Assembly: GCF_015209745.1 (NCBI RefSeq)
Contig: NZ_CP063657.1
Span: forward strand, 1,178,001 to 1,242,000
Direction of reading: 5' to 3'
DNA length: 64,000 nt
From: Lysobacter avium
GTDB lineage: Bacteria; Pseudomonadota; Gammaproteobacteria; Xanthomonadales; Xanthomonadaceae
A program made the translations under genes and the position numbers. Below, piece after piece: positions 1-64,000 of the stretch; position 1 is the stretch's first letter; each line of letters starts with the position of its first letter. The notes under the pieces are model-generated. The model saw nothing but the letters and a program-made list of their open reading frames with translations. It ran no database searches and was not told the origin of the DNA.

Positions 1-2478
1 GACGTGCTCGGACACGGGACGATCGTGGCCCAGTTGGCCGGCGGCCGTCCGTTTGGCGATTGGCCCGGTGGCATCGCGCCGGACGCCACGTTTGTCTCCG
101 CGCGGATCATCTCGGATGCGCCTCCATCCGACGACGGATCCGGCAAGGGCAACGAGGTGTCGGACGGCTCATGGCTGGGCGACATCCACGAGGACCTCAT
201 CACCGGTGGCGCGCGGATCTCCAACAACTCCTGGGGCGGTCTGTACTGGACCGGCGGCGACACGGTCACCCGTACCTTTGTCAACGCGCTCAAGCCGTTC
301 GTCGTGGACTGGGGCGGTCTGGTCGTGTTCGCGACCGGCAACGAGGGCTTCGACAACCCCAGCGACACGGCGGCCCTGCCCAGCCTGGGCGCGGGCGCCG
401 AGATCCTCGAGCGCGGCTGGCTCGCGGTTGCCGCACTGAACACCCTGGAGCCGACCAAGCTGGCGGATTACTCCAACGCCTGTGGCATCGCCCAGAACTA
501 CTGCCTGGTCGCGCCGGGCAGCGTCGTCTTCACCGATGTGCTGGACCCGCCGGGCGATCCGTCCTACTGGGTAGGCTCAGGTACCTCGTTTGCGGCGCCG
601 CAGGTATCGGGTGCGGCAGCGGTGGTCTGGGAGGCGTTCCCGTACTTCTCGAACGACGAGGTGCGGCAGACCCTGCTGGGCACCGCGGTCGACCTGGGCG
701 CGCCCGGCGTGGATCCGATCTTCGGCCACGGCCTGCTGGACGTTGGCAAGGCCGCCAAGGGTCCTGGCCGGCTGGACTGGGGCCAGATGAGCGCGGCGTT
801 CGATGGCGGTCGATCGGTCTGGTCCAACGACCTCACCGGCGCGGGCGGCATCACCAAGACCGGCGACGGCGATCTGGACCTGACCGGGAAGAACAGCTAC
901 CGCGGCAAGACGATCGTCAACGAAGGCTCGCTGGCGTCAATGTTCGACATTCCCGGCGACGCGGAGATTGGCCATGACGGCCTGCTGTTGCTCGATGGCA
1001 TCTCGGTGAAGGGTTCGCTGCGCAACGAGGGCATCGCGGCGTTCTACGGCGAGGATGCCACGGGCACCGTGCACACCATCGGTGGTGACTTCACCCAGAC
1101 GAGCACGGGTGTTTTCGCCTTCGACCTGGGCTCGTCCGTGAAGGTCACGGGCCGGGCGACGGTCGCCGGCGAGGTGCTGGTTACCGGCGTCACCGATGGC
1201 TACGTGCGCTCGGCTCGGGAGACTTTCCTGACCGCCGACGGCGGGCTCTCGGGCGCGTTCTCGAAAGTGTCCGCCAGCAACAACCTTTTCCTGCAGGCAA
1301 CGCTGGGGCACGACTTTGAAAGCGCGTGGCTGGACATCCAGCGGCTGGATATCCTCAGCTCCGCGCAGTCATTGCGCCTGAGCCCGACCGCGATCAGCGG
1401 GGCCGCCAGAGTCGAGGACGCGTTCCGCGGCCTCGATCGCGACGGCGCGGGGGTGATTGGACCGGCCGGTCCGGGCGCGATGGGCGGCTTCATCACCGGG
1501 GCCGGGGCGATCCAGTCCATCGCGTCGGCGGCAGGCGCGGAGCGCACGCTGGCGAGCCTGTCCGGCGAGATGCACGCAGCCGACACCGCGTTCGCCACGA
1601 TGGCGATGGACGATGGCCGCCACGCGCTCGAGTCGCGCCTGGACGGGCTCTCCGGCGGCAACGTGGTCAGCCTGGGCAGCTGGGCGAGCCGGCAGGGCGG
1701 CGAGCGCGCGATGTGGTCGCAGTCGCGGTTGGACGCCAACTCCTGGCTGCTGGGCCACGACCAGCGCATCGGGCGCAACCTGACCCTGGGCTTCGCCTTC
1801 GGCCAGACCGACGGCTACGCGCACAACCCGCTGCGCCAGGACCGCGAGCACAACCGCCAGTACGAGAGCCAGCTCTACGCCGCCTGGGAGTTCGATGGCA
1901 GCTACCTGCTGGGTCGCTTCGCAGCCGGCCGCATGGACCGCAGCACCCAGCGCGAGATCGTGCTGGGGAGCCAGAGCCATGGCGTCGCGGCGGATTACGC
2001 CAGCCGCTACTCGAGCTTCGGCGTGCAGGCGGGCCACCGGTTCGCGTTGGGCGCCGGCACCCTGACCCCGTACGTGGGCACCGAGACCCTGCAAATGGAT
2101 CGCGACGGTTTCAGTGAGCAGGGTGCGGTCGGGTTCGGCCTGACCACCGGCGACTCGCAGCTGGATGCAACGCGGGCGCTGGCGGGTGTGCGCCTGCAGC
2201 AGCCGTGGCAGTTGGGCGGCCTGAAGCTGACCGTGCAGGGCCGGCTGGAATGGCAGCGCCTGCTGTCGCAGTCGGGTACCGCAATCGACGCGCGGTTTAC
2301 CGGCATGGATGCGTGGTCGCCGATCACCGGCGGCGGGCTGGCGAAGGAAACCACCGTCCTCGGCTTCGGCCTGCGCAGCGATCTGCCGCTGGGTCGGCTG
2401 GGCTTCGATCTGGATGTGCGCAACGAAAACGGGCGCACCTGGACGGGTGCCTACGCCAACTGGACGGTCGGGTTCTGA
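1..2478 (+). CDS. Autotransporter serine protease (subtilisin S8 passenger plus C-terminal beta-barrel), 5'-truncated by window edge
   Basis: Secreted subtilisin-like protease carried to the surface by its own outer-membrane barrel (type V secretion). The frame is open at base 1 and begins inside the catalytic His motif (GHGT, His codon 13-15), so the signal peptide and catalytic Asp lie upstream of the window. The Ser motif GTSFAAP has its Ser at 586-588. A passenger-associated repeat (GAGGITKTGDGDLDLTG, about 838-890) follows the peptidase. The last 260 or so codons (from about 1690) form the autotransporter barrel and end in the usual terminal Phe (VGF). The N-terminal part is missing only because of the window edge. 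The substrate is unknown. Confidence 0.93.
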   Translation, partial: DVLGHGTIVAQLAGGRPFGDWPGGIAPDATFVSARIISDAPPSDDGSGKGNEVSDGSWLGDIHEDLITGGARISNNSWGGLYWTGGDTVTRTFVNALKPFVVDWGGLVVFATGNEGFDNPSDTAALPSLGAGAEILERGWLAVAALNTLEPTKLADYSNACGIAQNYCLVAPGSVVFTDVLDPPGDPSYWVGSGTSFAAPQVSGAAAVVWEAFPYFSNDEVRQTLLGTAVDLGAPGVDPIFGHGLLDVGKAAKGPGRLDWGQMSAAFDGGRSVWSNDLTGAGGITKTGDGDLDLTGKNSYRGKTIVNEGSLASMFDIPGDAEIGHDGLLLLDGISVKGSLRNEGIAAFYGEDATGTVHTIGGDFTQTSTGVFAFDLGSSVKVTGRATVAGEVLVTGVTDGYVRSARETFLTADGGLSGAFSKVSASNNLFLQATLGHDFESAWLDIQRLDILSSAQSLRLSPTAISGAARVEDAFRGLDRDGAGVIGPAGPGAMGGFITGAGAIQSIASAAGAERTLASLSGEMHAADTAFATMAMDDGRHALESRLDGLSGGNVVSLGSWASRQGGERAMWSQSRLDANSWLLGHDQRIGRNLTLGFAFGQTDGYAHNPLRQDREHNRQYESQLYAAWEFDGSYLLGRFAAGRMDRSTQREIVLGSQSHGVAADYASRYSSFGVQAGHRFALGAGTLTPYVGTETLQMDRDGFSEQGAVGFGLTTGDSQLDATRALAGVRLQQPWQLGGLKLTVQGRLEWQRLLSQSGTAIDARFTGMDAWSPITGGGLAKETTVLGFGLRSDLPLGRLGFDLDVRNENGRTWTGAYANWTVGF

Positions 2479-2533
2479 CCTGACCAACCCGGCGCGTGGC
2501 CTGCATGGCTGCGCGCCGGAGCGGTGGTTTCCG

Positions 2534-2554
2534 ACGGGCAGCAGCGCTGCCCGT
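2534..2554. terminator. Hairpin between convergent genes, possible bidirectional terminator
   Basis: A 9-bp perfect stem (ACGGGCAGC / GCTGCCCGT) with a 3-nt loop sits in the 88-bp gap between the autotransporter stop and the isovaleryl-CoA dehydrogenase stop. Neither side has a strong T-tract, so termination is inferred from position and structure only. Confidence 0.4.
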
Positions 2555-2566
2555 TATTGCTGGCGA

Positions 2567-3739
2567 TCAGCTGCGGTCGTCGAACAGCTCGCGGCCGATC
2601 AGCATGCGCCGGATCTCGTTGGTGCCGGCGCCAATGGCATACAGCTTGGCGTCGCGCAGGATGCGCCCGGCCGGGTACTCATTGATGTAACCGTTGCCGC
2701 CCAGCGTCTGGATGACTTCCAGCCCGACCTGCACCGCCGCCTCGCTGGCGTGCAGCAGGCAGGACGCGGCATCCACCCGGCTGCGATGGCCGGCGTCGTA
2801 ATCGCGCGCGACCTGGTAGGCGAAGGCACGGCTGGATTGCAGCGCGGTGTACATGTCGGCCATCTTGGCCTGCATGATCCCGAAGGTGCCGATGGGTGCA
2901 TCGAACTGGCGACGCTCGCGGACGTAGGGCAGGGCGATGTCCATGGCGTCCTGCATCAGCCCGATCGGCCCACCGGTCAGCACCAGCCGCTCGGTGTTCA
3001 GGCCGCTCATCAGCACCTTGACGCCCAGGTTGACCTCGCCGAGCACGTTCTCGACCGGGATCTCGCAGTTCTGGAACACCAGCTCGCAGGTGTTGGAGCC
3101 GCGCATGCCCAGCTTGTCGAGCTTCTGCGCGGTGCTGAAACCCGGCATGTCGCGCTCGACGATGAAGGCGGTCATGCACTTGCTGCCAGCATCCTTGCCC
3201 GCGGTGCGCATGTAGACGACCAGCACGTCGGCCTCCGGGCCGTTGGTGATCCACATCTTGTTGCCATTGGCGACCCAGACGTCGTCGCCACCTTCGACAG
3301 AGCGAAGCTCGGCGTGGCAGCTCATCGATCCGACCACGTCGGAACCGGCGCCGGGCTCGCTCATGGCCAGCGCGCCTTTCCACTCGCCGCTGCACAGCCT
3401 GGGCAGGTACTTGCGGCGCTGGGCCTCGTTGCCGTTGAGGTAGAGGTTGTTGACGCACAGGTTGGAGTGGGCGCCGTAGCTCAGGCCGACCGAACCGGAC
3501 GCGCGGGAGATCTCCTCCATCGCGACCAGGTGGGCCAGGTAGCCCATGCCGCTGCCGCCGTATTCGGGGTCGACGGTCAGGCCGAGCAGGCCCATCTCGC
3601 CGAGTTTCGGCCACAGGTCCTGCGGGAATGCATTGTCTTCGTCGATCTGTTGCGCGCGCGGCGCGATCTCGGCTTCGGCAAACCGGCGCACGGCGTCGCG
3701 CAGCGCGTCGATCTCGTCACCCAGCGGAAAAGCACGCAT
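2567..3739 (-). CDS. ivd: Isovaleryl-CoA dehydrogenase
   Basis: FAD-dependent acyl-CoA dehydrogenase that oxidises isovaleryl-CoA to 3-methylcrotonyl-CoA in leucine breakdown. The 390-residue length is typical. The signature [13 protein letters not shown] lies near residues 126-138 and [10 protein letters not shown] near 158-167. The catalytic Glu expected for isovaleryl-CoA dehydrogenases is in [10 protein letters not shown] (Glu250), and a C-terminal GAGTNEIRR motif is present. An AGGAG lies 8 nt before the ATG. It follows leucine dehydrogenase on the same strand, which supports the pathway. One oddity: a loop of about 6 extra residues (around [11 protein letters not shown]) compared with the human enzyme as remembered, encoded by a hairpin-forming DNA segment. 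Confidence 0.95.
3287..3318 (-). repeat. Hairpin-forming short insertion inside isovaleryl-CoA dehydrogenase
   Basis: On the coding strand the segment can fold with an outer GCCAC/GTGGC pair and an inner CTTCG/CGAAG pair around a CTCTGT loop, with a one-sided 6-nt bulge. It encodes extra loop residues relative to family members as I remember them, in frame. Its CTGTCGAAGG end resembles widespread proteobacterial repetitive palindromes, but this is from memory and no second copy was found by eye in the window. Confidence 0.35.
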
Positions 3740-3766
3740 CCCAAAACTCCTGTGTGTTTGAAAGCA

Positions 3767-3789
3767 CGACGGGGCACATGGCCCCGTCG
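3767..3789 (-). terminator. Intergenic hairpin between leucine dehydrogenase and isovaleryl-CoA dehydrogenase
   Basis: A 9-bp perfect stem (CGACGGGGC / GCCCCGTCG) with a 5-nt loop lies in the 92-bp gap. On the minus strand it is followed by a weak T-containing stretch (TGCTTTC). It may attenuate read-through or stabilise an mRNA end. It is not a strong intrinsic terminator. Confidence 0.35.
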
Positions 3790-3831
3790 CGTTGTTCCCT
3801 TACCGGTCGCCGCAGATCAGCTGCGGGCGCG

Positions 3832-4929
3832 TCAGCTGCGGACGCGGCCCTTGAAGCGCGGGGTGCCACGGCCCATCGGCAGCTTCAGCTTGCCGATCGA
3901 GGCGATGCGCTCCTCGCCCAGGCGGTCGGCGGCCTTGTAGGTCGGGATGCCGTCGCGGTCGGCGATCTCAAAGATGCGGGTCAGGTTGTGGTAGATCGTC
4001 CGCATCATGCGCATCGCGCGCTCGCGGTTGTAGCCGTCGATCTCCAGCGAGACGTTCATCACGCCGCCGGCGTTGACCGCGTAGTCGGGCGCATAGAGGA
4101 TGCCGCGCTTCTGCACTTCCTCGCCGATCGCGTCGCTGGCCAGCTGGTTGTTGGCCGAGCCGCAGATGATCTTGGCCTTCAGGCGCTGCAGGGTCTCCTC
4201 GTTGATCGTGCCGCCCAGGGCGCACGGCGAGTAGACGTCGGCGGGGACGTCGTAGATCTCGTCCAGGCCCACGGCCTCGGCGCCATACTCGGTCACCGCC
4301 TTGTCGATCAGGCCCTGGTTGATGTCGGTGACGAAGATCTTCGCGCCGCGCTCCTTGAGCAGCTTCACGAACTCCATGCCGACATGGCCCAGGCCCTGCA
4401 CGGCGTAGCTGTACTTGCCGACTTCCTCATCACCGAAGCGCTTGTTCAGCGATGCCATCAGGCCCTGCAGGGTGCCGTAGGCGGTGAACGGAGAGGGGTC
4501 GCCCGAACCGCCGTGGACCTGGTGCACGCCGGTGACGTACTCGGTCTCGCGGAACACGAACTCCATGTCGTTGACGTCGATGCCGACGTCCTCGGCGGTG
4601 ATGTAGCGACCGCCCAGGGTCTCCACGAAGTGGCCGAAGGCGCGGAACAGCATCTCCGACTTGTCGGTGGCCGGGTTGCCGATGATCACGGCCTTGCCGC
4701 CGCCCAGGTTCAGGCCGGCGACCGCGTTCTTGTAGGTCATGCCGCGGCTCAGGCGCAGGACGTCATTGAGCGCCTCGGCCTCGGACTTGTAGGGCCACAT
4801 GCGGGTGCCGCCCAGCGCGGGGCCCAGAGTGGTGTTGTGGATGGCGATGATCGCCTTCAGGCCGGCATCCTTGTTGTGGCAAAACACCACCTGCTCGTGG
4901 CCGCTGGTGTCGAGGGTTTCAAAAATCAT
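3832..4929 (-). CDS. ldh: Leucine (Glu/Leu/Phe/Val family) dehydrogenase
   Basis: NAD-dependent oxidative deamination of leucine, valine and isoleucine to 2-oxo acids. The open frame runs to 5130, but the start is placed at the ATG at 4929 because GGAG lies 7 nt upstream and the protein MIFETLDTSG... then matches the usual 365-residue leucine dehydrogenase. The active-site motif LNLGGGKAV carries catalytic Lys79, with a further Lys67 in MTYKNAV. The Rossmann motif GLGHVG is at 179-184. It is upstream of isovaleryl-CoA dehydrogenase on the same strand and divergent from the IcmF-type mutase, which fits a branched-chain amino-acid catabolic block. A phenylalanine or valine preference cannot be excluded. 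Confidence 0.92.
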   Translation of the reverse strand: MIFETLDTSGHEQVVFCHNKDAGLKAIIAIHNTTLGPALGGTRMWPYKSEAEALNDVLRLSRGMTYKNAVAGLNLGGGKAVIIGNPATDKSEMLFRAFGHFVETLGGRYITAEDVGIDVNDMEFVFRETEYVTGVHQVHGGSGDPSPFTAYGTLQGLMASLNKRFGDEEVGKYSYAVQGLGHVGMEFVKLLKERGAKIFVTDINQGLIDKAVTEYGAEAVGLDEIYDVPADVYSPCALGGTINEETLQRLKAKIICGSANNQLASDAIGEEVQKRGILYAPDYAVNAGGVMNVSLEIDGYNRERAMRMMRTIYHNLTRIFEIADRDGIPTYKAADRLGEERIASIGKLKLPMGRGTPRFKGRVRS

Positions 4930-5203
4930 CAAGAGCTCCGGGTCGGCGGTGATTGCGCGGGTGCGCTGGCGCCAAGATTCGTGTAAGTCATTGAATCCGC
5001 GTGGATTCGCCAATGCAGGCCGAGTGTTTCCCGGTCGCAGGGGCGCTAGTCTAATCGAATCGCGGCGGCGTCTAATGCTGCGCTGCGGCATTCGCGCATT
5101 CAGGAAGTTGGCGTCCTCCGGCGTGACCAAACCCCGGCGCGGGGGCCCAGGGGCGGCACGCTACAATCACGCCAAACCCCTTTGCCCGCACGGATCGAGC
5201 GTC
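4930..5203. promoter_or_regulatory. Divergent control region between leucine dehydrogenase and the IcmF-type mutase
   Basis: A 274-bp gap between divergent starts. TACAAT at 5162-5167 (in GCTACAATC) is a good -10 candidate for the mutase, 37 nt before its ATG. No convincing -35 box is visible 17 bp upstream. On the other strand only the GGAG ribosome site at 4937-4940 is clear. No operator palindrome was recognised. Confidence 0.35.
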
Positions 5204-8200
5204 ATGAGTACTCCTGCAAGCCAGCTTTCCCAGCCCGCCACCGCCAGCAACGCGGTTGCCGCCCGCACGCCGTTGCGCTTCGTCACCGCCGCCAGCCTGT
5301 TTGACGGCCACGACGCGGCGATCAACATCATGCGCCGGCTGATCCAGTCGCTCGGCGCGGAGGTCATCCACCTGGGCCACAACCGCTCGGTGGAGGACGT
5401 GGTGCGCGCGGCGCTGCAGGAGGACGCCGACGCCATCGCGCTGTCGTCCTACCAGGGCGGCCACGTGGAGTACCTGAAGTACATGGTCGACATGCTCAAG
5501 GAGCGTGGCGCGGCGCACATCAAGGTCTTCGCCGGTGGCGGCGGCACCATCACGCCCGAGGAGATCCGCGAGCTGGAAGCCTACGGCGTGGAGCGCATCT
5601 ACCACCCCAACGACGGCATGAAGATGGGCCTGGTGGAGATGATCGAGGACGTGGTGAAGCGCGCCGAGGACGCCCGCGTGGGCGCCGACGCGCCCGAATC
5701 CGCGCCGTCGATCACCGACGAGATCGCGATCGGCAAGATGCTGACCGCAATCGAGGAGGACCAGTTCGACGAGCACGCGCTGGCGACATTACGAAAAGAG
5801 TGGCAGCTGGCCGGCAGCCGCACGCCGGTCATCGGCATCACCGGCACCGGCGGGGCGGGCAAGTCCTCGGTCACCGATGAGCTGCTGAACCGCTTCCTGT
5901 CCCACTTCCCGGAGATGCGCCTGGCGGTGATCTCGGTCGACCCGACCCGGCGCCGCACCGGTGGCGCGCTGCTGGGCGACCGCATCCGCATGAACTCGCT
6001 GCGCTCCAAACGCGTGTACATGCGCTCGATGGCGACTCGCCGCCAGCACGCCGCGACCAACATCGTGCTCAAGGACAGCATCGGTTTCCTGAAGGGGCTG
6101 GGCTACGACCTGGTGATCGTGGAGACCGCCGGCATCGGCCAAAGCGACTCGGAGATCGTCGACCTGGTCGATTTTCCGATGTACGTCATGACCAGCGATT
6201 TCGGCGCGCCCAGCCAGCTGGAGAAGATCGACATGCTCGACTTCGCCGAACTGGTGGTGCTGAACAAGTACGACAAGCGCGGCGCCGAGGACGCGCTGCG
6301 CGATATCCGCAAGCAGTGGAAGCGCAACCGCGTCGCCTTCCAGACCAAAGACGAGGACGTGCCGGTCTACCCGACCATCGCCAGCCAGTTCAACGACCCC
6401 GGCATCAGCTGGATGTTCGCCAACCTGTGCCGGCTGATGCGCGAGAAGGTGCTCAACGACGGCGACGGCGAGGAGCCCCGCCAGCTCGCGCCGTCGCATT
6501 GCGATTTCCAGCCCGACATCGACACCCGCCTGAAGGAGCCGCGCGCCACGGTGCTGATCCCCGGCCCTCGCGTGCGCTACCTGGCCGAGATCGCCGAGCA
6601 GGGCCGCAGCATCAACCGCCAGATCGAGACCCAGGCCGAGATCGCCGACCGCGCGCAGGCCATGTGGCTCGCGCTGAAGGAGCTCGGCGATGACGCCCTG
6701 CCCGAGGCGCTGGACCTGTACGGCTCCGCGGCGATCGCGCCCGGCGGTGGCCAGGCCGGGCAGGGCAGCGTCGAAGTCGCCAGCCCGTCGCCCGCCGTGC
6801 CCGTGCCGCCGGAAAACGAAGTGCCGGCCGTCGCCGGCGACGCGCAGGCGCCCGACCGCACCCTGCTGACCCTGCGCCAGCGCTACAACGACGCGATCCA
6901 GTCGCTGACCGCCGACGCGGTCAAGCTGCTGCGCCAGTGGCCGGAGCGGCTGAAGTCGATCACCGACGAGATCACCGAATACGAGGTGCGCGGCAAGAAG
7001 ATCCGGGTCGAGAACTACCGCGAATCGCTCAGCCACCAGCTGGTGCCGAAGATCGCCGCGCCGACGTACAAGTCCTGGGGCGAGCTGTTGACCTTCCTGC
7101 AGAAGGAGAACCTGCCCGGCCATTACCCCTACACCGGCGGCGTGTACCCGTACCGCCGCACCGGCGAGGACCCGATCCGCATGTTCGCCGGCGAGGGCAC
7201 ACCGGAGCGCACCAATCGGCGCTTCCATTACCTGTCCGTCGGCCAGCCAGCCGCGCGCCTGTCCACCGCGTTCGACTCGGTCACCCTGTATGGCGAGGAC
7301 CCCGCGCCGCGCCCGGACATCTTCGGCAAGATCGGCAACTCCGGCGTCAACATCGCCTCCCTGGACGACATGAAGAAGCTGTACTCCGGCTTCGACCTGT
7401 GCGCACCGACCACCAGCGTGTCGATGACCATCAACGGCCCCGCGCCGATGATCCTGGCGATGTTCATGAACTGCGCCATCGACCAGCAGGTGGAGAAGTA
7501 CCTGCGCGAGGACGACGCCCGCTGGGCGGAGGCCAGCGCGAAGATCGACGCGATGTTCAAGGACGCCCCGCGCCCGCAATACAGCGGCGAGCTGCCCGAG
7601 AGCAACGACGGCCTTGGCCTGGGCCTGCTGGGCGTCAGCGGCGACCAGGTGGTGGACGCGGCGACCTACCAGCGGATCAAGGACTACACCCTCAAGACCG
7701 TGCGCGGCACCGTGCAGGCCGACATCCTCAAGGAGGACCAGGCGCAGAACACGTGCATCTTCAGCACCGAGTTCGCGCTGCGGATGATGGGCGACATCCA
7801 GCAGTACTTTGTCGACCACGGCGTGCGCAACTTCTACTCGGTGTCGATCTCCGGCTACCACATCGCCGAGGCCGGGGCGAACCCGATCAGCCAGCTCGCC
7901 TTCACCCTGAGCAACGGTTTCACCATCGTCGAGTACTACCTGGCGCGCGGCATGGACATCGACGACTTCGCGCCCAACCTGTCGTTCTTCTTCAGCAACG
8001 GCATGGACCCGGAGTACACCGTCATCGGCCGCGTTGCCCGCCGCATCTGGGCCCGCGCCATGCGCGAGCGCTACGGCGCGTCCAGCCGCAGCCAGATGAT
8101 GAAGTACCACATCCAGACCAGCGGCCGGTCCCTGCACGCGCAGGAGATCCAGTTCAACGACATCCGCACCACGCTGCAGGCCATGTACGCCCTGTTCGAC

Positions 8201-8872
8201 AACTGCAACAGCCTGCACACCAACGCCTACGACGAAGCCATCACGACCCCGACCGAGGAAAGCGTGCGCCGCGCGGTCGCGATCCAGATGATCATCAACA
8301 AGGAGCTGGGGATCAATTTCAACGAGAACCCCTGGCAGGGCAGCTTTGCCGTGGATTACCTCACCGACATGGTCGAGGAAGCCGTCTACAAGGAGTTCGA
8401 AGCGATCAGCGAGCGCGGCGGCGTGCTCGGCGCGATGGACACCATGTACCAGCGCGGCAAGATCCAGGAAGAGTCGATGTACTACGAGCGCAAGAAGCAC
8501 GACGGCAGCCTGCCGCTGGTCGGCGTCAACACCTTCCTGCCCAAGGAGCACGCCGGCGAAGTCACCACCGAGATCGAACTGATCCGCTCAACCCCGGAGG
8601 AGAAGGGCCAGCAGATCGAGAACGTCCGCAACTGGCAGGACAACCGCAACAACCTGGCGCCGCGCGGCGAAACATCGCACAGTCACGAAGTGGGGACCGA
8701 CGGCGCAGGGGAAGAAGCGCACGACGGACACGGGCTGGGGTATCTGCAGAAGACCGCGCGCGAGCGGAAGAATGTGTTTGAGGCGCTAATCGAGGCGGTG
8801 AAGACGCATTCGCTCGGGCAGATCAGCCACGCGTTGTATGACGTGGGTGGGGAGTATCGAAGAAATATGTAA
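5204..8872 (+). CDS. icmF: Fused coenzyme B12-dependent acyl-CoA mutase with G-protein domain (IcmF type)
   Basis: Radical carbon-skeleton mutase with its own GTPase chaperone. The start at 5204 (1222 residues) is chosen because the preceding open frame is antisense to leucine dehydrogenase. Order: B12-binding domain (about 24-155, cobalt-ligand His36 in DGHDAA), MeaB/ArgK-like GTPase (P-loop GTGGAGKSS, about 214-222), a linker, then a TIM-barrel mutase (about 620-1130). Substrate pocket: the residue matching Phe598 of characterised IcmF (PFT motif, from memory) is Tyr643 here, as in methylmalonyl-CoA mutase, while the MCM Arg position is Gln848 (AQNTCIF) as in IcmF. Substrate could be isobutyryl-, isovaleryl- or methylmalonyl-CoA. 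Its neighbours degrade branched-chain amino acids. Confidence 0.9.
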   Translation: MSTPASQLSQPATASNAVAARTPLRFVTAASLFDGHDAAINIMRRLIQSLGAEVIHLGHNRSVEDVVRAALQEDADAIALSSYQGGHVEYLKYMVDMLKERGAAHIKVFAGGGGTITPEEIRELEAYGVERIYHPNDGMKMGLVEMIEDVVKRAEDARVGADAPESAPSITDEIAIGKMLTAIEEDQFDEHALATLRKEWQLAGSRTPVIGITGTGGAGKSSVTDELLNRFLSHFPEMRLAVISVDPTRRRTGGALLGDRIRMNSLRSKRVYMRSMATRRQHAATNIVLKDSIGFLKGLGYDLVIVETAGIGQSDSEIVDLVDFPMYVMTSDFGAPSQLEKIDMLDFAELVVLNKYDKRGAEDALRDIRKQWKRNRVAFQTKDEDVPVYPTIASQFNDPGISWMFANLCRLMREKVLNDGDGEEPRQLAPSHCDFQPDIDTRLKEPRATVLIPGPRVRYLAEIAEQGRSINRQIETQAEIADRAQAMWLALKELGDDALPEALDLYGSAAIAPGGGQAGQGSVEVASPSPAVPVPPENEVPAVAGDAQAPDRTLLTLRQRYNDAIQSLTADAVKLLRQWPERLKSITDEITEYEVRGKKIRVENYRESLSHQLVPKIAAPTYKSWGELLTFLQKENLPGHYPYTGGVYPYRRTGEDPIRMFAGEGTPERTNRRFHYLSVGQPAARLSTAFDSVTLYGEDPAPRPDIFGKIGNSGVNIASLDDMKKLYSGFDLCAPTTSVSMTINGPAPMILAMFMNCAIDQQVEKYLREDDARWAEASAKIDAMFKDAPRPQYSGELPESNDGLGLGLLGVSGDQVVDAATYQRIKDYTLKTVRGTVQADILKEDQAQNTCIFSTEFALRMMGDIQQYFVDHGVRNFYSVSISGYHIAEAGANPISQLAFTLSNGFTIVEYYLARGMDIDDFAPNLSFFFSNGMDPEYTVIGRVARRIWARAMRERYGASSRSQMMKYHIQTSGRSLHAQEIQFNDIRTTLQAMYALFDNCNSLHTNAYDEAITTPTEESVRRAVAIQMIINKELGINFNENPWQGSFAVDYLTDMVEEAVYKEFEAISERGGVLGAMDTMYQRGKIQEESMYYERKKHDGSLPLVGVNTFLPKEHAGEVTTEIELIRSTPEEKGQQIENVRNWQDNRNNLAPRGETSHSHEVGTDGAGEEAHDGHGLGYLQKTARERKNVFEALIEAVKTHSLGQISHALYDVGGEYRRNM

Positions 8873-8992
8873 GTATGCGCAGTGCCCAAGTGTGCGCGAC
8901 GTCTAAAGTTATCGTTGCTCTGCTACCGCTATATTGTGGCACAGTGTCTTGAATCATTTGAAAGTGTCTCATGACGCATCCCGGGGGGGGCA

Positions 8993-10915
8993 ATGATAAA
9001 AATTGTGGGTACGCCGGAAGTTTCTGAGTATCGCGCCGCGGAAAAGCTTGGATCACTGATTATGGTGGGGTGGCCTGACATTCACCAATCCGAGCGTGAT
9101 CACATCACTATAGTCGTAGCAGCAAAATGCTGGGGTTGCTCGGTACAGGATATCGATTTAGTAGTCATAGGGAATTTATCGAAGCCGCGCTCGCTACCGT
9201 CGTTCAGAGAGCTCGACGGTAAAAGTATTCTAAGCTTTGTTTGGACAATCGAGCTTAAAGGCCATCCGGCAGACCAAGTGGTCTTCAAGGCCGGCAAGGT
9301 TTTTGTTCCCTATGGCCGCTTTATGAAGGATGTCACCGAGCAGGCATTCAGGCAGAAGAACTCACTTCGTGACTTTCTTAAGCGTAATATACGCCGAGAG
9401 CCATATTGTACGGATCTTATCTGGCTTGACAACGCGCCAGCTTCTTCGCTACCGAGAATTGAATGTGGAAACGTCCTTGCCGGCGACAGCTCCTGGGAGG
9501 ATTTTCTGAGCGCTGCGATCGGCAATCAGTACGAATGGTTGAGGAAACCGGGTATCAATCTTGCTCAGGCCTTTAAAGGCAATATTCGTGAACAGTATCT
9601 TGCGACTGAGGAGATCTGTGACCTATTTTCTAAGCCACTTCAAGCTACACCACTAGATCGAAAGAGAGTGGAGAGGATAACTCGTCGCGTCATCGACGAC
9701 CAAGCGTACGCTCAGAAGATGGGGGAGCAACTACTGCTTTTTAGAGGGCGTGGGGGCACCGGGAAGACCATGACTCTAATTCGGCTGGCGATGGATCTGC
9801 ATACAAACCGGCTGTCACGGGTGCTTCTTCTAACATACAACGTTGCGCTAGTCGCCGACATAAAACGGACGTTCGCGATCATCGGAACCCCACAAGACTC
9901 GGATGGACCTGTGATACAGGTTCGCACCGTGCATTCATTTATGCTGGAGCTCATGAAGCAGGCGGGAGTAATCGTGTCTGTAAATGAGGATTCACTGAGT
10001 AAATATAATGACAATTTATTTAATTTAGAGGAGCTGCTGGAGGCATTTAGTCAAGAGGATCTTCCCGCGTTCGACCACGTATTTATTGATGAGGCGCAGG
10101 ACTGGCCGGAGGCGGAGAGAAACATAGTATTTAAAATATTCGGCGCGAAGCGGGTAATTGTTGCCGACGGAGTTGATCAGCTTGTTCGCTCAAAGCGAGT
10201 TGCCGATTGGACCGCGCGAGTCGGTAATACTCCCAAGCAGATAGTGCCGCTCCGCAGAAGCCTTCGTCTGAAGAATTCACTTGCAATATTTGCCAATATG
10301 CTTGCGGAAGAGCTCGGCTTGCCCGACTGGTCTTTGCAGGCGAATCCTGAATTATCCGGCGGACGAATAACGCTGCTCATTGGTCCGCTTGACTCAGTTT
10401 CGGAAAAGCTCCAGCGTTTGGTGACATTATTCGACAGCGATGGAAATCTACCTGTTGACTCTATGATTTGTACTCCCTTCACTTCTAATCTCAGTGCGAC
10501 GACGCGCCAACTTATTGATTTGGTGCATTCTTGTGGACACCAAGTGTGGGATGGCACTCGCGCCGAGGACCGTCGCTCATTTCCCAATGACACGAGGCAA
10601 GTTCGACTCGTAACGTACGAATCCTGTCGCGGCCTAGAAGGATGGAATGTATTCTGTTGTCAGCTCGATAAGCTGTACGACCAGAAGTATCGTGAGGCAG
10701 ATGATCCTGTAGATTTGCTGTACAGCAAAGAAGAGGTTGCTGAACTCTACGCCGCTAGCTGGATTATGATACCAATGACAAGGGCAATCGATCACCTGAT
10801 CCTTCATGTAGAAGATCCGACCCATCCGCTTGCAATATCATTAATAGCAGCATCCCGCTCTGTCGGGTCTGATACCGGCATCGAATTGGTTTTTGGAAAT
10901 TCGGATTTGGCGTAG
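8993..10915 (+). CDS. NERD-like nuclease domain fused to SF1 (UvrD/Rep-like) helicase, candidate defence protein
   Basis: A 640-residue two-domain protein. The N-terminus resembles a NERD/PD-(D/E)XK nuclease: Asp55 in DIDLVVIG, and Glu87-x-Lys89 in WTIELKG. The C-terminal half is an SF1 helicase with P-loop GRGGTGKT (252-259), Walker B DEAQD (366-370), an LRRSLR motif (about 417-424), TYESCRGLEGW and a late PMTRA motif that likely supplies motif VI. Base composition and codon use are clearly AT-richer than both flanks, suggesting transfer. It starts 120 bp after the core mutase gene and marks the left edge of the accessory island. A DNA-targeting defence or repair role is inferred from architecture. 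No specific named system is assigned. Confidence 0.75.
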   Translation: MIKIVGTPEVSEYRAAEKLGSLIMVGWPDIHQSERDHITIVVAAKCWGCSVQDIDLVVIGNLSKPRSLPSFRELDGKSILSFVWTIELKGHPADQVVFKAGKVFVPYGRFMKDVTEQAFRQKNSLRDFLKRNIRREPYCTDLIWLDNAPASSLPRIECGNVLAGDSSWEDFLSAAIGNQYEWLRKPGINLAQAFKGNIREQYLATEEICDLFSKPLQATPLDRKRVERITRRVIDDQAYAQKMGEQLLLFRGRGGTGKTMTLIRLAMDLHTNRLSRVLLLTYNVALVADIKRTFAIIGTPQDSDGPVIQVRTVHSFMLELMKQAGVIVSVNEDSLSKYNDNLFNLEELLEAFSQEDLPAFDHVFIDEAQDWPEAERNIVFKIFGAKRVIVADGVDQLVRSKRVADWTARVGNTPKQIVPLRRSLRLKNSLAIFANMLAEELGLPDWSLQANPELSGGRITLLIGPLDSVSEKLQRLVTLFDSDGNLPVDSMICTPFTSNLSATTRQLIDLVHSCGHQVWDGTRAEDRRSFPNDTRQVRLVTYESCRGLEGWNVFCCQLDKLYDQKYREADDPVDLLYSKEEVAELYAASWIMIPMTRAIDHLILHVEDPTHPLAISLIAASRSVGSDTGIELVFGNSDLA

Positions 10916-11198
10916 GATTCGATCCTGGAGAAGGCTTAGGCTCGGCTATAGCTACGGAGTCATTCAATCGGGAAGTATTTTTGATAATCCTTGTCGCTCA
11001 AATTTATCTCGTGAATGCTGGAATTGGCGAGATTGGGTTGCATCTTGCCAAAAATGGCCAAAAATGAGATCAGGTCGATCTGGTTCCCGAATAGCGGCGC
11101 CAAGGCGCTGCGAGGTTCGCGGTAGGAGTAGTGTCGGTCACTCCGCTCAATAGGTTCCGGCTCAGTCTTTCGCAACGGCGCCAAGGTCACCTGCCAGA
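10916..11198. other. Intergenic region in the island, no gene recognised
   Basis: A 283-bp stretch between the NERD helicase and the DUF6988-like gene. The first part keeps the AT-rich composition of the helicase gene. A minus-strand open frame (10960-11190) exists, but has no recognisable ribosome site or family and a composition like a chance frame. Nothing firm is seen. Confidence 0.4.
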
Positions 11199-11867
11199 GT
11201 GAGAAATGAAGTGGCGCAGACGAGATCGGATACGGATGGAATCGATCGCCTCGACGGTGTCAGGTTTGGAACGCACGCCTTACATCAAGCCCTGTGCCCG
11301 CTTTGGGATGACTTGCCTGAGCCTTCCAGTGCACGCGAGCTTGCCGTGCGCGGTTTTGCCAATATTGTTCGGCAGCACGCGATGGCGCAATGGGTACTCG
11401 TGCAGCGTGAGTTGGACGTATCTGCGACGGCGCTAGTCCGCCCGACATACGAAGCCTTGGTGCGTGTCGTCTGGACGCTGCGTGGCGCCGATGACTCATG
11501 GATCGAGGGCTTCTTCAGTCCTACGAAGGATGCGCTTAAATCCCATGCGGAGACCCGAAAGGGCCCTGATGTGGCGGCTATGCTGGCGGTGATTGAGCGC
11601 TACCATCCAGCAGAGATCTTCCAACCCCTTCTGTCCTTGAAAGAGCACACGTGGCGGGCCATGCACTCATACGTGCATAGCGGTATTCGACCAGTTGTGC
11701 AGAGTTTTGTTGTGTTTCCCGCCGACGAAGCCGCGTCCTTGCTGATCAATGCCAACGGCATGCTGATGCTCGCTACCAACGCTGTTCGCATTGCGCACCG
11801 TCTTCGGTCGCCCATGTTGCCGGAACTGCAGAGGCAATACGCAGACTGTCTGCCGAATCCCTGTTGA
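11199..11867 (+). CDS. Uncharacterised DUF6988-like protein
   Basis: A 222-residue, largely helical soluble protein with no signal peptide or membrane segment. The pattern of RQHAMAQWVLVQRELDVSATALVRPTYEALVRVVWTLRGADDSW resembles a widespread uncharacterised family (DUF6988 from memory), often found in accessory regions. Conserved-looking features are the Arg-x-x-Tyr-Glu-Ala-Leu helix and an H-x-Y-V-H-S-G segment (about 151-158). The start is GTG at 11199 with only a weak ribosome site. An internal start is possible. The function is unknown. The island context (helicases, nucleases, IS) hints at a defence or conflict role, without direct evidence. Confidence 0.6.
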   Translation: MRNEVAQTRSDTDGIDRLDGVRFGTHALHQALCPLWDDLPEPSSARELAVRGFANIVRQHAMAQWVLVQRELDVSATALVRPTYEALVRVVWTLRGADDSWIEGFFSPTKDALKSHAETRKGPDVAAMLAVIERYHPAEIFQPLLSLKEHTWRAMHSYVHSGIRPVVQSFVVFPADEAASLLINANGMLMLATNAVRIAHRLRSPMLPELQRQYADCLPNPC

Positions 11868-12086
11868 ACAGGTCAGAGTCGGTTTTGCCGGGCTGTGCAG
11901 TTCGACTTCTTGATTGCAGTCGTGATGAATACCGACTGGAGCGTCAGGTACGCGGCCAAGATCCCACACGGTGCCCTGGGCTTGCTGGCCAAGTTTCGTA
12001 GTCACGTAAACGGCCACATACGTCGAATGACACCCAAGGTGCTGCAGATAGAGGGTGTGGAAGATCTTTCAGACATCCTGAATTAA
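11868..12086 (+). pseudogene. C-terminal remnant of a DUF6998-like protein
   Basis: Directly after the DUF6988-like stop the same frame reads a coherent, protein-like segment (QFDFLIAVVMNTDWSVRYAA followed by KIPHGALGLL, then GVEDLSDIL at the end) that resembles the C-terminal half of DUF6998-type proteins as I remember them. There is no plausible ribosome site or full N-terminus. I read this as a decayed gene fragment fused by position to the preceding gene, rather than an independent 63-residue protein. From 12087 to 12193 nothing further is visible. Confidence 0.4.
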
Positions 12087-12448
12087 GTTGCCCGGAACGG
12101 GGTCCGGTTGACCGATGAGATGACGGGGCAACGTTCACTAAACTCTGTCCTATGTAAATGACGACTGCGCTACTGCAGCAGGAGTGAGGAGCCATGAGTC
12201 AGACTGGAGACGCATCGAGTCGTATCTATTTGATCGGGCCGGACGGTCGGCAGGCAATCGAGCTTGCCTCTTCCAGGTACGAGTGTGAGGCGGACTTTCA
12301 GGAGTTGCTCGCGATGCATCCGGCTTTGATCGACGGTCGACAAGTCAACCCTGACAATCCGCGGCGCTGGTTGCTAGTGGCCAAGGAGGCGAGTGTCCCG
12401 GACGCCGAGGCTAGTCGGTGGTCGTTGGATCACCTCTTCGTTGATCAG

Positions 12449-12471
12449 GGGTTCTACCCCGTTTCCACGGA
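12449..12471 (+). repeat. IS left inverted repeat (with CAG target duplication at 12446-12448)
   Basis: Starts GGGTTCTACCCCG and matches the reverse complement of the right end at 20 of 23 positions. The adjacent CAG outside is the target-site copy. Confidence 0.88.
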
Positions 12472-13314
12472 CGGTTTGATTAAGGCCTGAAACTCCCGAT
12501 CACGCCGGGCAACTCTACGGCGCATTCGCGGGTTGTGGAACCGCTCGAAGTAGTCGAACAGATCCGCCCGCGCCTCGTCCCGGGTCCGGTAGTGGGTGCG
12601 GTGCACGCGCTCCCGCTTGAGCACCCCAAAGAATCCTTCGCACGCCGCGTTGTCGCCGCAATGGCCGACCGCGCTCATGCTGCAGACCAGGGCGTTGCCG
12701 CCCAGAAACTTCTGGTACGTGCCGCTGATGAACTGCCCGCCGCGATCCGAATGCAGGATCACTTCGTTCTCGCCTTCCCGCTGCCACACCGCCATCTGCA
12801 CGGCCCGCACGACCATGTGCCGGTCCTGGCGATGGTGCATCGACCAGCCCATCACCCGTTTGCAGTACAGGTCCAGCACGACGCACAAGAACAGCTTGCC
12901 CTCGATCGTCACGATCTCGGTGATGTCCGTCACCCACTTGGTCTCCGGCTCGACGGCGTCGAAATCGCGTTCCAGCAGATTCTCGACCCCAACCGGTCGA
13001 CTGCCCGGCTTCTGGCCAAAGCGACGCTTCTTGCGCTGCGGCCAGCCCTGAAGCCCGTTCACCGCCATCAGTCGCGCCACCCGGTTGAGGCTGGCGCTTT
13101 CGCCCTCGTCGCCCAGGTCTTCGTGCATGCGCGGCGCGCCGAGAACGCCTCTGCTGTCCTCATGCATCTCCCGGATACGCACCAGCAAACGCGCATTGTC
13201 CTGCGCCCGCGGTCCGGGCTTGCGCCCGGACCAGGCGTAGAAGCCGCTGGTCGACACTTCAAGGCAACGGCACATCATCCCGACGGGATAGTCGCTGCGG
13301 CAGTACTCAATCAC
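12454..13314 (-). CDS. IS3-family transposase OrfB (DDE integrase core)
   Basis: A 286-residue catalytic half of the transposase. An HTH_21-like segment is followed by an rve integrase core with the triad Asp (WVTDIT), Asp (HSDRGGQF) and Glu ([10 protein letters not shown]), spaced as in IS3 elements. The frame is open upstream of its ATG back to the slippery site in orfA, giving a continuous OrfAB fusion by -1 frameshifting (...[20 protein letters not shown]...). It starts 4 nt before the end of orfA. No disruptions are seen. Confidence 0.95.
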
Positions 13315-13616
13315 CGCGTACCGTTCGGTGACTGCTTCGCGAAGTACGCCGCCGCGTCTTTTAAAAAATCACGCTCCTTGGTCACCCGCGTCAGCTCGCG
13401 CTTGAGGCGGGCGAGCTCCTCGTCGCGCGGGGTTCCACCGCCAGGAAAGGCTTTGGTTCCTCCGGCATCGGCCTCCCGCACCCAGCGGGTCAGCAGGGCC
13501 GGGCCGACCCCGACCTCCAGGGCGATCTTTCGGCAGCTCGAATTCGACCGCCGGACCAGCTCGACGAGCTCGTGCTTGTACTCAGGGCTGTAACGCTTGC
13601 GCTTGGACATGGACAC
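13311..13616 (-). CDS. IS3-family transposase OrfA (HTH DNA-binding)
   Basis: A 101-residue HTH_Tnp_1 protein that binds the IS ends: [17 protein letters not shown], a helix-turn-helix ([20 protein letters not shown]) and a Leu-rich helix ([21 protein letters not shown]) that likely dimerises. An AGGAG lies 7 nt before the ATG. The slippery heptamer sits 84 codons in, and unshifted translation ends at 13311. Confidence 0.93.
13359..13365 (-). promoter_or_regulatory. Programmed -1 ribosomal frameshift site (T TTA AAA)
   Basis: On the minus strand orfA reads GAT TTT TTA AAA GAC. The heptamer T TTA AAA has the X XXY YYZ form in the zero frame. A -1 slip enters the orfB frame, which is open from here through the OrfB ATG. 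The site and frame relation are seen directly. Use in vivo is inferred from IS3 biology. Confidence 0.75.
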
Positions 13617-13649
13617 TCCTCTGATCCAGTATGGATCTTAGTGAAAGTG

Positions 13650-13672
13650 TCCGCAGAATCGGGGTAGAACCC
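13650..13672 (-). repeat. IS right inverted repeat (with CAG target duplication at 13673-13675)
   Basis: The reverse complement begins GGGTTCTACCCCG and pairs with the left end with three mismatches. It is followed by the second CAG copy, after which the interrupted nuclease frame resumes. Confidence 0.88.
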
Positions 13673-14592
13673 CAGGATGCTGTCGTCACCCTGGTGGAGG
13701 TGAAGCGCAAGTCCGACACTCGACTGCGACGTGAGGTGGTCGGTCAGATGCTGGATTACGCAGCCAACGGCTCATTGCGCTGGACCGCCGGCTTTCTGCA
13801 AGAGGCATTTGCGGCAACCTGCGAAAAGGCTGGTGCTGATCCGACACGGTCACTCGAACAATTCCTGGAGGATGACGGTCGGGATGAATCCTTCTGGCAG
13901 AGCGCGGAGTCGAACCTGCGGGCTGGGCGTATGCGCCTGCTTTTCGTGGCCGACGAGATTCCCGCAGAGTTGTTGCGAATAGTTGAGTTCCTGAATGAGC
14001 GCATGGCACCGACCGAGGTGCTCGCGCTAGAGTTGCGCTACTTCACGGGCAGTGGCTACAGCACCCATGTTCCAAGGATCTTGGGACGTACGCTCGCCGC
14101 AGTCGCCCAGAAGGAAGGTTCAGCACGATCGAACGCACGTCGTGCCTGGGATCGGGAAAGCTTTCTACTTGACTTGGCAGAGCGTACAGATTGGGAAGTG
14201 GCCCGAGCGATCGCCGCATTCCTGTCTGAGTGTGAAAGAAATTTCGACATTACGTGGGGGACTGGTGCTCAGACAGGGTCTTTCACACCGCGCCGTCCGA
14301 TGATATCGGCACGTGGTCCCATCTCTGTCTACTCAGACGGACGGCTGGATATCAAGTCGTCTTGGTTGAATGATAGTCCCGCCGCAATCGAATGGAGAGA
14401 ACGGATCAAGCCGAGGTTGGAGTCGCTGGACTGGCGGCAGGCTATCAGCAGCGAGAAAGAAGTTACGCTCACGGTTCCTGCTGCAGAGTGGCTCCCGAAG
14501 GCGACGGAGCTTCTGGCGGCGATCGTCGATTGAAGGCAATCTTTACGCAGCGCTTCCGCGCCGGACTTCACCTGCCGTTCAAGCGGTTCATT

Positions 14593-15492
14593 TCAGTCCA
14601 GCGATAGAGGAAACCGTTGCGCCAGTGCTGTGGCGATGAGTTGGCGTGTGGTGGCGTCCAGGCGAGGCAGGTCTACGGCCATGAAATTGGCACCATCCCC
14701 CATCGGGCTGAAAACTTTCACTGGCGCGGATCGCCACACGTCTTCGTGACTGGTGACAAACCACCCAGGCAGGGCGACGGCGGGCGTCACCTTTACCTCC
14801 CTGTCAAGCGCTTCGCGAAGGTAACGCTGAAGCCACTTTGCTTGCTGTTGCGCCTGACCTAGCGGTTTGCTTGTACAGAAGTCCGGAAATTGGAGCGATT
14901 CGCCGTCATAGTGAACCTGGTGGTCCGTACGCTCGGACGTCGGATTCCTCGGCTTGCGGAACGACTTGGTCTCCACAGCGTAGACGCCGCGTGGCGAGAT
15001 CACCACGTGATCAATGTTGAAGTTCTCGGCCGGAAGATCGTGCATGACGATGCACCCCTTCCCGGTTAGTCGGTTGAGTTGCATGCCTGTTACCCGTTCC
15101 GCGAGAAGGCCGTCGCGAGCTCGGTCACGCTTATGCAGGTGCTTGGCGTAGTCCCACAGCCCGTAGGCGAACATTCCCGCGGCAGCGACCGTATACATCC
15201 ATTCCAGGAATCCCCACTGCAAGGTGTGCCATTGGATATGGCTGCCCGACCAGCCCATGAACATGAGTGGCAGCGCCATGTAGGTGATCATGATCGAGGT
15301 GATCATCTCTGTTTCATGATCGGATATGCGATCAACCAGTTGCTGTCCCGGAACGTGTCCGATCTGTCGTGCGGCCAGCGGGGATCTTCGCTCCCGCCGC
15401 TTTTTGAGCACGCGATAGCCAATTGCGAGGCTTAAGCCGAGGAAGGCCGACAAAAAGAATGGGACGTACCCGAGGAATTTCGACCATGCCAC
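14593..15492 (-). CDS. Membrane-anchored NERD-domain protein
   Basis: A 299-residue protein with three likely membrane segments near the N-terminus (about 5-25, 64-83 and 93-112) and a cytoplasmic NERD nuclease-related domain. Motifs: GKGCIVMHDLP, NIDHVVISPRGVYAVETKSF, where the Asp and the Glu-x-Lys (ETK) match the PD-(D/E)XK core. A GTG start is chosen, with AGGAG 9 nt upstream. It lies 49 bp downstream of the PLD-helicase on the same strand, so the two are likely co-transcribed. A membrane-tethered nuclease beside a PLD-helicase suggests a two-component DNA-directed system. Defence is inferred from company, not shown. Confidence 0.75.
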   Translation of the reverse strand: MAWSKFLGYVPFFLSAFLGLSLAIGYRVLKKRRERRSPLAARQIGHVPGQQLVDRISDHETEMITSIMITYMALPLMFMGWSGSHIQWHTLQWGFLEWMYTVAAAGMFAYGLWDYAKHLHKRDRARDGLLAERVTGMQLNRLTGKGCIVMHDLPAENFNIDHVVISPRGVYAVETKSFRKPRNPTSERTDHQVHYDGESLQFPDFCTSKPLGQAQQQAKWLQRYLREALDREVKVTPAVALPGWFVTSHEDVWRSAPVKVFSPMGDGANFMAVDLPRLDATTRQLIATALAQRFPLSLD

Positions 15493-15541
15493 TATTTAGT
15501 TCTCCTGAAACACGCGGGGAGCGAGTCGGCCATTAGACGTC

Positions 15542-18500
15542 CTACGCCACCGCTGCGGCAAATCGCGCGTACAGGTCGCCAGGTAGCGGGTGTGAGAGTC
15601 GCCACGTGATGGCCATTGGCCTTTCGCCCTCATGCGAGACGTAGGTGGCCGGACCAATCAGCCAGAACGCGCGGTCGTCCGTGGTGAGGCGAGCAAACTG
15701 AAGCACTGTGCTTCCCATCGCTCCGTGACGTTGGTAGCGCTGACCGGTATCACTTTCGGGGTGGGTACCGGACTGACTTTCCCAATGAATCAGATCAGGG
15801 CTGATCGCGTAATCCCGATATCTGGTGGTAGGTGAGAAGTGACCGCTCGTCTTGTCGAGAGTGAACGCGAGCAAGTCCACCTTCGCCTCTGGCAATGCGC
15901 GCACACCTTCGCGCCACACCGGCACCTTCAGCGTCACGCCATCACCGAACGCAGCGAGGATCTCTCGCCGGGTATAACGCGCATGGACGAGCAATGGGCT
16001 AGCGGGATGGCTTTCAAGCGTGGCTTGCACGTGGTCAATGCGCTGCGAGATGACCTCCATCAACTGATCGAGTTCGGCGAGCACTTGGGGGTGTTCCCAG
16101 ATCAACGATGCTGCGCCGATCAGCGTTTCATCGACTTCAACAGGCGCCGTCTCGGTGAGCACCGTTGCCAACATGTGAAACAGTCGACGGGTATATAGGT
16201 CCATCTCGTCTAGCGCCGGCGGGTCAGCTGCTTGGGCCCAACCGCGGTAGTGCGCGATGCGTACGTGGTCGTCGAGATGGAGCAGCCGCCCTAACGCTCG
16301 CCGCAGCACTCGCTCGTACGGCCCTTCTGGCAACGTCGGCAATCCGCCCGCCTCTAGCAAGTCCGACCAGCAATGAGAGTCGGAATAAACCTCCTCCAGC
16401 TCAAGCCCTGATTTCTCCAGGAAGCGTTGGAGCGTGAGGTCCGAGGTATTCTCTGCCACGCGTGTCAGCTCGCGCGCCTTGGCGGGCCACGTTGACGGTA
16501 GGCTCTGCCGAATGTTCTCCAACACGCCGTCTTTGGCCACCGCATCGAGTTGCATGTGACACCCGCTGGGAAGAAACGGGAAGCCACTCGCGACCTGCTT
16601 CTCGAGTAGTTTGCGAGTGCCGCCGAGCAAAGCGCCCAACCGCCGGTGAAACTTGAACTCCTTTCGATGTCGGCCAACGAAGTCGAGGACAGTGCACACG
16701 GATTTGTCGGTGGTCCGGCGCAGTCCACGTCCGAGCTGTTGCAGAAATACGGTCGGGCTGTCGGTCGGCCGCAAAAGCAAAAGTGTGTCGACCGACGGAA
16801 CATCAACGCCCTCGTTGAAAAGATCGACGGAAAACACGATACGCAGCTCACCCGCGGCGAGCGCTTGTAACGCGTTTCGGCGTTGATCTTCCGGTGTGTC
16901 TGCCCACACTGCCACGGCCGCGACCCCGGCAGCATTGAACTGCTCCGCCATAAATTGCGCATGCGCGACGGAAACGCAAAAACCGAGAGCGCGCATTGAA
17001 TCGGGGTTGGGCGCGGTCTTTATCGTGTTGGCGATGATCAGACGGGCGAGCACGTGATCGCCTGTAATCAGGCTGCTTAGCTCTTGAGGGTCGTAGCCAT
17101 GACCGCGTCGCCAGCTCACGCCTCGGTAGTCAAGGCCGTCGCTGATCCCGTAGTAGGCGAAGGGGCATAGTCGGTGTTGGTCGATGGCATCCCACAAGCG
17201 CAGTTCGGCGGCGATTCGGTCGTCGAACCAATGCAGGATCGGCTCCTCGTCGCCGCGTTCTGGCGTCGCGGTGAGACCCAATAGCTCGATAGGACAGAGA
17301 TGATCGAGGAGGGCCGTGTACGTCGGCGCCGCGGCATGATGGAATTCGTCGATGATCACCACGTCGAAGTGATCGGGCTGGATATTGCTGAGCCCAACGG
17401 CGCTAAGACTTTGCACCGAGGCGAACACGTGCTCGAAGTGGGTCGGACGGTTGCCTCCTACCCACAGCTCGCCGAACGCCGCATCTCTCAGCGCGTGGCG
17501 AAAGGTCGCCAGACTCTGCTCGAGGATTTCCCTGCGATGGGCAATGAAAAGCAGGCGTGCTCGCGGTAACCGATCCTTTAGCCGCTTGTAGTCGAGCGCG
17601 GCCATGACGGTCTTGCCGGTTCCAGTGGCTGAGACCAATAGATTGCGATGGCGGCCTTGCAGCCGAGCCAGCTCAATTTGCTCAAGCAGTCGAGACTGGA
17701 AGGGCTCCGGGCGTATCTCCACCGGGCTGAGGTAGATGCGCGGGCCGCTCGTGGCTGCCTGTGTCAACTCTCGATACTCGTCCTCATCGAACGGTCGGAA
17801 GTCTTCATTATTCCAATAGCTCTCGAATACGGCCGAGAATTTGTCGATCACGTCCGGATTGCGAGCACCTGACACGCGAACGTTCCACTCCAGCCCCGTG
17901 ATCTGTGCCGAAAAGGTCAAATTGGAGGATCCGATATAAGCCGTGGAGTAGCCCGAAGCGCGGTGGAATAGCCACGCCTTGGCATGCAGCCGAGTGCTGG
18001 TCGTGTCATACGAAACGCGGATGTCTGCGCCAAGGTCACGCAGTGCTTGCAGAGCGCTTAGCTCAGTCGAATTGGTGTACGTCGTGGTCAGGAGTCGTAA
18101 AGGCCGAGTGGCGTCTTTGTGCCGTCGGAGGAGGTCCAGCAGCGGCTGGATGCCTGATCGCCGTACGAAGGCCATCAGGATGTCAATGCGGTCAGCTGAT
18201 GGGATCTCGGATTGAAGCTGGAATCCGATTCGCGGCTCGCCGGGTGCGTTCGTCAGGAGTGTGGTGTCCAGCAGCGGGGTGGCCGGCAGTGGCAAGGGCT
18301 CCGGTGTCCCATCGAGGCGTAGCGCGGCAATCGCCTGCAGCATGTCGCCTGCGGGGGAGGGCGCATCAGTCATGTCTGCACCTTTGCCTACATTGTTGAG
18401 CAGACCGACGATTTGCCGAGCCAGTTCCAGGCCGACCTCAGTGCGCTGTTTACCGGTCAGCCCCGCGACCACGCGTCGTACGAGCGTTCCTAGATGAAGT

Positions 18501-18634
18501 GCAATCCGGTCGGCCGCCTCTTCGTCGTGCAGCTGCGCCCGTACGGCCTGACGCTTCGCGTCAAGCGCTTCAAGCTGCGCTTCCAATGCGTTGGTAACGA
18601 GTCGCTCGTAGAGACCGCGCTGTAGTTCTGTCAT
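15542..18634 (-). CDS. PLD-like nuclease / DEAH helicase / DUF3427 fusion protein
   Basis: A 1030-residue SF2 helicase. Order: an N-terminal helical part (1-130); a phospholipase-D-like single HKD domain (HAKAWLF, His217 and Lys219, with GSSNLT at 235-240); a DEAD/DEAH helicase with P-loop SATGTGKT (about 335-342), DEFHH (429-433), LTATPER and QQLGRGLRR; and a long C-terminal DUF3427-like region. This architecture occurs in bacterial islands and resembles restriction/defence helicases, but I cannot tie it to one named system. It is the first gene of a pair with the NERD membrane protein. The PLD domain would need to dimerise for catalysis, since only one HKD is present. Confidence 0.88.
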   Translation of the reverse strand: MTELQRGLYERLVTNALEAQLEALDAKRQAVRAQLHDEEAADRIALHLGTLVRRVVAGLTGKQRTEVGLELARQIVGLLNNVGKGADMTDAPSPAGDMLQAIAALRLDGTPEPLPLPATPLLDTTLLTNAPGEPRIGFQLQSEIPSADRIDILMAFVRRSGIQPLLDLLRRHKDATRPLRLLTTTYTNSTELSALQALRDLGADIRVSYDTTSTRLHAKAWLFHRASGYSTAYIGSSNLTFSAQITGLEWNVRVSGARNPDVIDKFSAVFESYWNNEDFRPFDEDEYRELTQAATSGPRIYLSPVEIRPEPFQSRLLEQIELARLQGRHRNLLVSATGTGKTVMAALDYKRLKDRLPRARLLFIAHRREILEQSLATFRHALRDAAFGELWVGGNRPTHFEHVFASVQSLSAVGLSNIQPDHFDVVIIDEFHHAAAPTYTALLDHLCPIELLGLTATPERGDEEPILHWFDDRIAAELRLWDAIDQHRLCPFAYYGISDGLDYRGVSWRRGHGYDPQELSSLITGDHVLARLIIANTIKTAPNPDSMRALGFCVSVAHAQFMAEQFNAAGVAAVAVWADTPEDQRRNALQALAAGELRIVFSVDLFNEGVDVPSVDTLLLLRPTDSPTVFLQQLGRGLRRTTDKSVCTVLDFVGRHRKEFKFHRRLGALLGGTRKLLEKQVASGFPFLPSGCHMQLDAVAKDGVLENIRQSLPSTWPAKARELTRVAENTSDLTLQRFLEKSGLELEEVYSDSHCWSDLLEAGGLPTLPEGPYERVLRRALGRLLHLDDHVRIAHYRGWAQAADPPALDEMDLYTRRLFHMLATVLTETAPVEVDETLIGAASLIWEHPQVLAELDQLMEVISQRIDHVQATLESHPASPLLVHARYTRREILAAFGDGVTLKVPVWREGVRALPEAKVDLLAFTLDKTSGHFSPTTRYRDYAISPDLIHWESQSGTHPESDTGQRYQRHGAMGSTVLQFARLTTDDRAFWLIGPATYVSHEGERPMAITWRLSHPLPGDLYARFAAAVA

Positions 18635-18852
18635 CGCGCCAGGCTAGCACCGGTGACACGATTCGAGTTCTTCCGAAAGAGTAGCCCGCTATCGCAACCC
18701 GCAGGAAGATCCAAGAGGGCACGGCTAACCGTCTCCGCCGCATCCTATCCAACGAGCCCGTGCACTACGTCAGGACACTACAAGCCACCGCCTTTGATGG
18801 GATAATTCGTGCCGCTGCAACTCTATGCGGCTTAATCAGGGGGGAGAGTTTG

Positions 18853-19179
18853 ATGAGTGCTCAGGTAGGAGCGGCGTCATCTGCAGCGGCAGAGTCGCGT
18901 GGAGTGATGACCGGCGTTGTGGGATTCCTCGAATCGCTTATCGGACTGGCGATGATCGGCCTGGTTGTCTCAGGAATTATTGCGCTTACGCTCACATGGC
19001 GCACGAGCAACGTGGAGTTCTTGGGGGCTGGCGAGCTGCAAGTAACGCAGTCGACCTGGTGGGGGATTAGAGAAGAGGTTAAGGTTTTCCAGGCCTCCGG
19101 CGTGGACGGGTGGACCATCAAGCGCGATAACGGTGACCGCGTCCCACTTCGCACTCAGGGAATCCTGCTTCGCAATTGA
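18853..19179 (+). CDS. Small single-span membrane protein, unknown
   Basis: A 108-residue protein started at ATG 18853 (GGGGAG 7 nt upstream), although the frame is open from 18760. One strong hydrophobic segment (GLAMIGLVVSGIIALTLTW, about residues 30-48) is followed by a soluble domain of about 60 residues with no Cys or His cluster. It marks the right end of the island, on the opposite strand to the helicase/NERD pair. No family was recognised. It may be an independent cargo gene. Confidence 0.55.
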   Translation: MSAQVGAASSAAAESRGVMTGVVGFLESLIGLAMIGLVVSGIIALTLTWRTSNVEFLGAGELQVTQSTWWGIREEVKVFQASGVDGWTIKRDNGDRVPLRTQGILLRN

Positions 19180-19216
19180 AGGGATCGTCTAAATCGTTGG
19201 CGCTGGACCGCACACC

Positions 19217-19845
19217 TCAGCGCGAAATCTCGAACACTGCCGACACCCGCTCCGAGAAGTCGATGGTCGGCTGCAGATAGCGCCCGCTCTCCAAGCGCGA
19301 TCCGGTGATCTGGATGCTGTCCAGCGTTGTGTTCCCGTACCCGTGCGCCTGCGCTGAATTGACGCTGTTGATGCTGTAAACGGCTCCCAGCGTTCCGCCG
19401 AACGCCCTCGCCAGCCCGTCGCCGCGCTCCGTGGCTTCGGCCACCGCGCGGGCTCGCGCTTCTTCACGCAAGCTTGCCTCCTTGCTGGATTTGAAGCTGA
19501 CGTTCGAGATCTCCGTGAACCCCGCCGCCAGTGCCGCGTCCATGTAGGCGCCCAGTTGGTCGAGATCGTTGAGCCTGACTTTCACTTCGCGAGTGGCGAC
19601 GTGGGCTACCGGCAGGGGACGGTCGTTGTCGTCGTAGTCGATGTTCTCTCGAAGCGCGAGATCTGAAGCACTGATCTCATCCGTCGCCAGGTTGAATCCC
19701 GGAGCTGCCTTCAGGAGTGCATCCACCGCTCGATCGACCGCGCGTTTGGCCTCGCCCGGGCTGGCGGCGCGATGCCGCGCCACCATGGTGACGATCGCCG
19801 CGTCCGGGGCCACGCTGACCTTGCCTTCGCCATTCACGACAACCC
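19217..19845 (-). pseudogene. SIMPL (DUF541) domain gene lacking its 5' end
   Basis: The frame encodes a nearly complete SIMPL domain (VVVNGEGKVSVAPDAAIVTM ... SQ-like C-terminus FSERVSAVFEISR). SIMPL proteins are normally exported, but here the signal peptide is missing: upstream of VVVNGEG the open frame (to 19978) is simply antisense to the DsrE-like gene. The breakpoint lies near 19845, immediately next to the equally truncated DsrE gene, so a single deletion probably removed both starts and the shared promoter. A cytoplasmic product from a new start is possible but unlikely to be functional. Confidence 0.7.
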
Positions 19846-20222
19846 GCTTCCAGGTCGCCTTTGACGTGGCCACTGCGGCAGAGCCGGAGAAGCTCAACCG
19901 ACAGCTGGAAAGCGCCGCACGCTTCATCAACATGCACGTGGCCGCAGGCGTGCCGAAAGAAAATCTGAAGCTCGCCATGGTCGTTCACGGCGGTGCGGCC
20001 ATTGATCTGACGAGCGACGCGAAGTTCGGCAGCGTCAATCCCAATGCCGGCCTGATCGCGGCACTCCAAGAGGCCGGCGTCAGCATCCAGCTATGCGGCC
20101 AGACCGCTGTCGCCCGCGACATCCGCGCGGACGACCTGCTGCCGGGCGTCACCGTGGCACTCTCGGCGATGACTGCGCATGCTCAGCTGCAGCAAGCCGG
20201 CTATACGCTCAATCCATTCTGA
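19846..20222 (+). pseudogene. DsrE-family gene lacking its 5' end
   Basis: Encodes the DsrE/DsrF-like fold from TRFQVAFDVATAAEPEKL to the natural C-terminus (LQQAGYTLNPF). It includes NMHVAAGVPKENLKLAMVVHGGA and the likely redox Cys in IQLCGQT. Family members of this type are usually periplasmic, with a signal peptide. None is encoded, and the upstream open frame is antisense to the SIMPL gene. It is head-to-head with truncated SIMPL, with essentially no intergenic DNA. If expressed from the ATG at 19785 the product would carry a nonsense N-terminus. Confidence 0.65.
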
Positions 20223-20316
20223 GTTGGGCTCAGAAACGGGCGGGGACAGGGTCGTCGTGCCTTTGTAACCGCCGGGTTGCTATGTTCGGCGCGTCCACCC
20301 TCCGCTGGAGCCGCCC

Positions 20317-21204
20317 ATGAACCGCCTGACTGCCAAGGATTTCGCGCCTGAACTGCTGGAGCTGTATGACGGCTACGTGCATGGCCGCATCGACCGGCGT
20401 CAGTTCCTCCAGAGTGCGGCAGGATTCGCGGTGGCCGGGATGTCGGCCACGACTATCCTCGCCTCGCTGAGTCCCAATTACGCGATGGCCACCCAGGTGG
20501 AATTCACCGACCCGGACATCGTCGCCGAGTACATCCGCTACCCCTCGCCGCGGGGCCACGGCCAGGTGCGTGGCTATCTGGTCAAGCCTTCCAACGCCAA
20601 GGGCGCGCTACCGGGCGTGGTGGTGGTGCACGAAAACCGCGGCCTGAACCCGTACATCGAAGACGTGGCCCGACGGGTGGCCAAGGCGGGCTACATCGCT
20701 CTGGCGCCGGACGGGCTGAGTTCGGTCGGTGGCTACCCGGGCAACGACGAGAAGGGCCGCGAGCTGCAGGCCAAGGTGGATCCGACCAGGCTGATGAACG
20801 ACTTCTTTGCCGCCATCGAATACCTGCTGGCGGATGGACGCACCACCGGCAAGGTGGGCATTACCGGGTTCTGCTACGGCGGCGGCGTGGCCAATGCGGC
20901 CGCCGTGGCCTACCCGGAGTTGGCCGCAGCGGTGCCGTTTTACGGGCGCCAGCCGCGCGCGGAAGAAGTGCCGTCGATCAAGGCGCCGCTGTTGCTGCAT
21001 TACGCGGAAAACGATGAGCGGGTCAACGCGGGCTGGCCCGCCTACGAGGCCGCACTGAAGGCCAATCGCAAGACCTACGAAGCCTACGTCTACCCAGGCA
21101 CCCACCATGGCTTCCACAACGATTCGACGCCGCGCTATGACGAGGCCGCGGCCACGTTGGCCTGGGAGAGGACGCTGGGCTGGTTCGAGAAATATCTGGC
21201 GTAA
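20317..21204 (+). CDS. Tat-exported dienelactone hydrolase family protein (YghX-like)
   Basis: An alpha/beta hydrolase of 295 residues. The N-terminus has a twin-arginine motif (RRQFLQSAAGFAVAG, Arg27-Arg28) within an atypical, extended signal, consistent with Tat export. The catalytic triad is visible: Cys186 in GFCYGGG, Asp233 in ENDERV, and His263/264 in GTHHGFH. Dienelactone hydrolases use Cys as nucleophile to open lactones, but the substrate of this exported subfamily is unknown. It is a monocistronic gene between the truncated DsrE gene and the convergent ATP-grasp operon. Confidence 0.88.
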   Translation: MNRLTAKDFAPELLELYDGYVHGRIDRRQFLQSAAGFAVAGMSATTILASLSPNYAMATQVEFTDPDIVAEYIRYPSPRGHGQVRGYLVKPSNAKGALPGVVVVHENRGLNPYIEDVARRVAKAGYIALAPDGLSSVGGYPGNDEKGRELQAKVDPTRLMNDFFAAIEYLLADGRTTGKVGITGFCYGGGVANAAAVAYPELAAAVPFYGRQPRAEEVPSIKAPLLLHYAENDERVNAGWPAYEAALKANRKTYEAYVYPGTHHGFHNDSTPRYDEAAATLAWERTLGWFEKYLA

Positions 21205-21265
21205 GGCGGACCGTCCTCGTGGAAATGGTGGAGATGCTGCGCGCGCAGACGGCCCGCGCCCGGGC

Positions 21266-22318
21266 TTACATCACCGCCAACGCCGCGTTGGTGAAGTGCC
21301 CCGGGTACTCGTCGCGGATCTCCAGCTTGCGTTCGATCGAGCCGATGATTTTCGCGGCGAAGTTCACGCCAGCCATCTCGCTGCAGCTGAACAGGTTGCC
21401 GGGGGAGAAGACGTTCACCTCCAGGATGGTGTCGCCGATGATGTCGATGCCCACCAGGAACATGCCGTCGGCCTGCAGCTTGGGGCGGATCAGCTCGGCC
21501 AGGCGCAGTTCGCGGTCGGTGATCTTGACCGCCTTGGCGGTGCCGCCGGCGTGGATGTTGCTGCGTACATCGTCCTCGGCGCCCACCCGCCGCATCGCCG
21601 CGTACTTGCCGTCGATCTGCAGCGGGTAGCCGTTCATCATGAACATGCGGATGTCGCCCTTGTCGGCTTCGGGCACCACGGTCTGGGCAATGATGTAGCC
21701 GTCGCGCTCGATCGCCTCGACCATCTGGTTGAGGTTGCCGGCGGACTTGGCATCGAGCACGAACACGCCTTGGCCGCCGGAGCCCTGCAGGGGCTTGAGC
21801 ACCACCTTGCCGCCGTTGGCCTTGGCGAAGGCCTTGATGTCGTTGGTGTTGCGGCAGATCAGGGTCTTGGCGCGGACCTCGCGGGGGAACGACTGGAAGT
21901 ACAGCTTGTTGATCGCCTGCGTCAGCGTGTCCGGGTCATTGAGCACCAGCACGCCGGCATGGGCGGCGCGCTGGCCGAACTGGATGCCGATCTTTTCCGC
22001 CCACGGGCGATCCACCGCGTCGTTGGACGGGTCGCTGCGCATCATCAGCACGTCGAGCTCGTCGATGTTGATCAGGGTGCTCTTCTTGCCGGCACTCTTG
22101 AGCGCCTTGAAGAACTCCTCGCGGCTGCGCGTCTTGCCCTTGCCGGCCGGGATCCTGCGCGCGTGCACCTGCAGGGTGTCTTCCGGGCTGAGGACGAAAT
22201 CGCCGGGGGTGATGTAGCAGACCTCGTGGCCGCGGCGCGAGGCCTCGTGCGCCAGCACGGTGGTGGTGTAGCGCGGGTATTCGTCTTCGATCGAGTTTAC
22301 GTAGAAGGCAATCAGCAC
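21266..22318 (-). CDS. Glutathione-synthetase-like ATP-grasp ligase
   Basis: A 350-residue ATP-grasp enzyme of the GshB fold, forming a carboxyl-amine bond via acyl-phosphate. ATP-binding Lys175 lies in KVVLKPLQ, the glycine loop GSGGQG is at 179-184, and the Mg-binding motif ILEVNVFSPGN has Glu300 and Asn302. It is the last gene of a tightly coupled operon, overlapping the QEGLA gene by 7 nt. Because its partners are an N-formylglutamate-amidohydrolase-like enzyme and an HExxxH metallopeptidase, a peptide or amino-acid ligase in a special pathway is more likely than plain glutathione synthesis. True GshB activity is the alternative. Confidence 0.88.
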   Translation of the reverse strand: MLIAFYVNSIEDEYPRYTTTVLAHEASRRGHEVCYITPGDFVLSPEDTLQVHARRIPAGKGKTRSREEFFKALKSAGKKSTLINIDELDVLMMRSDPSNDAVDRPWAEKIGIQFGQRAAHAGVLVLNDPDTLTQAINKLYFQSFPREVRAKTLICRNTNDIKAFAKANGGKVVLKPLQGSGGQGVFVLDAKSAGNLNQMVEAIERDGYIIAQTVVPEADKGDIRMFMMNGYPLQIDGKYAAMRRVGAEDDVRSNIHAGGTAKAVKITDRELRLAELIRPKLQADGMFLVGIDIIGDTILEVNVFSPGNLFSCSEMAGVNFAAKIIGSIERKLEIRDEYPGHFTNAALAVM

Positions 22319-24216
22319 GGGGAGGGTTCCTTTAGCAGGTCAATGAAAGAGTGTCCTTCGCGCAGGCGGGCCAATCGGGCCTGGGCATCGGGGCGGTCGA
22401 GGAATTCGGGGGTGACCACTGGCGGGCGCAACATGCCGCGCGCCTCCAGTTCCTCCACCACCGGCACATGGTGTTCGGCGATCTTCCCGTACCACAGCGG
22501 GTCCAGGGACAGGCCATCGGCGACGCGTCGCAACACCTGCCGGAAGCCCCGCAGGTAGATCGCGTCCTTGGTCAGGCCGCCGGAGCGGAAGATGCGCGCG
22601 ACGATGTTGAAGGCGCCCCGGCTGGAGAAACCGTGCTCGACCTGCAGCAGGCGATGGCAGGCAATGAAGTCGGCGCCTTCGAGCATCGCGTGAACCACCA
22701 GCACGCGGGCGGCGAGCAGCCGCAGACGCGCCACGGTCAGGCCGCCGACGATGAACTCGGCAAACACGCCCAGCCCTTCCTGCAGACCTTCGTAGCCGGC
22801 CAGCCCGGCGCCGAAAATGCCCAGCCCCTGCTGGCTGCCGTTGATGTAGGTGAGCACATGCACGCTGATCTCATGCTGCAGCAGGGGGTCCACCCGCGCG
22901 CTCGGGACGCGGGTGGCGGTGGAGATCAGCAGCGAACGCCCGGACACCATCAGCCCGGGACCGGTGTCCGCGCGCAGGCAGGTCTCCGCGATGGCGAAAG
23001 CCGGGGTGCGCCGGGTGTAGCGCGCGAGGATCCGCTCGGCGGCGGCCTGGACGCCTTCGGCATCGACGTAATCCCGGCTGCCCTCGCTGCCGGGCGCGAA
23101 CGCCTCCAGCAGCCTGTTGGCCACCTCCAGCAGTTCCGGCTCCACACCGCCGTACTGGATCAGCGACACATGGCGGAAAGCGGGGGTGTTGCGCCGTTGC
23201 AGCATCATCAGCTGCTGGTCCAGCTCCAGCCGCTTCTCGTTGAACAGCTCCTCGATCACCGGGTCCTCGACCGCGCGCAGGTCGATGTCGTACAGGCGAC
23301 GCTTGACGACATCGGGGCTGATCGGCAACGGACGGTAGTGGAAGTCCGGCGACGTGCTCCGCTTGCCCGCCTCGAAGGCCTCGAACGCTTCCACGGTGTT
23401 GATCGGCGAGATGCCGAGCAGGAAGTCGAACGAGGCACTGATGTTGGCCAGCGCCTCGTCGGCACGCTTTGCCGCTTTGACGAAGCGCCGGCGACCAAGC
23501 GAGCGGTGGTGCGGGCGTGGTGTGTCCGCGTCGTCCTCGTGCTCGGCCAGCTCGATGAAGTGCGCGGCCGCCTGCAGCAGGGCATCGTGGATAGCGCTCT
23601 CGACCTGGTGGTAGATCTGCGGATAGATGCGACGCGGGTCGCCGGGAATGCGGTGGATCTGCGGGATGCCCAGCGACAGCACGGAAATCCCGTCCCGTCC
23701 GTCCAGCGCCTCCGCCAGCGCGGGCGGCAAGGGCGGCAGGGGCTGCGTGCGAAACTGGGGCACGCGCAGGTCGATTTCCAGCTCCGACAGCGCGGAATGC
23801 ATCGTGTCGACGACGTCCTGCGCGGCGGGATCCGCGCTGGCGGCAAGCACGAACTCGAACGGTTCCAGCCGCGGGCTTTCCTCGTGCAGGCTCAGATCGC
23901 GCGGCAGGTCGTGCAGCGCGATCACCAGGAATTTGGGATAGGCATCGGCGAGATGGTCCAGCAGCAGGGTCACTTCCGCGGCTGCGCCGGCCACCGCCAG
24001 TTCGCCGCCGGCCTGGGGCCAGATCACGCTGGCCGCGCTGATCGAGGCGACGCGTCGGGCCAGGCTGAAGGGCTCATCCGGATGCCCGGCCAGGATCAGG
24101 AAGGGCAGCGGGCGGTCGATGTGCACCCTCCCGCCGCCATCCAACTTGCGGCGATGGGCGTGCTCGCCACCCAGGTCCGGTGAGGGCGGCTGCTGCACCG
24201 GCTCGTTGTCGGTCAA
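22312..24216 (-). CDS. QEGLA-motif protein (TIGR02421/DUF1704), zincin-like metallopeptidase
   Basis: About 634 residues. The start is placed at TTG 24216, whose TTGA overlaps the stop of the preceding amidohydrolase gene. The frame is open further upstream, but only as a shadow. The signature carries HEISVH (His448-Glu449 ... His453) and the QEGL motif (Glu480), giving an HExxxH plus Glu zinc site. The family is annotated as flavohaemoglobin-expression modulating. Its eukaryotic DUF1704 relatives (MATCAP) are tubulin carboxypeptidases, so a carboxypeptidase-type activity is a reasonable inference. It is the middle gene of a three-gene coupled operon with an ATP-grasp ligase. Confidence 0.85.
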   Translation of the reverse strand: MTDNEPVQQPPSPDLGGEHAHRRKLDGGGRVHIDRPLPFLILAGHPDEPFSLARRVASISAASVIWPQAGGELAVAGAAAEVTLLLDHLADAYPKFLVIALHDLPRDLSLHEESPRLEPFEFVLAASADPAAQDVVDTMHSALSELEIDLRVPQFRTQPLPPLPPALAEALDGRDGISVLSLGIPQIHRIPGDPRRIYPQIYHQVESAIHDALLQAAAHFIELAEHEDDADTPRPHHRSLGRRRFVKAAKRADEALANISASFDFLLGISPINTVEAFEAFEAGKRSTSPDFHYRPLPISPDVVKRRLYDIDLRAVEDPVIEELFNEKRLELDQQLMMLQRRNTPAFRHVSLIQYGGVEPELLEVANRLLEAFAPGSEGSRDYVDAEGVQAAAERILARYTRRTPAFAIAETCLRADTGPGLMVSGRSLLISTATRVPSARVDPLLQHEISVHVLTYINGSQQGLGIFGAGLAGYEGLQEGLGVFAEFIVGGLTVARLRLLAARVLVVHAMLEGADFIACHRLLQVEHGFSSRGAFNIVARIFRSGGLTKDAIYLRGFRQVLRRVADGLSLDPLWYGKIAEHHVPVVEELEARGMLRPPVVTPEFLDRPDAQARLARLREGHSFIDLLKEPSPC

Positions 24217-25019
24217 GCCGCACCCGCCAGCAAGGCGCGCGCCTGCGCGGCGGTGTGGTTGATGAACGCACGCATCGCCGCGAGCTCGTCCGGATAGGGG
24301 CGGCCGGTCCACTCGTCCATGTAGAACTTCTTGAATTCCAGCGCGATCGCGCAGCCGGTCTCCGGGTAGCGTTCGTGGACGAAGCGCGTCAGTTCACCCT
24401 TGCCCTGGAAGGCGATGTTCTCGCGCACGTCCAGCCGGCGCTGGTTGAAGTCGAAACTGCCCATGGACTGCATCAGCGGGTCGAGCAGGAACGCCCAGCG
24501 GTCGCGCGGCATCGAGAAGGTGCCGATGTTCACGTCCGGCGCATCCTCCTGCGCCGTCGGTGGTGCGTCGGCGCCGTCGCGGCGGTGGTTGTAGCTGTGC
24601 ACGTCCAGCAGCACGAAGCGCCCGTGGCGGGCGACCACGCTGTCCAGCAGCTCGCCCATCATCCGGTAGAAGCCGCGGTGGTACTCCTGCAGGTCGCGCA
24701 GCAGCTCACCCTCGGGCGGTGTCTGCCAGACCTTCAGCCCCCAGGACTGGCTCGGGTCCAGGTACACGGCCTGGTCGAGGCCGCGGTTGAGGTCGGCCTC
24801 GAAGCGTGACCGCATCGCAATGACGTGGGTCGGGATGTCGACGATCGCCTGCCCGGTGTGTGGGTCTTCCTCGCGGAGGCGGCCAGCCTCGTCGAGCGCC
24901 ATCGCTGCGGCGGCCTGCGCGCCGAGCCTGTGGCCGTCGTGGATCGCGGTGGCAATGATGGGATCGTCGCCGCGTTGGACGATCCACCAGGGCGGGGAAG
25001 GTTGGTCGAATATTTCCAT
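24213..25019 (-). CDS. N-formylglutamate amidohydrolase family protein
   Basis: A 268-residue zinc hydrolase of the HutG-like FGase fold. The start at ATG 25019 (MEIFDQ) is preferred over the longer frame to 25076. Motifs: IHDGH (His27, His30), SRFEADLNRG (72-80) and LLDVHSYNHRR (Asp139, His141), which match the metal and substrate sites of the family. It is the first gene of the operon and overlaps the QEGLA start (TTGA). No histidine-utilisation genes are nearby, so classic Hut function is unlikely. It may act on an amino-acid amide made or trimmed by its partners. Confidence 0.85.
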   Translation of the reverse strand: MEIFDQPSPPWWIVQRGDDPIIATAIHDGHRLGAQAAAAMALDEAGRLREEDPHTGQAIVDIPTHVIAMRSRFEADLNRGLDQAVYLDPSQSWGLKVWQTPPEGELLRDLQEYHRGFYRMMGELLDSVVARHGRFVLLDVHSYNHRRDGADAPPTAQEDAPDVNIGTFSMPRDRWAFLLDPLMQSMGSFDFNQRRLDVRENIAFQGKGELTRFVHERYPETGCAIALEFKKFYMDEWTGRPYPDELAAMRAFINHTAAQARALLAGAA

Positions 25020-25140
25020 GGACGCACCTTGGCCGACGCCGCGTAGCCAACGCGTGTATGGAGGACTGGGATCCAACCTTCAGTCGTCGCCCCGGTGCGC
25101 GAGTGGGGTATCGTCCACGCGACCCTCCCGGAGTCCTTCA

Positions 25141-25941
25141 ATGCTGCGGTCATTACTCGCCCCCATCATGATCCTGGCCGCCGGGGTCGCCTCTCCGTTG
25201 CAGGCCGCTGATCAACCCGATGACGCAGACGGCTTCAGTTGCAAGGTCTGCGAACGAAAGGCCGCCGAGCTGGCGCGGTGCCAGGGCCTTGATCCGGATG
25301 AGTACTTCACGGGTCTGGTCTTCAATCCGCCGGGAATGCAGACCGGGTTTGCGCGCTCATCCTGCTTCGACCGCCTTGCCCTGAATTACAGGGACGTGAC
25401 GCTGTGCGCAGAGGTCAGGGAGCGCAAGTCAAGGTGGTTCGATGGGTCTGCGCTCTCGCACCAGGCGTGCGAGCGGCGGGTGCACGAGTGGGCTGCTGGC
25501 GATCCGCGAGCGGTCATCGCCGATATTCATCGGCTGGACGAGATGCAGTGGTTCCGCAATGGAAACGGCCGCGACTTCGACGTGCATGTACGCACCTCGG
25601 GCTCCTATCCGCACCGTTACAAGCTGAAGCTCCTGATGCTGGATAGCAAGAGTGCGCGCACGCAGACACTTTGGGACAACGAATACGGCTACCGGGCCGT
25701 AGATCAGGAGCGCCGAATCCTGATCCGGGCGGGTGATTTGCATGCGGCCGCGGCGGCTCTGGGCGTGGAGCCACCGTACCGCGTCCGATTGACGTTTGCG
25801 CTGGTGGAACCGACCCTGGCGGAACTGGAGCAGTTTTCGGCGATGTCGCCCAGTGAGCGGGAAAGCAGCCTGGAGGAATGGGTGGAACCGGCCGCGCTGC
25901 GGCGGGATCCGCGGGACCTGGCCGGGGACGTGAGACGCTGA
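25141..25941 (+). CDS. Exported Cys-containing protein, unknown
   Basis: A 266-residue protein with a signal peptide (MLRSLLAPIMILAAGVASPLQAA, cleavage near 23). The mature N-terminus has paired cysteines (FSCKVCERK, ARCQG, SSCFDR, TLCAEV, HQACERR) suggesting disulfides in the periplasm. The rest is charged with no recognised domain. The start at 25141 is supported by the signal peptide. It is divergent from the amidohydrolase operon (121 bp between starts). No function is assigned. Confidence 0.7.
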   Translation: MLRSLLAPIMILAAGVASPLQAADQPDDADGFSCKVCERKAAELARCQGLDPDEYFTGLVFNPPGMQTGFARSSCFDRLALNYRDVTLCAEVRERKSRWFDGSALSHQACERRVHEWAAGDPRAVIADIHRLDEMQWFRNGNGRDFDVHVRTSGSYPHRYKLKLLMLDSKSARTQTLWDNEYGYRAVDQERRILIRAGDLHAAAAALGVEPPYRVRLTFALVEPTLAELEQFSAMSPSERESSLEEWVEPAALRRDPRDLAGDVRR

Positions 25942-25995
25942 GATCCGCGGCTGACCGCCTTACCTGCGAACGTGTCGCGATTGACGTGCCCGCAT

Positions 25996-27147
25996 CTAAT
26001 TCGGCTGTTCTACCCGTCTGTAATCGAACAGCGCAGTAACGTCACAATCGAACCGGTCGCCCATCAGTTGCTTCAACTTCGGCGGGGCGCGGACGTGCTG
26101 CTTCTGGACCCCCGCGATGTGCGTGGCAGACATCACCTCGATATCCAGGTTGACGTCAAAGGTCATCGCCGCGGACGGGGCCTGAGCCTGCAATGCATGC
26201 CATGAGTTGAGGCCGGTGCGGTCCCAGTCAAGGTCCGGACCTTTCTGCATCAGCGGTTGGGGATGGAAGGGCCGGTCGAACGTGAGGTCCTGGCTGCCGT
26301 GGCTGCCGATCTGGGATTCCACGGCGGGCCGCAGCTGTTTGGCAATCATTGGCGAGCACGAAGCGGTATCGATGCTCTTCATGGTGACGATCCAGGTACC
26401 GTCCAGCGGCTGGATGGCGCCGGTATCGTCGTGCTCTTCGACTTCGTCTCCGCATGGCCCGGTGGGCGAGCCGAGCGTGGCGCCGAGTCCTGCCAGCGAT
26501 TCACTGACAAGCCCGTCAAGCTCGCTCGTATCCGGATTGTTTCCTTTGGCCTTGCCGACCCCGCGTGTGTAGGCAATCGTCGATTCAACGTCATGGGCTG
26601 CGCGGATATGCAGCTTCCCGTCCACGATGTCGTTCTCCCGGGCGTGCACGGAATAGTTGTATCGCGTGACGAGTTTATCCTCGCCGTCCATGCCCGCGAT
26701 GCTTTCGATCGGCGCGGTCTCGCTGGTGCGGATGATCTTTACTGTCACCGAACGCGACGGCTTCGCGGACTCCTTGTCGCGACTGCCGCAGTAGCCGGCA
26801 TGGCGGCTCATCCATCGTTTGCTCGGCAGCATGTGGCCGTCAGGGTCAAAGCGCAGCGTCAGGAGCGCGCTCGCAGCCGACTCGCCCTCGTATGTGATCC
26901 TGTCGGCATCGATGTAGTCCTCGAGGTCCAGCCCGGCTTCGCCGGCGGGCGCCAGGCCCTTGCTTTGCAGCTCAGCCAACAGGGCTTTCCTGGCCAGCAC
27001 GACGTTGACGCCGTTGTCGGCCGATGCCGGCGGCGCGGCGAGCGTCAGCGCCAGCAGCACGGTCGCGATTTTCAGGCTGGAACGCTCCCGTCGCGGGTGG
27101 GCAGGGCCCAGTTTGTCTCGCAGTGCTTTCATTATTCTCATCCCCAT
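25996..27147 (-). CDS. Exported protein, paralogue of the upstream PKD-domain protein
   Basis: A 383-residue protein started at ATG 27147 (GGAG 8 nt upstream). The N-terminal hydrophobic segment (LKIATVLLALTLAAPPASA) is a signal peptide. Its first 200 or so residues align by eye with the gene upstream: AELQSKGLAP / LDLEDYI ... GYCGSRD ... TRYNY, and the shared GPCGDEV motif. It lacks the PKD insert. It is likely periplasmic, but the function is unknown. It sits 75 bp downstream of its paralogue on the same strand, so the pair is probably a tandem duplication transcribed together. Confidence 0.65.
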   Translation of the reverse strand: MGMRIMKALRDKLGPAHPRRERSSLKIATVLLALTLAAPPASADNGVNVVLARKALLAELQSKGLAPAGEAGLDLEDYIDADRITYEGESAASALLTLRFDPDGHMLPSKRWMSRHAGYCGSRDKESAKPSRSVTVKIIRTSETAPIESIAGMDGEDKLVTRYNYSVHARENDIVDGKLHIRAAHDVESTIAYTRGVGKAKGNNPDTSELDGLVSESLAGLGATLGSPTGPCGDEVEEHDDTGAIQPLDGTWIVTMKSIDTASCSPMIAKQLRPAVESQIGSHGSQDLTFDRPFHPQPLMQKGPDLDWDRTGLNSWHALQAQAPSAAMTFDVNLDIEVMSATHIAGVQKQHVRAPPKLKQLMGDRFDCDVTALFDYRRVEQPN

Positions 27148-27222
27148 GGTGGGTGCTCCATGCCTGGAATTTTCCGGTTCCGTCCGCACCTTCGCCATGC
27201 TGCACGCCGACGCGGAATAGCC

Positions 27223-28740
27223 TTACATTGCTGCGGTATCGTCGGGCGCGGTCGTTCCGGAGCCAGCGCGGATCTCCAGTGTGGTGACCTCGTTGACGCT
27301 GGACGGACCTTCCAGGGTGAGCGTGTTGCGGTACACCTTGCGCGCGATGACGCCGGCGTCGTCCGTGGCTTCCCATTCGCTGAAATGGAACGACCCATCC
27401 GCCTGCACCTCGCGTTCGTGCGAGGCGACAAAGCTGGTCCACCAGGACGCGCCGATGCCGGCAACCGCTTGCCTCATCAGAGGGCCGACAGGATTGCCTT
27501 CCAGGTTCGGGCAGCGCACCTCAGCGCCGGGTACCGCCTCCTGGATGGGCCGCGAACGGTCATGTGGAATCGTCACAGATACCTCTGTGCCGCCGGCCGT
27601 CTTGCCGGACACGTCCGGCAGTGTTGCGCGCGCCTCCAGCACGCCGTCGCGAGGGGTGACTGTGCACCCGAGCGCGGTCACCATCCGGTCCGCGGCGGAG
27701 TTGGACATCTCGACGTTGCGCAGCGGGGCGCTGCCCTGGAAGGTGCCGTCGGATGAGATCGAGAGCGGCACCACGGACTCGAACTTCGAGACAATCCGGG
27801 TATCGCCGGGTGCGCGCATTTCGATGCGCGAAGAGAAGTTCAGTGCCAGGCTGCCGCCGATGACTACCTCCAGCGTCTTGCTGGCCGGTTCGATGTCCTT
27901 GCCTTCCACCGTGACGGTCACCGGATACGTGCCGTTGCGGGCATATACGTGCTGGGCGCGCTTGCCGATGTCCTCGGGCGCGGATCCGTCGCCGAAGTCC
28001 CACGTGTAGTTCAGGTAACGACCGTAGCTGCCCTGAAACCCGGCCTGGAAAACGATCGGCTCGCCCACCTGGCTTCCCGACACGTGTTCCAGACGGATCT
28101 CGCCACACGGCCCGACCATTGCGCGCGGCTTAAGCGGCATCCCGTCCATGGCTTCGCTCATCAGTGCGAACAGCGCACCGGCGTCCGGGCTTTCGCGGAC
28201 ACCGGACGTCGCGCCGATGTCCTGCATGACCGAGGATTCCCACTCCTGCTGATGGTTGATGGAGCCGGTGGCAGTGTCGATGACCCCGCCGAAGACAAAG
28301 TACTGGTAGCGGGTCTTCCCGGCGACGGCTTCCGTCAGCCGGTTCAACTTGAAACGGATCCGCTGTGCAGGCTGTAACGTCTCCCGTGCCCGTTGCTTGC
28401 AGTACTCCTTATGCCCGTCGCGCCACTCGGCGCCGGGGATAATGTTCCCCTCTGGACCGATCGAGACCCAGACCCTGCGCTCGCCGGCCTGGCCGGCGTT
28501 GCTCTCGATATAGTCGCCCATCGACAGCCCGGAGTTGGCCGGCGGCGTCAGGCCTCGGCTTTGCAGCACCTCGGCCATGACTGACCTTGCGGTCGCGGTG
28601 GGAACCTCTCCCGAATCGTCAGCCAGGGCATTCCCAGCGACGGAAGCCAGTGCCAAACAGGTCGCCAGCACCGGCAGACAATGTCTCCGGCGCTTGCGTG
28701 GTGTCGAATCAATGCGTTGCCCATGCACTCCTAAGTTCAT
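27223..28740 (-). CDS. Exported PKD-domain protein, unknown
   Basis: A 505-residue protein with a signal peptide (hydrophobic LPVLATCLALASVAGNALA) and AGGAG before ATG 28740. A central PKD domain is marked by YTWDFGDGSAPEDIG ... YARNGTYPVTVTVEG (about 255-300), an immunoglobulin-like fold common in surface or exported proteins. The N-terminal region (SVMAEVLQSRGLTPP ... MGDYIES ... EYCKQRA ... GPCGEIR) is shared with the downstream paralogue. Periplasmic or cell-surface location is inferred. No enzyme motif was seen. Confidence 0.7.
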   Translation of the reverse strand: MNLGVHGQRIDSTPRKRRRHCLPVLATCLALASVAGNALADDSGEVPTATARSVMAEVLQSRGLTPPANSGLSMGDYIESNAGQAGERRVWVSIGPEGNIIPGAEWRDGHKEYCKQRARETLQPAQRIRFKLNRLTEAVAGKTRYQYFVFGGVIDTATGSINHQQEWESSVMQDIGATSGVRESPDAGALFALMSEAMDGMPLKPRAMVGPCGEIRLEHVSGSQVGEPIVFQAGFQGSYGRYLNYTWDFGDGSAPEDIGKRAQHVYARNGTYPVTVTVEGKDIEPASKTLEVVIGGSLALNFSSRIEMRAPGDTRIVSKFESVVPLSISSDGTFQGSAPLRNVEMSNSAADRMVTALGCTVTPRDGVLEARATLPDVSGKTAGGTEVSVTIPHDRSRPIQEAVPGAEVRCPNLEGNPVGPLMRQAVAGIGASWWTSFVASHEREVQADGSFHFSEWEATDDAGVIARKVYRNTLTLEGPSSVNEVTTLEIRAGSGTTAPDDTAAM

Positions 28741-28900
28741 GCTCGCTCCTTGTGGTTTAGTCCCTACTACGTCGGAACGCTGCCGGACAGGACATCGCTG
28801 CGCTGGCCAGCCCGGCGGATGGATCGACCGATCGACCTTTCAACTGAACCGTTCAACTGCCGTCTCATCCAATGAGACTGCCAGCGCCGATCCTCGCGCG

Positions 28901-30160
28901 ATGAACGTCACCGAGAAACTCGCCGTGCTCGCCGATGCGGCCAAATACGACGCGTCCTGCGCGTCCAGCGGGGCGGCCAAGCGGGATTCGCTCAAGACCG
29001 GTGGCGTCGGCAGCACGGGCGGCATGGGCATCTGTCACTCGTACACGCCGGACGGACGGTGCGTGTCGCTGTTGAAGATCCTGCTGACCAACTTCTGCGT
29101 CTTCGACTGCGTGTACTGCGTCAACCGGGTGTCCAGCAACGTGCGGCGCGCACGCTTCACCACCGATGAGGTGGTGCGGCTGACGCTGGATTTCTACAAG
29201 CGCAATTACATCGAGGGCCTCTTCCTCTCCAGCGGCATCATCCGCAGCGGCGACTACACCATGGAGCAGCTGGTGGAAGTGGCGCGCAGTTTGCGCGAGG
29301 ACCACCGTTTCGGCGGCTACATCCACCTCAAGACCATCCCCGATGCGGCGCCCGAACTGCTTGCCGCGGCTGGTCGCTACGCGGACCGGCTCAGCATCAA
29401 CGTCGAGCTGCCGACCCAGGCCGGGCTGGACGCGCTGGCACCGGAGAAGAACCTGGGAAAGATCCGCGGCGCGATGGGCGAGGTGCGCTGGCGGATCGAG
29501 GAGGGCAAGGCGGCGCGCAAGGCGGTGCGGCGCGGTTCGGCCAAGCCACCTCGGTTCGCCCCAGCCGGTCAGAGCACCCAGATGATCATCGGCGCCGACG
29601 ACGCCAATGACCGCAGCGTGCTGCAGTCCAGCGCCAATCTGTACGGCAACTACCAGCTGCGGCGGGTGTACTACTCGGCCTTCAGTCCGATCCCGGACGC
29701 GTCGTCGCGGCTGCCGCTGGTGGCGCCGCCGCTGGCGCGCGAGCACCGCCTGTACCAGGCCGACTGGTTGCTGCGCTTCTACGGCTTCGAGGTCGATGAG
29801 ATCGCGCCGCCGGACAGCACGACTGGGGCCGGCAACGGCATGCTCGATCTGGACATCGACCCCAAGCTGGCATGGGCGCTGCGCCACCCGGAGCAGTTCC
29901 CCGTGGACATCAACCACGCGCCGCGCGAAATGCTGCTGCGCGTGCCGGGGCTGGGCACGCGCAACGTGGGCCGGATCGTGCAGTCGCGCCGCAGCGGCGG
30001 TCTGCGGGTGGCCGACCTGGCGCGGCTGCGTGCGCCCATCACCAAATTGCTGCCGTTTGTGCAGTTGCTGGATCACCATCCGGGCCGGCAACTGGATGAC
30101 CCGGTGCGGCTGCGCGCACGGCTCGCCCCTCCGCCTGTGCAGGCCGGACTGTTCGGCTGA
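28901..30160 (+). CDS. Radical SAM protein, putative DNA modification/repair (TIGR03916 type)
   Basis: A 419-residue radical SAM enzyme. The start at ATG 28901 (MNVTEKLAVLADAAKYDASC) is the family start. The 4Fe-4S cluster motif is CVFDCVYC (Cys66, Cys70, Cys73). Extra conserved cysteines lie upstream (Cys20, Cys45, Cys54). The C-terminus carries a helix-hairpin-helix-like segment (MLLRVPGLGTRNVGRIVQSR, about 345-364) suited to DNA binding. It is followed after 11 bp by the DUF4130-UdgX fusion, its usual genomic partner. The reaction is unproven, and the DNA-related role comes from the HhH and the partner. Confidence 0.9.
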   Translation: MNVTEKLAVLADAAKYDASCASSGAAKRDSLKTGGVGSTGGMGICHSYTPDGRCVSLLKILLTNFCVFDCVYCVNRVSSNVRRARFTTDEVVRLTLDFYKRNYIEGLFLSSGIIRSGDYTMEQLVEVARSLREDHRFGGYIHLKTIPDAAPELLAAAGRYADRLSINVELPTQAGLDALAPEKNLGKIRGAMGEVRWRIEEGKAARKAVRRGSAKPPRFAPAGQSTQMIIGADDANDRSVLQSSANLYGNYQLRRVYYSAFSPIPDASSRLPLVAPPLAREHRLYQADWLLRFYGFEVDEIAPPDSTTGAGNGMLDLDIDPKLAWALRHPEQFPVDINHAPREMLLRVPGLGTRNVGRIVQSRRSGGLRVADLARLRAPITKLLPFVQLLDHHPGRQLDDPVRLRARLAPPPVQAGLFG

Positions 30161-30171
30161 GCGGCGCAGGC

Positions 30172-31578
30172 ATGGTTCGCACACAGATGGAGCCGGGATG
30201 GTGTCTGGACGCGTGGCGCGGACAGGCGCGGGCCGCACTCGCCGCTGGCGTACCGCCGGAAGACCTGCAATGGGACGGGGGCGCGCAGCAGGGGCTGTTG
30301 GGTGCGCCGCTGCCGGATGCGCCGGAAGCCGGCACGGGCCTGGTCGTGCCCGGCCGGTTCATCGAATTGGCGGGGGCGGTGCTGTGCCACCGCGACCCCA
30401 ATCGCCATGGCCTGCTGTACCGGTTGCTGTGGCGCATCGTCAAGGGCGAACGCCGCCTGTTGGAGCGCGCCACCGACCCCGACGTCGTGGCGGCCTCGGC
30501 GCTGGCAGCCGCGGTCCGGCGTGACACCCACAAGATGAAGGCGTTTGTGCGCTTCCGGCAGATCCGCGAGGGCGAGGAGGCCTACGTGGCCTGGTTCGAG
30601 CCCGACCACTGGATCCTTGACCGGGTCGCGCCGTTCTTCGCCAAACGCTTTGCCGGCATGCGCTGGGCGATTCTTACCCCGTACCGCAGCGTGCGCTGGG
30701 ATGGGGCGGCGCTGGACTTCGGGCCGGGCGGCGTGCGCGCCGACGCGCCCGCCGAGGATGCGCGCGAGGACCTGTGGCTCACCTACTACGCCAACATCTT
30801 CAATCCGGCCCGGCTCAACCCGACGATAATGCGGCAGGAGATGCCGCAGAAATACTGGAAGGGTCTGCCCGAGGCGGCGCTGCTGCCATCACTGCTGCGC
30901 GAGGCCGGTAGCCGGGTGCGCGACATGGCCGAACGCGAGGCGCAGCAGCCGCGACGCCGCATTCCCGCGCGGCCGACGCCGGCCTCGGTCGACGTGGGCA
31001 GTCTGGCGGAAGCACCAGCACAGGCAGCGGACTGCCGTCGCTGCCCGCTGTGGGAACCGGCCACTCAGACGGTGTGGGGCGAGGGGCCGGAGGACGCGCG
31101 CTTGATGTTCATTGGCGAGCAGCCCGGCGACGCCGAGGACCTGACCGGTCGACCGTTCGTCGGCCCGGCCGGCGCGCTGCTGGACCGGGCGTTTGCCGAC
31201 GCCACGATCGACCGGGCGGCGGCGTATCTGACCAATGCGGTCAAGCATTTCCGCTTCGAACAGCGAGGCAAGGTGCGGCTGCACAAGAGGCCTGACGCCG
31301 GCCACGTACGTGCCTGCCACGTCTGGCTCCAGCAGGAACTGGCCACCGTGCGTCCCGACACCGTGGTGTGCCTCGGCGCTACCGCTGCGGCAGCGGTGTT
31401 CGGCAATGCCTTCAAGCTGACGCAGGAGCGGGGCCGTTGGCACACCCTGGGCAACGGCGTGCGCGCGATGGCCACCGTGCATCCGGCGTGGGTGCTTCGC
31501 CAGCCACCAGCGGCGCGCGAATCCGCTTACCGGGGGCTGGTGGCGGACCTGCTCTCCTTGTCGTCAGGAGGCCCTTGA
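30172..31578 (+). CDS. udgX: DUF4130 - UdgX fusion (uracil-DNA binding/excising protein)
   Basis: A 468-residue protein. The N-terminal half (about 1-240) is the DUF4130/TIGR03915 domain that accompanies the radical SAM protein. The C-terminal half is a family-4-like uracil-DNA glycosylase of the UdgX type: motif A GEQPGDAEDLTGRPFVGPAG from Gly315, and the R-loop GKVRLHKRP, where His371 corresponds to the His that forms the covalent link to DNA in characterised UdgX. The final motif HPAWVLRQP is present. Cys in CRRCPLW and CHVW are candidates for the Fe-S cluster. It is likely co-transcribed with the radical SAM gene. Confidence 0.92.
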   Translation: MVRTQMEPGWCLDAWRGQARAALAAGVPPEDLQWDGGAQQGLLGAPLPDAPEAGTGLVVPGRFIELAGAVLCHRDPNRHGLLYRLLWRIVKGERRLLERATDPDVVAASALAAAVRRDTHKMKAFVRFRQIREGEEAYVAWFEPDHWILDRVAPFFAKRFAGMRWAILTPYRSVRWDGAALDFGPGGVRADAPAEDAREDLWLTYYANIFNPARLNPTIMRQEMPQKYWKGLPEAALLPSLLREAGSRVRDMAEREAQQPRRRIPARPTPASVDVGSLAEAPAQAADCRRCPLWEPATQTVWGEGPEDARLMFIGEQPGDAEDLTGRPFVGPAGALLDRAFADATIDRAAAYLTNAVKHFRFEQRGKVRLHKRPDAGHVRACHVWLQQELATVRPDTVVCLGATAAAAVFGNAFKLTQERGRWHTLGNGVRAMATVHPAWVLRQPPAARESAYRGLVADLLSLSSGGP

Positions 31579-31606
31579 TGCGCTTCGTGAACGAACGAGC
31601 TGGCGG

Positions 31607-32443
31607 CTACGGCGCTCCAGCGAACGCGCGCGCAAGTACGTCATTTTCGAAATACTCCCCAGCGTCTCCCTGCGTGGCGTAGCGATAGAGGGCGGCGGAA
31701 TAGATCGCCTTCACGGCCGTCACGGACACAAACACCAGCAACAGTCCGGCATAAATCAAAAGGATCATCGTCAACATCTCGATTGCGCCGGACATATAGA
31801 CCGTCAGGCCCGCGAATGTGACCACGCTGCAGCCGGCACACGTTGCCATCTCGAAGCCGAGCTGTCCGATGAGGTTTTCTCCCCAGGTGTACCTGAGCAT
31901 TTCCACGCTTTGCTTGAGTGCATCGATCGGACCGACGTCGCGCTTGATGATCACGGGGATCACGAGGAATGAACTGACCGTCCAGGTCAATCCAATCAGT
32001 CCGGTGACAAGGCGTCCCAGCGGCGCAACCCTTTCCTCAAGGGCCTGCAAGACGACGCTGACCGCGGCACATATGAACGAAAAACCGAAAAGGGCCGGCA
32101 GCTTCTCAATCGCGATGCCGAAGCCATCCGCCAGGGTCGGCTCGCCTCCTTCAAATCGGATCATCGCCGCTCCGATGAGGGCGCAGTTGAAGAAGGTGAT
32201 GGCGAGGTAGGTCAGGAAGTACACCAGAAATAGCAGCGCATAAGCCTCGGCGCTGGGAAGTGGCCTTTTTTCGGCGATCGCTTCAAGCACTCCCATCGAG
32301 ATGGCTGGTTGGAGGAACGTCAGAAACACCATCAGCATGCAAATCCCCGACAGCAGCGGGAACACCAAGAGGTGCTTGTCCGTCATCAGGACACCCACGC
32401 TGGGCTTGACCAGCTCCCAACTCCGCTGGAACCTTTCAAACAT
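31607..32443 (-). CDS. Polytopic membrane protein, DUF6159-like
   Basis: A 278-residue integral membrane protein with about six hydrophobic segments (about 22-47, 68-95, 112-132, 140-165, 200-222 and 226-252). The N-terminus MFERFQRSWELVKPSVGVL is typical of a broad uncharacterised family (DUF6159 from memory). The function is unknown. It is convergent with the UdgX gene, 28 bp from its stop. Confidence 0.75.
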   Translation of the reverse strand: MFERFQRSWELVKPSVGVLMTDKHLLVFPLLSGICMLMVFLTFLQPAISMGVLEAIAEKRPLPSAEAYALLFLVYFLTYLAITFFNCALIGAAMIRFEGGEPTLADGFGIAIEKLPALFGFSFICAAVSVVLQALEERVAPLGRLVTGLIGLTWTVSSFLVIPVIIKRDVGPIDALKQSVEMLRYTWGENLIGQLGFEMATCAGCSVVTFAGLTVYMSGAIEMLTMILLIYAGLLLVFVSVTAVKAIYSAALYRYATQGDAGEYFENDVLARAFAGAP

Positions 32444-32622
32444 GTCGACTTCCGCTGTCCTTGACCTGTGCTGTATGGCTTGGGCCGATCTGAATTATGA
32501 CTGCGAATGCGGAAAACAGGAACGGTTCCGGAGCACTGGAGGCACGCTTCGCCCTGATCTGCGGATCCCATGCCGTCGCGCGTCGGGTATCTTCTGCGTT
32601 GCATGCACATCGGGTTGAGCGG

Positions 32623-32913
32623 ATGAAAACAACGATCGTCGGGCTGATTACGCCGCATTTCCTGAGGGTCATCGATCTTGCCAATCAGGCCCAGACGGGT
32701 ATCACCGTCGACTGGCACCTCCGCAACGAGGTCGCCAATACCGTTGCCAGTCTTGCCGATCAGTACAACGCACGCGAATTGCTGTCGGCGTATGTCACCG
32801 GACTGGAGGCGGCGGCCAAGGATGCCGGGCCTGGCCGTAAAAGCTACGCAGCGCTGCTGGAGACTGCCGCATCGCTGGCGGCACGGGAGATTGACCGACT
32901 CGATTCCCTGTAG
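32623..32913 (+). CDS. Small uncharacterised helical protein
   Basis: 96 residues from ATG 32623, chosen because the upstream part of the open frame (from 32497) is low-quality sequence opposite the membrane protein's promoter side. The composition suggests a soluble all-helical protein (LRNEVANTVASLADQYNARELLSAY). No family, signal or Cys was recognised. Confidence 0.45.
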   Translation: MKTTIVGLITPHFLRVIDLANQAQTGITVDWHLRNEVANTVASLADQYNARELLSAYVTGLEAAAKDAGPGRKSYAALLETAASLAAREIDRLDSL

Positions 32914-32972
32914 AGCCAGCATTCAGTGCGTGTGGGCTGGCATGCTTGCTTGATCCCCTTCGGAGCCTTTCC

Positions 32973-34643
32973 ATGCCACTGCGCGCCCTGACCCTTGCCC
33001 TCGTGTTCGCACTGTCTGCCGTCGCCTGCCAGCCGAAGACCGCCAGCGACACCGCGGCTGCCGCGTCCACACAGGCAGCGGCCGACGCTTCATCCGACAT
33101 CGCCGCCAGGGTCGCCGCGTACGAGGAGTTCGAACTCAAGGCCGACATCTCGCACCTGGCCGAGGGCGACCGGGAGGCCATCGGTTACCTGCTGCAGGCG
33201 GGCCAGATCATGGACGACCTGTTCTGGAAGCAGGTGGTCGAGGACAAGGACGCGCTGCTGGAGGGGATCAGCGATCCGGCGACGCGCCGCTTCGTGGAGA
33301 TCAATTACGGGCCCTGGGATCGACTGGATGGCGACGCGCCCTTCGTCGAAGGGGTGGGACCGCGCTCACCGGGTGCCGGCTTCTATCCCGCCGACATGAC
33401 CAAGGCCGAGTTCGAGGCCGCCGACCTGCCCGGCAAGGACAGCCAGTACACGCTAGTGCGGCGTGATGACGCCGGCGAGCTGGTGGTGGTGCCGTACCAC
33501 GAGGCCTATGCGTCCGGGCTGGGTCGCGCCGCGGACCTGCTGCGGCAGGCGGCGACGGTCGCCACCGATGCCGGCCTCCGCAACTACCTGAGATTGCGTG
33601 CGGACGCCCTGCTCAGCGGCGACTACCGGGCCAGTGACATGGCGTGGATGGACATGAAGACCAGCCCGATCGACGTGGTGATCGGGCCGATCGAGAGCTA
33701 CCAGGACGCGCTGTACGGCACCAAGGCCGCGTTCGAGGCGTTCGTGCTGGTCAAGGACGTGGAGTGGAGTGAGCGTCTGGCGAAGTTTGCGCAGTTCCTC
33801 CCGGCGCTGCAGCGCGAGCTGCCGGTGGCCGCCAGGTACAAGGCCGAAACCCCCGGCTCGGACGCCGACCTCAACGCCTATGACGCGATCTACTACGGCG
33901 GCGACGCCAACGCCGGCGCCAAGACCATCGCCATCAACCTGCCCAACGACGAGCAGGTTCAGCTGGCCAAGGGTTCGCGCCGCCTGCAGCTGAAAAACGC
34001 GATGCGCGCCAAGTTCGACGCCATCCTGGAGCCGATCGCCGACGAGCTGATCGTGCCGGACCAACGCGAGCACATCACCTTTGACGCGTTCTTCGAGAAC
34101 GTGATGTTCCACGAGGTCGCCCACGGCCTGGGCATCAAGAACACGCTGGACGGCAAGGGCACGGTGCGCGAGGCGCTGACAGATCTGGCCAGCGGCTTCG
34201 AGGAAGGCAAGGCCGACATCCTGGGCCTGTACATGATTGGCCAGCTGGGCGCGATGGGTGAGCTGGACGCGGCCAGGCTGGACGACAACTACGTGACGTT
34301 CCTCGCCGGCATCTTCCGCTCGGTGCGCTTCGGCGCCACCAGCGCGCATGGGCAGGCCAACATGGCCGCGTTCAATTTCCTGCAAGAGCAGGGCGCCTTC
34401 AGCCGCGACCCGGACAGCGGCCACTACCGCGTGGACTTCGCGGCGATGAAGCCGGCCGTGGACGCGCTGTCGGCGAAGATCCTCACCTTGCAGGGTGACG
34501 GCGACTACGCGGGCGCACGCGCGTTCCTCGACCAGTACGGCAAGATCGGCCCGCAGCTGCAGTCCGACCTCGACCGCATCGCGCGGAAGAACATCCCGGT
34601 GGACATCGTGTTCAAGCAGGGGCGCGAGGTGCTGGGGATGTAG
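32973..34643 (+). CDS. Putative lipoprotein peptidase, M49 (dipeptidyl peptidase III)-like
   Basis: 556 residues started at ATG 32973 (GGAG 7 nt upstream). The signal ends in AVAC, an acceptable lipobox, so the protein is probably anchored in the envelope. The zinc motif HEVAH (His380-Glu381 ... His384) plus EEGKAD (Glu410/411) downstream matches a gluzincin arrangement of M49-like proteins. True DPP III has HExxGH, here the motif is the shorter HEXXH. Large size and the C-terminal helical bundle fit the family. The activity is presumably on short peptides in the periplasm. A non-peptidase family member is possible. Confidence 0.8.
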   Translation: MPLRALTLALVFALSAVACQPKTASDTAAAASTQAAADASSDIAARVAAYEEFELKADISHLAEGDREAIGYLLQAGQIMDDLFWKQVVEDKDALLEGISDPATRRFVEINYGPWDRLDGDAPFVEGVGPRSPGAGFYPADMTKAEFEAADLPGKDSQYTLVRRDDAGELVVVPYHEAYASGLGRAADLLRQAATVATDAGLRNYLRLRADALLSGDYRASDMAWMDMKTSPIDVVIGPIESYQDALYGTKAAFEAFVLVKDVEWSERLAKFAQFLPALQRELPVAARYKAETPGSDADLNAYDAIYYGGDANAGAKTIAINLPNDEQVQLAKGSRRLQLKNAMRAKFDAILEPIADELIVPDQREHITFDAFFENVMFHEVAHGLGIKNTLDGKGTVREALTDLASGFEEGKADILGLYMIGQLGAMGELDAARLDDNYVTFLAGIFRSVRFGATSAHGQANMAAFNFLQEQGAFSRDPDSGHYRVDFAAMKPAVDALSAKILTLQGDGDYAGARAFLDQYGKIGPQLQSDLDRIARKNIPVDIVFKQGREVLGM

Positions 34644-34677
34644 GGCTGTTGCGTCTCGGTCCAGTGGGACGGTCGCG

Positions 34678-34800
34678 TTAGGCAATCCAGGTCGACCCGG
34701 TGCGTTGCGGGCGCTGCGACCAGCCTTGCAGGGCGCGCCACAGCTCGCGCTGGAAGGTATCGGGTCCGGTTGGCCGCGGGATCGACTGTGATCCGGACAT
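34678..34800 (-). CDS. Possible 40-residue small protein
   Basis: A short frame in the 205-bp gap after the M49-like gene, with ATG at 34800 and stop TAA. The product is Trp/Gln/Arg-rich (PDTFQRELWRALQGWSQRP...) and reads more like protein than the other frames, but the ribosome site is weak and no family is known. It could be a chance or remnant reading frame. Confidence 0.25.
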   Translation of the reverse strand: MSGSQSIPRPTGPDTFQRELWRALQGWSQRPQRTGSTWIA

Positions 34801-34848
34801 CGGGGTCGGTCCACCAAAGAGGTCGGGAGTCGCGCGGAGCGCGGGCGC

Positions 34849-35160
34849 TTACTCTTCCTCGTCTCTCATTGCCGGGTCTTCCGGCGTCCCCTGGGCTGGG
34901 TCGTCCGCGCGGTAGATCGGGTATTCCGCGTCGTGGAGATGCCGCAGCGCCTCCTGCATCGAGTCGGGCAGGCGATCGAGGCGGAGGATCACCTTCCCCT
35001 CGTGGACGTCACTCACCGCGTCAGCGGCGATGTCGAAGTCGCCACCGTTCTCGACGTTGACCACGAGCCCGCCTGAATCCTTGACTTCGCGAACGGCTCC
35101 GGCGGCGCTCTGACCGTCGGCGAGGAAAATCATGAAGCCGGGTTCGATGTTCTTTGGCAT
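34849..35160 (-). CDS. Small acidic protein, possible PRC-barrel-like/DUF2171-type
   Basis: 103 residues from ATG 35160 (AGGTG 7 nt upstream; a GTG at 35169 is an alternative). Predicted beta-rich N-terminal part (GFMIFLADGQSAAGAVREV ... LVVNVENGGDFDI) with a shape like PRC-barrel or DUF2171 stress proteins, and a very acidic tail (DPAMRDEEE). The function is unknown. The gene stands alone, divergent from putP. Confidence 0.5.
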   Translation of the reverse strand: MPKNIEPGFMIFLADGQSAAGAVREVKDSGGLVVNVENGGDFDIAADAVSDVHEGKVILRLDRLPDSMQEALRHLHDAEYPIYRADDPAQGTPEDPAMRDEEE

Positions 35161-35326
35161 GGCGATCACCTGTAGGGAGGTGTTGGCAGAATCGGCGGGC
35201 GCGGGTTAGGCCTCGGTGAACTTCGCACGCGGACGATACGGCGGTGCCGTTTGCGTCGTGTGCACGCGATGTGATTGACTGCCTCGTTTGCGGGCGTCTG
35301 CCCGGCGCAGTGGGAAGTGGGGTTTT

Positions 35327-36820
35327 ATGGCGATTGGTGTCTGGATCAGTTTGGGTCTGTATTTCGCGTTGATGCTGGGGATCGGCTTCTACGCCTACCG
35401 CAATTCCACGTCCTCCTCGGAGGAGTACACGCTGGGCGGACGCAGCCTCTCACCGGCCGTTGCGGCGCTGTCCGCCGGCGCCTCCGACATGAGTGGCTGG
35501 TTGTTGCTCGGCCTGCCGGGTGCGCTTTACATCAGCGGCCTGGTATCGGCGTGGATCGGCATCGGCCTGACGCTTGGCGCGTTGGTGAACTGGATCGTGG
35601 TCGCGCCCCGGCTGCGTGAGCAGACCGAGCGTTACGACAACAGCCTGACGATCCCGCAGTTCCTCTCCAACCGATTCCCCAGCCGCGCGATGGCGTTGCG
35701 CGTGGTCTCGGCGCTGATCGTGGTGGTGTTCTTCTCGGTGTACACGGCCTCCGGCCTGGTGGCGGGCGGCAAGCTGGCCCAGAGTGCGTTCAGCGCGGTG
35801 CTGCAATTCAATTCCATGAGCGATTACGCGGTGGGCGTATCGCTGACGCTTGGCGTGGTGCTGGCCTACACCGTCATCGGCGGCTTTCTTGCCGTCAGCC
35901 TGACCGACTTCGTGCAGGGCGTGATCATGATGCTGGCGCTGATCATCATGCCCGTGGTGGTACTGATGGGCCCGGGCGGCGGCGGGCTGTCACAGGCGCG
36001 CGAGACCCTGTCGGTGCTGGGACCGGAGTACCTGTCGTGGTTCTCCGGGCTGTCGGTCATCGGCTTCCTGTCGGCGATCGCGTGGGGGCTAGGCTACTTC
36101 GGCCAGCCGCACATCATCGTGCGCTTCATGGCGCTGCGCTCAGTCAAGGACGTGCCGCGGGCCCGCAATATCGGCATGTCGTGGATGGCGATCTCGGTGC
36201 TCGGTTCGATCAGCCTGGGCATCTTCGGGCGGGCGTATGCACTCCGTAACGGGCTGGTGGTGGATGACCCGGAGACGATCTTCATCGTGCTGGCCGACCT
36301 GCTGTTCCACCCGCTGGTGACCGGCTTCCTGTTTGCGGCGCTGCTGGCTGCGGTGATGAGCACGATTTCCAGCCAGTTGCTGGTCGCGTCGTCCTCGTTG
36401 ACCGAGGATTTCTACCGGCTGTTCCTGCGCAAGGACGCGGGCGACCGGGAGACGGTGCTGGTGGGCCGCATCAGCGTGATGCTGGTGGGCATCGTCGCCG
36501 CGTTCCTGGCGTGGGATCCCGACTCCAAGGTCCTGGACCTGGTCAGCCATGCGTGGGCCGGGTTTGGCGCCGCGTTTGGACCGCTGATCGTGCTCTCCCT
36601 GACCTGGCCGCGGATGACCGGAACCGGGGCGGTCGCCGGGTTGGTGGTCGGTGCCGCCACGGTCATCGGCTGGATCCTGATGGGCTGGGATGTGGGCTTC
36701 CTGGGTGGCCCGGGCATCTACGAGATCATCCCGGGCTTTGCCGCCGCGTGGGCCGCGATCTACTTTGTCAGTCTGGCGACGCAGGGCCAGGATGAGTTCC
36801 GGGCGCTGCCGGAGGCCTGA
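35327..36820 (+). CDS. putP: Sodium/proline symporter
   Basis: A 497-residue SSS-family (LeuT-fold) transporter importing L-proline with Na+. The start at ATG 35327 gives the canonical N-terminus (MAIGVWISLGLYFALMLGIGFYAYR). Thirteen hydrophobic segments are discernible. Hallmarks: EEYTLGGRSLSPAVAALSAGASDMSGWLLLGLPGALY in the first helices, and the GLGYFGQPHIIVRFMA motif (about 249-264). No putA lies nearby, so proline is taken from family similarity. A related osmolyte is possible. Confidence 0.93.
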   Translation: MAIGVWISLGLYFALMLGIGFYAYRNSTSSSEEYTLGGRSLSPAVAALSAGASDMSGWLLLGLPGALYISGLVSAWIGIGLTLGALVNWIVVAPRLREQTERYDNSLTIPQFLSNRFPSRAMALRVVSALIVVVFFSVYTASGLVAGGKLAQSAFSAVLQFNSMSDYAVGVSLTLGVVLAYTVIGGFLAVSLTDFVQGVIMMLALIIMPVVVLMGPGGGGLSQARETLSVLGPEYLSWFSGLSVIGFLSAIAWGLGYFGQPHIIVRFMALRSVKDVPRARNIGMSWMAISVLGSISLGIFGRAYALRNGLVVDDPETIFIVLADLLFHPLVTGFLFAALLAAVMSTISSQLLVASSSLTEDFYRLFLRKDAGDRETVLVGRISVMLVGIVAAFLAWDPDSKVLDLVSHAWAGFGAAFGPLIVLSLTWPRMTGTGAVAGLVVGAATVIGWILMGWDVGFLGGPGIYEIIPGFAAAWAAIYFVSLATQGQDEFRALPEA

Positions 36821-36952
36821 GGAGCCGGACCTTCCGGGTTTCGCGTCGCTTTGATTGCGCCGTCGGCACCCTGAGCGCTGACCTCGTCCTTGGAGCTGGT
36901 GAAAATGCCGGTGCGAAATGAGATTTGCCAACGCTGACGTGGGGCCCCTGAG

Positions 36953-38272
36953 ATGGTCGTAGGCGGCCATCTGGACCAGATGTTCCACTCGCTGCGCATC
37001 TTCAACTACCGGCTGTGGGCCGGTGGCGCGCTGGTATCCAATGTTGGCACGTGGATGCAACGGATCGGCCAGGACTGGCTGGTGCTGACGGTATTGACCG
37101 ATGGCAACGCCACTGCTGTGGGCACGGTCATGGCGTTGCAGTTCGGGCCGCCGCTGCTGCTGTTGCCGCTGACGGGCTTTGCCGCGGACCACTGGGACCG
37201 ACGCAAGCTGTTGCTCGCCACGCAGGCTATCTCGGGGCTGCTGGCACTTGGATTGGGCCTGCTGACCCTGGCCGGCGTCATCCAGCTCTGGCACGTCTAC
37301 GGCTTTGCCTTGTTGCTGGGCTGCGTGACGGCATTCGACGCCCCGGCCCGGCAGGCGTTCGTCTCGGATCTGGTCAGTGATGACGACCTGGCCAACGCGG
37401 TGGCGCTGAACTCGGCCTCGTTCAACGCGGCGCGCATGCTGGGCCCCGCTGCAGCCGGCGTCCTGATCGCCGCGGTCGGGGAGGGCTGGCTGTTCGTCAT
37501 CAATGCGGGCTCCTATGCGGCGGTGCTGCTCTCGCTGTGGTTCATCCGCGTGCACGAGCTGTTTTCCGAAGCGCGGCCCGAGCGTGAGCGTGGCAGCCTG
37601 CTGGCCGGCTTTCGCTACGTGTGGAACCGCCCCGATCTGATGGCGGTACTGGTGATGCTGTTCCTGCTGGGCATGCTCGGCTTCAACTTTGCCATCTTCA
37701 TATCCACCATGTCGGTGAAGGAGTTTGGCGGCGATGCCAGCCAGTTCGGCCTGCTGACCTCGGCGATGGCTGTGGGCACGATGACGGGTGCACTTTTGTC
37801 GGCCCGACGACCGGTGCCCGGGATGGTCCTGATGGCGGTCTCGGCAGCGGCGTTCGGCGTCAGCATGGTGGTGGCTGCGGTGATGCCCGGTCCGATCCTG
37901 TTTGCCGTGGTGCTGTTCTTTGTCGGGTTGGCGGCGCTGATGTTCATGACCGCCAGCAACTCGATGATGCAACTCACCACCGAACGCAGCATGCGCGGCC
38001 GCGTGCTTGCACTGCGCATTGCCGTGGTCATGGGTGGCACACCTCTCGGTGCGCCGCTGGTGGGGTGGGTGGTGGATCGCTTTGGCGCGCGCTGGGCGAT
38101 GGGCGTCGGCGCGCTTTCGGGACTGGCGGCGGCCGCGGTGGCGGTCGCCTATCTGGCCCGGCACCGCCAGTTGCGGGTGAGCCGTGACGAGGGCCGACTA
38201 CGTCTACTCATCCAGCCCGACCCCAACCATATGACCATGACGCGGGTGGCGGCGGGCGAGCGGGTGACCTGA
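36953..38272 (+). CDS. MFS transporter (EntS/DUF894-like exporter)
   Basis: A 439-residue major facilitator with about 12 membrane segments. Family features: FNYRLWAGGALVSNVGTWMQRIGQDWLVL at the start, the loop 2-3 motif ADHWDRRKLL and FDAPARQAFVSDLV. Relatives export siderophores or drugs. The substrate here is unknown. An alternative start at ATG 36980 (MFHSLRIFNYRLW) fits family N-termini better than 36953. It follows putP after 132 bp. Confidence 0.85.
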   Translation: MVVGGHLDQMFHSLRIFNYRLWAGGALVSNVGTWMQRIGQDWLVLTVLTDGNATAVGTVMALQFGPPLLLLPLTGFAADHWDRRKLLLATQAISGLLALGLGLLTLAGVIQLWHVYGFALLLGCVTAFDAPARQAFVSDLVSDDDLANAVALNSASFNAARMLGPAAAGVLIAAVGEGWLFVINAGSYAAVLLSLWFIRVHELFSEARPERERGSLLAGFRYVWNRPDLMAVLVMLFLLGMLGFNFAIFISTMSVKEFGGDASQFGLLTSAMAVGTMTGALLSARRPVPGMVLMAVSAAAFGVSMVVAAVMPGPILFAVVLFFVGLAALMFMTASNSMMQLTTERSMRGRVLALRIAVVMGGTPLGAPLVGWVVDRFGARWAMGVGALSGLAAAAVAVAYLARHRQLRVSRDEGRLRLLIQPDPNHMTMTRVAAGERVT

Positions 38273-38302
38273 GCCTTCACGCGGCGCGCCTATGCTGTGC
38301 GG

Positions 38303-39064
38303 ATGAGAAAACTCGCTGAAACTTTCTGGAATATCCGGGGTGTACACCGCGTCGCGGGCCTGCTGGATATCGGCACGCACATGTCGCTGGTGAAGCGGGA
38401 AAACGGACGCTTCGTGATCGTGGACGGGTGTGATCCCGACGATACCCAGCGCGACGCCATGCTGGCCCTCACCGACGGTGGCGAACTCGTCGATGCGGTG
38501 GTGCACGTGCACCCGTTCCACACGCTGCACGTGGAGGCGACCCAACGGCTTTTTCCGTCGGCGACGCTGTATGGCACCGCGCGACATCGCCAGAAAACGC
38601 CGACGCTGCCGTGGTCGGGCACTCCGGTGGAGGAGTGGGGAGAGGATCATCCTCTGGCCGACCTGTTCGATCTTTCGGTGCCGGATGGGGTCGGGTTCGT
38701 CACCGACGATGAGCGGGTGCACGTGGCCTCGGTGCTGGTGCGCCATCGCCCGAGCGGCGTCGTGCACGTCGACGACACGCTCAACGTCATGGCGGCGCCC
38801 GGGTTTCTGCGGCCGCTGTTGCCGCAGTCCTCGCTGCGAATGCACCCGATGCTGTCGCGCGCGCTGATCCCGGCGCCCGGCGCCGCCGATGACTATGCGG
38901 CGTGGGCGCGTGGCCTTGCCGCCCGATGGGCCGATACCCCGGTGGTCTGCGCGGCACACTCGGCCGTTCGCGACCTGCCAGTCGGCGGCTTCAGCAGGGA
39001 AATGGAGGCGGCACTGGACAAGGTCGCCGGAACGCTCAAGCGGCATCGCGAGCGCTACGGCTAG
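38303..39064 (+). CDS. Metallo-beta-lactamase-like hydrolase, DUF4336-type
   Basis: 253 residues from ATG 38303. The fold resembles a degenerate metallo-beta-lactamase: VDAVVHVHPFHTLHVEATQRLFP has an HxHxxH-like cluster (HVHPFH), followed by FPSATLYGTARHR and later VCAAHSAVRD. Similar to DUF4336 proteins from memory. No signal peptide. Whether metal is bound is uncertain, since the canonical HxHxDH is altered. Confidence 0.65.
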   Translation: MRKLAETFWNIRGVHRVAGLLDIGTHMSLVKRENGRFVIVDGCDPDDTQRDAMLALTDGGELVDAVVHVHPFHTLHVEATQRLFPSATLYGTARHRQKTPTLPWSGTPVEEWGEDHPLADLFDLSVPDGVGFVTDDERVHVASVLVRHRPSGVVHVDDTLNVMAAPGFLRPLLPQSSLRMHPMLSRALIPAPGAADDYAAWARGLAARWADTPVVCAAHSAVRDLPVGGFSREMEAALDKVAGTLKRHRERYG

Positions 39065-39155
39065 GTTTCAGTCACCCATCGCGAACGCTCCAGGCGCCAA
39101 AGTAGTGCCTCCGGACGTGGCATACCGCCGCGTCGCCAGAATTGCAGGAGGCCCC

Positions 39156-39722
39156 ATGAGTAACGCTTTGCGCAACAAGACCGTCGCCATCCTTGCCACC
39201 GATGGCTTTGAACAGGTCGAACTGACAGAACCGAAAAAGGCCGTCGAGCAGGCCGGTGCAACGACCCGCCTGCTGTCCATCAAGGATGGCGAAATCCAGG
39301 GCATGCACCACGACAAGCCGGGTGACCGGTTCAAGGTCGACGGCCTCGTGGCCGACGCCACTGTCGACGAGTTCGACGCGCTGATCCTGCCGGGCGGGGT
39401 GGCCAATCCCGACACCCTGCGCCTGGATGAGGCCGCGGTGGCGTTTGTGCGCGACTTCACCCGCAGTGGCAAGCCGATCGGGGTGATCTGCCACGGTGCC
39501 TGGACAATGGTCGAAGCCGATGTGGTGCGCGGCCGCCGCATGACGGCGTGGCCGAGCGTGCGTACCGACCTCCGCAATGCCGGTGCCGACGTGGTCGACG
39601 AGGAAGTGGTGACCGACAAGGGTCTGGTATCAAGCCGCAATCCGGATGACCTTCCCGCGTTCTGCAAGAAGATCGTCGAGGAGTTTGCGGAAGGGCGCCA
39701 CGAGGATCGCGTGTCGGAGTGA
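39156..39722 (+). CDS. PfpI/DJ-1 family glyoxalase- or deglycase-like protein
   Basis: 188 residues, with AGGAGG 6 nt before ATG 39156. DJ-1/PfpI type 1 glutamine amidotransferase fold with nucleophile Cys112 in GVICHGAW and adjacent His113. The N-terminal VAILATDGFEQVELTEP carries the conserved Glu of the nucleophile-elbow pair. Members are called intracellular protease I, but many act as glyoxalase III or chaperone-like stress proteins. It is likely cytoplasmic and stress-related. Confidence 0.9.
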   Translation: MSNALRNKTVAILATDGFEQVELTEPKKAVEQAGATTRLLSIKDGEIQGMHHDKPGDRFKVDGLVADATVDEFDALILPGGVANPDTLRLDEAAVAFVRDFTRSGKPIGVICHGAWTMVEADVVRGRRMTAWPSVRTDLRNAGADVVDEEVVTDKGLVSSRNPDDLPAFCKKIVEEFAEGRHEDRVSE

Positions 39723-39776
39723 ACCCCAACGACGGCGGGTGCCGGTCGTGACTGGCCCCCGCCTTGGTGGGTGCAG

Positions 39777-40730
39777 CTACGTCAGCAGCACATGCTTGAC
39801 CGGCGCTCCGCCCACGGCGACGGCCTCGTAGGCATCAACCGCCTGATCGAATGACCAGGTCTGAACGGCGGGCGGCTGCAATGCGCCGTCTTCGAAGCCG
39901 GCGCGCAAGAGGTCCATCAAGGCGGCGATATCGGGCCCGCTCAGGCCCATGCTGTCGACACCGATCAGGCGTTTGACGCCGTGGTAGAAGTCCACGAGGT
40001 TGAAACTGACCACCTGTGGATTGCTGGAGATGGCGATCTGGCGTCCACCCCGGCGCAGGGCGTGCAGGCAATGCTCGAAGAGCTCGCCACCGACGGCATC
40101 CAGCGCGAGATCCGCGCCGTTGCCATCGGTGAGCGCTTTGACCTCGGCGGCCAGGTCCTGTCGGGTCGTATCGATGACGGCGTCCGCGCCCGAGGGGTTG
40201 TCCATCGAGCGCGATGCACCGATCACCCGCGCCTGCTTCCAGTGTGCGATCTGGGTTGCCGCACGGCCAACCGCGCCGGACACGCCGGTGACCAGTACGG
40301 TCTCCCCGGGCTGGATATCGCCGGCGGTGACCAGCGCAGACCAGGCCGTCAGATACGGCACGCCGATCGCGGCGGCCTGCTGCATGCTGAGCTGCGCCGG
40401 TTTGCGGCTGACCCATGCCGACGGCATCAGCAGGTACTCGGCATGCGCGCCGTCGCGCGCGACCCCGAAGCCGGTGCCGCTGCCCCAGACTTCCTCGCCG
40501 TGGCGACCGTCGCCGGCGACGACGGTGCCGGCGTAGTCGCGACCCGGGACGCGTGGCGTGCTGGCCTTGAAATGCCCGGAGACGTTCTTGACGTCGCTGG
40601 GATTGATGGCCGTGGCGGCCACCTTGACCAGGACTTCGCCCGGGCCGGGTTGGGGCAGGTCGCGCTCGTGCAGCTGGAGCGCGGAAGGCGGGCCGTAGCG
40701 GTCAAACGACCAGACCTTCATCGTACTCAT
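39777..40730 (-). CDS. Zinc-independent MDR quinone oxidoreductase (NADPH-dependent)
   Basis: 317 residues, medium-chain dehydrogenase fold. GroES-like N-terminal domain (EVLVKVAATAINPSDVKNVSG) and Rossmann domain with VLVTGVSGAVGRAATQIA (about 143-160). No structural or catalytic zinc cysteines are seen, so it belongs to the quinone oxidoreductase (QOR) branch. It is the last gene of the GST-pirin-QOR set. Its ATG overlaps the pirin stop (ATGA), indicating translational coupling. Likely electrophile or quinone detoxification. Confidence 0.9.
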   Translation of the reverse strand: MSTMKVWSFDRYGPPSALQLHERDLPQPGPGEVLVKVAATAINPSDVKNVSGHFKASTPRVPGRDYAGTVVAGDGRHGEEVWGSGTGFGVARDGAHAEYLLMPSAWVSRKPAQLSMQQAAAIGVPYLTAWSALVTAGDIQPGETVLVTGVSGAVGRAATQIAHWKQARVIGASRSMDNPSGADAVIDTTRQDLAAEVKALTDGNGADLALDAVGGELFEHCLHALRRGGRQIAISSNPQVVSFNLVDFYHGVKRLIGVDSMGLSGPDIAALMDLLRAGFEDGALQPPAVQTWSFDQAVDAYEAVAVGGAPVKHVLLT

Positions 40731-41449
40731 GGCATTTGCGGCAGTTCGTGCGGGCGCAGGTCGAACACCAGCACCTCGGCATCCTTGCCTCCGCCCAGGG
40801 TCAGGGTTTCGGGTTTGCGCATGCGCACGCCGTCGCCGGCTTCCAGCTTCTCGCCGTTGAGGGCGACGCTGCCACGTGCGACATGCACGTAGGCATGGCG
40901 GTCCTTGTCCAGCGTCAGGGTCGCGCTTTCGTCGCCGTCAAACAGGCCGGCGTAGATGCGGGTGTCCTGCTGGATGCGCAGCGAGCCGTCCTGGCCATCG
41001 GGGGAGATGATCAGGCGCAGGCGCCCGCGCTTGTCCGCCTCGCTGAAGTGCTGCTGCTGGTAGACCGGCTTGCCACCGGAGTGGGCAGGCATGATCCAGA
41101 TCTGCAGGAAGTGCACCGGCTCATCATCGGAGCCGTTGAACTCGCTGTGGGTGACGCCGGTGCCGGCGCTCATCAGCTGCACGTCGCCAGGCAGGATCTT
41201 CGAGCCGGTGCCCATGCTGTCGCTGTGCGCCAGCGCCCCTTCCAGGACGTAGGAGAAAATCTCCATGTCGCTGTGCGGGTGGGTGCCGAAACCCTGGCCC
41301 GGCGCAACGCGGTCCTCGTTGATGACGCGCAGGTCGGAGAAGCCGACCTGGTGCGGGTCGCGGTAGCCGGCAAAGGAAAAGGTATGGCGCGAGCTGAGCC
41401 AACCGTGTTCGGCGACGCCGCGGTCGGCGGCCTTGCGTACTTGCAACAT
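40727..41449 (-). CDS. Pirin family protein (possible quercetinase)
   Basis: 240 residues from ATG 41449 (AGGAG 6 nt upstream). Two cupin domains. The N-terminal half shows FAGYRDPHQVGFSDLRVINEDRVAPGQGFGTHPHSDMEIFSYVLEG with the metal ligands HPHSDME typical of pirins. The open frame to 41692 is out of frame with the upstream GST and is not used. It lies between the GHR gene and the quinone reductase, suggesting aromatic or quinone-related redox detoxification. Confidence 0.93.
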   Translation of the reverse strand: MLQVRKAADRGVAEHGWLSSRHTFSFAGYRDPHQVGFSDLRVINEDRVAPGQGFGTHPHSDMEIFSYVLEGALAHSDSMGTGSKILPGDVQLMSAGTGVTHSEFNGSDDEPVHFLQIWIMPAHSGGKPVYQQQHFSEADKRGRLRLIISPDGQDGSLRIQQDTRIYAGLFDGDESATLTLDKDRHAYVHVARGSVALNGEKLEAGDGVRMRKPETLTLGGGKDAEVLVFDLRPHELPQMP

Positions 41450-41460
41450 GATGTTCTCCT

Positions 41461-42465
41461 TCAGGTGCCCCGGATTTCCCGCTTGCCCAGCCGTTCGCGG
41501 TCGTGCGGCGCGCTGAAATCCAGCTCCGGGCCGATCGAGACGATGCCGTGCGGATTGATGGTCGGGTGACTGCGGAAGTAATGGTGGCGGATGTGGTCCA
41601 TATGGACCGTGCCGGCCACGCCGGGCATCTGATAGATGTCGCGCAGCAGGCCGTTGAGGTTGGGGTAATCGACGATGCGCTTGCGGTCGCACTTGAAGTG
41701 GGTCACGTACACCGCATCAAAGCGCACCAGCGTCGTCCATAGCCGAAGATCGGCTTCGGTCAGGGTGTTGCCCACCAGGTAGCGGCTGTTGCCAAGCCGC
41801 TGCTCCAGATCCTCGAGGGTGGCGAACAGCGCCGTTACCGCCTCGTCGTAGGCGGACTGGGTGGTGCAGAACCCTGCCTTGTAGACCCCGTTGTTGACAT
41901 GCTCGTAGACCGTGTCGTTGATGCGATCGATTTCCCCGCGCAGGTCGGCCGGGTAGTAGTCGCCGGGCTGCGCGCCTACGCCGTCGAACGCGCTGTTCAG
42001 CATGCGGATGATGTCGGCCGACTCGTTGCTGACGATGGTCTCGCGCTGCCTGTCCCACAGCGTCGGCACCGTCACCTGGCCGCTGTAGTGCGGGTCCGCC
42101 TTGAGGTAGAGCTGGTAGGTCTTGTCGAAGCCGTACAGCGGGTCGCCGGTGGCGCCGTCGAAATCCGTGCGCAGTTCCCAGCCGTTCTCGAGCATCAGCG
42201 GATGGACCACCGACACCCCGATGTGCTGCTCCAGTCCCTTCCACGCCCGCATTAGCAGCGTCCGGTGTGCCCACGGGCAGGCGTAGGACACGTACAGGTG
42301 ATAGCGGCCGCTCTCGGCCTTGAAGCCGTCCCTGCCGTCGGGGCCGGCAGAGCCGTCAGCGGTGATCCAGTTGCGGAACTGGCTTTTGGAGCGCTCGAAG
42401 CGTCCGCCGGTGTCCCCGGTGTCGTACCACTTGTCGTGCCACTGACCGTCGACCAGAAGTCCCAT
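41461..42465 (-). CDS. Glutathionyl-hydroquinone reductase (xi-class GST)
   Basis: 334 residues from ATG 42465 (MGLLVDGQWHDKWYDTGDTGG, the canonical family start). The catalytic Cys63 is in SYACPWAHRTL. The C-terminal GST helix bundle holds LTEADLRLWTTLVRFDAVYVTHFKC. These enzymes remove glutathione from glutathionyl-hydroquinones. The gene is followed 11 bp later by pirin and then the quinone reductase, giving a coherent quinone detoxification operon. Confidence 0.95.
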   Translation of the reverse strand: MGLLVDGQWHDKWYDTGDTGGRFERSKSQFRNWITADGSAGPDGRDGFKAESGRYHLYVSYACPWAHRTLLMRAWKGLEQHIGVSVVHPLMLENGWELRTDFDGATGDPLYGFDKTYQLYLKADPHYSGQVTVPTLWDRQRETIVSNESADIIRMLNSAFDGVGAQPGDYYPADLRGEIDRINDTVYEHVNNGVYKAGFCTTQSAYDEAVTALFATLEDLEQRLGNSRYLVGNTLTEADLRLWTTLVRFDAVYVTHFKCDRKRIVDYPNLNGLLRDIYQMPGVAGTVHMDHIRHHYFRSHPTINPHGIVSIGPELDFSAPHDRERLGKREIRGT

Positions 42466-42527
42466 GATTGCCTCGCGCTGTTTGCACAAAGAGGCTCAGG
42501 GTAGCGGGTGGTCCGTTAATCGGTCTG

Positions 42528-42791
42528 CTATCCGGGGTTACGACGGCGCAGGCGGCGCACGCGCTTGCGGTAGGCCCGCACGTTGTCGCCAGTGATGCGG
42601 GTCTGCTGCGTGCCCTTGATCTCGTTGATCTTGTGGTCGGAGCCGGTCACCGGCTTGGCCTCCACCGCCGTCTCGTGCTCGAACGCGTGCGACTTGTCGG
42701 TGTTGCGGTAGAAACGGTAGAGCGCCCAGTACAGTCCCGCAGCGCCTGCGGGGCCGAGGGAGAGCAGCCAGAGCCCGCTGTCGTCGCTCAT
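42528..42791 (-). CDS. Small single-span membrane protein of the SPFH operon
   Basis: 87 residues with one hydrophobic segment (LWLLSLGPAGAAGLYWALYRFY, about 7-28) and a basic C-terminus (YRKRVRRLRRRNPG). Its ATG overlaps the stop of the zinc-ribbon gene (ATGA), so it belongs to that operon. No family was recognised. Confidence 0.7.
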   Translation of the reverse strand: MSDDSGLWLLSLGPAGAAGLYWALYRFYRNTDKSHAFEHETAVEAKPVTGSDHKINEIKGTQQTRITGDNVRAYRKRVRRLRRRNPG

Positions 42792-44101
42792 GATGCGAAT
42801 GCCAGGAAAGTGATGACGAAGGCTTCAATGAAGGTGCCCACGGTGAGCGCGGCCAGCAACAGTTTCCACTGCTGCACCGGCACGCTGCCCATCGTCTCGC
42901 CGGTGCGCCCGTTGACGGCGATGTAGTGGAGCATGCCGCCGTTCCTGCCGGGCTGCTGGTAGGAGTACAGCCATACCGGCAGGTACATCGATACCCATCG
43001 CGAGCCGTGCACCTGCACGTCCTCCTCGTCCCAGCGCACGCCGCGATCGTAGCGGCCCACGGATGTCTCGATCTGGGCGCGGGCGATCGACAGCAGCTGA
43101 TCCTCCAGGCGCGGGTGCAGGTGGTCCACGTCGCGGTCGCGCTTCTCGGAGCTGAAGCCGGACAGGAAAGACGCGTTCCACTTCACCGCATTCTTGGTAT
43201 CGAACGGCAGGATCGTGTTGATGATGTTGTTGGTGTTGGCGGCCGTGTCCAGGTTGCCGCGCTCGGTGGAAGACTCCAGCGGCAGGTCATCGACCGTGAA
43301 GTCGACATGCCGCTCGACCTGGTAGACGTCGGCATCGTAGTAGGTCGTCTTCTGCTTGCCGTTCTGGCGCGTATAGCGTCGCGTCTCGATCTCGCCCTTG
43401 CCGGCGACATCCACGCTCGCCTTGCCGTCCACGATCATGTACGGCAGGTACACGCCGATGACGTTCTCCGGGGTGAACTCGTCCTTGAATTCCTTCAGCG
43501 CGAACATCCGCCGCTTGTCCACGAACTGGCGGATGCGGGCGACCGCGTCGTCCTTCTTGATGTGGAAGGGCAGGACCGCGTCCGGCACCGCACCGTTGGC
43601 CACCTGCTCGTTGACGCCGAAGACGTGCCGGCACCAGTGGCAGCGCGCGGTCATCGCGTTGTCGGTATTGATCGTGACCTCGGCGCCGCAGCCGCTGCAC
43701 TTGAAGCTCATCAGGCTGGCGGCATCGGCGGCGATGTTCTGCGCGCCCGACGCGATGATCGTGCCTTCCAGGTCATCCAGCCCGGTGCCGAGCCCGAACT
43801 CCTCCTCCACCCGCTGGCCGTGCCATTCGTTGCGGCAGTAGAGGCAGACGAGCAGGTCGCTGCCGGGCTTCTGGCGGATCTCGGTGGAGCCGCATTTCGG
43901 ACAGCGGTTGAGGCCGTCCTTGAGCTCCTCGGCCGAGGTGTCGATGGCGATGGGGTCGGGTGCCAGCACCTCGTCGCGTATCGGGTCGGGCAGCGTCTCC
44001 GGATCGATCGGAAAGCTACCCGGCGCCGGCGGCACGTCCCGCGGCGAGCCGGGACCGGTGGGCGCAGCCTCCGGCGCGGAGGAGTTATCAGGTCTGGACA
44101 T
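42788..44101 (-). CDS. TFIIB-type zinc-ribbon protein with C-terminal membrane anchor
   Basis: 437 residues. Two zinc ribbons: CPKC/CLYC (Cys67, 70, 86 and 89) and CSGC/CHWC (Cys135, 138, 154 and 157). A long mixed domain with VIGVYLPYMIVDGKA follows, and the protein ends in hydrophobic segments (LLLAALTVGTFIEAFVITFLAFA). Homologues next to SPFH proteins are common, but the function is not established. A membrane-associated assembly factor is a reasonable guess. The gap after the SPFH gene is 21 bp. Confidence 0.82.
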   Translation of the reverse strand: MSRPDNSSAPEAAPTGPGSPRDVPPAPGSFPIDPETLPDPIRDEVLAPDPIAIDTSAEELKDGLNRCPKCGSTEIRQKPGSDLLVCLYCRNEWHGQRVEEEFGLGTGLDDLEGTIIASGAQNIAADAASLMSFKCSGCGAEVTINTDNAMTARCHWCRHVFGVNEQVANGAVPDAVLPFHIKKDDAVARIRQFVDKRRMFALKEFKDEFTPENVIGVYLPYMIVDGKASVDVAGKGEIETRRYTRQNGKQKTTYYDADVYQVERHVDFTVDDLPLESSTERGNLDTAANTNNIINTILPFDTKNAVKWNASFLSGFSSEKRDRDVDHLHPRLEDQLLSIARAQIETSVGRYDRGVRWDEEDVQVHGSRWVSMYLPVWLYSYQQPGRNGGMLHYIAVNGRTGETMGSVPVQQWKLLLAALTVGTFIEAFVITFLAFAS

Positions 44102-44122
44102 GGGCGCTTCCTGGAACGCCGC

Positions 44123-45286
44123 TTACAGACCGAGCGCCTTGGTCTTGGCCGCGTCGTAGTCGGCCTGGGTGATCAGGCCCAGGTCGAGCATCTCCTTGGC
44201 CTTGGTCAGTCTGGCGATGGGATCGTCGGCAGCGGCGGGTGCCGCCGGGGCAGCGGGCGTCACCGGCTGCTGCAGGCTGCCCATGCCGCCCATCATTCCC
44301 GACGCCATGCCCAGGCCCATGATCCCGGCTGCGCCGCTGTTTTCGCCGGCCGACTGCATGCCCGCGGCGACGCTGGCCTGCAGGTTGGAGTTGCCGCGCG
44401 AACCGGCCAGCGCATCGGCACGCTGCACGGTCTTGAGCAATTCCCGCGTGTTCTCGTCGTACTCGATGGAGACAATGGCGGTCTTGACGATTGCCAGGCC
44501 GCGATCGGACTTCCACTGGTAAGCGTCCTCGACCGCGGCCGACAGGCTCTGGGCGAACCCCAGCGAATCCTGCTGCAGCTTGGTGATGCGATTGCCCTTG
44601 GCCGGATCGTTGGTGTACAGGCTGAACGCGGGCGCGAGCGAGCCGACCACTTCATTGAAGAGCTGGCCGGCGGCGGCGTTGTCCATGTCGGTGAAATCGA
44701 ACACCTCGCCGGTCTGCAGGTATCGCGCCGGGACGAAATTCTTCACGAACAGGATCGGATCGACGATCTTCAGCGTGTAGGAACCGCGCGTCACCGCGCC
44801 GACCTGGGTGCCCAGGAAGCCGTCGTCCCAGTAGATTTCCGACTGTGTGCCGAAGCGGTTCTCGGGCAGTTCCTTCAGCGAGACGAAGAACGCGGCCTGC
44901 TGCGATCCGGGCTGGCCGCCAAACTTGAAGCGCTCCCAGCTTTGCTTGATCAGCGGGGAGACGATGCCATTGCCGGCGAAGATCGACTGCGAATCCAGGT
45001 GGTCCGAGCGCCACTCGTAACCGCCCGGCTCCGCGGCGAATCCGGTGATCGCGCCGTCCTGGAAAAGCAGCAGCCCGTAACCTTCCGGAACGATGATCTT
45101 CGAGCCGTTGGTGATGATGTTTTCCGAGCCGCGGGTGTTGGAGCCGCGACCTGCATTGGTGCCGCGCGGTACCGCGGCAAACAACGCCGCCGTCGCCGGC
45201 AGGCCGTCGGGAATCGTGTAGAAATCCTTCCACTGGTCCGCCAGCGCACTCCCCACCGCACCCACCACTGCCTGCACAAGACCCAT
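44123..45286 (-). CDS. SPFH-domain protein with C-terminal SHOCT motif (virion-core-like/YdjI family)
   Basis: 387 residues from ATG 45286 (GGAGAAT upstream). The N-terminal SPFH/band-7 domain begins after a short lead (SENIITNGSKIIVPEGYGLLLFQDG). A Gly/Met-rich stretch (about 320-345) and a C-terminal SHOCT helix pair (DDPIARLTKAKEMLDLGLITQADYDAAK) follow. There is no transmembrane segment, so it is probably a membrane-peripheral scaffold. It is first in the operon with the zinc-ribbon and small membrane proteins, and divergent from the acyltransferase gene. Confidence 0.88.
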   Translation of the reverse strand: MGLVQAVVGAVGSALADQWKDFYTIPDGLPATAALFAAVPRGTNAGRGSNTRGSENIITNGSKIIVPEGYGLLLFQDGAITGFAAEPGGYEWRSDHLDSQSIFAGNGIVSPLIKQSWERFKFGGQPGSQQAAFFVSLKELPENRFGTQSEIYWDDGFLGTQVGAVTRGSYTLKIVDPILFVKNFVPARYLQTGEVFDFTDMDNAAAGQLFNEVVGSLAPAFSLYTNDPAKGNRITKLQQDSLGFAQSLSAAVEDAYQWKSDRGLAIVKTAIVSIEYDENTRELLKTVQRADALAGSRGNSNLQASVAAGMQSAGENSGAAGIMGLGMASGMMGGMGSLQQPVTPAAPAAPAAADDPIARLTKAKEMLDLGLITQADYDAAKTKALGL

Positions 45287-45419
45287 GCCGATTCTCCGCG
45301 ATTCATGGGCGGGCACCGTGCCCGCCGTATCTGCCGAACTATACATTCCCCGTTGAAGAGCACGAGTCGGACACCGCGATTGCGGCCACAATACGGATCC
45401 CCCGGAAACCCGCATCCCC

Positions 45420-46334
45420 ATGGTCCAGGTACGCATCGCCCTGATTTTCCTGCTGCTCGCGCTCAGCACTGTTTTGCATGTCGTCCCGTTGCTGTTGGTG
45501 GCGGTGATCAAGGCACTGTTGCCGATCGACCGCCTGCGCAAAGCCAGCAACCCCTTGCTGACCGGCATCGCGGAAAGCTGGATCGGCATCAACAGCTGGA
45601 TCGTGTCGCGGTTCTTCCAGACGCGCTTCGAGGTCCAGCACGATGGGGTCCTGCTGCGGGACGGCCATTACCTGGTGCTGGCCAACCATCAGAGCTGGGT
45701 CGACATCATCGTTCTGCAGAAGGTGTTCAACCGGCGCATCCCGCTGCTGCGTTTTTTCCTCAAGCGCGAGTTGTTCTGGGTGCCGTTGCTGGGACTGGCG
45801 TGGTGGGCGCTGGATTTCCCGTTCATGGGTCGGCATACGCCCAAGCAGATCGCGCGCCGCCCCGAGCTGGCGGGGCGCGATATCGAGGCCACCCGCCGTG
45901 CCTGCGAGAAATTCCGCGAGATCCCGGTGTCGATCATGAACTTCGTGGAAGGCACCCGCTTCACTCCGGCCAAGCACGCCAAGCAGGGCTCGCCTTACCG
46001 GTATCTGCTCAAACCCAAGTCAGGCGGCGTGGCCTTTGTGCTGGACGCGATGGGGCAGGGACTGCACGCGATCCTCGACATCACCATCGCCTATCCCGCG
46101 GGTCGACCGTCGCTGATGGACCTGATGGCCGATCGGGTTCCGCTGATCCAGGTGCAGGTGCGCCAACGGGCGATACCCGAAGACCTGCTGGGCGGCGACT
46201 ACAAGAACGACCGCGACTTCCGTGTTCGTTTCCAGCGCTGGATCAATGGCTTGTGGCAGGAAAAGGATCAGGACCTTGCCACGCTGCTGGGTCCCAGGTC
46301 GAGCGCGGTTGAGGAGTCGGATGCCGGCGCCTGA
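45420..46334 (+). CDS. Lysophospholipid acyltransferase (PlsC-like, YihG type)
   Basis: 304 residues. An N-terminal membrane segment (IALIFLLLALSTVLHVVPLLLVAVI) is followed by the glycerolipid acyltransferase motif NHQSWVD (His90, Asp95), IPLLRFFLKRELFWVP (motif II), and FVEGTR (Glu177). It transfers an acyl chain to a lysophospholipid at the inner membrane. E. coli YihG is the closest remembered relative. It is a single gene in front of the PHB-depolymerase-like esterase. Confidence 0.92.
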   Translation: MVQVRIALIFLLLALSTVLHVVPLLLVAVIKALLPIDRLRKASNPLLTGIAESWIGINSWIVSRFFQTRFEVQHDGVLLRDGHYLVLANHQSWVDIIVLQKVFNRRIPLLRFFLKRELFWVPLLGLAWWALDFPFMGRHTPKQIARRPELAGRDIEATRRACEKFREIPVSIMNFVEGTRFTPAKHAKQGSPYRYLLKPKSGGVAFVLDAMGQGLHAILDITIAYPAGRPSLMDLMADRVPLIQVQVRQRAIPEDLLGGDYKNDRDFRVRFQRWINGLWQEKDQDLATLLGPRSSAVEESDAGA

Positions 46335-46420
46335 ATGGCGAAGCAGGCAGCGACTGCGCGTTCACAGGCACGCCGTATGCTGCACTGCAGCAGGCCGATT
46401 GCCTGATTCCGGAGTTTTCG

Positions 46421-47614
46421 TTGAAACCACTTCACACCATCCTCTCGCGTATCGCGCGCGCTACGCCGCGTTCGATCGCGCCCCGCGGTCGAACGGCCCA
46501 CAACGTCGATATAGCGGCGACCATTGACCAGGCGCTCACCACCGCTGGGCTGCTGCCGCCACGCGGGAACGAGGCGTCTATCCAACCTGGCGTGAGTGCA
46601 ACGCCAGCGACGCCACCGGCCTCCAAATACGCCACCCCGCTGACCGCACGCACGACCACGCCACCGCGCCCGCGTTCCAGGAAGGTCCCGGTAACAGGCA
46701 AGAGCGAGGAAAAAGTGCCGGCCGGAACCTCGGTCGAGCGGTCCTATACGAACGCCGCGGGCACGCGCGCTTACACGCTGTACATTCCGGCCCATCTTGA
46801 CCCTGCGGTGCCGGCCCCTGTGGTGATGATGCTGCACGGCTGCACGCAGGATGCCGAAGACTTCGCCACCGGGACGCGGATGAACGCGCTGGCAGACGAG
46901 CATGGGGTGCTGGTCGCGTATCCGGCGCAGACGCGGCGCGCGAACGGATCCAACTGCTGGAACTGGTTCCGCAGCCAGGACCAGGCGCGCGGCGCAGGCG
47001 AGCCTTCGATCCTTGCCGGGATCGTTGCCGATATCGCGGCGGACCATCGGATCGACAAAACCCGCGTCTACGTGGCCGGACTATCCGCAGGCGGCGCGAT
47101 GGCCGTGATCCTGGGACGGACGTATCCCGACGTTTTCGCCGGCTTGGGAGTGCACTCGGGGCTGCCGTTCGCTGCGGCCAAGGACATGGCTGGCGCCTTC
47201 GCGGCGATGCAGGGCAGGGCGGGCACAACGTCTGCCGCGGCGGAAACAAAGGCGGTTGCCTCCGGGCGCGCAGGCCGAACGGTGCCCGCGATCGTGTTCC
47301 ACGGCGACGCCGATCGCACGGTGAATTCAAGCAATGGCCGTGCCATCGTCGATGACATCCTCGAATCACCGCATGCACCAGCCCAGCTCACAGCGGACAG
47401 CACGGAATCACAGGCGGGCGGGCGTGCCTATACGCGGCAGACCTACGCTGACGATTCGGGTACCCCTATCGTGGACCTGTGGGAGCTGCACGGCGCCGGG
47501 CACGCCTGGAGCGGCGGAAACCCGGCTGGCAGTTTCGTCGATGCCGGCGGTCCGGATGCATCTGCCGAGATGCTGCGGTTCTTCCTTCAACACAGCAATC
47601 CCGCCGGCGCCTGA
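46421..47614 (+). CDS. PHB-depolymerase family esterase (extracellular-type)
   Basis: 397 residues with a TTG start and GGAG upstream. A Pro/Thr-rich N-terminal linker (about 50-105) precedes an alpha/beta hydrolase: oxyanion motif LHGCTQDAEDFA, nucleophile Ser222 in GLSAGGAM, acidic residue in HGDADRTV (Asp296/298), and His361 in GAGHAWSGG. There is no clear classical signal peptide (MKPLHTILSRIARATPRSIA). Substrates of the family include PHB oligomers and feruloyl or acetyl esters. Confidence 0.85.
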   Translation: MKPLHTILSRIARATPRSIAPRGRTAHNVDIAATIDQALTTAGLLPPRGNEASIQPGVSATPATPPASKYATPLTARTTTPPRPRSRKVPVTGKSEEKVPAGTSVERSYTNAAGTRAYTLYIPAHLDPAVPAPVVMMLHGCTQDAEDFATGTRMNALADEHGVLVAYPAQTRRANGSNCWNWFRSQDQARGAGEPSILAGIVADIAADHRIDKTRVYVAGLSAGGAMAVILGRTYPDVFAGLGVHSGLPFAAAKDMAGAFAAMQGRAGTTSAAAETKAVASGRAGRTVPAIVFHGDADRTVNSSNGRAIVDDILESPHAPAQLTADSTESQAGGRAYTRQTYADDSGTPIVDLWELHGAGHAWSGGNPAGSFVDAGGPDASAEMLRFFLQHSNPAGA

Positions 47615-47706
47615 TCGCGACCTCGCCTTGTGGCAAGCCAGTGGAAGCCACGCCGCGTTCACCATCGATGCGTACAAATAGCGTCATCTGACATCGGGAG
47701 CGCGCC

Positions 47707-48435
47707 ATGAAGCATCGAATCCGGGTTGTAGGCATGGCGCTGGCCTCCAGCATGCTCGTGCTGCTTGCAGGATGCGTCACCCCCGGCGGCTACGGCACGC
47801 AGGGCGGTTATGGCAATCAGGGTGGTTACGGTGGTGTACCCGGCGGCTATGACCAGCCATCAGCGGAATACCCGTCCCAGTACGGCTCGCAGGTGCAGGG
47901 CACGGTCGATGGGGTTGATCCCCGATACGGCCGTCTTTCCCTTGTCGTAGACGCCCCCCGGACGGGACGCCGGCAGCGAACCGACCTGCGCTACGACCAG
48001 AACACCCGCTTGTTCTATCAGGGCAGGCAGCACCCGGTCGACGGACTGGAGCGTGGCGATGTGGTGCGCGTTGACGTCACCCAATCGGGTCGCGAATTGT
48101 GGGCCCGATCCATCGAGGTGGTGCGCAATGTTCGTGACAGCGGCTATGGCGGCGGCTACGGCGACGATCCCTACGGCGGTGGCTACGGCAGCGACCTGCG
48201 CGGCTCGGTCAACTTTGTTGATACCCGTGCGCGTCTGATCCGCCTCGACGGTGCGGGCTACGGCAACAATCAGCAGGTCGCCTACGATGGACGCACCACG
48301 GTCGAGTACCAGGGGCGCAGCTATCGTCCAGAGAACCTGCAGCGCGGCGATCAGGTGCGTATCCAGGCGCGCCAGGTTGGCAACAACCAGTGGCTGGCGG
48401 AGCGGATCATCGTGGAGCGCTCGGTACGGCGTTGA
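47707..48435 (+). CDS. Gly/Tyr-rich outer-membrane lipoprotein with two DUF5666-like modules
   Basis: 242 residues. The lipobox LLAGC (Cys22) follows the hydrophobic signal. After it lie GGYG repeats (about 24-50), then two similar beta modules: SQVQGTVDGVDPRYGRLSLVVDAPR ... LERGDVVRVDVTQSGRELWARSIEVV and LRGSVNFVDTRARLIRLDG ... LQRGDQVRIQARQVGNNQWLAERIIVE, separated by another GGYG linker. Both modules look like internal duplicates of an OB/DUF5666-type fold. Envelope location, function unknown. Confidence 0.8.
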   Translation: MKHRIRVVGMALASSMLVLLAGCVTPGGYGTQGGYGNQGGYGGVPGGYDQPSAEYPSQYGSQVQGTVDGVDPRYGRLSLVVDAPRTGRRQRTDLRYDQNTRLFYQGRQHPVDGLERGDVVRVDVTQSGRELWARSIEVVRNVRDSGYGGGYGDDPYGGGYGSDLRGSVNFVDTRARLIRLDGAGYGNNQQVAYDGRTTVEYQGRSYRPENLQRGDQVRIQARQVGNNQWLAERIIVERSVRR

Positions 48436-48536
48436 TCGACTCCGATCGAACGTCTGGCCACCTCGTCTTGTCCGTCTTGATTCCAGGCTCACGGACGTTC
48501 TGAGAGATTGGCGTTCCCGCAACGCAAGAGCCACAT

Positions 48537-49052
48537 ATGAATATTATTGATTTCGTAAAGAACGCTGGCGAGAAGATCTTCAAGCCGGGTGAGGCGCGAC
48601 GCGAGTCCGCCATTGAGAAGCACCTCGCCAAGTACGGCATCAGCGGCATCGAGGTTGAGGTGGACGGCGACAAGGCCACTCTTACAGGCACCGCGGCCGA
48701 CACGGCCACGCGCGAAAAGGCGGTGCTCATTGCCGGCAATATCGATGGTATTGCCAATGTCGAAGATCGCATCCGTGTAACCAATCCGACCCCTGCGCCC
48801 GTGGCCGCCGCAAACCCCGCCTCGACGACCACCTCCACCGGCTCCGTACAGTCTTCCACGACGGCTTCTGGAGACGGGTGGCAATCGCGTACCTACACGG
48901 TGAAGTCGGGCGACTCGCTGTCGAAGATCGCAAAGGAGATGTATGGCGATGCCAGCAAGTACCCGCAGATTTTCGAGGCCAACAAGCCCATGCTGTCGGA
49001 TCCAGACAAGATCTATCCCGGCCAGGTGCTTCGCGTGCCGCCGGAGCGGTAA
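48537..49052 (+). CDS. kbp: BON-LysM domain protein (Kbp/YgaU-like)
   Basis: 171 residues: an N-terminal helix, a BON domain (about 25-82, KYGISGIEVEVDGDKATLTGTA ... ANVEDRIRV), an Ala/Thr/Ser linker and a C-terminal LysM domain (YTVKSGDSLSKIAKEMYGDASKYPQIFEANKPML ... YPGQVLRVP). E. coli YgaU/Kbp is a cytoplasmic K+-binding protein, and this one has the same order and no signal peptide. A strong terminator follows. Confidence 0.93.
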   Translation: MNIIDFVKNAGEKIFKPGEARRESAIEKHLAKYGISGIEVEVDGDKATLTGTAADTATREKAVLIAGNIDGIANVEDRIRVTNPTPAPVAAANPASTTTSTGSVQSSTTASGDGWQSRTYTVKSGDSLSKIAKEMYGDASKYPQIFEANKPMLSDPDKIYPGQVLRVPPER

Positions 49053-49077
49053 TCAATAATCCCGCACTGCTTCAAGG

Positions 49078-49105
49078 AAACAGCCGGGAAACCGGCTGTT
49101 TTTTT
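49078..49105 (+). terminator. Intrinsic terminator of the BON-LysM gene
   Basis: A 10-bp stem (AAACAGCCGG / CCGGCTGTTT) with GAAA loop followed by a run of T's. This is a strong Rho-independent signal on the + strand. Confidence 0.92.
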
Positions 49106-49212
49106 GCGTTCAAGCGCACCGCAACGGCCGATATTGACCCATGTCAGTACGGAGCGATCGCAACAGTGATCTGATGCGCGCCAGGATCCTTTCCCTCGAC
49201 GAGGTACACGCC

Positions 49213-50406
49213 ATGTCTCCCCCTGTTTCCGATCGCCGTTGCTGCCCCGCAACGATCAGCGCCGCCATCCGCGCGACCTTGCTGCTTGCGGCCACCGGGC
49301 TTGTCAGTTTTGGCGCTGTCGCCGCTCCCGCCGATGCAGATGGGTGGCAATTCAGCGGCGACTTCCGTGGCGGCTATTTCGCCAGCGAGCGAACCGCGCG
49401 TGATGGCAGCGAATCCGACGAGGACGCGTTCAACTCACGCATCCGCCTCGCCTTCGAGCGCAACCTCAGCGAGACGTGGAAGTTCCGTACCCGGGTCGCC
49501 GGGCGCTTCGGCACAGAGCAGGACGACATCGATGTCTACCTGCGGAGCTATGCGCCCACGCGCGGCGGTGCCGACTTGGGGGACATCACCCTGGACGAGG
49601 CCTATTTCGGCTATCAGGCGCCCGATGACGGGCTACGCTTCAAGGTGGGCCGGATGCAGACGGCGTTTGCGGTGCCGGGCGTCGCCTCCAAGGGTCTGGA
49701 CCGCAACGACAGTCCCAACATCGGGGTGAACTGGACCGACGGCGTGCACCTGGATATGCCGGTGGCAGGCGGCTGGCGCGGACACGTGATCGCCCAATAC
49801 CAGGATTCCAAGGGCAGCAGCAGCGTTACCGCTGCGCCGTTGGATTTCAGTGCCAGCGGCAGCCGCACGACGCTGTTCCTGGGCATGGAAAACAAACAGC
49901 GGGTGGGCGCGATCACCCAGCGGATGCTGTCGCTGACCTGGATGCCCGACAGTCTGGCCGACCTCGGCCTGGCGAACCCGTCGCGGCAGGACTACGTCAC
50001 CGTCGATGCGCGCGTTGCCGCCGAATGGCCGTTGGGGACTGCCGGGGCGAGGTTCGTCACCGGCGCCGAGGTCGGATATGCGCTGGAAACACCGGTCGAC
50101 GCGGTCAGCGGCACGGGGGGAACCGGGGACACCGGCGGACTGGCGTGGCAGGTGCAGGCCAGCGTCTATGACTTCGCGCCCGATCACAATATCGGCGTGG
50201 CCATCGGTCGCGCGGACGCGGGCTGGCTGATCTCGCCGGACTACCGCCCCAACGACAGTTCGCTGGAAGTGAGGTACCAGTGGCAGTTCCTGCCAAAGAC
50301 CTCGATGGAGGCGCGGGTCCGCGAGCGCCGTGAACTCGAGCACCCGGCCGGCACCCGCGCGCGGGTTGATCGCGATCTTTATGTGCGGGTGTCGCACAAG
50401 TTCTGA
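49213..50406 (+). CDS. Outer-membrane beta-barrel (porin-like) protein
   Basis: 397 residues from ATG 49213 (the frame is open further upstream, but the signal peptide starts here: hydrophobic core ATLLLAATGLVSFGAVAAPA). The mature protein alternates amphipathic beta strands and ends in the barrel C-terminal Phe (VRVSHKF). It contains GYFGYQAPDDGLRFKVGRM, typical of phosphate-selective or alginate-type porins. Substrate unknown. The nearest relatives are DUF-type porins of xanthomonads. Confidence 0.85.
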   Translation: MSPPVSDRRCCPATISAAIRATLLLAATGLVSFGAVAAPADADGWQFSGDFRGGYFASERTARDGSESDEDAFNSRIRLAFERNLSETWKFRTRVAGRFGTEQDDIDVYLRSYAPTRGGADLGDITLDEAYFGYQAPDDGLRFKVGRMQTAFAVPGVASKGLDRNDSPNIGVNWTDGVHLDMPVAGGWRGHVIAQYQDSKGSSSVTAAPLDFSASGSRTTLFLGMENKQRVGAITQRMLSLTWMPDSLADLGLANPSRQDYVTVDARVAAEWPLGTAGARFVTGAEVGYALETPVDAVSGTGGTGDTGGLAWQVQASVYDFAPDHNIGVAIGRADAGWLISPDYRPNDSSLEVRYQWQFLPKTSMEARVRERRELEHPAGTRARVDRDLYVRVSHKF

Positions 50407-50469
50407 CTGAATTGTCCGCCCCGGAAGCGTTTGCTACGCTCGCCTGCACTCTGATCGGCAGGCAGCAGC

Positions 50470-51513
50470 ATGCACAGGCGACAGTTTCTCGGACGCGCAG
50501 CCGGCGCTGCGCTCATCCTGCCGTTGCTGGGCGCGAGCGATGTGTTTGCTGCGCCCTCGTCCGGCAAGTTGCTGCCGGTTCCGCTGTCCACGGGCGACTG
50601 GGTCGGGCTGGTCAGTCCCTCATCGGCCCTCAACGACGGGTTCGACCTGCAACTGGCGCAGGAGGTCATGCAGGCGCTGGGGTTCAAGGTCAAGACCGGC
50701 GAACACTACGCACAGCGCCGGGGACATCTGGCGGGGACGGATGCCGGACGCGCCGGTGACATCAATGCGATGTTCTCCGATCCGGAGGTCAAGGCCGTCA
50801 TCGCGACGCGCGGCGGCTCGGGTGCCGCGCGCCTGCTTCCGCTGCTGGACTACGAGGCAATCGGCAGCAATCCCAAGGCGCTGCTCGGGTTCTCGGACAT
50901 CACGGCGCTCCACAACGCCATCCACGCGCAAACCGGGCTGGTGACCTTCCACGGGCCCAATGGCTCCGGCAGCTGGAACCGCTTCAACGTCGACCAGTTC
51001 GAGCGCGTGTTCTTCAAGCGCGAACTGATGCAATACCGCAACGTCCAGGACCCCGGCGACGAGCTGGTGCAGCGCCGCAATCGCACGATCACGATCACCG
51101 GTGGCAAGGCCCGCGGCGAGCTCGTCGGCGGCAACCTGTCGGTCCTGGTGGCCCTGGCGGGGTCCCCGTACCTGCCCGATTTCACCGACAGGATCCTCTT
51201 CATTGAGGATGTGTCCGAAGCCCCGTACCGCATCGATCGCATGCTCACCACGTTGAAGCTGATGGGTGTGCTGGACCGGATCGCCGGGGTAATCTTCGGG
51301 GAGTGCAGCGACTGCGAGCCGGGCAACGGCTACGGGTCGCTGACGTTGTCGCAGATCCTCGACGATCATCTCAAGCCGCTGAAGATCCCCGCCTACCAGG
51401 GCGCGATGATCGGGCACATCCGCCAGCAGTTCATCGTGCCGGTGGGTGGGTTGGTGGAGATGGACGCCGACGCCGGTACCTTCCGCATGCTGGAGCCGGT
51501 GTTCGCGTCCTGA
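50470..51513 (+). CDS. LD-carboxypeptidase (S66 family), Tat-exported
   Basis: 347 residues. The N-terminus MHRRQFLGRAAG is a twin-arginine signal. S66 fold: nucleophile Ser142 in LLGFSDITAL, Glu in LFIEDVSEAPYRIDRM and the final His in GHIRQQ. These peptidases cleave the L-D bond at the end of the murein tetrapeptide during recycling, but the exported, Tat-dependent form could act on cell-wall peptides in the periplasm. A self-standing gene. Confidence 0.9.
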   Translation: MHRRQFLGRAAGAALILPLLGASDVFAAPSSGKLLPVPLSTGDWVGLVSPSSALNDGFDLQLAQEVMQALGFKVKTGEHYAQRRGHLAGTDAGRAGDINAMFSDPEVKAVIATRGGSGAARLLPLLDYEAIGSNPKALLGFSDITALHNAIHAQTGLVTFHGPNGSGSWNRFNVDQFERVFFKRELMQYRNVQDPGDELVQRRNRTITITGGKARGELVGGNLSVLVALAGSPYLPDFTDRILFIEDVSEAPYRIDRMLTTLKLMGVLDRIAGVIFGECSDCEPGNGYGSLTLSQILDDHLKPLKIPAYQGAMIGHIRQQFIVPVGGLVEMDADAGTFRMLEPVFAS

Positions 51514-51550
51514 CAGCGTGGACCACCGCGGCATGCCTACACTGGGCCGC

Positions 51551-52070
51551 ATGATCAGGCCAAACATCCTGCGGAAACTCGACCTCGAGACTGCGTCCGC
51601 GCCGGGGCGTCCGCGACACATCGCCTCGGGCAGCGCGCTGGTCGCGATTGACCGCGCGCAGGGCCATCGACGCAATGGAGCACGACGTGAGCCGGGTTGA
51701 TCTGGGGATGGTCGAAGGCGTTGCGCTGTCGATCACCGACGGCGCGCTGCTTCCGGACGGGCGTCTTGTGGTCACGGCCGTGGCCGAGCAATCGCCCGAC
51801 AGCTATCAGGACGGCCCTTGCGTGGGCGCGGCTGTCGCCGTGATCGCGAGGGACGGGCGCGTGTGCGAGCTGCATCACCTCGAGCCGATCTACAAGGTCG
51901 AGGGCGTGCAGGCGTGGGTAGAGGAGGGGGGAGCGCGACTGTTGCTGGTGACCGATTCCGACGATGAGGACACCGCCAGTCTCCTGCTGGAGGCGCAGCT
52001 TCCCGCAGCGCTCCAGCGCCCTCAGGCTGCCGGCTTCGCCAGTGCGGTGAGCAACTGGCTCATACGGTAG
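51551..52070 (+). pseudogene. DUF6929-like gene with internal deletion and frameshift
   Basis: The N-terminal segment (MIRPNILRKLDLETASAPGR, SGSALVAI) starts at ATG 51551 and is out of frame with the following segment, which reads VSRVDLGMVEGVALSITDGA through TVAEQSPDSYQDG and LLLVTDSDDED, the C-terminal half of a DUF6929-type protein as I remember it. The middle of about 100 residues is missing and the join near 51645-51665 changes frame. The natural end is replaced by read-through into a response-regulator fragment on the other strand. I therefore call it a decayed gene. Confidence 0.6.
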
Positions 52071-52153
52071 GGCTTGGGCAGGAAGACGATGGGGTCGGAA
52101 AAGATCGGATAGATGATGCCAGACTCGATCACCTCACTTCCGGAGATGCCATG
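52022..52153 (-). pseudogene. C-terminal fragment of a response-regulator receiver domain
   Basis: On the minus strand the stop TGA at 52022-52024 ends a frame reading GSEVIESGIIYPIFSDPIVF then LPKPYRMSQLLTALAKPAA. The K-P-Y-R-M-S-Q-L-L-x-A-L pattern is the hallmark of the last strand and helix of receiver domains, often at the end of hybrid kinases. Upstream of about 52153 the sequence is the start of the CIA30-like gene on the other strand, so only about 43 codons remain. It is a remnant of a lost signalling gene. Confidence 0.55.
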
Positions 52154-52645
52154 CCCCTGAAGATCAATTTTGATGACGCCGGCGACGAACCGGGGTGGAC
52201 CGCGTTGAACGACGAGGTGATGGGCGGAATTTCAACCGGAAATGCCGTGGTTGCCGGTGGGCGGCTGCGATTCGCAGGGGCGCTGTCATTGGCGAACAAT
52301 GGCGGGTTTGCGTCGGTGCGCACCAAGGGGCGCGACTTCGACCTCAGCGGTGCCGGGGACGTGACGATGCGCGTTCGCGGGGACGGCCGCCGCTACCAGT
52401 TGCGCCTGGCAACCGACGCGCGTCACCGCGGCATCGCAGTGTCCTTTGGGGCGGAGTTTGCTACGCAGGCGGGGGAGTGGATCGAAGTGCGCTTGCCGCT
52501 CGGGTCGCTCAAGGCCACGGTGCGCGGTTCGCCGGTGACAGACGTCAAGTTGAACCCGTCCGGGGTACGGGAGATCGGCCTGCTGATTGCCGACAAGCGC
52601 GAAGGTCCGTTCCTGCTTGAGGTCGACTGGATCGCGGCGGGTTGA
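52151..52645 (+). CDS. CIA30-domain protein
   Basis: 164 residues, with GGAG before ATG 52151. A jelly-roll CIA30 domain (complex I intermediate-associated protein 30 family): the motif WTALNDEVMGGIS (about 16-28), GFASVRTKGRDFDLSG and LEVDWI at the end. Bacterial members are of unknown function, perhaps carbohydrate binding. No signal peptide. Confidence 0.85.
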   Translation: MPLKINFDDAGDEPGWTALNDEVMGGISTGNAVVAGGRLRFAGALSLANNGGFASVRTKGRDFDLSGAGDVTMRVRGDGRRYQLRLATDARHRGIAVSFGAEFATQAGEWIEVRLPLGSLKATVRGSPVTDVKLNPSGVREIGLLIADKREGPFLLEVDWIAAG

Positions 52646-52804
52646 CGGCGGGGCATTCCAGCGGTGGGTAATCCAGGTTCCAGGTTGTCGCTGCGGCCTG
52701 CCGCTGACCAGCGCTGCCGGGCACGTCGGATTTTCCCGGCAACCTTTTCATTACATCGACCGCTTTATGCTCAGCCATCCCGTCCACGCAACAAGGAGAG
52801 CGAC

Positions 52805-52972
52805 ATGCCACGTAGCATCGGTGAACGATATGCCTGCGAGAGCTGTGGAGCGCAACTGGTTTACGAGAAGCCCTGTACCTGTCCCGAGGGCAAGCCACAC
52901 GCGGAAATCTGCTGCGGCGTCCAGATGAAGCAGGTGGCGCAGAAGGCTCCCAGCGAAAGCACGCCGCGGTAG
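52805..52972 (+). CDS. Desulforedoxin-like small metal-binding protein
   Basis: 55 residues, with AAGGAGAG before ATG 52805. The pattern YACESCGAQL ... EICCGVQMKQV matches the CxxC ... CCxxxM iron centre of desulforedoxin and the desulfoferrodoxin N-terminus. The longer insert between the pairs holds two more cysteines (KPCTCPEG). A rubredoxin-type Fe(Cys)4 or Zn site is likely. This is a small redox or structural protein, unusual for an aerobe. Confidence 0.6.
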   Translation: MPRSIGERYACESCGAQLVYEKPCTCPEGKPHAEICCGVQMKQVAQKAPSESTPR

Positions 52973-53026
52973 ATTCCACGCGTCTGCAAGTCAGGCCGGG
53001 TTAGCACCCTTTGAAGCGGGGATTGG

Positions 53027-53563
53027 ATGGACAGTCGAGAGGAAGAGCGCGATTGGGGTGGTCTTCGGATGCGGCGGGCCGCGGCGAGGGCGAGCCACAG
53101 CATCGACGACGGGCAATCACGGTTCACGACGGCGGTGGTGATCTTTGTAGCGGTCGCGATTGCCTATCCCTGGTATTCCTACGCGGTCCACTCCCGCCTG
53201 ATGGCTCGGGACATCGCGGCCGGACTTGCCCAGGTCTCGGCTGACGTCGATTCTTCCTCTGCTGTGGCAGCGCACCGCAGCGACGATGGCCGGGGTCGAC
53301 AGACGTCGATGACCGACCCGATCGATCGCCACGCCGCCGCCCGGCATCGCCTGGATGTCGTGCAGGTCAAGGGTGCCAGCGACGGCCGGGCCGGGACCGT
53401 GGTGGTTGTTGAGCTGGGTGCGGTCGGAGTGGCGGAGTCCGCCGCACGGATCTGTCAGCAGGCAGCGGGTTTTGTCGGCTACCGCCTGGAGGGGGAGGTG
53501 GTCCGCGTGCAGCGCTACCGCGGAACCAGGCCGGCAACGGACGCGGGCCAGATTCGCTGCTAG
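53027..53563 (+). CDS. Single-span membrane protein, unknown
   Basis: 178 residues. One membrane segment (TTAVVIFVAVAIAYPWYSYAV, about 34-54), with the basic N-terminus probably in the cytoplasm. The C-terminal part (about 100-178) has Cys in ARICQQ and near the stop. No family was recognised. Composition and codon use resemble the host. Confidence 0.5.
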   Translation: MDSREEERDWGGLRMRRAAARASHSIDDGQSRFTTAVVIFVAVAIAYPWYSYAVHSRLMARDIAAGLAQVSADVDSSSAVAAHRSDDGRGRQTSMTDPIDRHAAARHRLDVVQVKGASDGRAGTVVVVELGAVGVAESAARICQQAAGFVGYRLEGEVVRVQRYRGTRPATDAGQIRC

Positions 53564-53599
53564 ATTGTCGGGTTCGCGTGTTGGCGATCTATCATGACA

Positions 53600-53622
53600 A
53601 GGGCCCGCCAAATGCGGGCCTT
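53600..53622 (+). terminator. Hairpin upstream of the amidohydrolase gene
   Basis: An 8-9 bp stem (GGCCCGC / GCGGGCC core) with a CAAAT loop, 20 bp before the amidohydrolase ATG. The following TTCGTCGTC is T-poor. It may end the previous transcript or act as a leader structure. Confidence 0.3.
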
Positions 53623-53641
53623 CGTCGTCAAAGGGGGTTGC

Positions 53642-55453
53642 ATGGGGAAGTACTCGAACGCGTGGAGGGCGGCATCGCTCGCGCTCCTGCTGGCCAATGG
53701 GATGTCGGGCGCCGCCTTGGCTCGCGACACCGGCCAGACGACCGCAATCACCAACGCGCTGGTCTTTGACGGCACCGGGGGAGCGGCGTATCCGGCAACG
53801 GTGCTGATCCGCAACCAGCGCATCGTCGACGTTGGCCAGGATCTGAAGGTGCCCAAGCGGGCAGTGGTGATCGATGCAGACGGCAAGACGCTCATGCCCG
53901 GGCTGTTCGACCTGCACACGCACTGGACGCCGAATTCCAGCCCGTCCTCCAGCGCGGGCCTGTCGGGGGTCTATCTGGCGGCGGGAGTCACCACCGTCAA
54001 CGATTTCCACCAGGCGCCCGAATCCTACGCGCCCCGGCGCGAATGGCTGGGCAGCATGGCCGCGCCGCATGTCAATTTTGCCGCGCGCATGAGCACGCCA
54101 CTGGGTCACGGGGCCGACTGGGCCGACACGGCCACCACGCGCTGGGTGAATTCGCCGGATGCGGCGCGTCATGCCGTCCGCGAGCTGGCGCCGTACAAGC
54201 CCGACATGATCAAGGTGTTCACCGATGGCTGGCGCTACGGCCACATGCCCGACAACACCAGCATGGATCCGTGGACGTTGACGGCGCTGGTCGAGGAGGC
54301 GCACGCCAACGGACTCAAGGTCGCCACCCACACCGTCACCGCGGAACGGGCGGGATGGGCCGGCGACGCGAAGGTCGACCTGATCGCCCACAGCATCCAG
54401 GACCGCGTGGTGGATGCAGACACCATCGCGCGGCTGAAGGCCGGTGCTACGTTCTACGCGCCGACACTGGCGGTCTACGAGCCGGTCAAGATGGGCAGCT
54501 CGCCGCCGGCCGATCCCGAATCGCCCGCGTTTTTGAGCCGCCAGCGCAATTTCCGCAACGCGATGGAAAACGTTCGCGTGCTGCACGAGGCCGGTGTACC
54601 CATCGCGCTCGGCACCGACGCCGGCATGCCGGGGACGCCCCACGGCGCGGCCACCCTGCGCGAGCTGGAACTGCTCGTCCAGGCGGGCTTGACCCCGGCC
54701 GAGGCACTGCGGGCAGGCACCGCAACCAGCGCTGCAGCCATCGGCTTGCACGGAGACCGCGGCCGCGTCGCCAAGGGCCAGCGCGCCGACCTGTTGCTGG
54801 TGGACGGAAAACCCTGGGAGAACATCCAGGACATCAAGAAGCTCAGCCGCGTCTGGCTGGACGGCCAACTGGTCGTTGGCCCTGGTGTGCATCTGCCGGC
54901 CAGCAACGCGCGCCCATACCCGAAGCCCGAGGTCGCGGGACCGCTGGTCGATGATTTCGAGCGCGCGGACGAGCGCACGGCGCTGGACACACTGCGCACC
55001 GATGACAATGACGGCGGCAACGACCGCACATGGCAATTGACCCGGGTCGTGGTGCGTGACCCAGGCGGACACGCACTTCGGACCATGGCGCGGATGTCCA
55101 GCAAGGATCGCGCCTATGCCGCGGTGGTGCTGCCATTGAGCCGTGGCTCGGTAAAGCCGGTGGACCTGCGCGGCTATCGCGGTGTGCGTTTCGACATCCG
55201 CGGCGAAGACGGAAGCCACGCGCTAATGCTCAAAGGTCTGGAAGGCGGGCGATGGAAGACCGCGATCACCGTGCAGCCGCAATGGCAGCAGGTCAGCGTG
55301 GATTTCACCCAACTGAAGTACGCGCCCTACCGGGTGGTCGAGGGCGAGGACCGGCCATGGCGGGGCGACGATGCCACGGATCTGCAGTTCATCGTTGAAG
55401 GGGACGGCGCGAAGATGCCATGGTTTGAACTCGACAATGTGCGGTTCTACTGA
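53642..55453 (+). CDS. Exported amidohydrolase fused to C-terminal CIA30-like domain
   Basis: 603 residues from ATG 53642. A signal peptide (SLALLLANGMSGAALA) precedes an imidazolonepropionase/prolidase-like amidohydrolase: metal ligands DLHTHW (His92, His94), probable carboxylated Lys191 in DMIKVFTDG, ATHTV (His230), IAHSIQD (His250) and GTDAG (Asp326). From about residue 435 a second domain (VDDFERADERTALDTLRTDD ... LQFIVEGDGAKMPWFELDNVRF) resembles CIA30/carbohydrate-binding jelly rolls. This is a periplasmic hydrolase, substrate unknown. It may be co-transcribed with the next gene (45-bp gap). Confidence 0.85.
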   Translation: MGKYSNAWRAASLALLLANGMSGAALARDTGQTTAITNALVFDGTGGAAYPATVLIRNQRIVDVGQDLKVPKRAVVIDADGKTLMPGLFDLHTHWTPNSSPSSSAGLSGVYLAAGVTTVNDFHQAPESYAPRREWLGSMAAPHVNFAARMSTPLGHGADWADTATTRWVNSPDAARHAVRELAPYKPDMIKVFTDGWRYGHMPDNTSMDPWTLTALVEEAHANGLKVATHTVTAERAGWAGDAKVDLIAHSIQDRVVDADTIARLKAGATFYAPTLAVYEPVKMGSSPPADPESPAFLSRQRNFRNAMENVRVLHEAGVPIALGTDAGMPGTPHGAATLRELELLVQAGLTPAEALRAGTATSAAAIGLHGDRGRVAKGQRADLLLVDGKPWENIQDIKKLSRVWLDGQLVVGPGVHLPASNARPYPKPEVAGPLVDDFERADERTALDTLRTDDNDGGNDRTWQLTRVVVRDPGGHALRTMARMSSKDRAYAAVVLPLSRGSVKPVDLRGYRGVRFDIRGEDGSHALMLKGLEGGRWKTAITVQPQWQQVSVDFTQLKYAPYRVVEGEDRPWRGDDATDLQFIVEGDGAKMPWFELDNVRFY

Positions 55454-55498
55454 GCCTTGCGCTCGTATTTTTGCTGTGGGCACCACCAGGAGTGACCT

Positions 55499-56992
55499 GT
55501 GAAGTCGATGAGCAAGACAGCCGTGGCAATCCTCGCCGCATTGGCACTGCAGGGTGCGGCCGTCGCCGGACAGCTCGACCCCGCCAATGCCGATCGTGCC
55601 CCCGTGGGCACCACGGCAGCACATGGCCAGCCCTTAATGCAGCGCCTGGACGCCTATGCACCACAGATTATCCGCATGGCCGACCGGATGTGGCAGGAAC
55701 CCGAGCTGGGCTACCTGGAAAACGCGTCATCGGCATTGATGCAGGAGGAGTTGCGCGCCCACGGTTTCCAGATCGAGGCCGGAGTGGCCGGGATGCCGAC
55801 AGCCTTCGTGGCGACCGCCGGCAAGCGCGGCAAGGGACCGGTGATCGGATTGCTGGCGGAAATGGACGCGCTGCCGGGAATGTCGCAGGCCGCGGTGCCG
55901 CAGCGGCAGCCCATCGCCGGCCAGGATCCGGGGCACGCCTGCGGGCATAACCTGTTTGGCGCCGGCACGGTGGGGGCGGCGGTGGCGTTGAAGGAATGGC
56001 TCGACAGCAGTGGCACCGAGGGCGAGATCCGGGTATTCGGCACGCCGGCCGAGGAGGGCGGCTCGGGCAAGGTGTACATGGTCCGCGACGGACTGTTCAA
56101 GGACGTCGACGTGGCGCTGCACTGGCACCCGAACTCGCGGAATTCCGCCGCGCAGAGCATCAGCCTGGCCAACATCAGCGGCAAGTTCCGCTTCAGCGGC
56201 CAGGCCTCACACGCGGCGATGGCGCCGGAGCGTGGACGCTCTGCGCTGGACGGCGTGGAAGCACTGAACCACATGGCCAACATGCTTCGCGAGCACGTGC
56301 CGCAGGAAACCCGCATCCACTACATCATCAGCAACGGCGGGGGGTCAGCGCCCAACGTGGTTCCGGCCTCGGCGGAGGCCTACTACTACGTTCGCCATCC
56401 CGATCCGGTGGTGGTGCGGAGCGTGTTCAAGCGCCTCACCGACGCCGCCGAGGGCGCGGCGCTGGGCACCGGCACCAGCTTTGAATTCGAGCAGACCGGC
56501 GGAGTGTTCAGCCTTCTGCCCAACGACACCCTGGGCAAGGTCATGCATGCCTCACTGCAGCAGGTGGGCGGCGTGGAATACAGCGCGGCGGATGTCGCGT
56601 TCGCCAAAGAGCTGCAGACGCATCTCGAGCAGCAGGTCGATATCAGCGAAGCGGCAAAGATCGCACCGTATTCGGTTGACGGCGACGGCTTTGGATCGAC
56701 CGACGTCGGCGATGTCAGCTGGGCGGTTCCGACGGTCGGCATGGGCGCAGCGACCTGGGTTCCGGGCACGCCCGCGCACAGCTGGCAGGCGGTTGCCGCG
56801 TCGGGCATGGACATCGGCCACAAGGGCGCCGTTGTGGCGGCCAAGGCGCTGTCACTGACGGCGATGCGGTTGTTCTCCGATCCCGGGCTGGTACAGCAGG
56901 CGCGCGCCGAGTTCGACCGACGACGCGGCAAGGACTTCAGCTACGAGCCGCTTCTGCAACGCAAGAATCCGCCACTGGACTACCGCAAATAG
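55499..56992 (+). CDS. Exported M20-family amidohydrolase (AbgB-like)
   Basis: 497 residues with a GTG start preceded by GGAG (ATG 55508 is an alternative). A signal peptide (SKTAVAILAALALQGAAVAG) is followed by the M20D fold: GHACGHN (about 145-151, metal/Cys ligands), PAEEGGSGK with Glu185/186, and FSGQASHAAMAPE in the lid domain. Similar to AbgB/HipO-type hydrolases that split N-acyl or aminobenzoyl amino acids. It follows the amidohydrolase gene and may share its role in periplasmic peptide or amide breakdown. Its stop is 1 bp from the convergent YhhN stop. Confidence 0.9.
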   Translation: MKSMSKTAVAILAALALQGAAVAGQLDPANADRAPVGTTAAHGQPLMQRLDAYAPQIIRMADRMWQEPELGYLENASSALMQEELRAHGFQIEAGVAGMPTAFVATAGKRGKGPVIGLLAEMDALPGMSQAAVPQRQPIAGQDPGHACGHNLFGAGTVGAAVALKEWLDSSGTEGEIRVFGTPAEEGGSGKVYMVRDGLFKDVDVALHWHPNSRNSAAQSISLANISGKFRFSGQASHAAMAPERGRSALDGVEALNHMANMLREHVPQETRIHYIISNGGGSAPNVVPASAEAYYYVRHPDPVVVRSVFKRLTDAAEGAALGTGTSFEFEQTGGVFSLLPNDTLGKVMHASLQQVGGVEYSAADVAFAKELQTHLEQQVDISEAAKIAPYSVDGDGFGSTDVGDVSWAVPTVGMGAATWVPGTPAHSWQAVAASGMDIGHKGAVVAAKALSLTAMRLFSDPGLVQQARAEFDRRRGKDFSYEPLLQRKNPPLDYRK

Positions 56993-56993
56993 C

Positions 56994-57698
56994 TCAGGCG
57001 CCGCGTACGGAATCCGCGATGCACCACTGTGCCGAGTAGTAGCTGGCCAATACCCAGACAATGGCGACAGGAATGTCCGTAACGAACCGGTTCCATGCAA
57101 GCAATGTGTCGCTGAGGATGAAGAGTGCGCCGCCGAGGGCCGCGATCCGCGCCGGGTGGGCTGTCTGGACCGGAGTGTTGCGCAGACGCCACCCGCGTGC
57201 CGCAGCCAGCGCCGCCATCACCGCAATGACGGCCACATACGCCACTACCGGTGGTTGCAGCGCTGTGGGAACACTCGGCAGCAAACCGACAAGGACCAAC
57301 GCCGAAACCGACGCGTACGCGAGCAGTGCAACTGCGGTCGCGCCAGTTGACGCTCCGCGTGCAAACGCCGTGGCGTACGCAATGTGCGCCAACAGGAAGG
57401 AGACGAGCCCGGGTACGAACCAGTCGCCTCGCAGCATCAGGAATGTATCGCCGACTGCGGAAAGGACAAGTCCCACGGCGATCAAGCGCTGATATCCGCT
57501 GGCAACGACAGGTGCGGCGCCAAGCACCATCCACAGCAGAAGAAGGGTGGTCAAAGGCTTGGTGACGTAGTGCAGCCATCGTGCGTTACCGTCAAGGAGC
57601 GCACTGACAATCGCCAGGGCCGCGCTGGCGGCGACCAGAAGCGCGAATGTCGTTCGGGGCGCTGTCACTCCAGGTGCTGGCGCTCGAGGTTCGTTCAT
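56994..57698 (-). CDS. YhhN/TMEM86 family membrane protein (lysoplasmalogenase-like)
   Basis: 234 residues with about eight membrane segments. The catalytic acids of the family lie in AVGDTFLMLR and FILSDTLLAWNRF. Characterised members hydrolyse the vinyl-ether bond of lysoplasmalogens. It is the last cistron of a four-gene set. Its ATG overlaps the previous stop (ATGA at 57695-57698), so it is translationally coupled to it. Confidence 0.88.
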   Translation of the reverse strand: MNEPRAPAPGVTAPRTTFALLVAASAALAIVSALLDGNARWLHYVTKPLTTLLLLWMVLGAAPVVASGYQRLIAVGLVLSAVGDTFLMLRGDWFVPGLVSFLLAHIAYATAFARGASTGATAVALLAYASVSALVLVGLLPSVPTALQPPVVAYVAVIAVMAALAAARGWRLRNTPVQTAHPARIAALGGALFILSDTLLAWNRFVTDIPVAIVWVLASYYSAQWCIADSVRGA

Positions 57699-58618
57699 GG
57701 CTGCGGACTTTGCACATCCGGTTTTTCCTTCGTCCCGCCGGATCGCGTCTGCGCAGCCTTCAACCGCATCAAATGACCGTGCAACATTTCCGTCGACAAC
57801 CCATGCAGTGACAGCCGGTAGCCGGCGCGCAGGGTGGACATCGGCACCAGTGGATGTTTGTTGTTGACCAGTCCGAGGTGTTCCCGGGCATCCAGCAGGG
57901 TGGCGACGTAGATGCCGATCGTTTCATCCAGTTGCAGTGAGTTCGTGGCCCGCCAGAAATCGTCATCGCTCAGGAACAGTTGATACACCGGGGTGAACAG
58001 CTCGATCGCGCTCTGCAGGTCGAGGAAGTTGCGGCGTCGGTTGGGCATGTCCTCGATCCGCAGATGATCGGGCTGGTGGATCATTGAGAAGTCTGGAGTG
58101 TCGACCTTCTCGAGCTGCTTGCCACTGGCGCGCAGCGCGCTGTTCAGCCGGATCACGAAGTTGTAGAGGTTGAGGTCGTGGACCAGGTACATGTCTGGCG
58201 CAACGTCGGCGATTTTTTCCGGTCGCAGCGGATTGGTCTCGATATCGACCGGTGCATTGGCCGCGATGAAGGACAGCGCCTGCGAACCGATGCAGAAGTG
58301 GCGCAGGATCAGCCAGTTGGCCTCCGGGCGGATGAAGTTCTCCATGCCCCAGGCAAGCAGCCGGTGCAGCGTCGGGGAAAATGCCAGCTTGCGCGGAGTG
58401 AATACCTTCAATATCTGCAGCAGAATGATAGTCAGCCGCGCAAACGGACGGATGAAGGGCAGCACGTACTGCCGTGACCGCGAGCTGGAGTCCACAAGCC
58501 AGGCGTGTTTCACCGCCGGGTCAATGGGCGTGGACTGGTCCAGGTACAGCGCAAGCCACGGGCTGGGGTCGCGTGGGTCGTGCTCCTGCTCAAGGAAGTC
58601 GGGGGGCCGCTGGTTCAT
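57695..58618 (-). CDS. Uncharacterised protein of the ketosynthase operon
   Basis: 307 residues, soluble or peripheral, with a hydrophobic stretch near 55-75 (PFARLTIILLQILKVF). Conserved-looking features: NWLILRHFCIGSQALSFIA (about 101-119), HDLNLYNFVIRLN, and several His and Asp that could bind metal (DFSMIHQPDHLRIED). No family I can name with confidence. Both ends overlap neighbours by ATGA, so it must be produced with the ketosynthase and the YhhN protein. It could be a partner or carrier of the lipid product. Confidence 0.7.
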   Translation of the reverse strand: MNQRPPDFLEQEHDPRDPSPWLALYLDQSTPIDPAVKHAWLVDSSSRSRQYVLPFIRPFARLTIILLQILKVFTPRKLAFSPTLHRLLAWGMENFIRPEANWLILRHFCIGSQALSFIAANAPVDIETNPLRPEKIADVAPDMYLVHDLNLYNFVIRLNSALRASGKQLEKVDTPDFSMIHQPDHLRIEDMPNRRRNFLDLQSAIELFTPVYQLFLSDDDFWRATNSLQLDETIGIYVATLLDAREHLGLVNNKHPLVPMSTLRAGYRLSLHGLSTEMLHGHLMRLKAAQTRSGGTKEKPDVQSPQP

Positions 58619-60528
58619 GCAGAGGTCTCCGGAAGGGGCGTGACGTGCTGGAACTGCATCAGGTACATCTCCGCGGTGCGTTTGGCGGTGTCCAGGATAT
58701 CCATCGCCAGTTGTCCGTCGCTGTCGTGCTCCAGGGCGATCTCCACGGCCCGCAGCCAGCGCAACAGATGATGCTGGTCATTCTCGCCGTGGTATTCGAG
58801 AAAGCGGAATGCGTCGCGCGGAACGTCTTTGAGCGTCGCCTTGATCAGCGGAAGCAGGGCAGGAATGATCCGCTGTCCCGTGCCTTCAATGATGTAGATC
58901 GCGCCCAGCAGGCCGATAGGGTTCTCGGTCGCAGCGAGTGCGTGCAGATAGGCGTTCAGCGCCTCGCCGCCGGGATTGCGTTTGAGGCGGTTGATGTCCG
59001 CCGCCGGACCGCCGGCTTTGCCGTAGTCGCTGAACAGGATTGCGAAATCGTCCTGCTCCTCGCCTGCATGGGTCTCAATCAGCGCTGCGAGCGACTCGAA
59101 GGGGGCGGTGACGCTGGCGGCACCCTCGCGCATCCACAGGCTGCCCTCGCGCACCTGCGGAATCCAGTGACTCATCCAGCTCAGGTAGTCGGCGCGGGTC
59201 CACTCGCCTTCGCGCAGGCGTCGAACCACGGGAGTGCGCCAGACCCGCGAGCGGTAGTCGTGCCACACGCCGGCCAGTTTTCCGAGCAGGTCGCGCAGCG
59301 CTTCAGGCGCGTCAGCGGGGTCGTGCGGCGCGGAAACCGAGGTGTCCAGCAAAGACGTGGCGGCAGCGATCGCACAGTGCGGTTCCGGAACGGCCAGCGG
59401 GGCGTCGGCGGCTTCGACATCGATCAGCACGAAGGACGCAGTGAAGCGGCCGGACTCCGGGATAAAACAGAGAATCTGCTGGCCAGCCTCGATCTCGCGG
59501 GTGCGCAGGAACTCGTCAAGCATGATGAAGATAGACGCCGCGCCCGTGTTGCCACGCGTCGCCAGGTTGCTGTACCAGCGCTCCCGCGGGATCGCCAGGC
59601 CGGCTTTTTGCATCAGGTCGTCAACGACCGGGGCAAACTTCTCCGAGGAGTAGTGGCACAGGAAATGGTCGACGTGCTCCGGGTTGATATCCCCGGCCTG
59701 CACCAGACGTACGTACTCGTGGATGCAAACGTCGAACAGGTTCGGCAGCAGCCGGATGTCCTGGCGCAACATCAGGGCGCCGTCGGCTTCCGCGTCCTGC
59801 CAGCGGTCGTAATCGAGGTGGGAGCGGCCCTCTTTGGCCGAGAGTCCCAGCTGCATGCACACCGGGTAGTCGCCGGAAAACGAGCGCTGATGGATGAAGC
59901 GCAACTTCAGCCGCAGCTTCGCGTCGGGGTTGGGGCGGGAAGACAAAAGCACCGCGCCGGCACCGTCGGAGAGCATCCAACGCAGGAAGTGGGCATCGAA
60001 GTCGGCGTCGTAGCCGCAGCCGGCAAATCGGGACCGCTTGAACAGCCGCGACGGCATTTCCGCAGCGGCCACCAGGGCGTGCTCGTGGGATCCCAGCTCG
60101 ATCGCAGACGCCGCCGCCTCCCAGGCCGCGATCCCGGACGCGCAGATCCCGTGCGAGGTCAGGGTCTGCATTGGCGGCCCGTTGAGTTCACCCAGCACCA
60201 TGTTGGCGAAGCCGGGCAGCAGTGCGTCGCCGCCGCACCCGCCCGTGGCGAGCATGCCGACGTTGTCCAACGGCTGGGTTGCGCTATGCAGGCACTCGCT
60301 GATCGCACGTGCGGCCATTGCCTCGGGCGACGTGTGGGTGGTGCCGTCTTCGTTGATGCCGTAGTGCCGGGCGGAGATCCCGTTCTGATCCAGGATGCGC
60401 TGCTTGATGCGCGATGACAGCTGGTTCAGTGGCGCGACAAACGCATCCATGCCAGCGTTGTCGATCGCGGGGCCGGGCAGGTGACGTGCGTGCCCGGTGA
60501 TGTAGACGTTGTTGAAGCGCGTGGTCAT
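58615..60528 (-). CDS. StlD/DarB-like ketosynthase fused to haem-oxygenase-like di-iron domain
   Basis: 637 residues from ATG 60528. The N-terminal 380 residues are a KASIII-type ketosynthase of the StlD/DarB group: nucleophile Cys129 in TSHGICASG, His292 in CHYSSEKF, and Asn327 in RGNTGAAS. From about 411 to 625 a haem-oxygenase-like (PF14518-type) helix bundle follows, with candidate iron ligands Glu468, His487, Glu490/491, Glu548 and the H-x3-D-x2-H motif EYHGENDQHH (His580, Asp584, His587). The fusion suggests acyl condensation followed by oxidative modification of the product. It is coupled on both sides by ATGA overlaps. Homology to dialkylresorcinol enzymes is remembered, not tested. 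Confidence 0.85.
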   Translation of the reverse strand: MTTRFNNVYITGHARHLPGPAIDNAGMDAFVAPLNQLSSRIKQRILDQNGISARHYGINEDGTTHTSPEAMAARAISECLHSATQPLDNVGMLATGGCGGDALLPGFANMVLGELNGPPMQTLTSHGICASGIAAWEAAASAIELGSHEHALVAAAEMPSRLFKRSRFAGCGYDADFDAHFLRWMLSDGAGAVLLSSRPNPDAKLRLKLRFIHQRSFSGDYPVCMQLGLSAKEGRSHLDYDRWQDAEADGALMLRQDIRLLPNLFDVCIHEYVRLVQAGDINPEHVDHFLCHYSSEKFAPVVDDLMQKAGLAIPRERWYSNLATRGNTGAASIFIMLDEFLRTREIEAGQQILCFIPESGRFTASFVLIDVEAADAPLAVPEPHCAIAAATSLLDTSVSAPHDPADAPEALRDLLGKLAGVWHDYRSRVWRTPVVRRLREGEWTRADYLSWMSHWIPQVREGSLWMREGAASVTAPFESLAALIETHAGEEQDDFAILFSDYGKAGGPAADINRLKRNPGGEALNAYLHALAATENPIGLLGAIYIIEGTGQRIIPALLPLIKATLKDVPRDAFRFLEYHGENDQHHLLRWLRAVEIALEHDSDGQLAMDILDTAKRTAEMYLMQFQHVTPLPETSA

Positions 60529-61328
60529 TCTCGGGAATCCTTGACGTGCGACGGGGCGGCCAGATGGTCTGCGGCGCCCGCCGCAATGGTGGTGCCTGCC
60601 AGACGGTCGAACACGTCCAGCAGGAAGCCGTAGTTGCCGTGATAGACAGCGTGATGGAGATGATGGCGTCGGCTGGCCGCGAGCGGGCCGCGAGCGGGCG
60701 CGTGTTGGCTGAACTCGTAGTTCGCGTGCCCCAGGTTGTTGAGCACGATGCTCATCAGCGGAAGGCAGAACAGCGCGATCGGGCTGAAGTCGTGCACCAG
60801 CATCGGCAGGATCGGCACGCTGCCCAGCAGCAGGGCTTCCACCGGGTGGAAGGCATAAGTGGCAAACGGGGTCGGCGTCAGCGAGCGGTGGTGATCCGCG
60901 TGGAACCGCCGCAGCGGCCGTGAGTGCAGCAACCGGTGGCAGAGATAAAAGTGCAGCTCGTTCCACAGGAACAGGGAGAAAAGCTCGACAGCGATGCGCG
61001 GCCCCGACGCCTCATACGCGAGTCCGGCCCAACCGCTGCGTAGCAACCACCACGGCACCAGGACACCTACGCCGAACAGCAGGATCGAACCACAGGATTC
61101 AGCGATCTCACGACTCAGCTGCCCTGGACGCAGGGGCCGCTGATCGAGCACACGGCCGAAGCCGACGCGCGGCAACAGGGAGCGCGTCAGCCACCAGGTC
61201 AGCGCGCCGGTCACGAAATACAGCGCAGCGAAGTAGAGCGTCGCCCACAGAACTACTTGCCAGGGAGGCAGCGCGACGAAGTTGTGAGCGAAGCGGGTAA
61301 TGCCGGTGGGGTCCAGACGTGGTTCCAT
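60525..61328 (-). CDS. Sterol desaturase/fatty-acid hydroxylase family membrane protein
   Basis: 267 residues from ATG 61328 (a longer frame exists to 61499, but the protein-like part starts here). Hydrophobic segments at about 27-48, 80-97 and 160-195. The histidine boxes of the di-iron membrane hydroxylases are all present: HFYLCHRLLH (His126, 131, 135), HADHH (His143, 146, 147) and HHLHH (His222-226). It is first of the ATGA-coupled operon. Relatives hydroxylate or desaturate lipids and ether lipids. The exact substrate is unknown. Confidence 0.9.
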   Translation of the reverse strand: MEPRLDPTGITRFAHNFVALPPWQVVLWATLYFAALYFVTGALTWWLTRSLLPRVGFGRVLDQRPLRPGQLSREIAESCGSILLFGVGVLVPWWLLRSGWAGLAYEASGPRIAVELFSLFLWNELHFYLCHRLLHSRPLRRFHADHHRSLTPTPFATYAFHPVEALLLGSVPILPMLVHDFSPIALFCLPLMSIVLNNLGHANYEFSQHAPARGPLAASRRHHLHHAVYHGNYGFLLDVFDRLAGTTIAAGAADHLAAPSHVKDSRE

Positions 61329-61560
61329 CCATGGCTGGCTGGATTTGTGGCCAAAGGGTACCCGTCGGGCGCATGGCTGGCCAATGGTCGCCGGAGTTGG
61401 GTCTTTGCTCTTTCCTCGCCCAGCGGCGCCGGGGTTGTCGCCGGGCTCGCACTCGCCATGACCGTGTCCCGCGGTTTGGTCGTCGTTGCCTTGACGCACG
61501 TCAGGGCGCGGCCAAGAGCAGGGACCAACAATATTCCGGTCCCCACAATGGAGTCATCGC

Positions 61561-61827
61561 ATGGCAATCGGCCTGGATCCGGAACCCAACGTCCACGTGT
61601 TTGATGCGCGCGGAATAGCAAGGCGATTCCGCCACTCGGCGATTTTCGGCGCGTTGGGTGCACTGCGCAACGGCGAGACGATGCGCTTCGTCAATGATCA
61701 CGATCCGATCCCGCTGCTGGGGCAGCTGGATGCCCGTTTTGGCGAGCATCTGAGCGTTACCTACCGTCAGCGCGAGCCCAGCGGAGTGGTGATCGACTTC
61801 GGCATCAGCGGCCTGCCAGAGGAATAG
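61561..61827 (+). CDS. DUF2249-domain protein
   Basis: 88 residues, with TGGAG before ATG 61561. Pattern: RHSAIFGALGALRNGETMRFVNDHDPIPLL is the DUF2249 signature (GE-x-x-x-xV-NDHDP-x-PL). These small proteins are associated with nitrogen-oxide and redox metabolism. No metal cluster is obvious beyond the NDHD motif. Divergent from the sterol desaturase operon (232 bp with no other gene seen). Confidence 0.88.
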   Translation: MAIGLDPEPNVHVFDARGIARRFRHSAIFGALGALRNGETMRFVNDHDPIPLLGQLDARFGEHLSVTYRQREPSGVVIDFGISGLPEE

Positions 61828-61861
61828 CTATTCCCAACCACGTGCCAAGCGCTTCGGGGAT

Positions 61862-62380
61862 CTACTTGACGTCGAGTTCCGCGTCGGCGGCAATCGCATC
61901 AAGCTGGGCGGCAAAATCAAGCACGTTCGCGCGCTGGCTCTCGAGGTCGGCCGCGACGGTGAAGTCGTTGGATTCGATGGAATCCTTCAGCGTGGCGACC
62001 CGGGCCAGGTCGATCCCGCCTGCATCCTTCTGGATCTGACCCAGCGAGTCCGCGGCTTCGTGCAAGCGCGTGTTGGCGATGCCGAAATTGCGCTGGTCCA
62101 GATCGACGGCAGTACGGTACAGGTCCACCCGCGCGCGCATCAGATGGTTGCGGTTCTGCACTTTCGCCAGGTCGGCCCTCGCCGCGCCAAGCGTCTGGTT
62201 GCCCTGCTCGATCTGTTGCTCGTAATGCACCTTCTGCGTCGCCAACTCCTTGCGGCCCTGGCTCAGCCCCACGTAGTACAGGACGCCTGCGATCAGAATG
62301 AATACCCCGACGGCAATGAGCATCGCCGTCGTGGACACGAGGTGACCCCGTCGGGGCGATGTTGTGGCTGTCTCGTTCAT
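61862..62380 (-). CDS. Membrane-anchored coiled-coil protein, unknown
   Basis: 172 residues. One N-terminal membrane segment (TTAMLIAVGVFILIAGVLYYVGL, about 17-39) is followed by a long charged helix that should form a coiled coil (QKVHYEQQIEQGNQTLGAARADLAKVQNRNHLM). No enzyme motif. Likely a periplasm-facing helix or a scaffold. The gene ends 34 bp from the convergent DUF2249 stop. Confidence 0.65.
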   Translation of the reverse strand: MNETATTSPRRGHLVSTTAMLIAVGVFILIAGVLYYVGLSQGRKELATQKVHYEQQIEQGNQTLGAARADLAKVQNRNHLMRARVDLYRTAVDLDQRNFGIANTRLHEAADSLGQIQKDAGGIDLARVATLKDSIESNDFTVAADLESQRANVLDFAAQLDAIAADAELDVK

Positions 62381-62562
62381 GGCATGTCCTGAGGTGGTGG
62401 TGATCCGACGTCCGGATCCTTACTGGGAGGGTACATCGTGCCTGACATGGCGCCGAAGATGAATGAAAGCTCCGTGCATCGGGCGATCTGGCCGCCACGA
62501 TCACGAGCCGTCGGGCAGGGTGGTAACGCTACACCGCTTCCCCACTTCAAGGAGTACCTGCC

Positions 62563-62907
62563 ATGGTCAATACCAATCAACATCTGTCCGCAACCAGCCT
62601 CATCGGCGACGACATCAAGAACCCGCAAGGCGAATCACTGGGTGATTTGAAGGAACTGATGATTGACCTGGGTGCGGGAACCATCAGCTACGCGGTCGTC
62701 GCGTTTGGCGGCGTGCTGGGCATGGGCGAAAAGCTCTTCGCCGTCCCGTGGCAGTCCCTCCGCGTCGACCACGAGAACAAGTGCCTCGTGCTGAACGTGT
62801 CCAAGGAAAAGCTGAAGGACGCGCCAGGCTTCGACAAGAGCAATTGGCCCAACTTCAGCGACCCGACGTTCAGCGAGCAGATCGGTCGCTACTACCGCGC
62901 TGGTTGA
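62563..62907 (+). CDS. PRC-barrel domain protein
   Basis: 114 residues. A PRC-barrel fold: LSATSLIGDDIKNPQGESLGDLKELMIDLGAGTISYAVVAFGGVLGMGEKLFAVPW is typical of stress-related stand-alone PRC proteins. AAGGAG lies before the ATG. It is followed by a strong terminator. Likely cytoplasmic, role unknown. Confidence 0.92.
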   Translation: MVNTNQHLSATSLIGDDIKNPQGESLGDLKELMIDLGAGTISYAVVAFGGVLGMGEKLFAVPWQSLRVDHENKCLVLNVSKEKLKDAPGFDKSNWPNFSDPTFSEQIGRYYRAG

Positions 62908-62924
62908 TTGCTGCAAGGGTCATG

Positions 62925-62958
62925 AAGAGGCCGGCTTTTCGCCGGCCTCTTTTTTTTT
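62925..62958 (+). terminator. Intrinsic terminator of the PRC-barrel gene
   Basis: An 11-bp stem (AAGAGGCCGGC / GCCGGCCTCTT) with a TTTTC loop followed by eight T's. It may also serve the convergent gene, as a shorter A-run flanks the other side. Confidence 0.92.
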
Positions 62959-63013
62959 AGCGGCATTGATCCTTCGATGCCACCCGGGGCGCCGTGCGAC
63001 AACCGGGTGCGGA

Positions 63014-63493
63014 TCAGCTCAGATCGACGTCCCCGGCCTTGGACTTGTAGCTCTCCTTGGGGTCGATGCCCAGAAGCAGCTTCACCCCGGCCACCATCGT
63101 GTGCTCGTTGAGCCATACGTGCGCGCTGTCCAGATCCATCCGCACCAGCCGAAGCTTCGGGTCGTCCTTGCCCTCGAACCATGCGCCAACAAACGGGTTC
63201 CAAAGGCGTTCGATCACGGCGCGGTCGTTGTCGATCACCACCTTGCCCGTAAATGAGGCGAACACCTCATGGTCCTTGGCGGTCAGCGTGCCCGTTGCGT
63301 GCTGGCCAGCACGACCTTCCAGAGCAATGCCGAAATCGGTTTCGCTTGAGGTGAAGAACCACATCGGGGACCTCTCGTCTTCCGCAATTCCGGTCATGGG
63401 CCTGGGGGGAACGGTATCGGTAGCGAGCATTACGGTCCGGTCGCTCTTGAGCGCCTTCCAGAATTTCTGTTCGAGTTCTTTCGCGTCGGCCAT
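63014..63493 (-). CDS. Pyridoxamine-phosphate-oxidase-like general stress protein
   Basis: 159 residues. A split-barrel flavin-binding fold of the general stress protein 26 type: DRTVMLATDTVPPRPMTGI, PMWFFTSSETD, VFASFTGKVVIDNDRAVIERLWNPFVGAWFEGKDDPKLRLVRMDLDSAHVW. An A/G-rich ribosome site (AGGAC) precedes the ATG. Members bind FMN or FAD. Stress role inferred from the family. Confidence 0.9.
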   Translation of the reverse strand: MADAKELEQKFWKALKSDRTVMLATDTVPPRPMTGIAEDERSPMWFFTSSETDFGIALEGRAGQHATGTLTAKDHEVFASFTGKVVIDNDRAVIERLWNPFVGAWFEGKDDPKLRLVRMDLDSAHVWLNEHTMVAGVKLLLGIDPKESYKSKAGDVDLS

Positions 63494-63590
63494 GGGGAAG
63501 TCCTGTAGGAGGGGACCTTATTGGACCAGCGTGACTGTCAGCATCGCGAGAACGATCCGGTCCCCAGCGAACCGGCGGTGCGCGCGGCGG

Positions 63591-64000
63591 CTAGGGCGCT
63601 GGCGTGGTCCGTGGCAATGCGTAGGCGATGACCGAGTCGCCGGTTTTCGTCCCGGTGTAGCGGTGCCCGCCCGCGACCACGACCACATACTGCCGGCCGT
63701 CACGCCCAAGGTAGGTCGCAGGGGTGGACTGGCCGCCTGCGGGAAGACGTGCTTTCCAGATTTCCCTGCCGTCAGCGATGTCATACGCACGGACGTAGTA
63801 GTCCACCGTTCCCGACAGGAATGCCAGACCACCGGCAGTCAGGATCGGCCCACCGATCCCGGGCACGCCCGTTTTAAGGGGCAGCGGCACCGGAGCCATG
63901 TCGCGGACGGTGCCGTTGACGCGCTGATAGATTTTTTTGCCGGTGCTCAGGTCCACACCCGCGATATACCCCCACGGAGGCTGCTGGCAGGGCAGGCCGA
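63591..64000 (-). CDS. gcd: Membrane-bound PQQ-dependent glucose/quinate dehydrogenase, C-terminal part (cut by window edge)
   Basis: The C-terminal 136 or so codons of a quinoprotein propeller: CQQPPWGYIAGVDLSTGKKI, VPLPLKTGVPGIGGPILTAGG, DYYVRAYDIADGREIWKARLPAGGQSTPATY and RQYVVVVAGGH are the last blades of Gcd-type enzymes. The 5' part lies beyond the window. Oxidises glucose or quinate in the periplasm, passing electrons to ubiquinone. Ends at 63591. Confidence 0.93.
   Translation of the reverse strand, partial: GLPCQQPPWGYIAGVDLSTGKKIYQRVNGTVRDMAPVPLPLKTGVPGIGGPILTAGGLAFLSGTVDYYVRAYDIADGREIWKARLPAGGQSTPATYLGRDGRQYVVVVAGGHRYTGTKTGDSVIAYALPRTTPAP

Follow-up and report, generated by a model that had tools for sequence, protein, structure and literature searches.

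A recurrent bacterial gene cassette pairing a ketosynthase–haem-oxygenase-like fusion with DUF6999, apparently an undescribed route to an unusual lipid

A gene cassette that recurs in many bacteria appears to encode an undescribed pathway to some unusual lipid. Read from gene content and order, the conserved set is membrane hydroxylase – fatty-acid desaturase – ketosynthase (KS) fused to a haem-oxygenase-like (HO) domain – DUF6999. A version of it lies in the window, i.e. the whole 64,000-nt stretch of the 2.85-Mb Lysobacter avium genome that was analysed, within a four-gene operon that a preliminary description had singled out as a candidate new system. No account of such a set was found in the open-licence PMC literature.

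The operon runs along the minus strand, and all four open reading frames were recovered where the preliminary description had placed them; by protein similarity, the closest relatives of their products sit in Lysobacter/Novilysobacter. The first gene (60525..61328) encodes a 267-aa membrane protein of the FA_hydroxylase/sterol-desaturase family (PF04116, 81.4 bits against a cut-off of 31). The second (58615..60528) encodes the 637-aa KS-HO fusion, with matches to ACP_syn_III_C (42 bits) and Haem_oxygenas_2 (PF14518, 29.1 bits, only just above the cut-off of 28.9). Residues 1-372 of the fusion (59413..60528) form a StlD/DarB-like ketosynthase domain with the triad C129/H292/N327, residues 373-404 (59317..59412) an interdomain linker whose predicted confidence is poor (pLDDT <50 at residues 382-396), and residues 405-627 (58648..59316) a haem-oxygenase-like, probably diiron, domain. 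The 307-aa DUF6999 protein (57695..58618; PF22523, 419.6 bits, cut-off 27) comes third, and a 234-aa YhhN-family membrane protein (56994..57698), matching PF07947 along its length at 146.9 bits, comes last.

Consecutive genes overlap by 4 nt, with the sequence ATGA at each of the three junctions as had been described: hydroxylase/KS at 60525..60528, KS-HO/DUF6999 at 58615..58618 and DUF6999/YhhN at 57695..57698. The KS-to-DUF6999 overlap is common to 45 of 76 relatives among the best 80 of 490 loci (see below; start codons were chosen by script), and the hydroxylase-to-KS overlap recurs in all three congeners fetched with the operon. As judged from this recurrence, these two overlaps are not mere chance; the DUF6999-YhhN overlap is missing in the three congeners, which have no YhhN there. 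The overlaps suggest translational coupling only, and the earlier claim that the four proteins are made in fixed proportion goes beyond them. Upstream of the hydroxylase, several hundred bases (61390-61862) are largely missing in the three congeners, and the promoter region of the window species may differ from theirs. On the other side, an M20-type amidohydrolase (55499-56992) and an Amidohydro_1 protein (53594-55453), both assigned by Pfam, lie on the opposite strand and point at the operon; the end of the M20 gene has an identical position in the window and the three congeners.

DUF6999 is encoded in three of nine congeners, 19 of 149 family genomes and nine of 398 phylum genomes, the last two counts taking in the window genome. 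KS, HO and DUF6999 co-occur in all 30 genomes examined and are contiguous in all 29 loci from the other DUF6999 genomes; a hydroxylase is present at 19 of these loci and absent from the locus in the remaining 10. A one-genome-per-species scan found 490 stretches encoding DUF6999 relatives; the best 80 were analysed, so the sample leans to near relatives, and at least 13 of these loci are also among the 29. In the best 80 of 490, the order hydroxylase-desaturase-KS-HO-DUF6999 was found 64 times and the window's type, hydroxylase-KS-HO-DUF6999 without desaturase, eight times. Smaller groups were KS-HO-DUF6999 alone (three loci, two on contigs of ~3 kb), desaturase-KS-HO-DUF6999 (two), hydroxylase-DUF6999 (two) and HO-DUF6999 (one, on a 3.9-kb contig beginning inside the operon). 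KS-HO-DUF6999 is thus found in 77 of the 80 and is, as far as gene order tells, the invariable part of the cassette. The two hydroxylase-DUF6999 loci are both from Variovorax (L086 and L089), and each genome has KS-HO elsewhere, with a desaturase adjoining it. All four genes have therefore outlasted a break of the operon, which argues for function and not mere neighbourhood.

At E 1e-8, a profile of the HO domain (A4) found matches in 39 of the 149 family genomes and in 81 of the 398 phylum genomes, with at most 19 (family) or seven (phylum) candidates scored per genome. Its strong matches, at least 343 bits in the family and at least 301 bits in the phylum, fall in exactly the DUF6999 genomes; at least nine of the 16 profile rows were taken from genomes of these draws, and their matches are given by construction. 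The next-best scores are 83 and 90 bits, respectively, and the two groups are clearly parted; in genomes G536, G512 and G449 a single TGA lies within the match. The StlD/DarB model at E 1e-40 hit, within the family draw, the same 19 genomes as DUF6999 and no others. No fifth conserved gene emerged among 48 of the best 80 loci (of 490), which carry 11 genus labels: flanking families reach at most three labels, all Lysobacteraceae. In genome-level searches DUF6999 and a StlD/DarB-like KS both match in a control genome, that of the laboratory species Caulobacter vibrioides.

KS and HO form one protein in all 76 scorable loci among the best 80 of 490. In L039, L040 and Pseudoalteromonas L158 they are neighbouring but separate genes with the order unchanged, and the HO gene or domain directly follows KS in every examined locus having both. 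Of 32 KS domains placed in a tree, the 15 from fusions group together with support 100/100, and 12 DarB-like rows make up a second group; the fused side also takes the three unfused rows together with DarB-like L195 and Streptomyces L178, the long branches L039, L178, L179 and L195 being unsurely placed. The tree is most simply explained if the fusion arose once. The two motifs pointed out earlier proved constant: the triad C129/H292/N327 is invariant in 28/28 aligned fusions and all 32 tree rows, and H580-x3-D584-x2-H587 in 28/28 aligned fusions. Two other gene models were rejected: (i) in several GC-rich loci KS is preceded by very long ORFs, which suggested a triple desaturase-KS-HO fusion and were taken as chance read-through because the desaturase and KS frames differ in Vulcaniibacterium L069, where the comparison was made; (ii) an antisense 'conserved ORF' that lies between the hydroxylase and KS (cluster 5) was interpreted as the shadow of a desaturase gene.

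The C-terminal bundle of the fusion carries the candidate metal ligands H487, E491, E548, H580, D584 and H587, by sequence a putative 3-His/3-carboxylate (3H/3C) set. All six are invariant in a 16-row alignment that takes in two unfused versions, so that relatives retain the candidate iron ligands. The domain has a profile match to PDB 3dde (E 2.4e-11), and the same residue types are aligned there at all six positions. A 3H/3C set is reported for most haem-oxygenase-like dimetal enzymes in a review (PMC13108848). In the model of the fusion, the HO region is all-helical; the structure matches listed for the fusion are KS rows. The separate HO protein of Pseudoalteromonas L158 gave no PF14518 match.

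The 307-residue protein had been described as lacking a named role; no function is indeed assigned to it, while a family name, Pfam DUF6999, does exist. We found the name in no paper of the open-licence PMC literature. Its AlphaFold2 model is all-helical (pLDDT 82), and a structure search with it gave no convincing structural relative. H107, H147, D148, D200, D231, H272 and E277 are invariant in 14/14 rows of an alignment spanning fused and unfused versions, a distant unfused one included. Such constancy of His, Asp and Glu residues even in a distant member hints that the protein may have an active or metal site and be more than a scaffold.

The window hydroxylase keeps H126/H131/H135, H143/H146/H147, H201 and H222/H225/H226, invariant in 11/11 aligned proteins. 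Its superfamily, FA_hydroxylase, also includes alkyl-ether monooxygenase. Most of the best 80 of 490 loci have a desaturase gene between hydroxylase and KS; in six of the loci given to Pfam, the ORF that immediately precedes KS is a PF00487 desaturase, the pre-KS ORFs of L039 and L040 having no Pfam match, and its His clusters are kept in nine aligned rows, two of them identical. A search that found both of its positive controls detected no operon-type desaturase anywhere in the genomes of the window species, the nine congeners, or G020, G507 and G514, which also have desaturase-less operons; nor was one found in the hydroxylase-less genomes G449 and G511. The simplest reading is that the desaturase was lost in the window's genus. 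Two variants may be recorded here. A Lysobacteraceae locus (L056:11886-13732) lacks a hydroxylase and has two PF00487 desaturases in a row ahead of KS-HO. Before the unfused KS, HO and DUF6999 genes of Pseudoalteromonas L158 (L158:5621-6178) and of L040 (L040:11941-12507) stands a His-rich, membrane-like protein of 185-188 aa; the two are 64% identical, have no Pfam match, and are possibly stand-ins for the hydroxylase/desaturase.

By structure comparison, the nearest fold to the window KS is StlD. Its scores lie below the curated NCBIfam cut-offs (PRK06816, 305 vs 450 bits; resorcinol_DarB, 243 vs 550), the latter a strict one, since none of 274 class genomes reaches it; and none of the 19 Lysobacteraceae matches to the StlD/DarB model reaches 450 bits. 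The KS therefore need not make the same ring as StlD or DarB. Among the 274 class genomes, the DarB model scored 16 at 387-533 bits and three at 244-255 bits, the low group being the window genome, G120 (another cassette genome) and G574. We call the 16 'DarB-like' on the basis of L180 (621 vs the StlD/DarB cut-off of 450) and of a neighbouring DarA-like gene.

That neighbour, of about 300 codons, lies near 14 of the 16 DarB-like loci; one of the other two loci starts at a contig end. NCBIfam gives it no name, and its product may be flavodoxin-like. It was taken as putative DarA by analogy with the darA-darB gene pairing described in PMC3949708. A DarA profile, positive in 4/4 controls (which had supplied some of its rows), found no match in 29 of 30 cassette genomes, the window genome included, nor in G574. 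The exception, Variovorax G416, has a DarA match with an adjoining DarB-sized KS in a record of the same strain; holding both the cassette and a DarA/DarB-like pair, this genome suggests that the two may make different things. Absence of DarA would be expected were its oxidation step handled by the HO domain, and is consistent with that idea without proving it. A Streptomyces plasmid (L178:6703-14349) encodes a DarB-like KS with two ACPs, an FAD-dependent monooxygenase, an SCP2-domain protein, FabF and a P450; this cluster is a different DarB-like pathway.

What the cassette does can be stated with decreasing assurance. KS-HO and DUF6999 very probably act as one functional unit. It is rather probable, from the domains present, that a ketosynthase product derived from fatty acids undergoes diiron oxidation. 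Our best reading is a pathway to a resorcinol/cyclohexanedione-type lipid, in which an O2-dependent diiron domain oxidises as DarA does elsewhere; the exact ring chemistry given here, drawn by analogy, is tentative. KS would take an acyl group on C129 and condense two fatty-acid-derived thioesters in the fashion of StlD/DarB, giving a 2,5-dialkyl-cyclohexane-1,3-dione or its 4-carboxylate. DarB-type ring formation has a carboxylate intermediate. The diiron domain, acting in cis on the KS product, would use O2 to bring the ring to the resorcinol level, replacing DarA. A plausible route is an UndA-like oxidative decarboxylation, in which the ring carboxylate and a neighbouring hydrogen would be lost to leave a ring double bond. 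That DarB forms rings of this type is attributed to Fuchs 2013 in PMC3949708 and PMC3992019. UndA itself attacks a fatty acid at C3-H or at its carboxylate in an O2-dependent reaction that yields a 1-alkene and CO2, according to a review (PMC13108848); by analogy, the same reaction type on a cyclohexanedione carboxylate would introduce the double bond that a resorcinol ring requires. In the membrane, the alkyl chains would be altered by the FA_hydroxylase and, in loci that retain it, by the desaturase, and DUF6999, the obligate partner, would probably be a second catalytic or a membrane-docking protein. The proposal in full, that a single polypeptide combines DarB-type C-C ring formation with UndA-like aromatisation to give a dialkylresorcinol-type lipid without DarA, with DUF6999 as a new enzyme or scaffold that the route cannot do without, is put forward with low confidence.

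A possible though doubtful alternative is that an ordinary dialkylresorcinol or cyclohexanedione arises as from DarB, and that the HO-like domain is not the aromatase but an oxygenase that tailors the product afterwards (by hydroxylating ring or chain, or by cleavage). The StlD fold of the KS and its position in the tree, next to the DarB-like rows, would suit this, as would the many reactions that haem-oxygenase-like dimetal oxidases (HDOs) perform (PMC13108848), and an unrelated enzyme elsewhere in the genome could stand in for DarA; against it are the lack of DarA in 29/30 cassette genomes and the position of HO directly after KS wherever both were examined. An OleA- or pyrone-type head-to-head acyl condensation followed by diiron oxidation, giving a long-chain ketone, an alkene or a pyrone-like signal in place of a resorcinol-type ring lipid, seems unlikely.

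Of the four genes that the preliminary description grouped together, KS-HO and DUF6999 are strongly co-conserved and the hydroxylase usually accompanies them; YhhN is not part of the conserved set. Among 36 genomes searched (30 with DUF6999 and six congeners without it) YhhN was found in 12: the window copy alone adjoins the operon, and in 11 of the other 35 genomes the gene lies elsewhere, away from the cassette. It was detected nowhere in the genomes of the nine congeners, and near the cassette in none of the 29 loci (tblastn, one query) and none of the best 80 of 490 (tblastn, five queries). The window segment 56986..57745, which holds YhhN and the tail of DUF6999, has no counterpart in the three congeners; these have ~80 bp in its place and match the window on both flanks. 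YhhN is, on this comparison, a lineage-specific addition outside the conserved system. The earlier idea of making and recycling an ether lipid, in which YhhN would be the lysoplasmalogenase and the hydroxylase an alkyl-ether enzyme, thereby loses its main support, and we reject it as a conserved system and hold it very improbable: in its favour are the 4-nt YhhN/DUF6999 overlap, the superfamily of the hydroxylase and a YhhN member reported to have lysoplasmalogenase activity (PMC9052158), against it the distribution of YhhN and the fact that no other cassette member is shown to be an ether-lipid enzyme.

The DUF6999 marker is widespread, with 490 stretches at one genome per species, the best 80 of which include Lysobacter, Luteimonas, Variovorax, Achromobacter and Bordetella, and the cassette supplies it with a precise context. 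It also lends itself readily to testing whether a haem-oxygenase-like diiron enzyme acts on a ketosynthase product. If true, the preferred reading would mean a new way to resorcinol-type lipids, and would give haem-oxygenase-like diiron enzymes a new class of reaction.

Among known systems, the YhhN/TMEM86 lysoplasmalogenases resemble the window operon in that its last protein belongs to their family (a match from which the activity is predicted), and differ in that this protein is not co-conserved with the cassette. With the membrane hydroxylase and desaturase families PF04116 and PF00487 the cassette enzymes share intact His clusters; the window hydroxylase is without a specific characterised relative (OlsE, 19 bits; no meaningful PDB sequence match). 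HDOs such as UndA, SznF, BesC and CADD share with the fusion an HO-like domain with three His and three carboxylates, PDB 3dde being the nearest solved relative by sequence. The cassette domain differs in being fused to a ketosynthase; the words 'ketosynthase', 'fused' and 'fusion' gave no hit in a 2026 HDO review (PMC13108848). Closest are StlD and the DarA/DarB dialkylresorcinol route (flexirubin, arcuflavin), which share the KS superfamily, triad and fold. In contrast to these, the cassette KS branches off on its own next to DarB, stays under the curated cut-offs and is fused to HO; and, with no DarA in 29/30 genomes, the cassette is joined instead to DUF6999 and membrane His-cluster enzymes.
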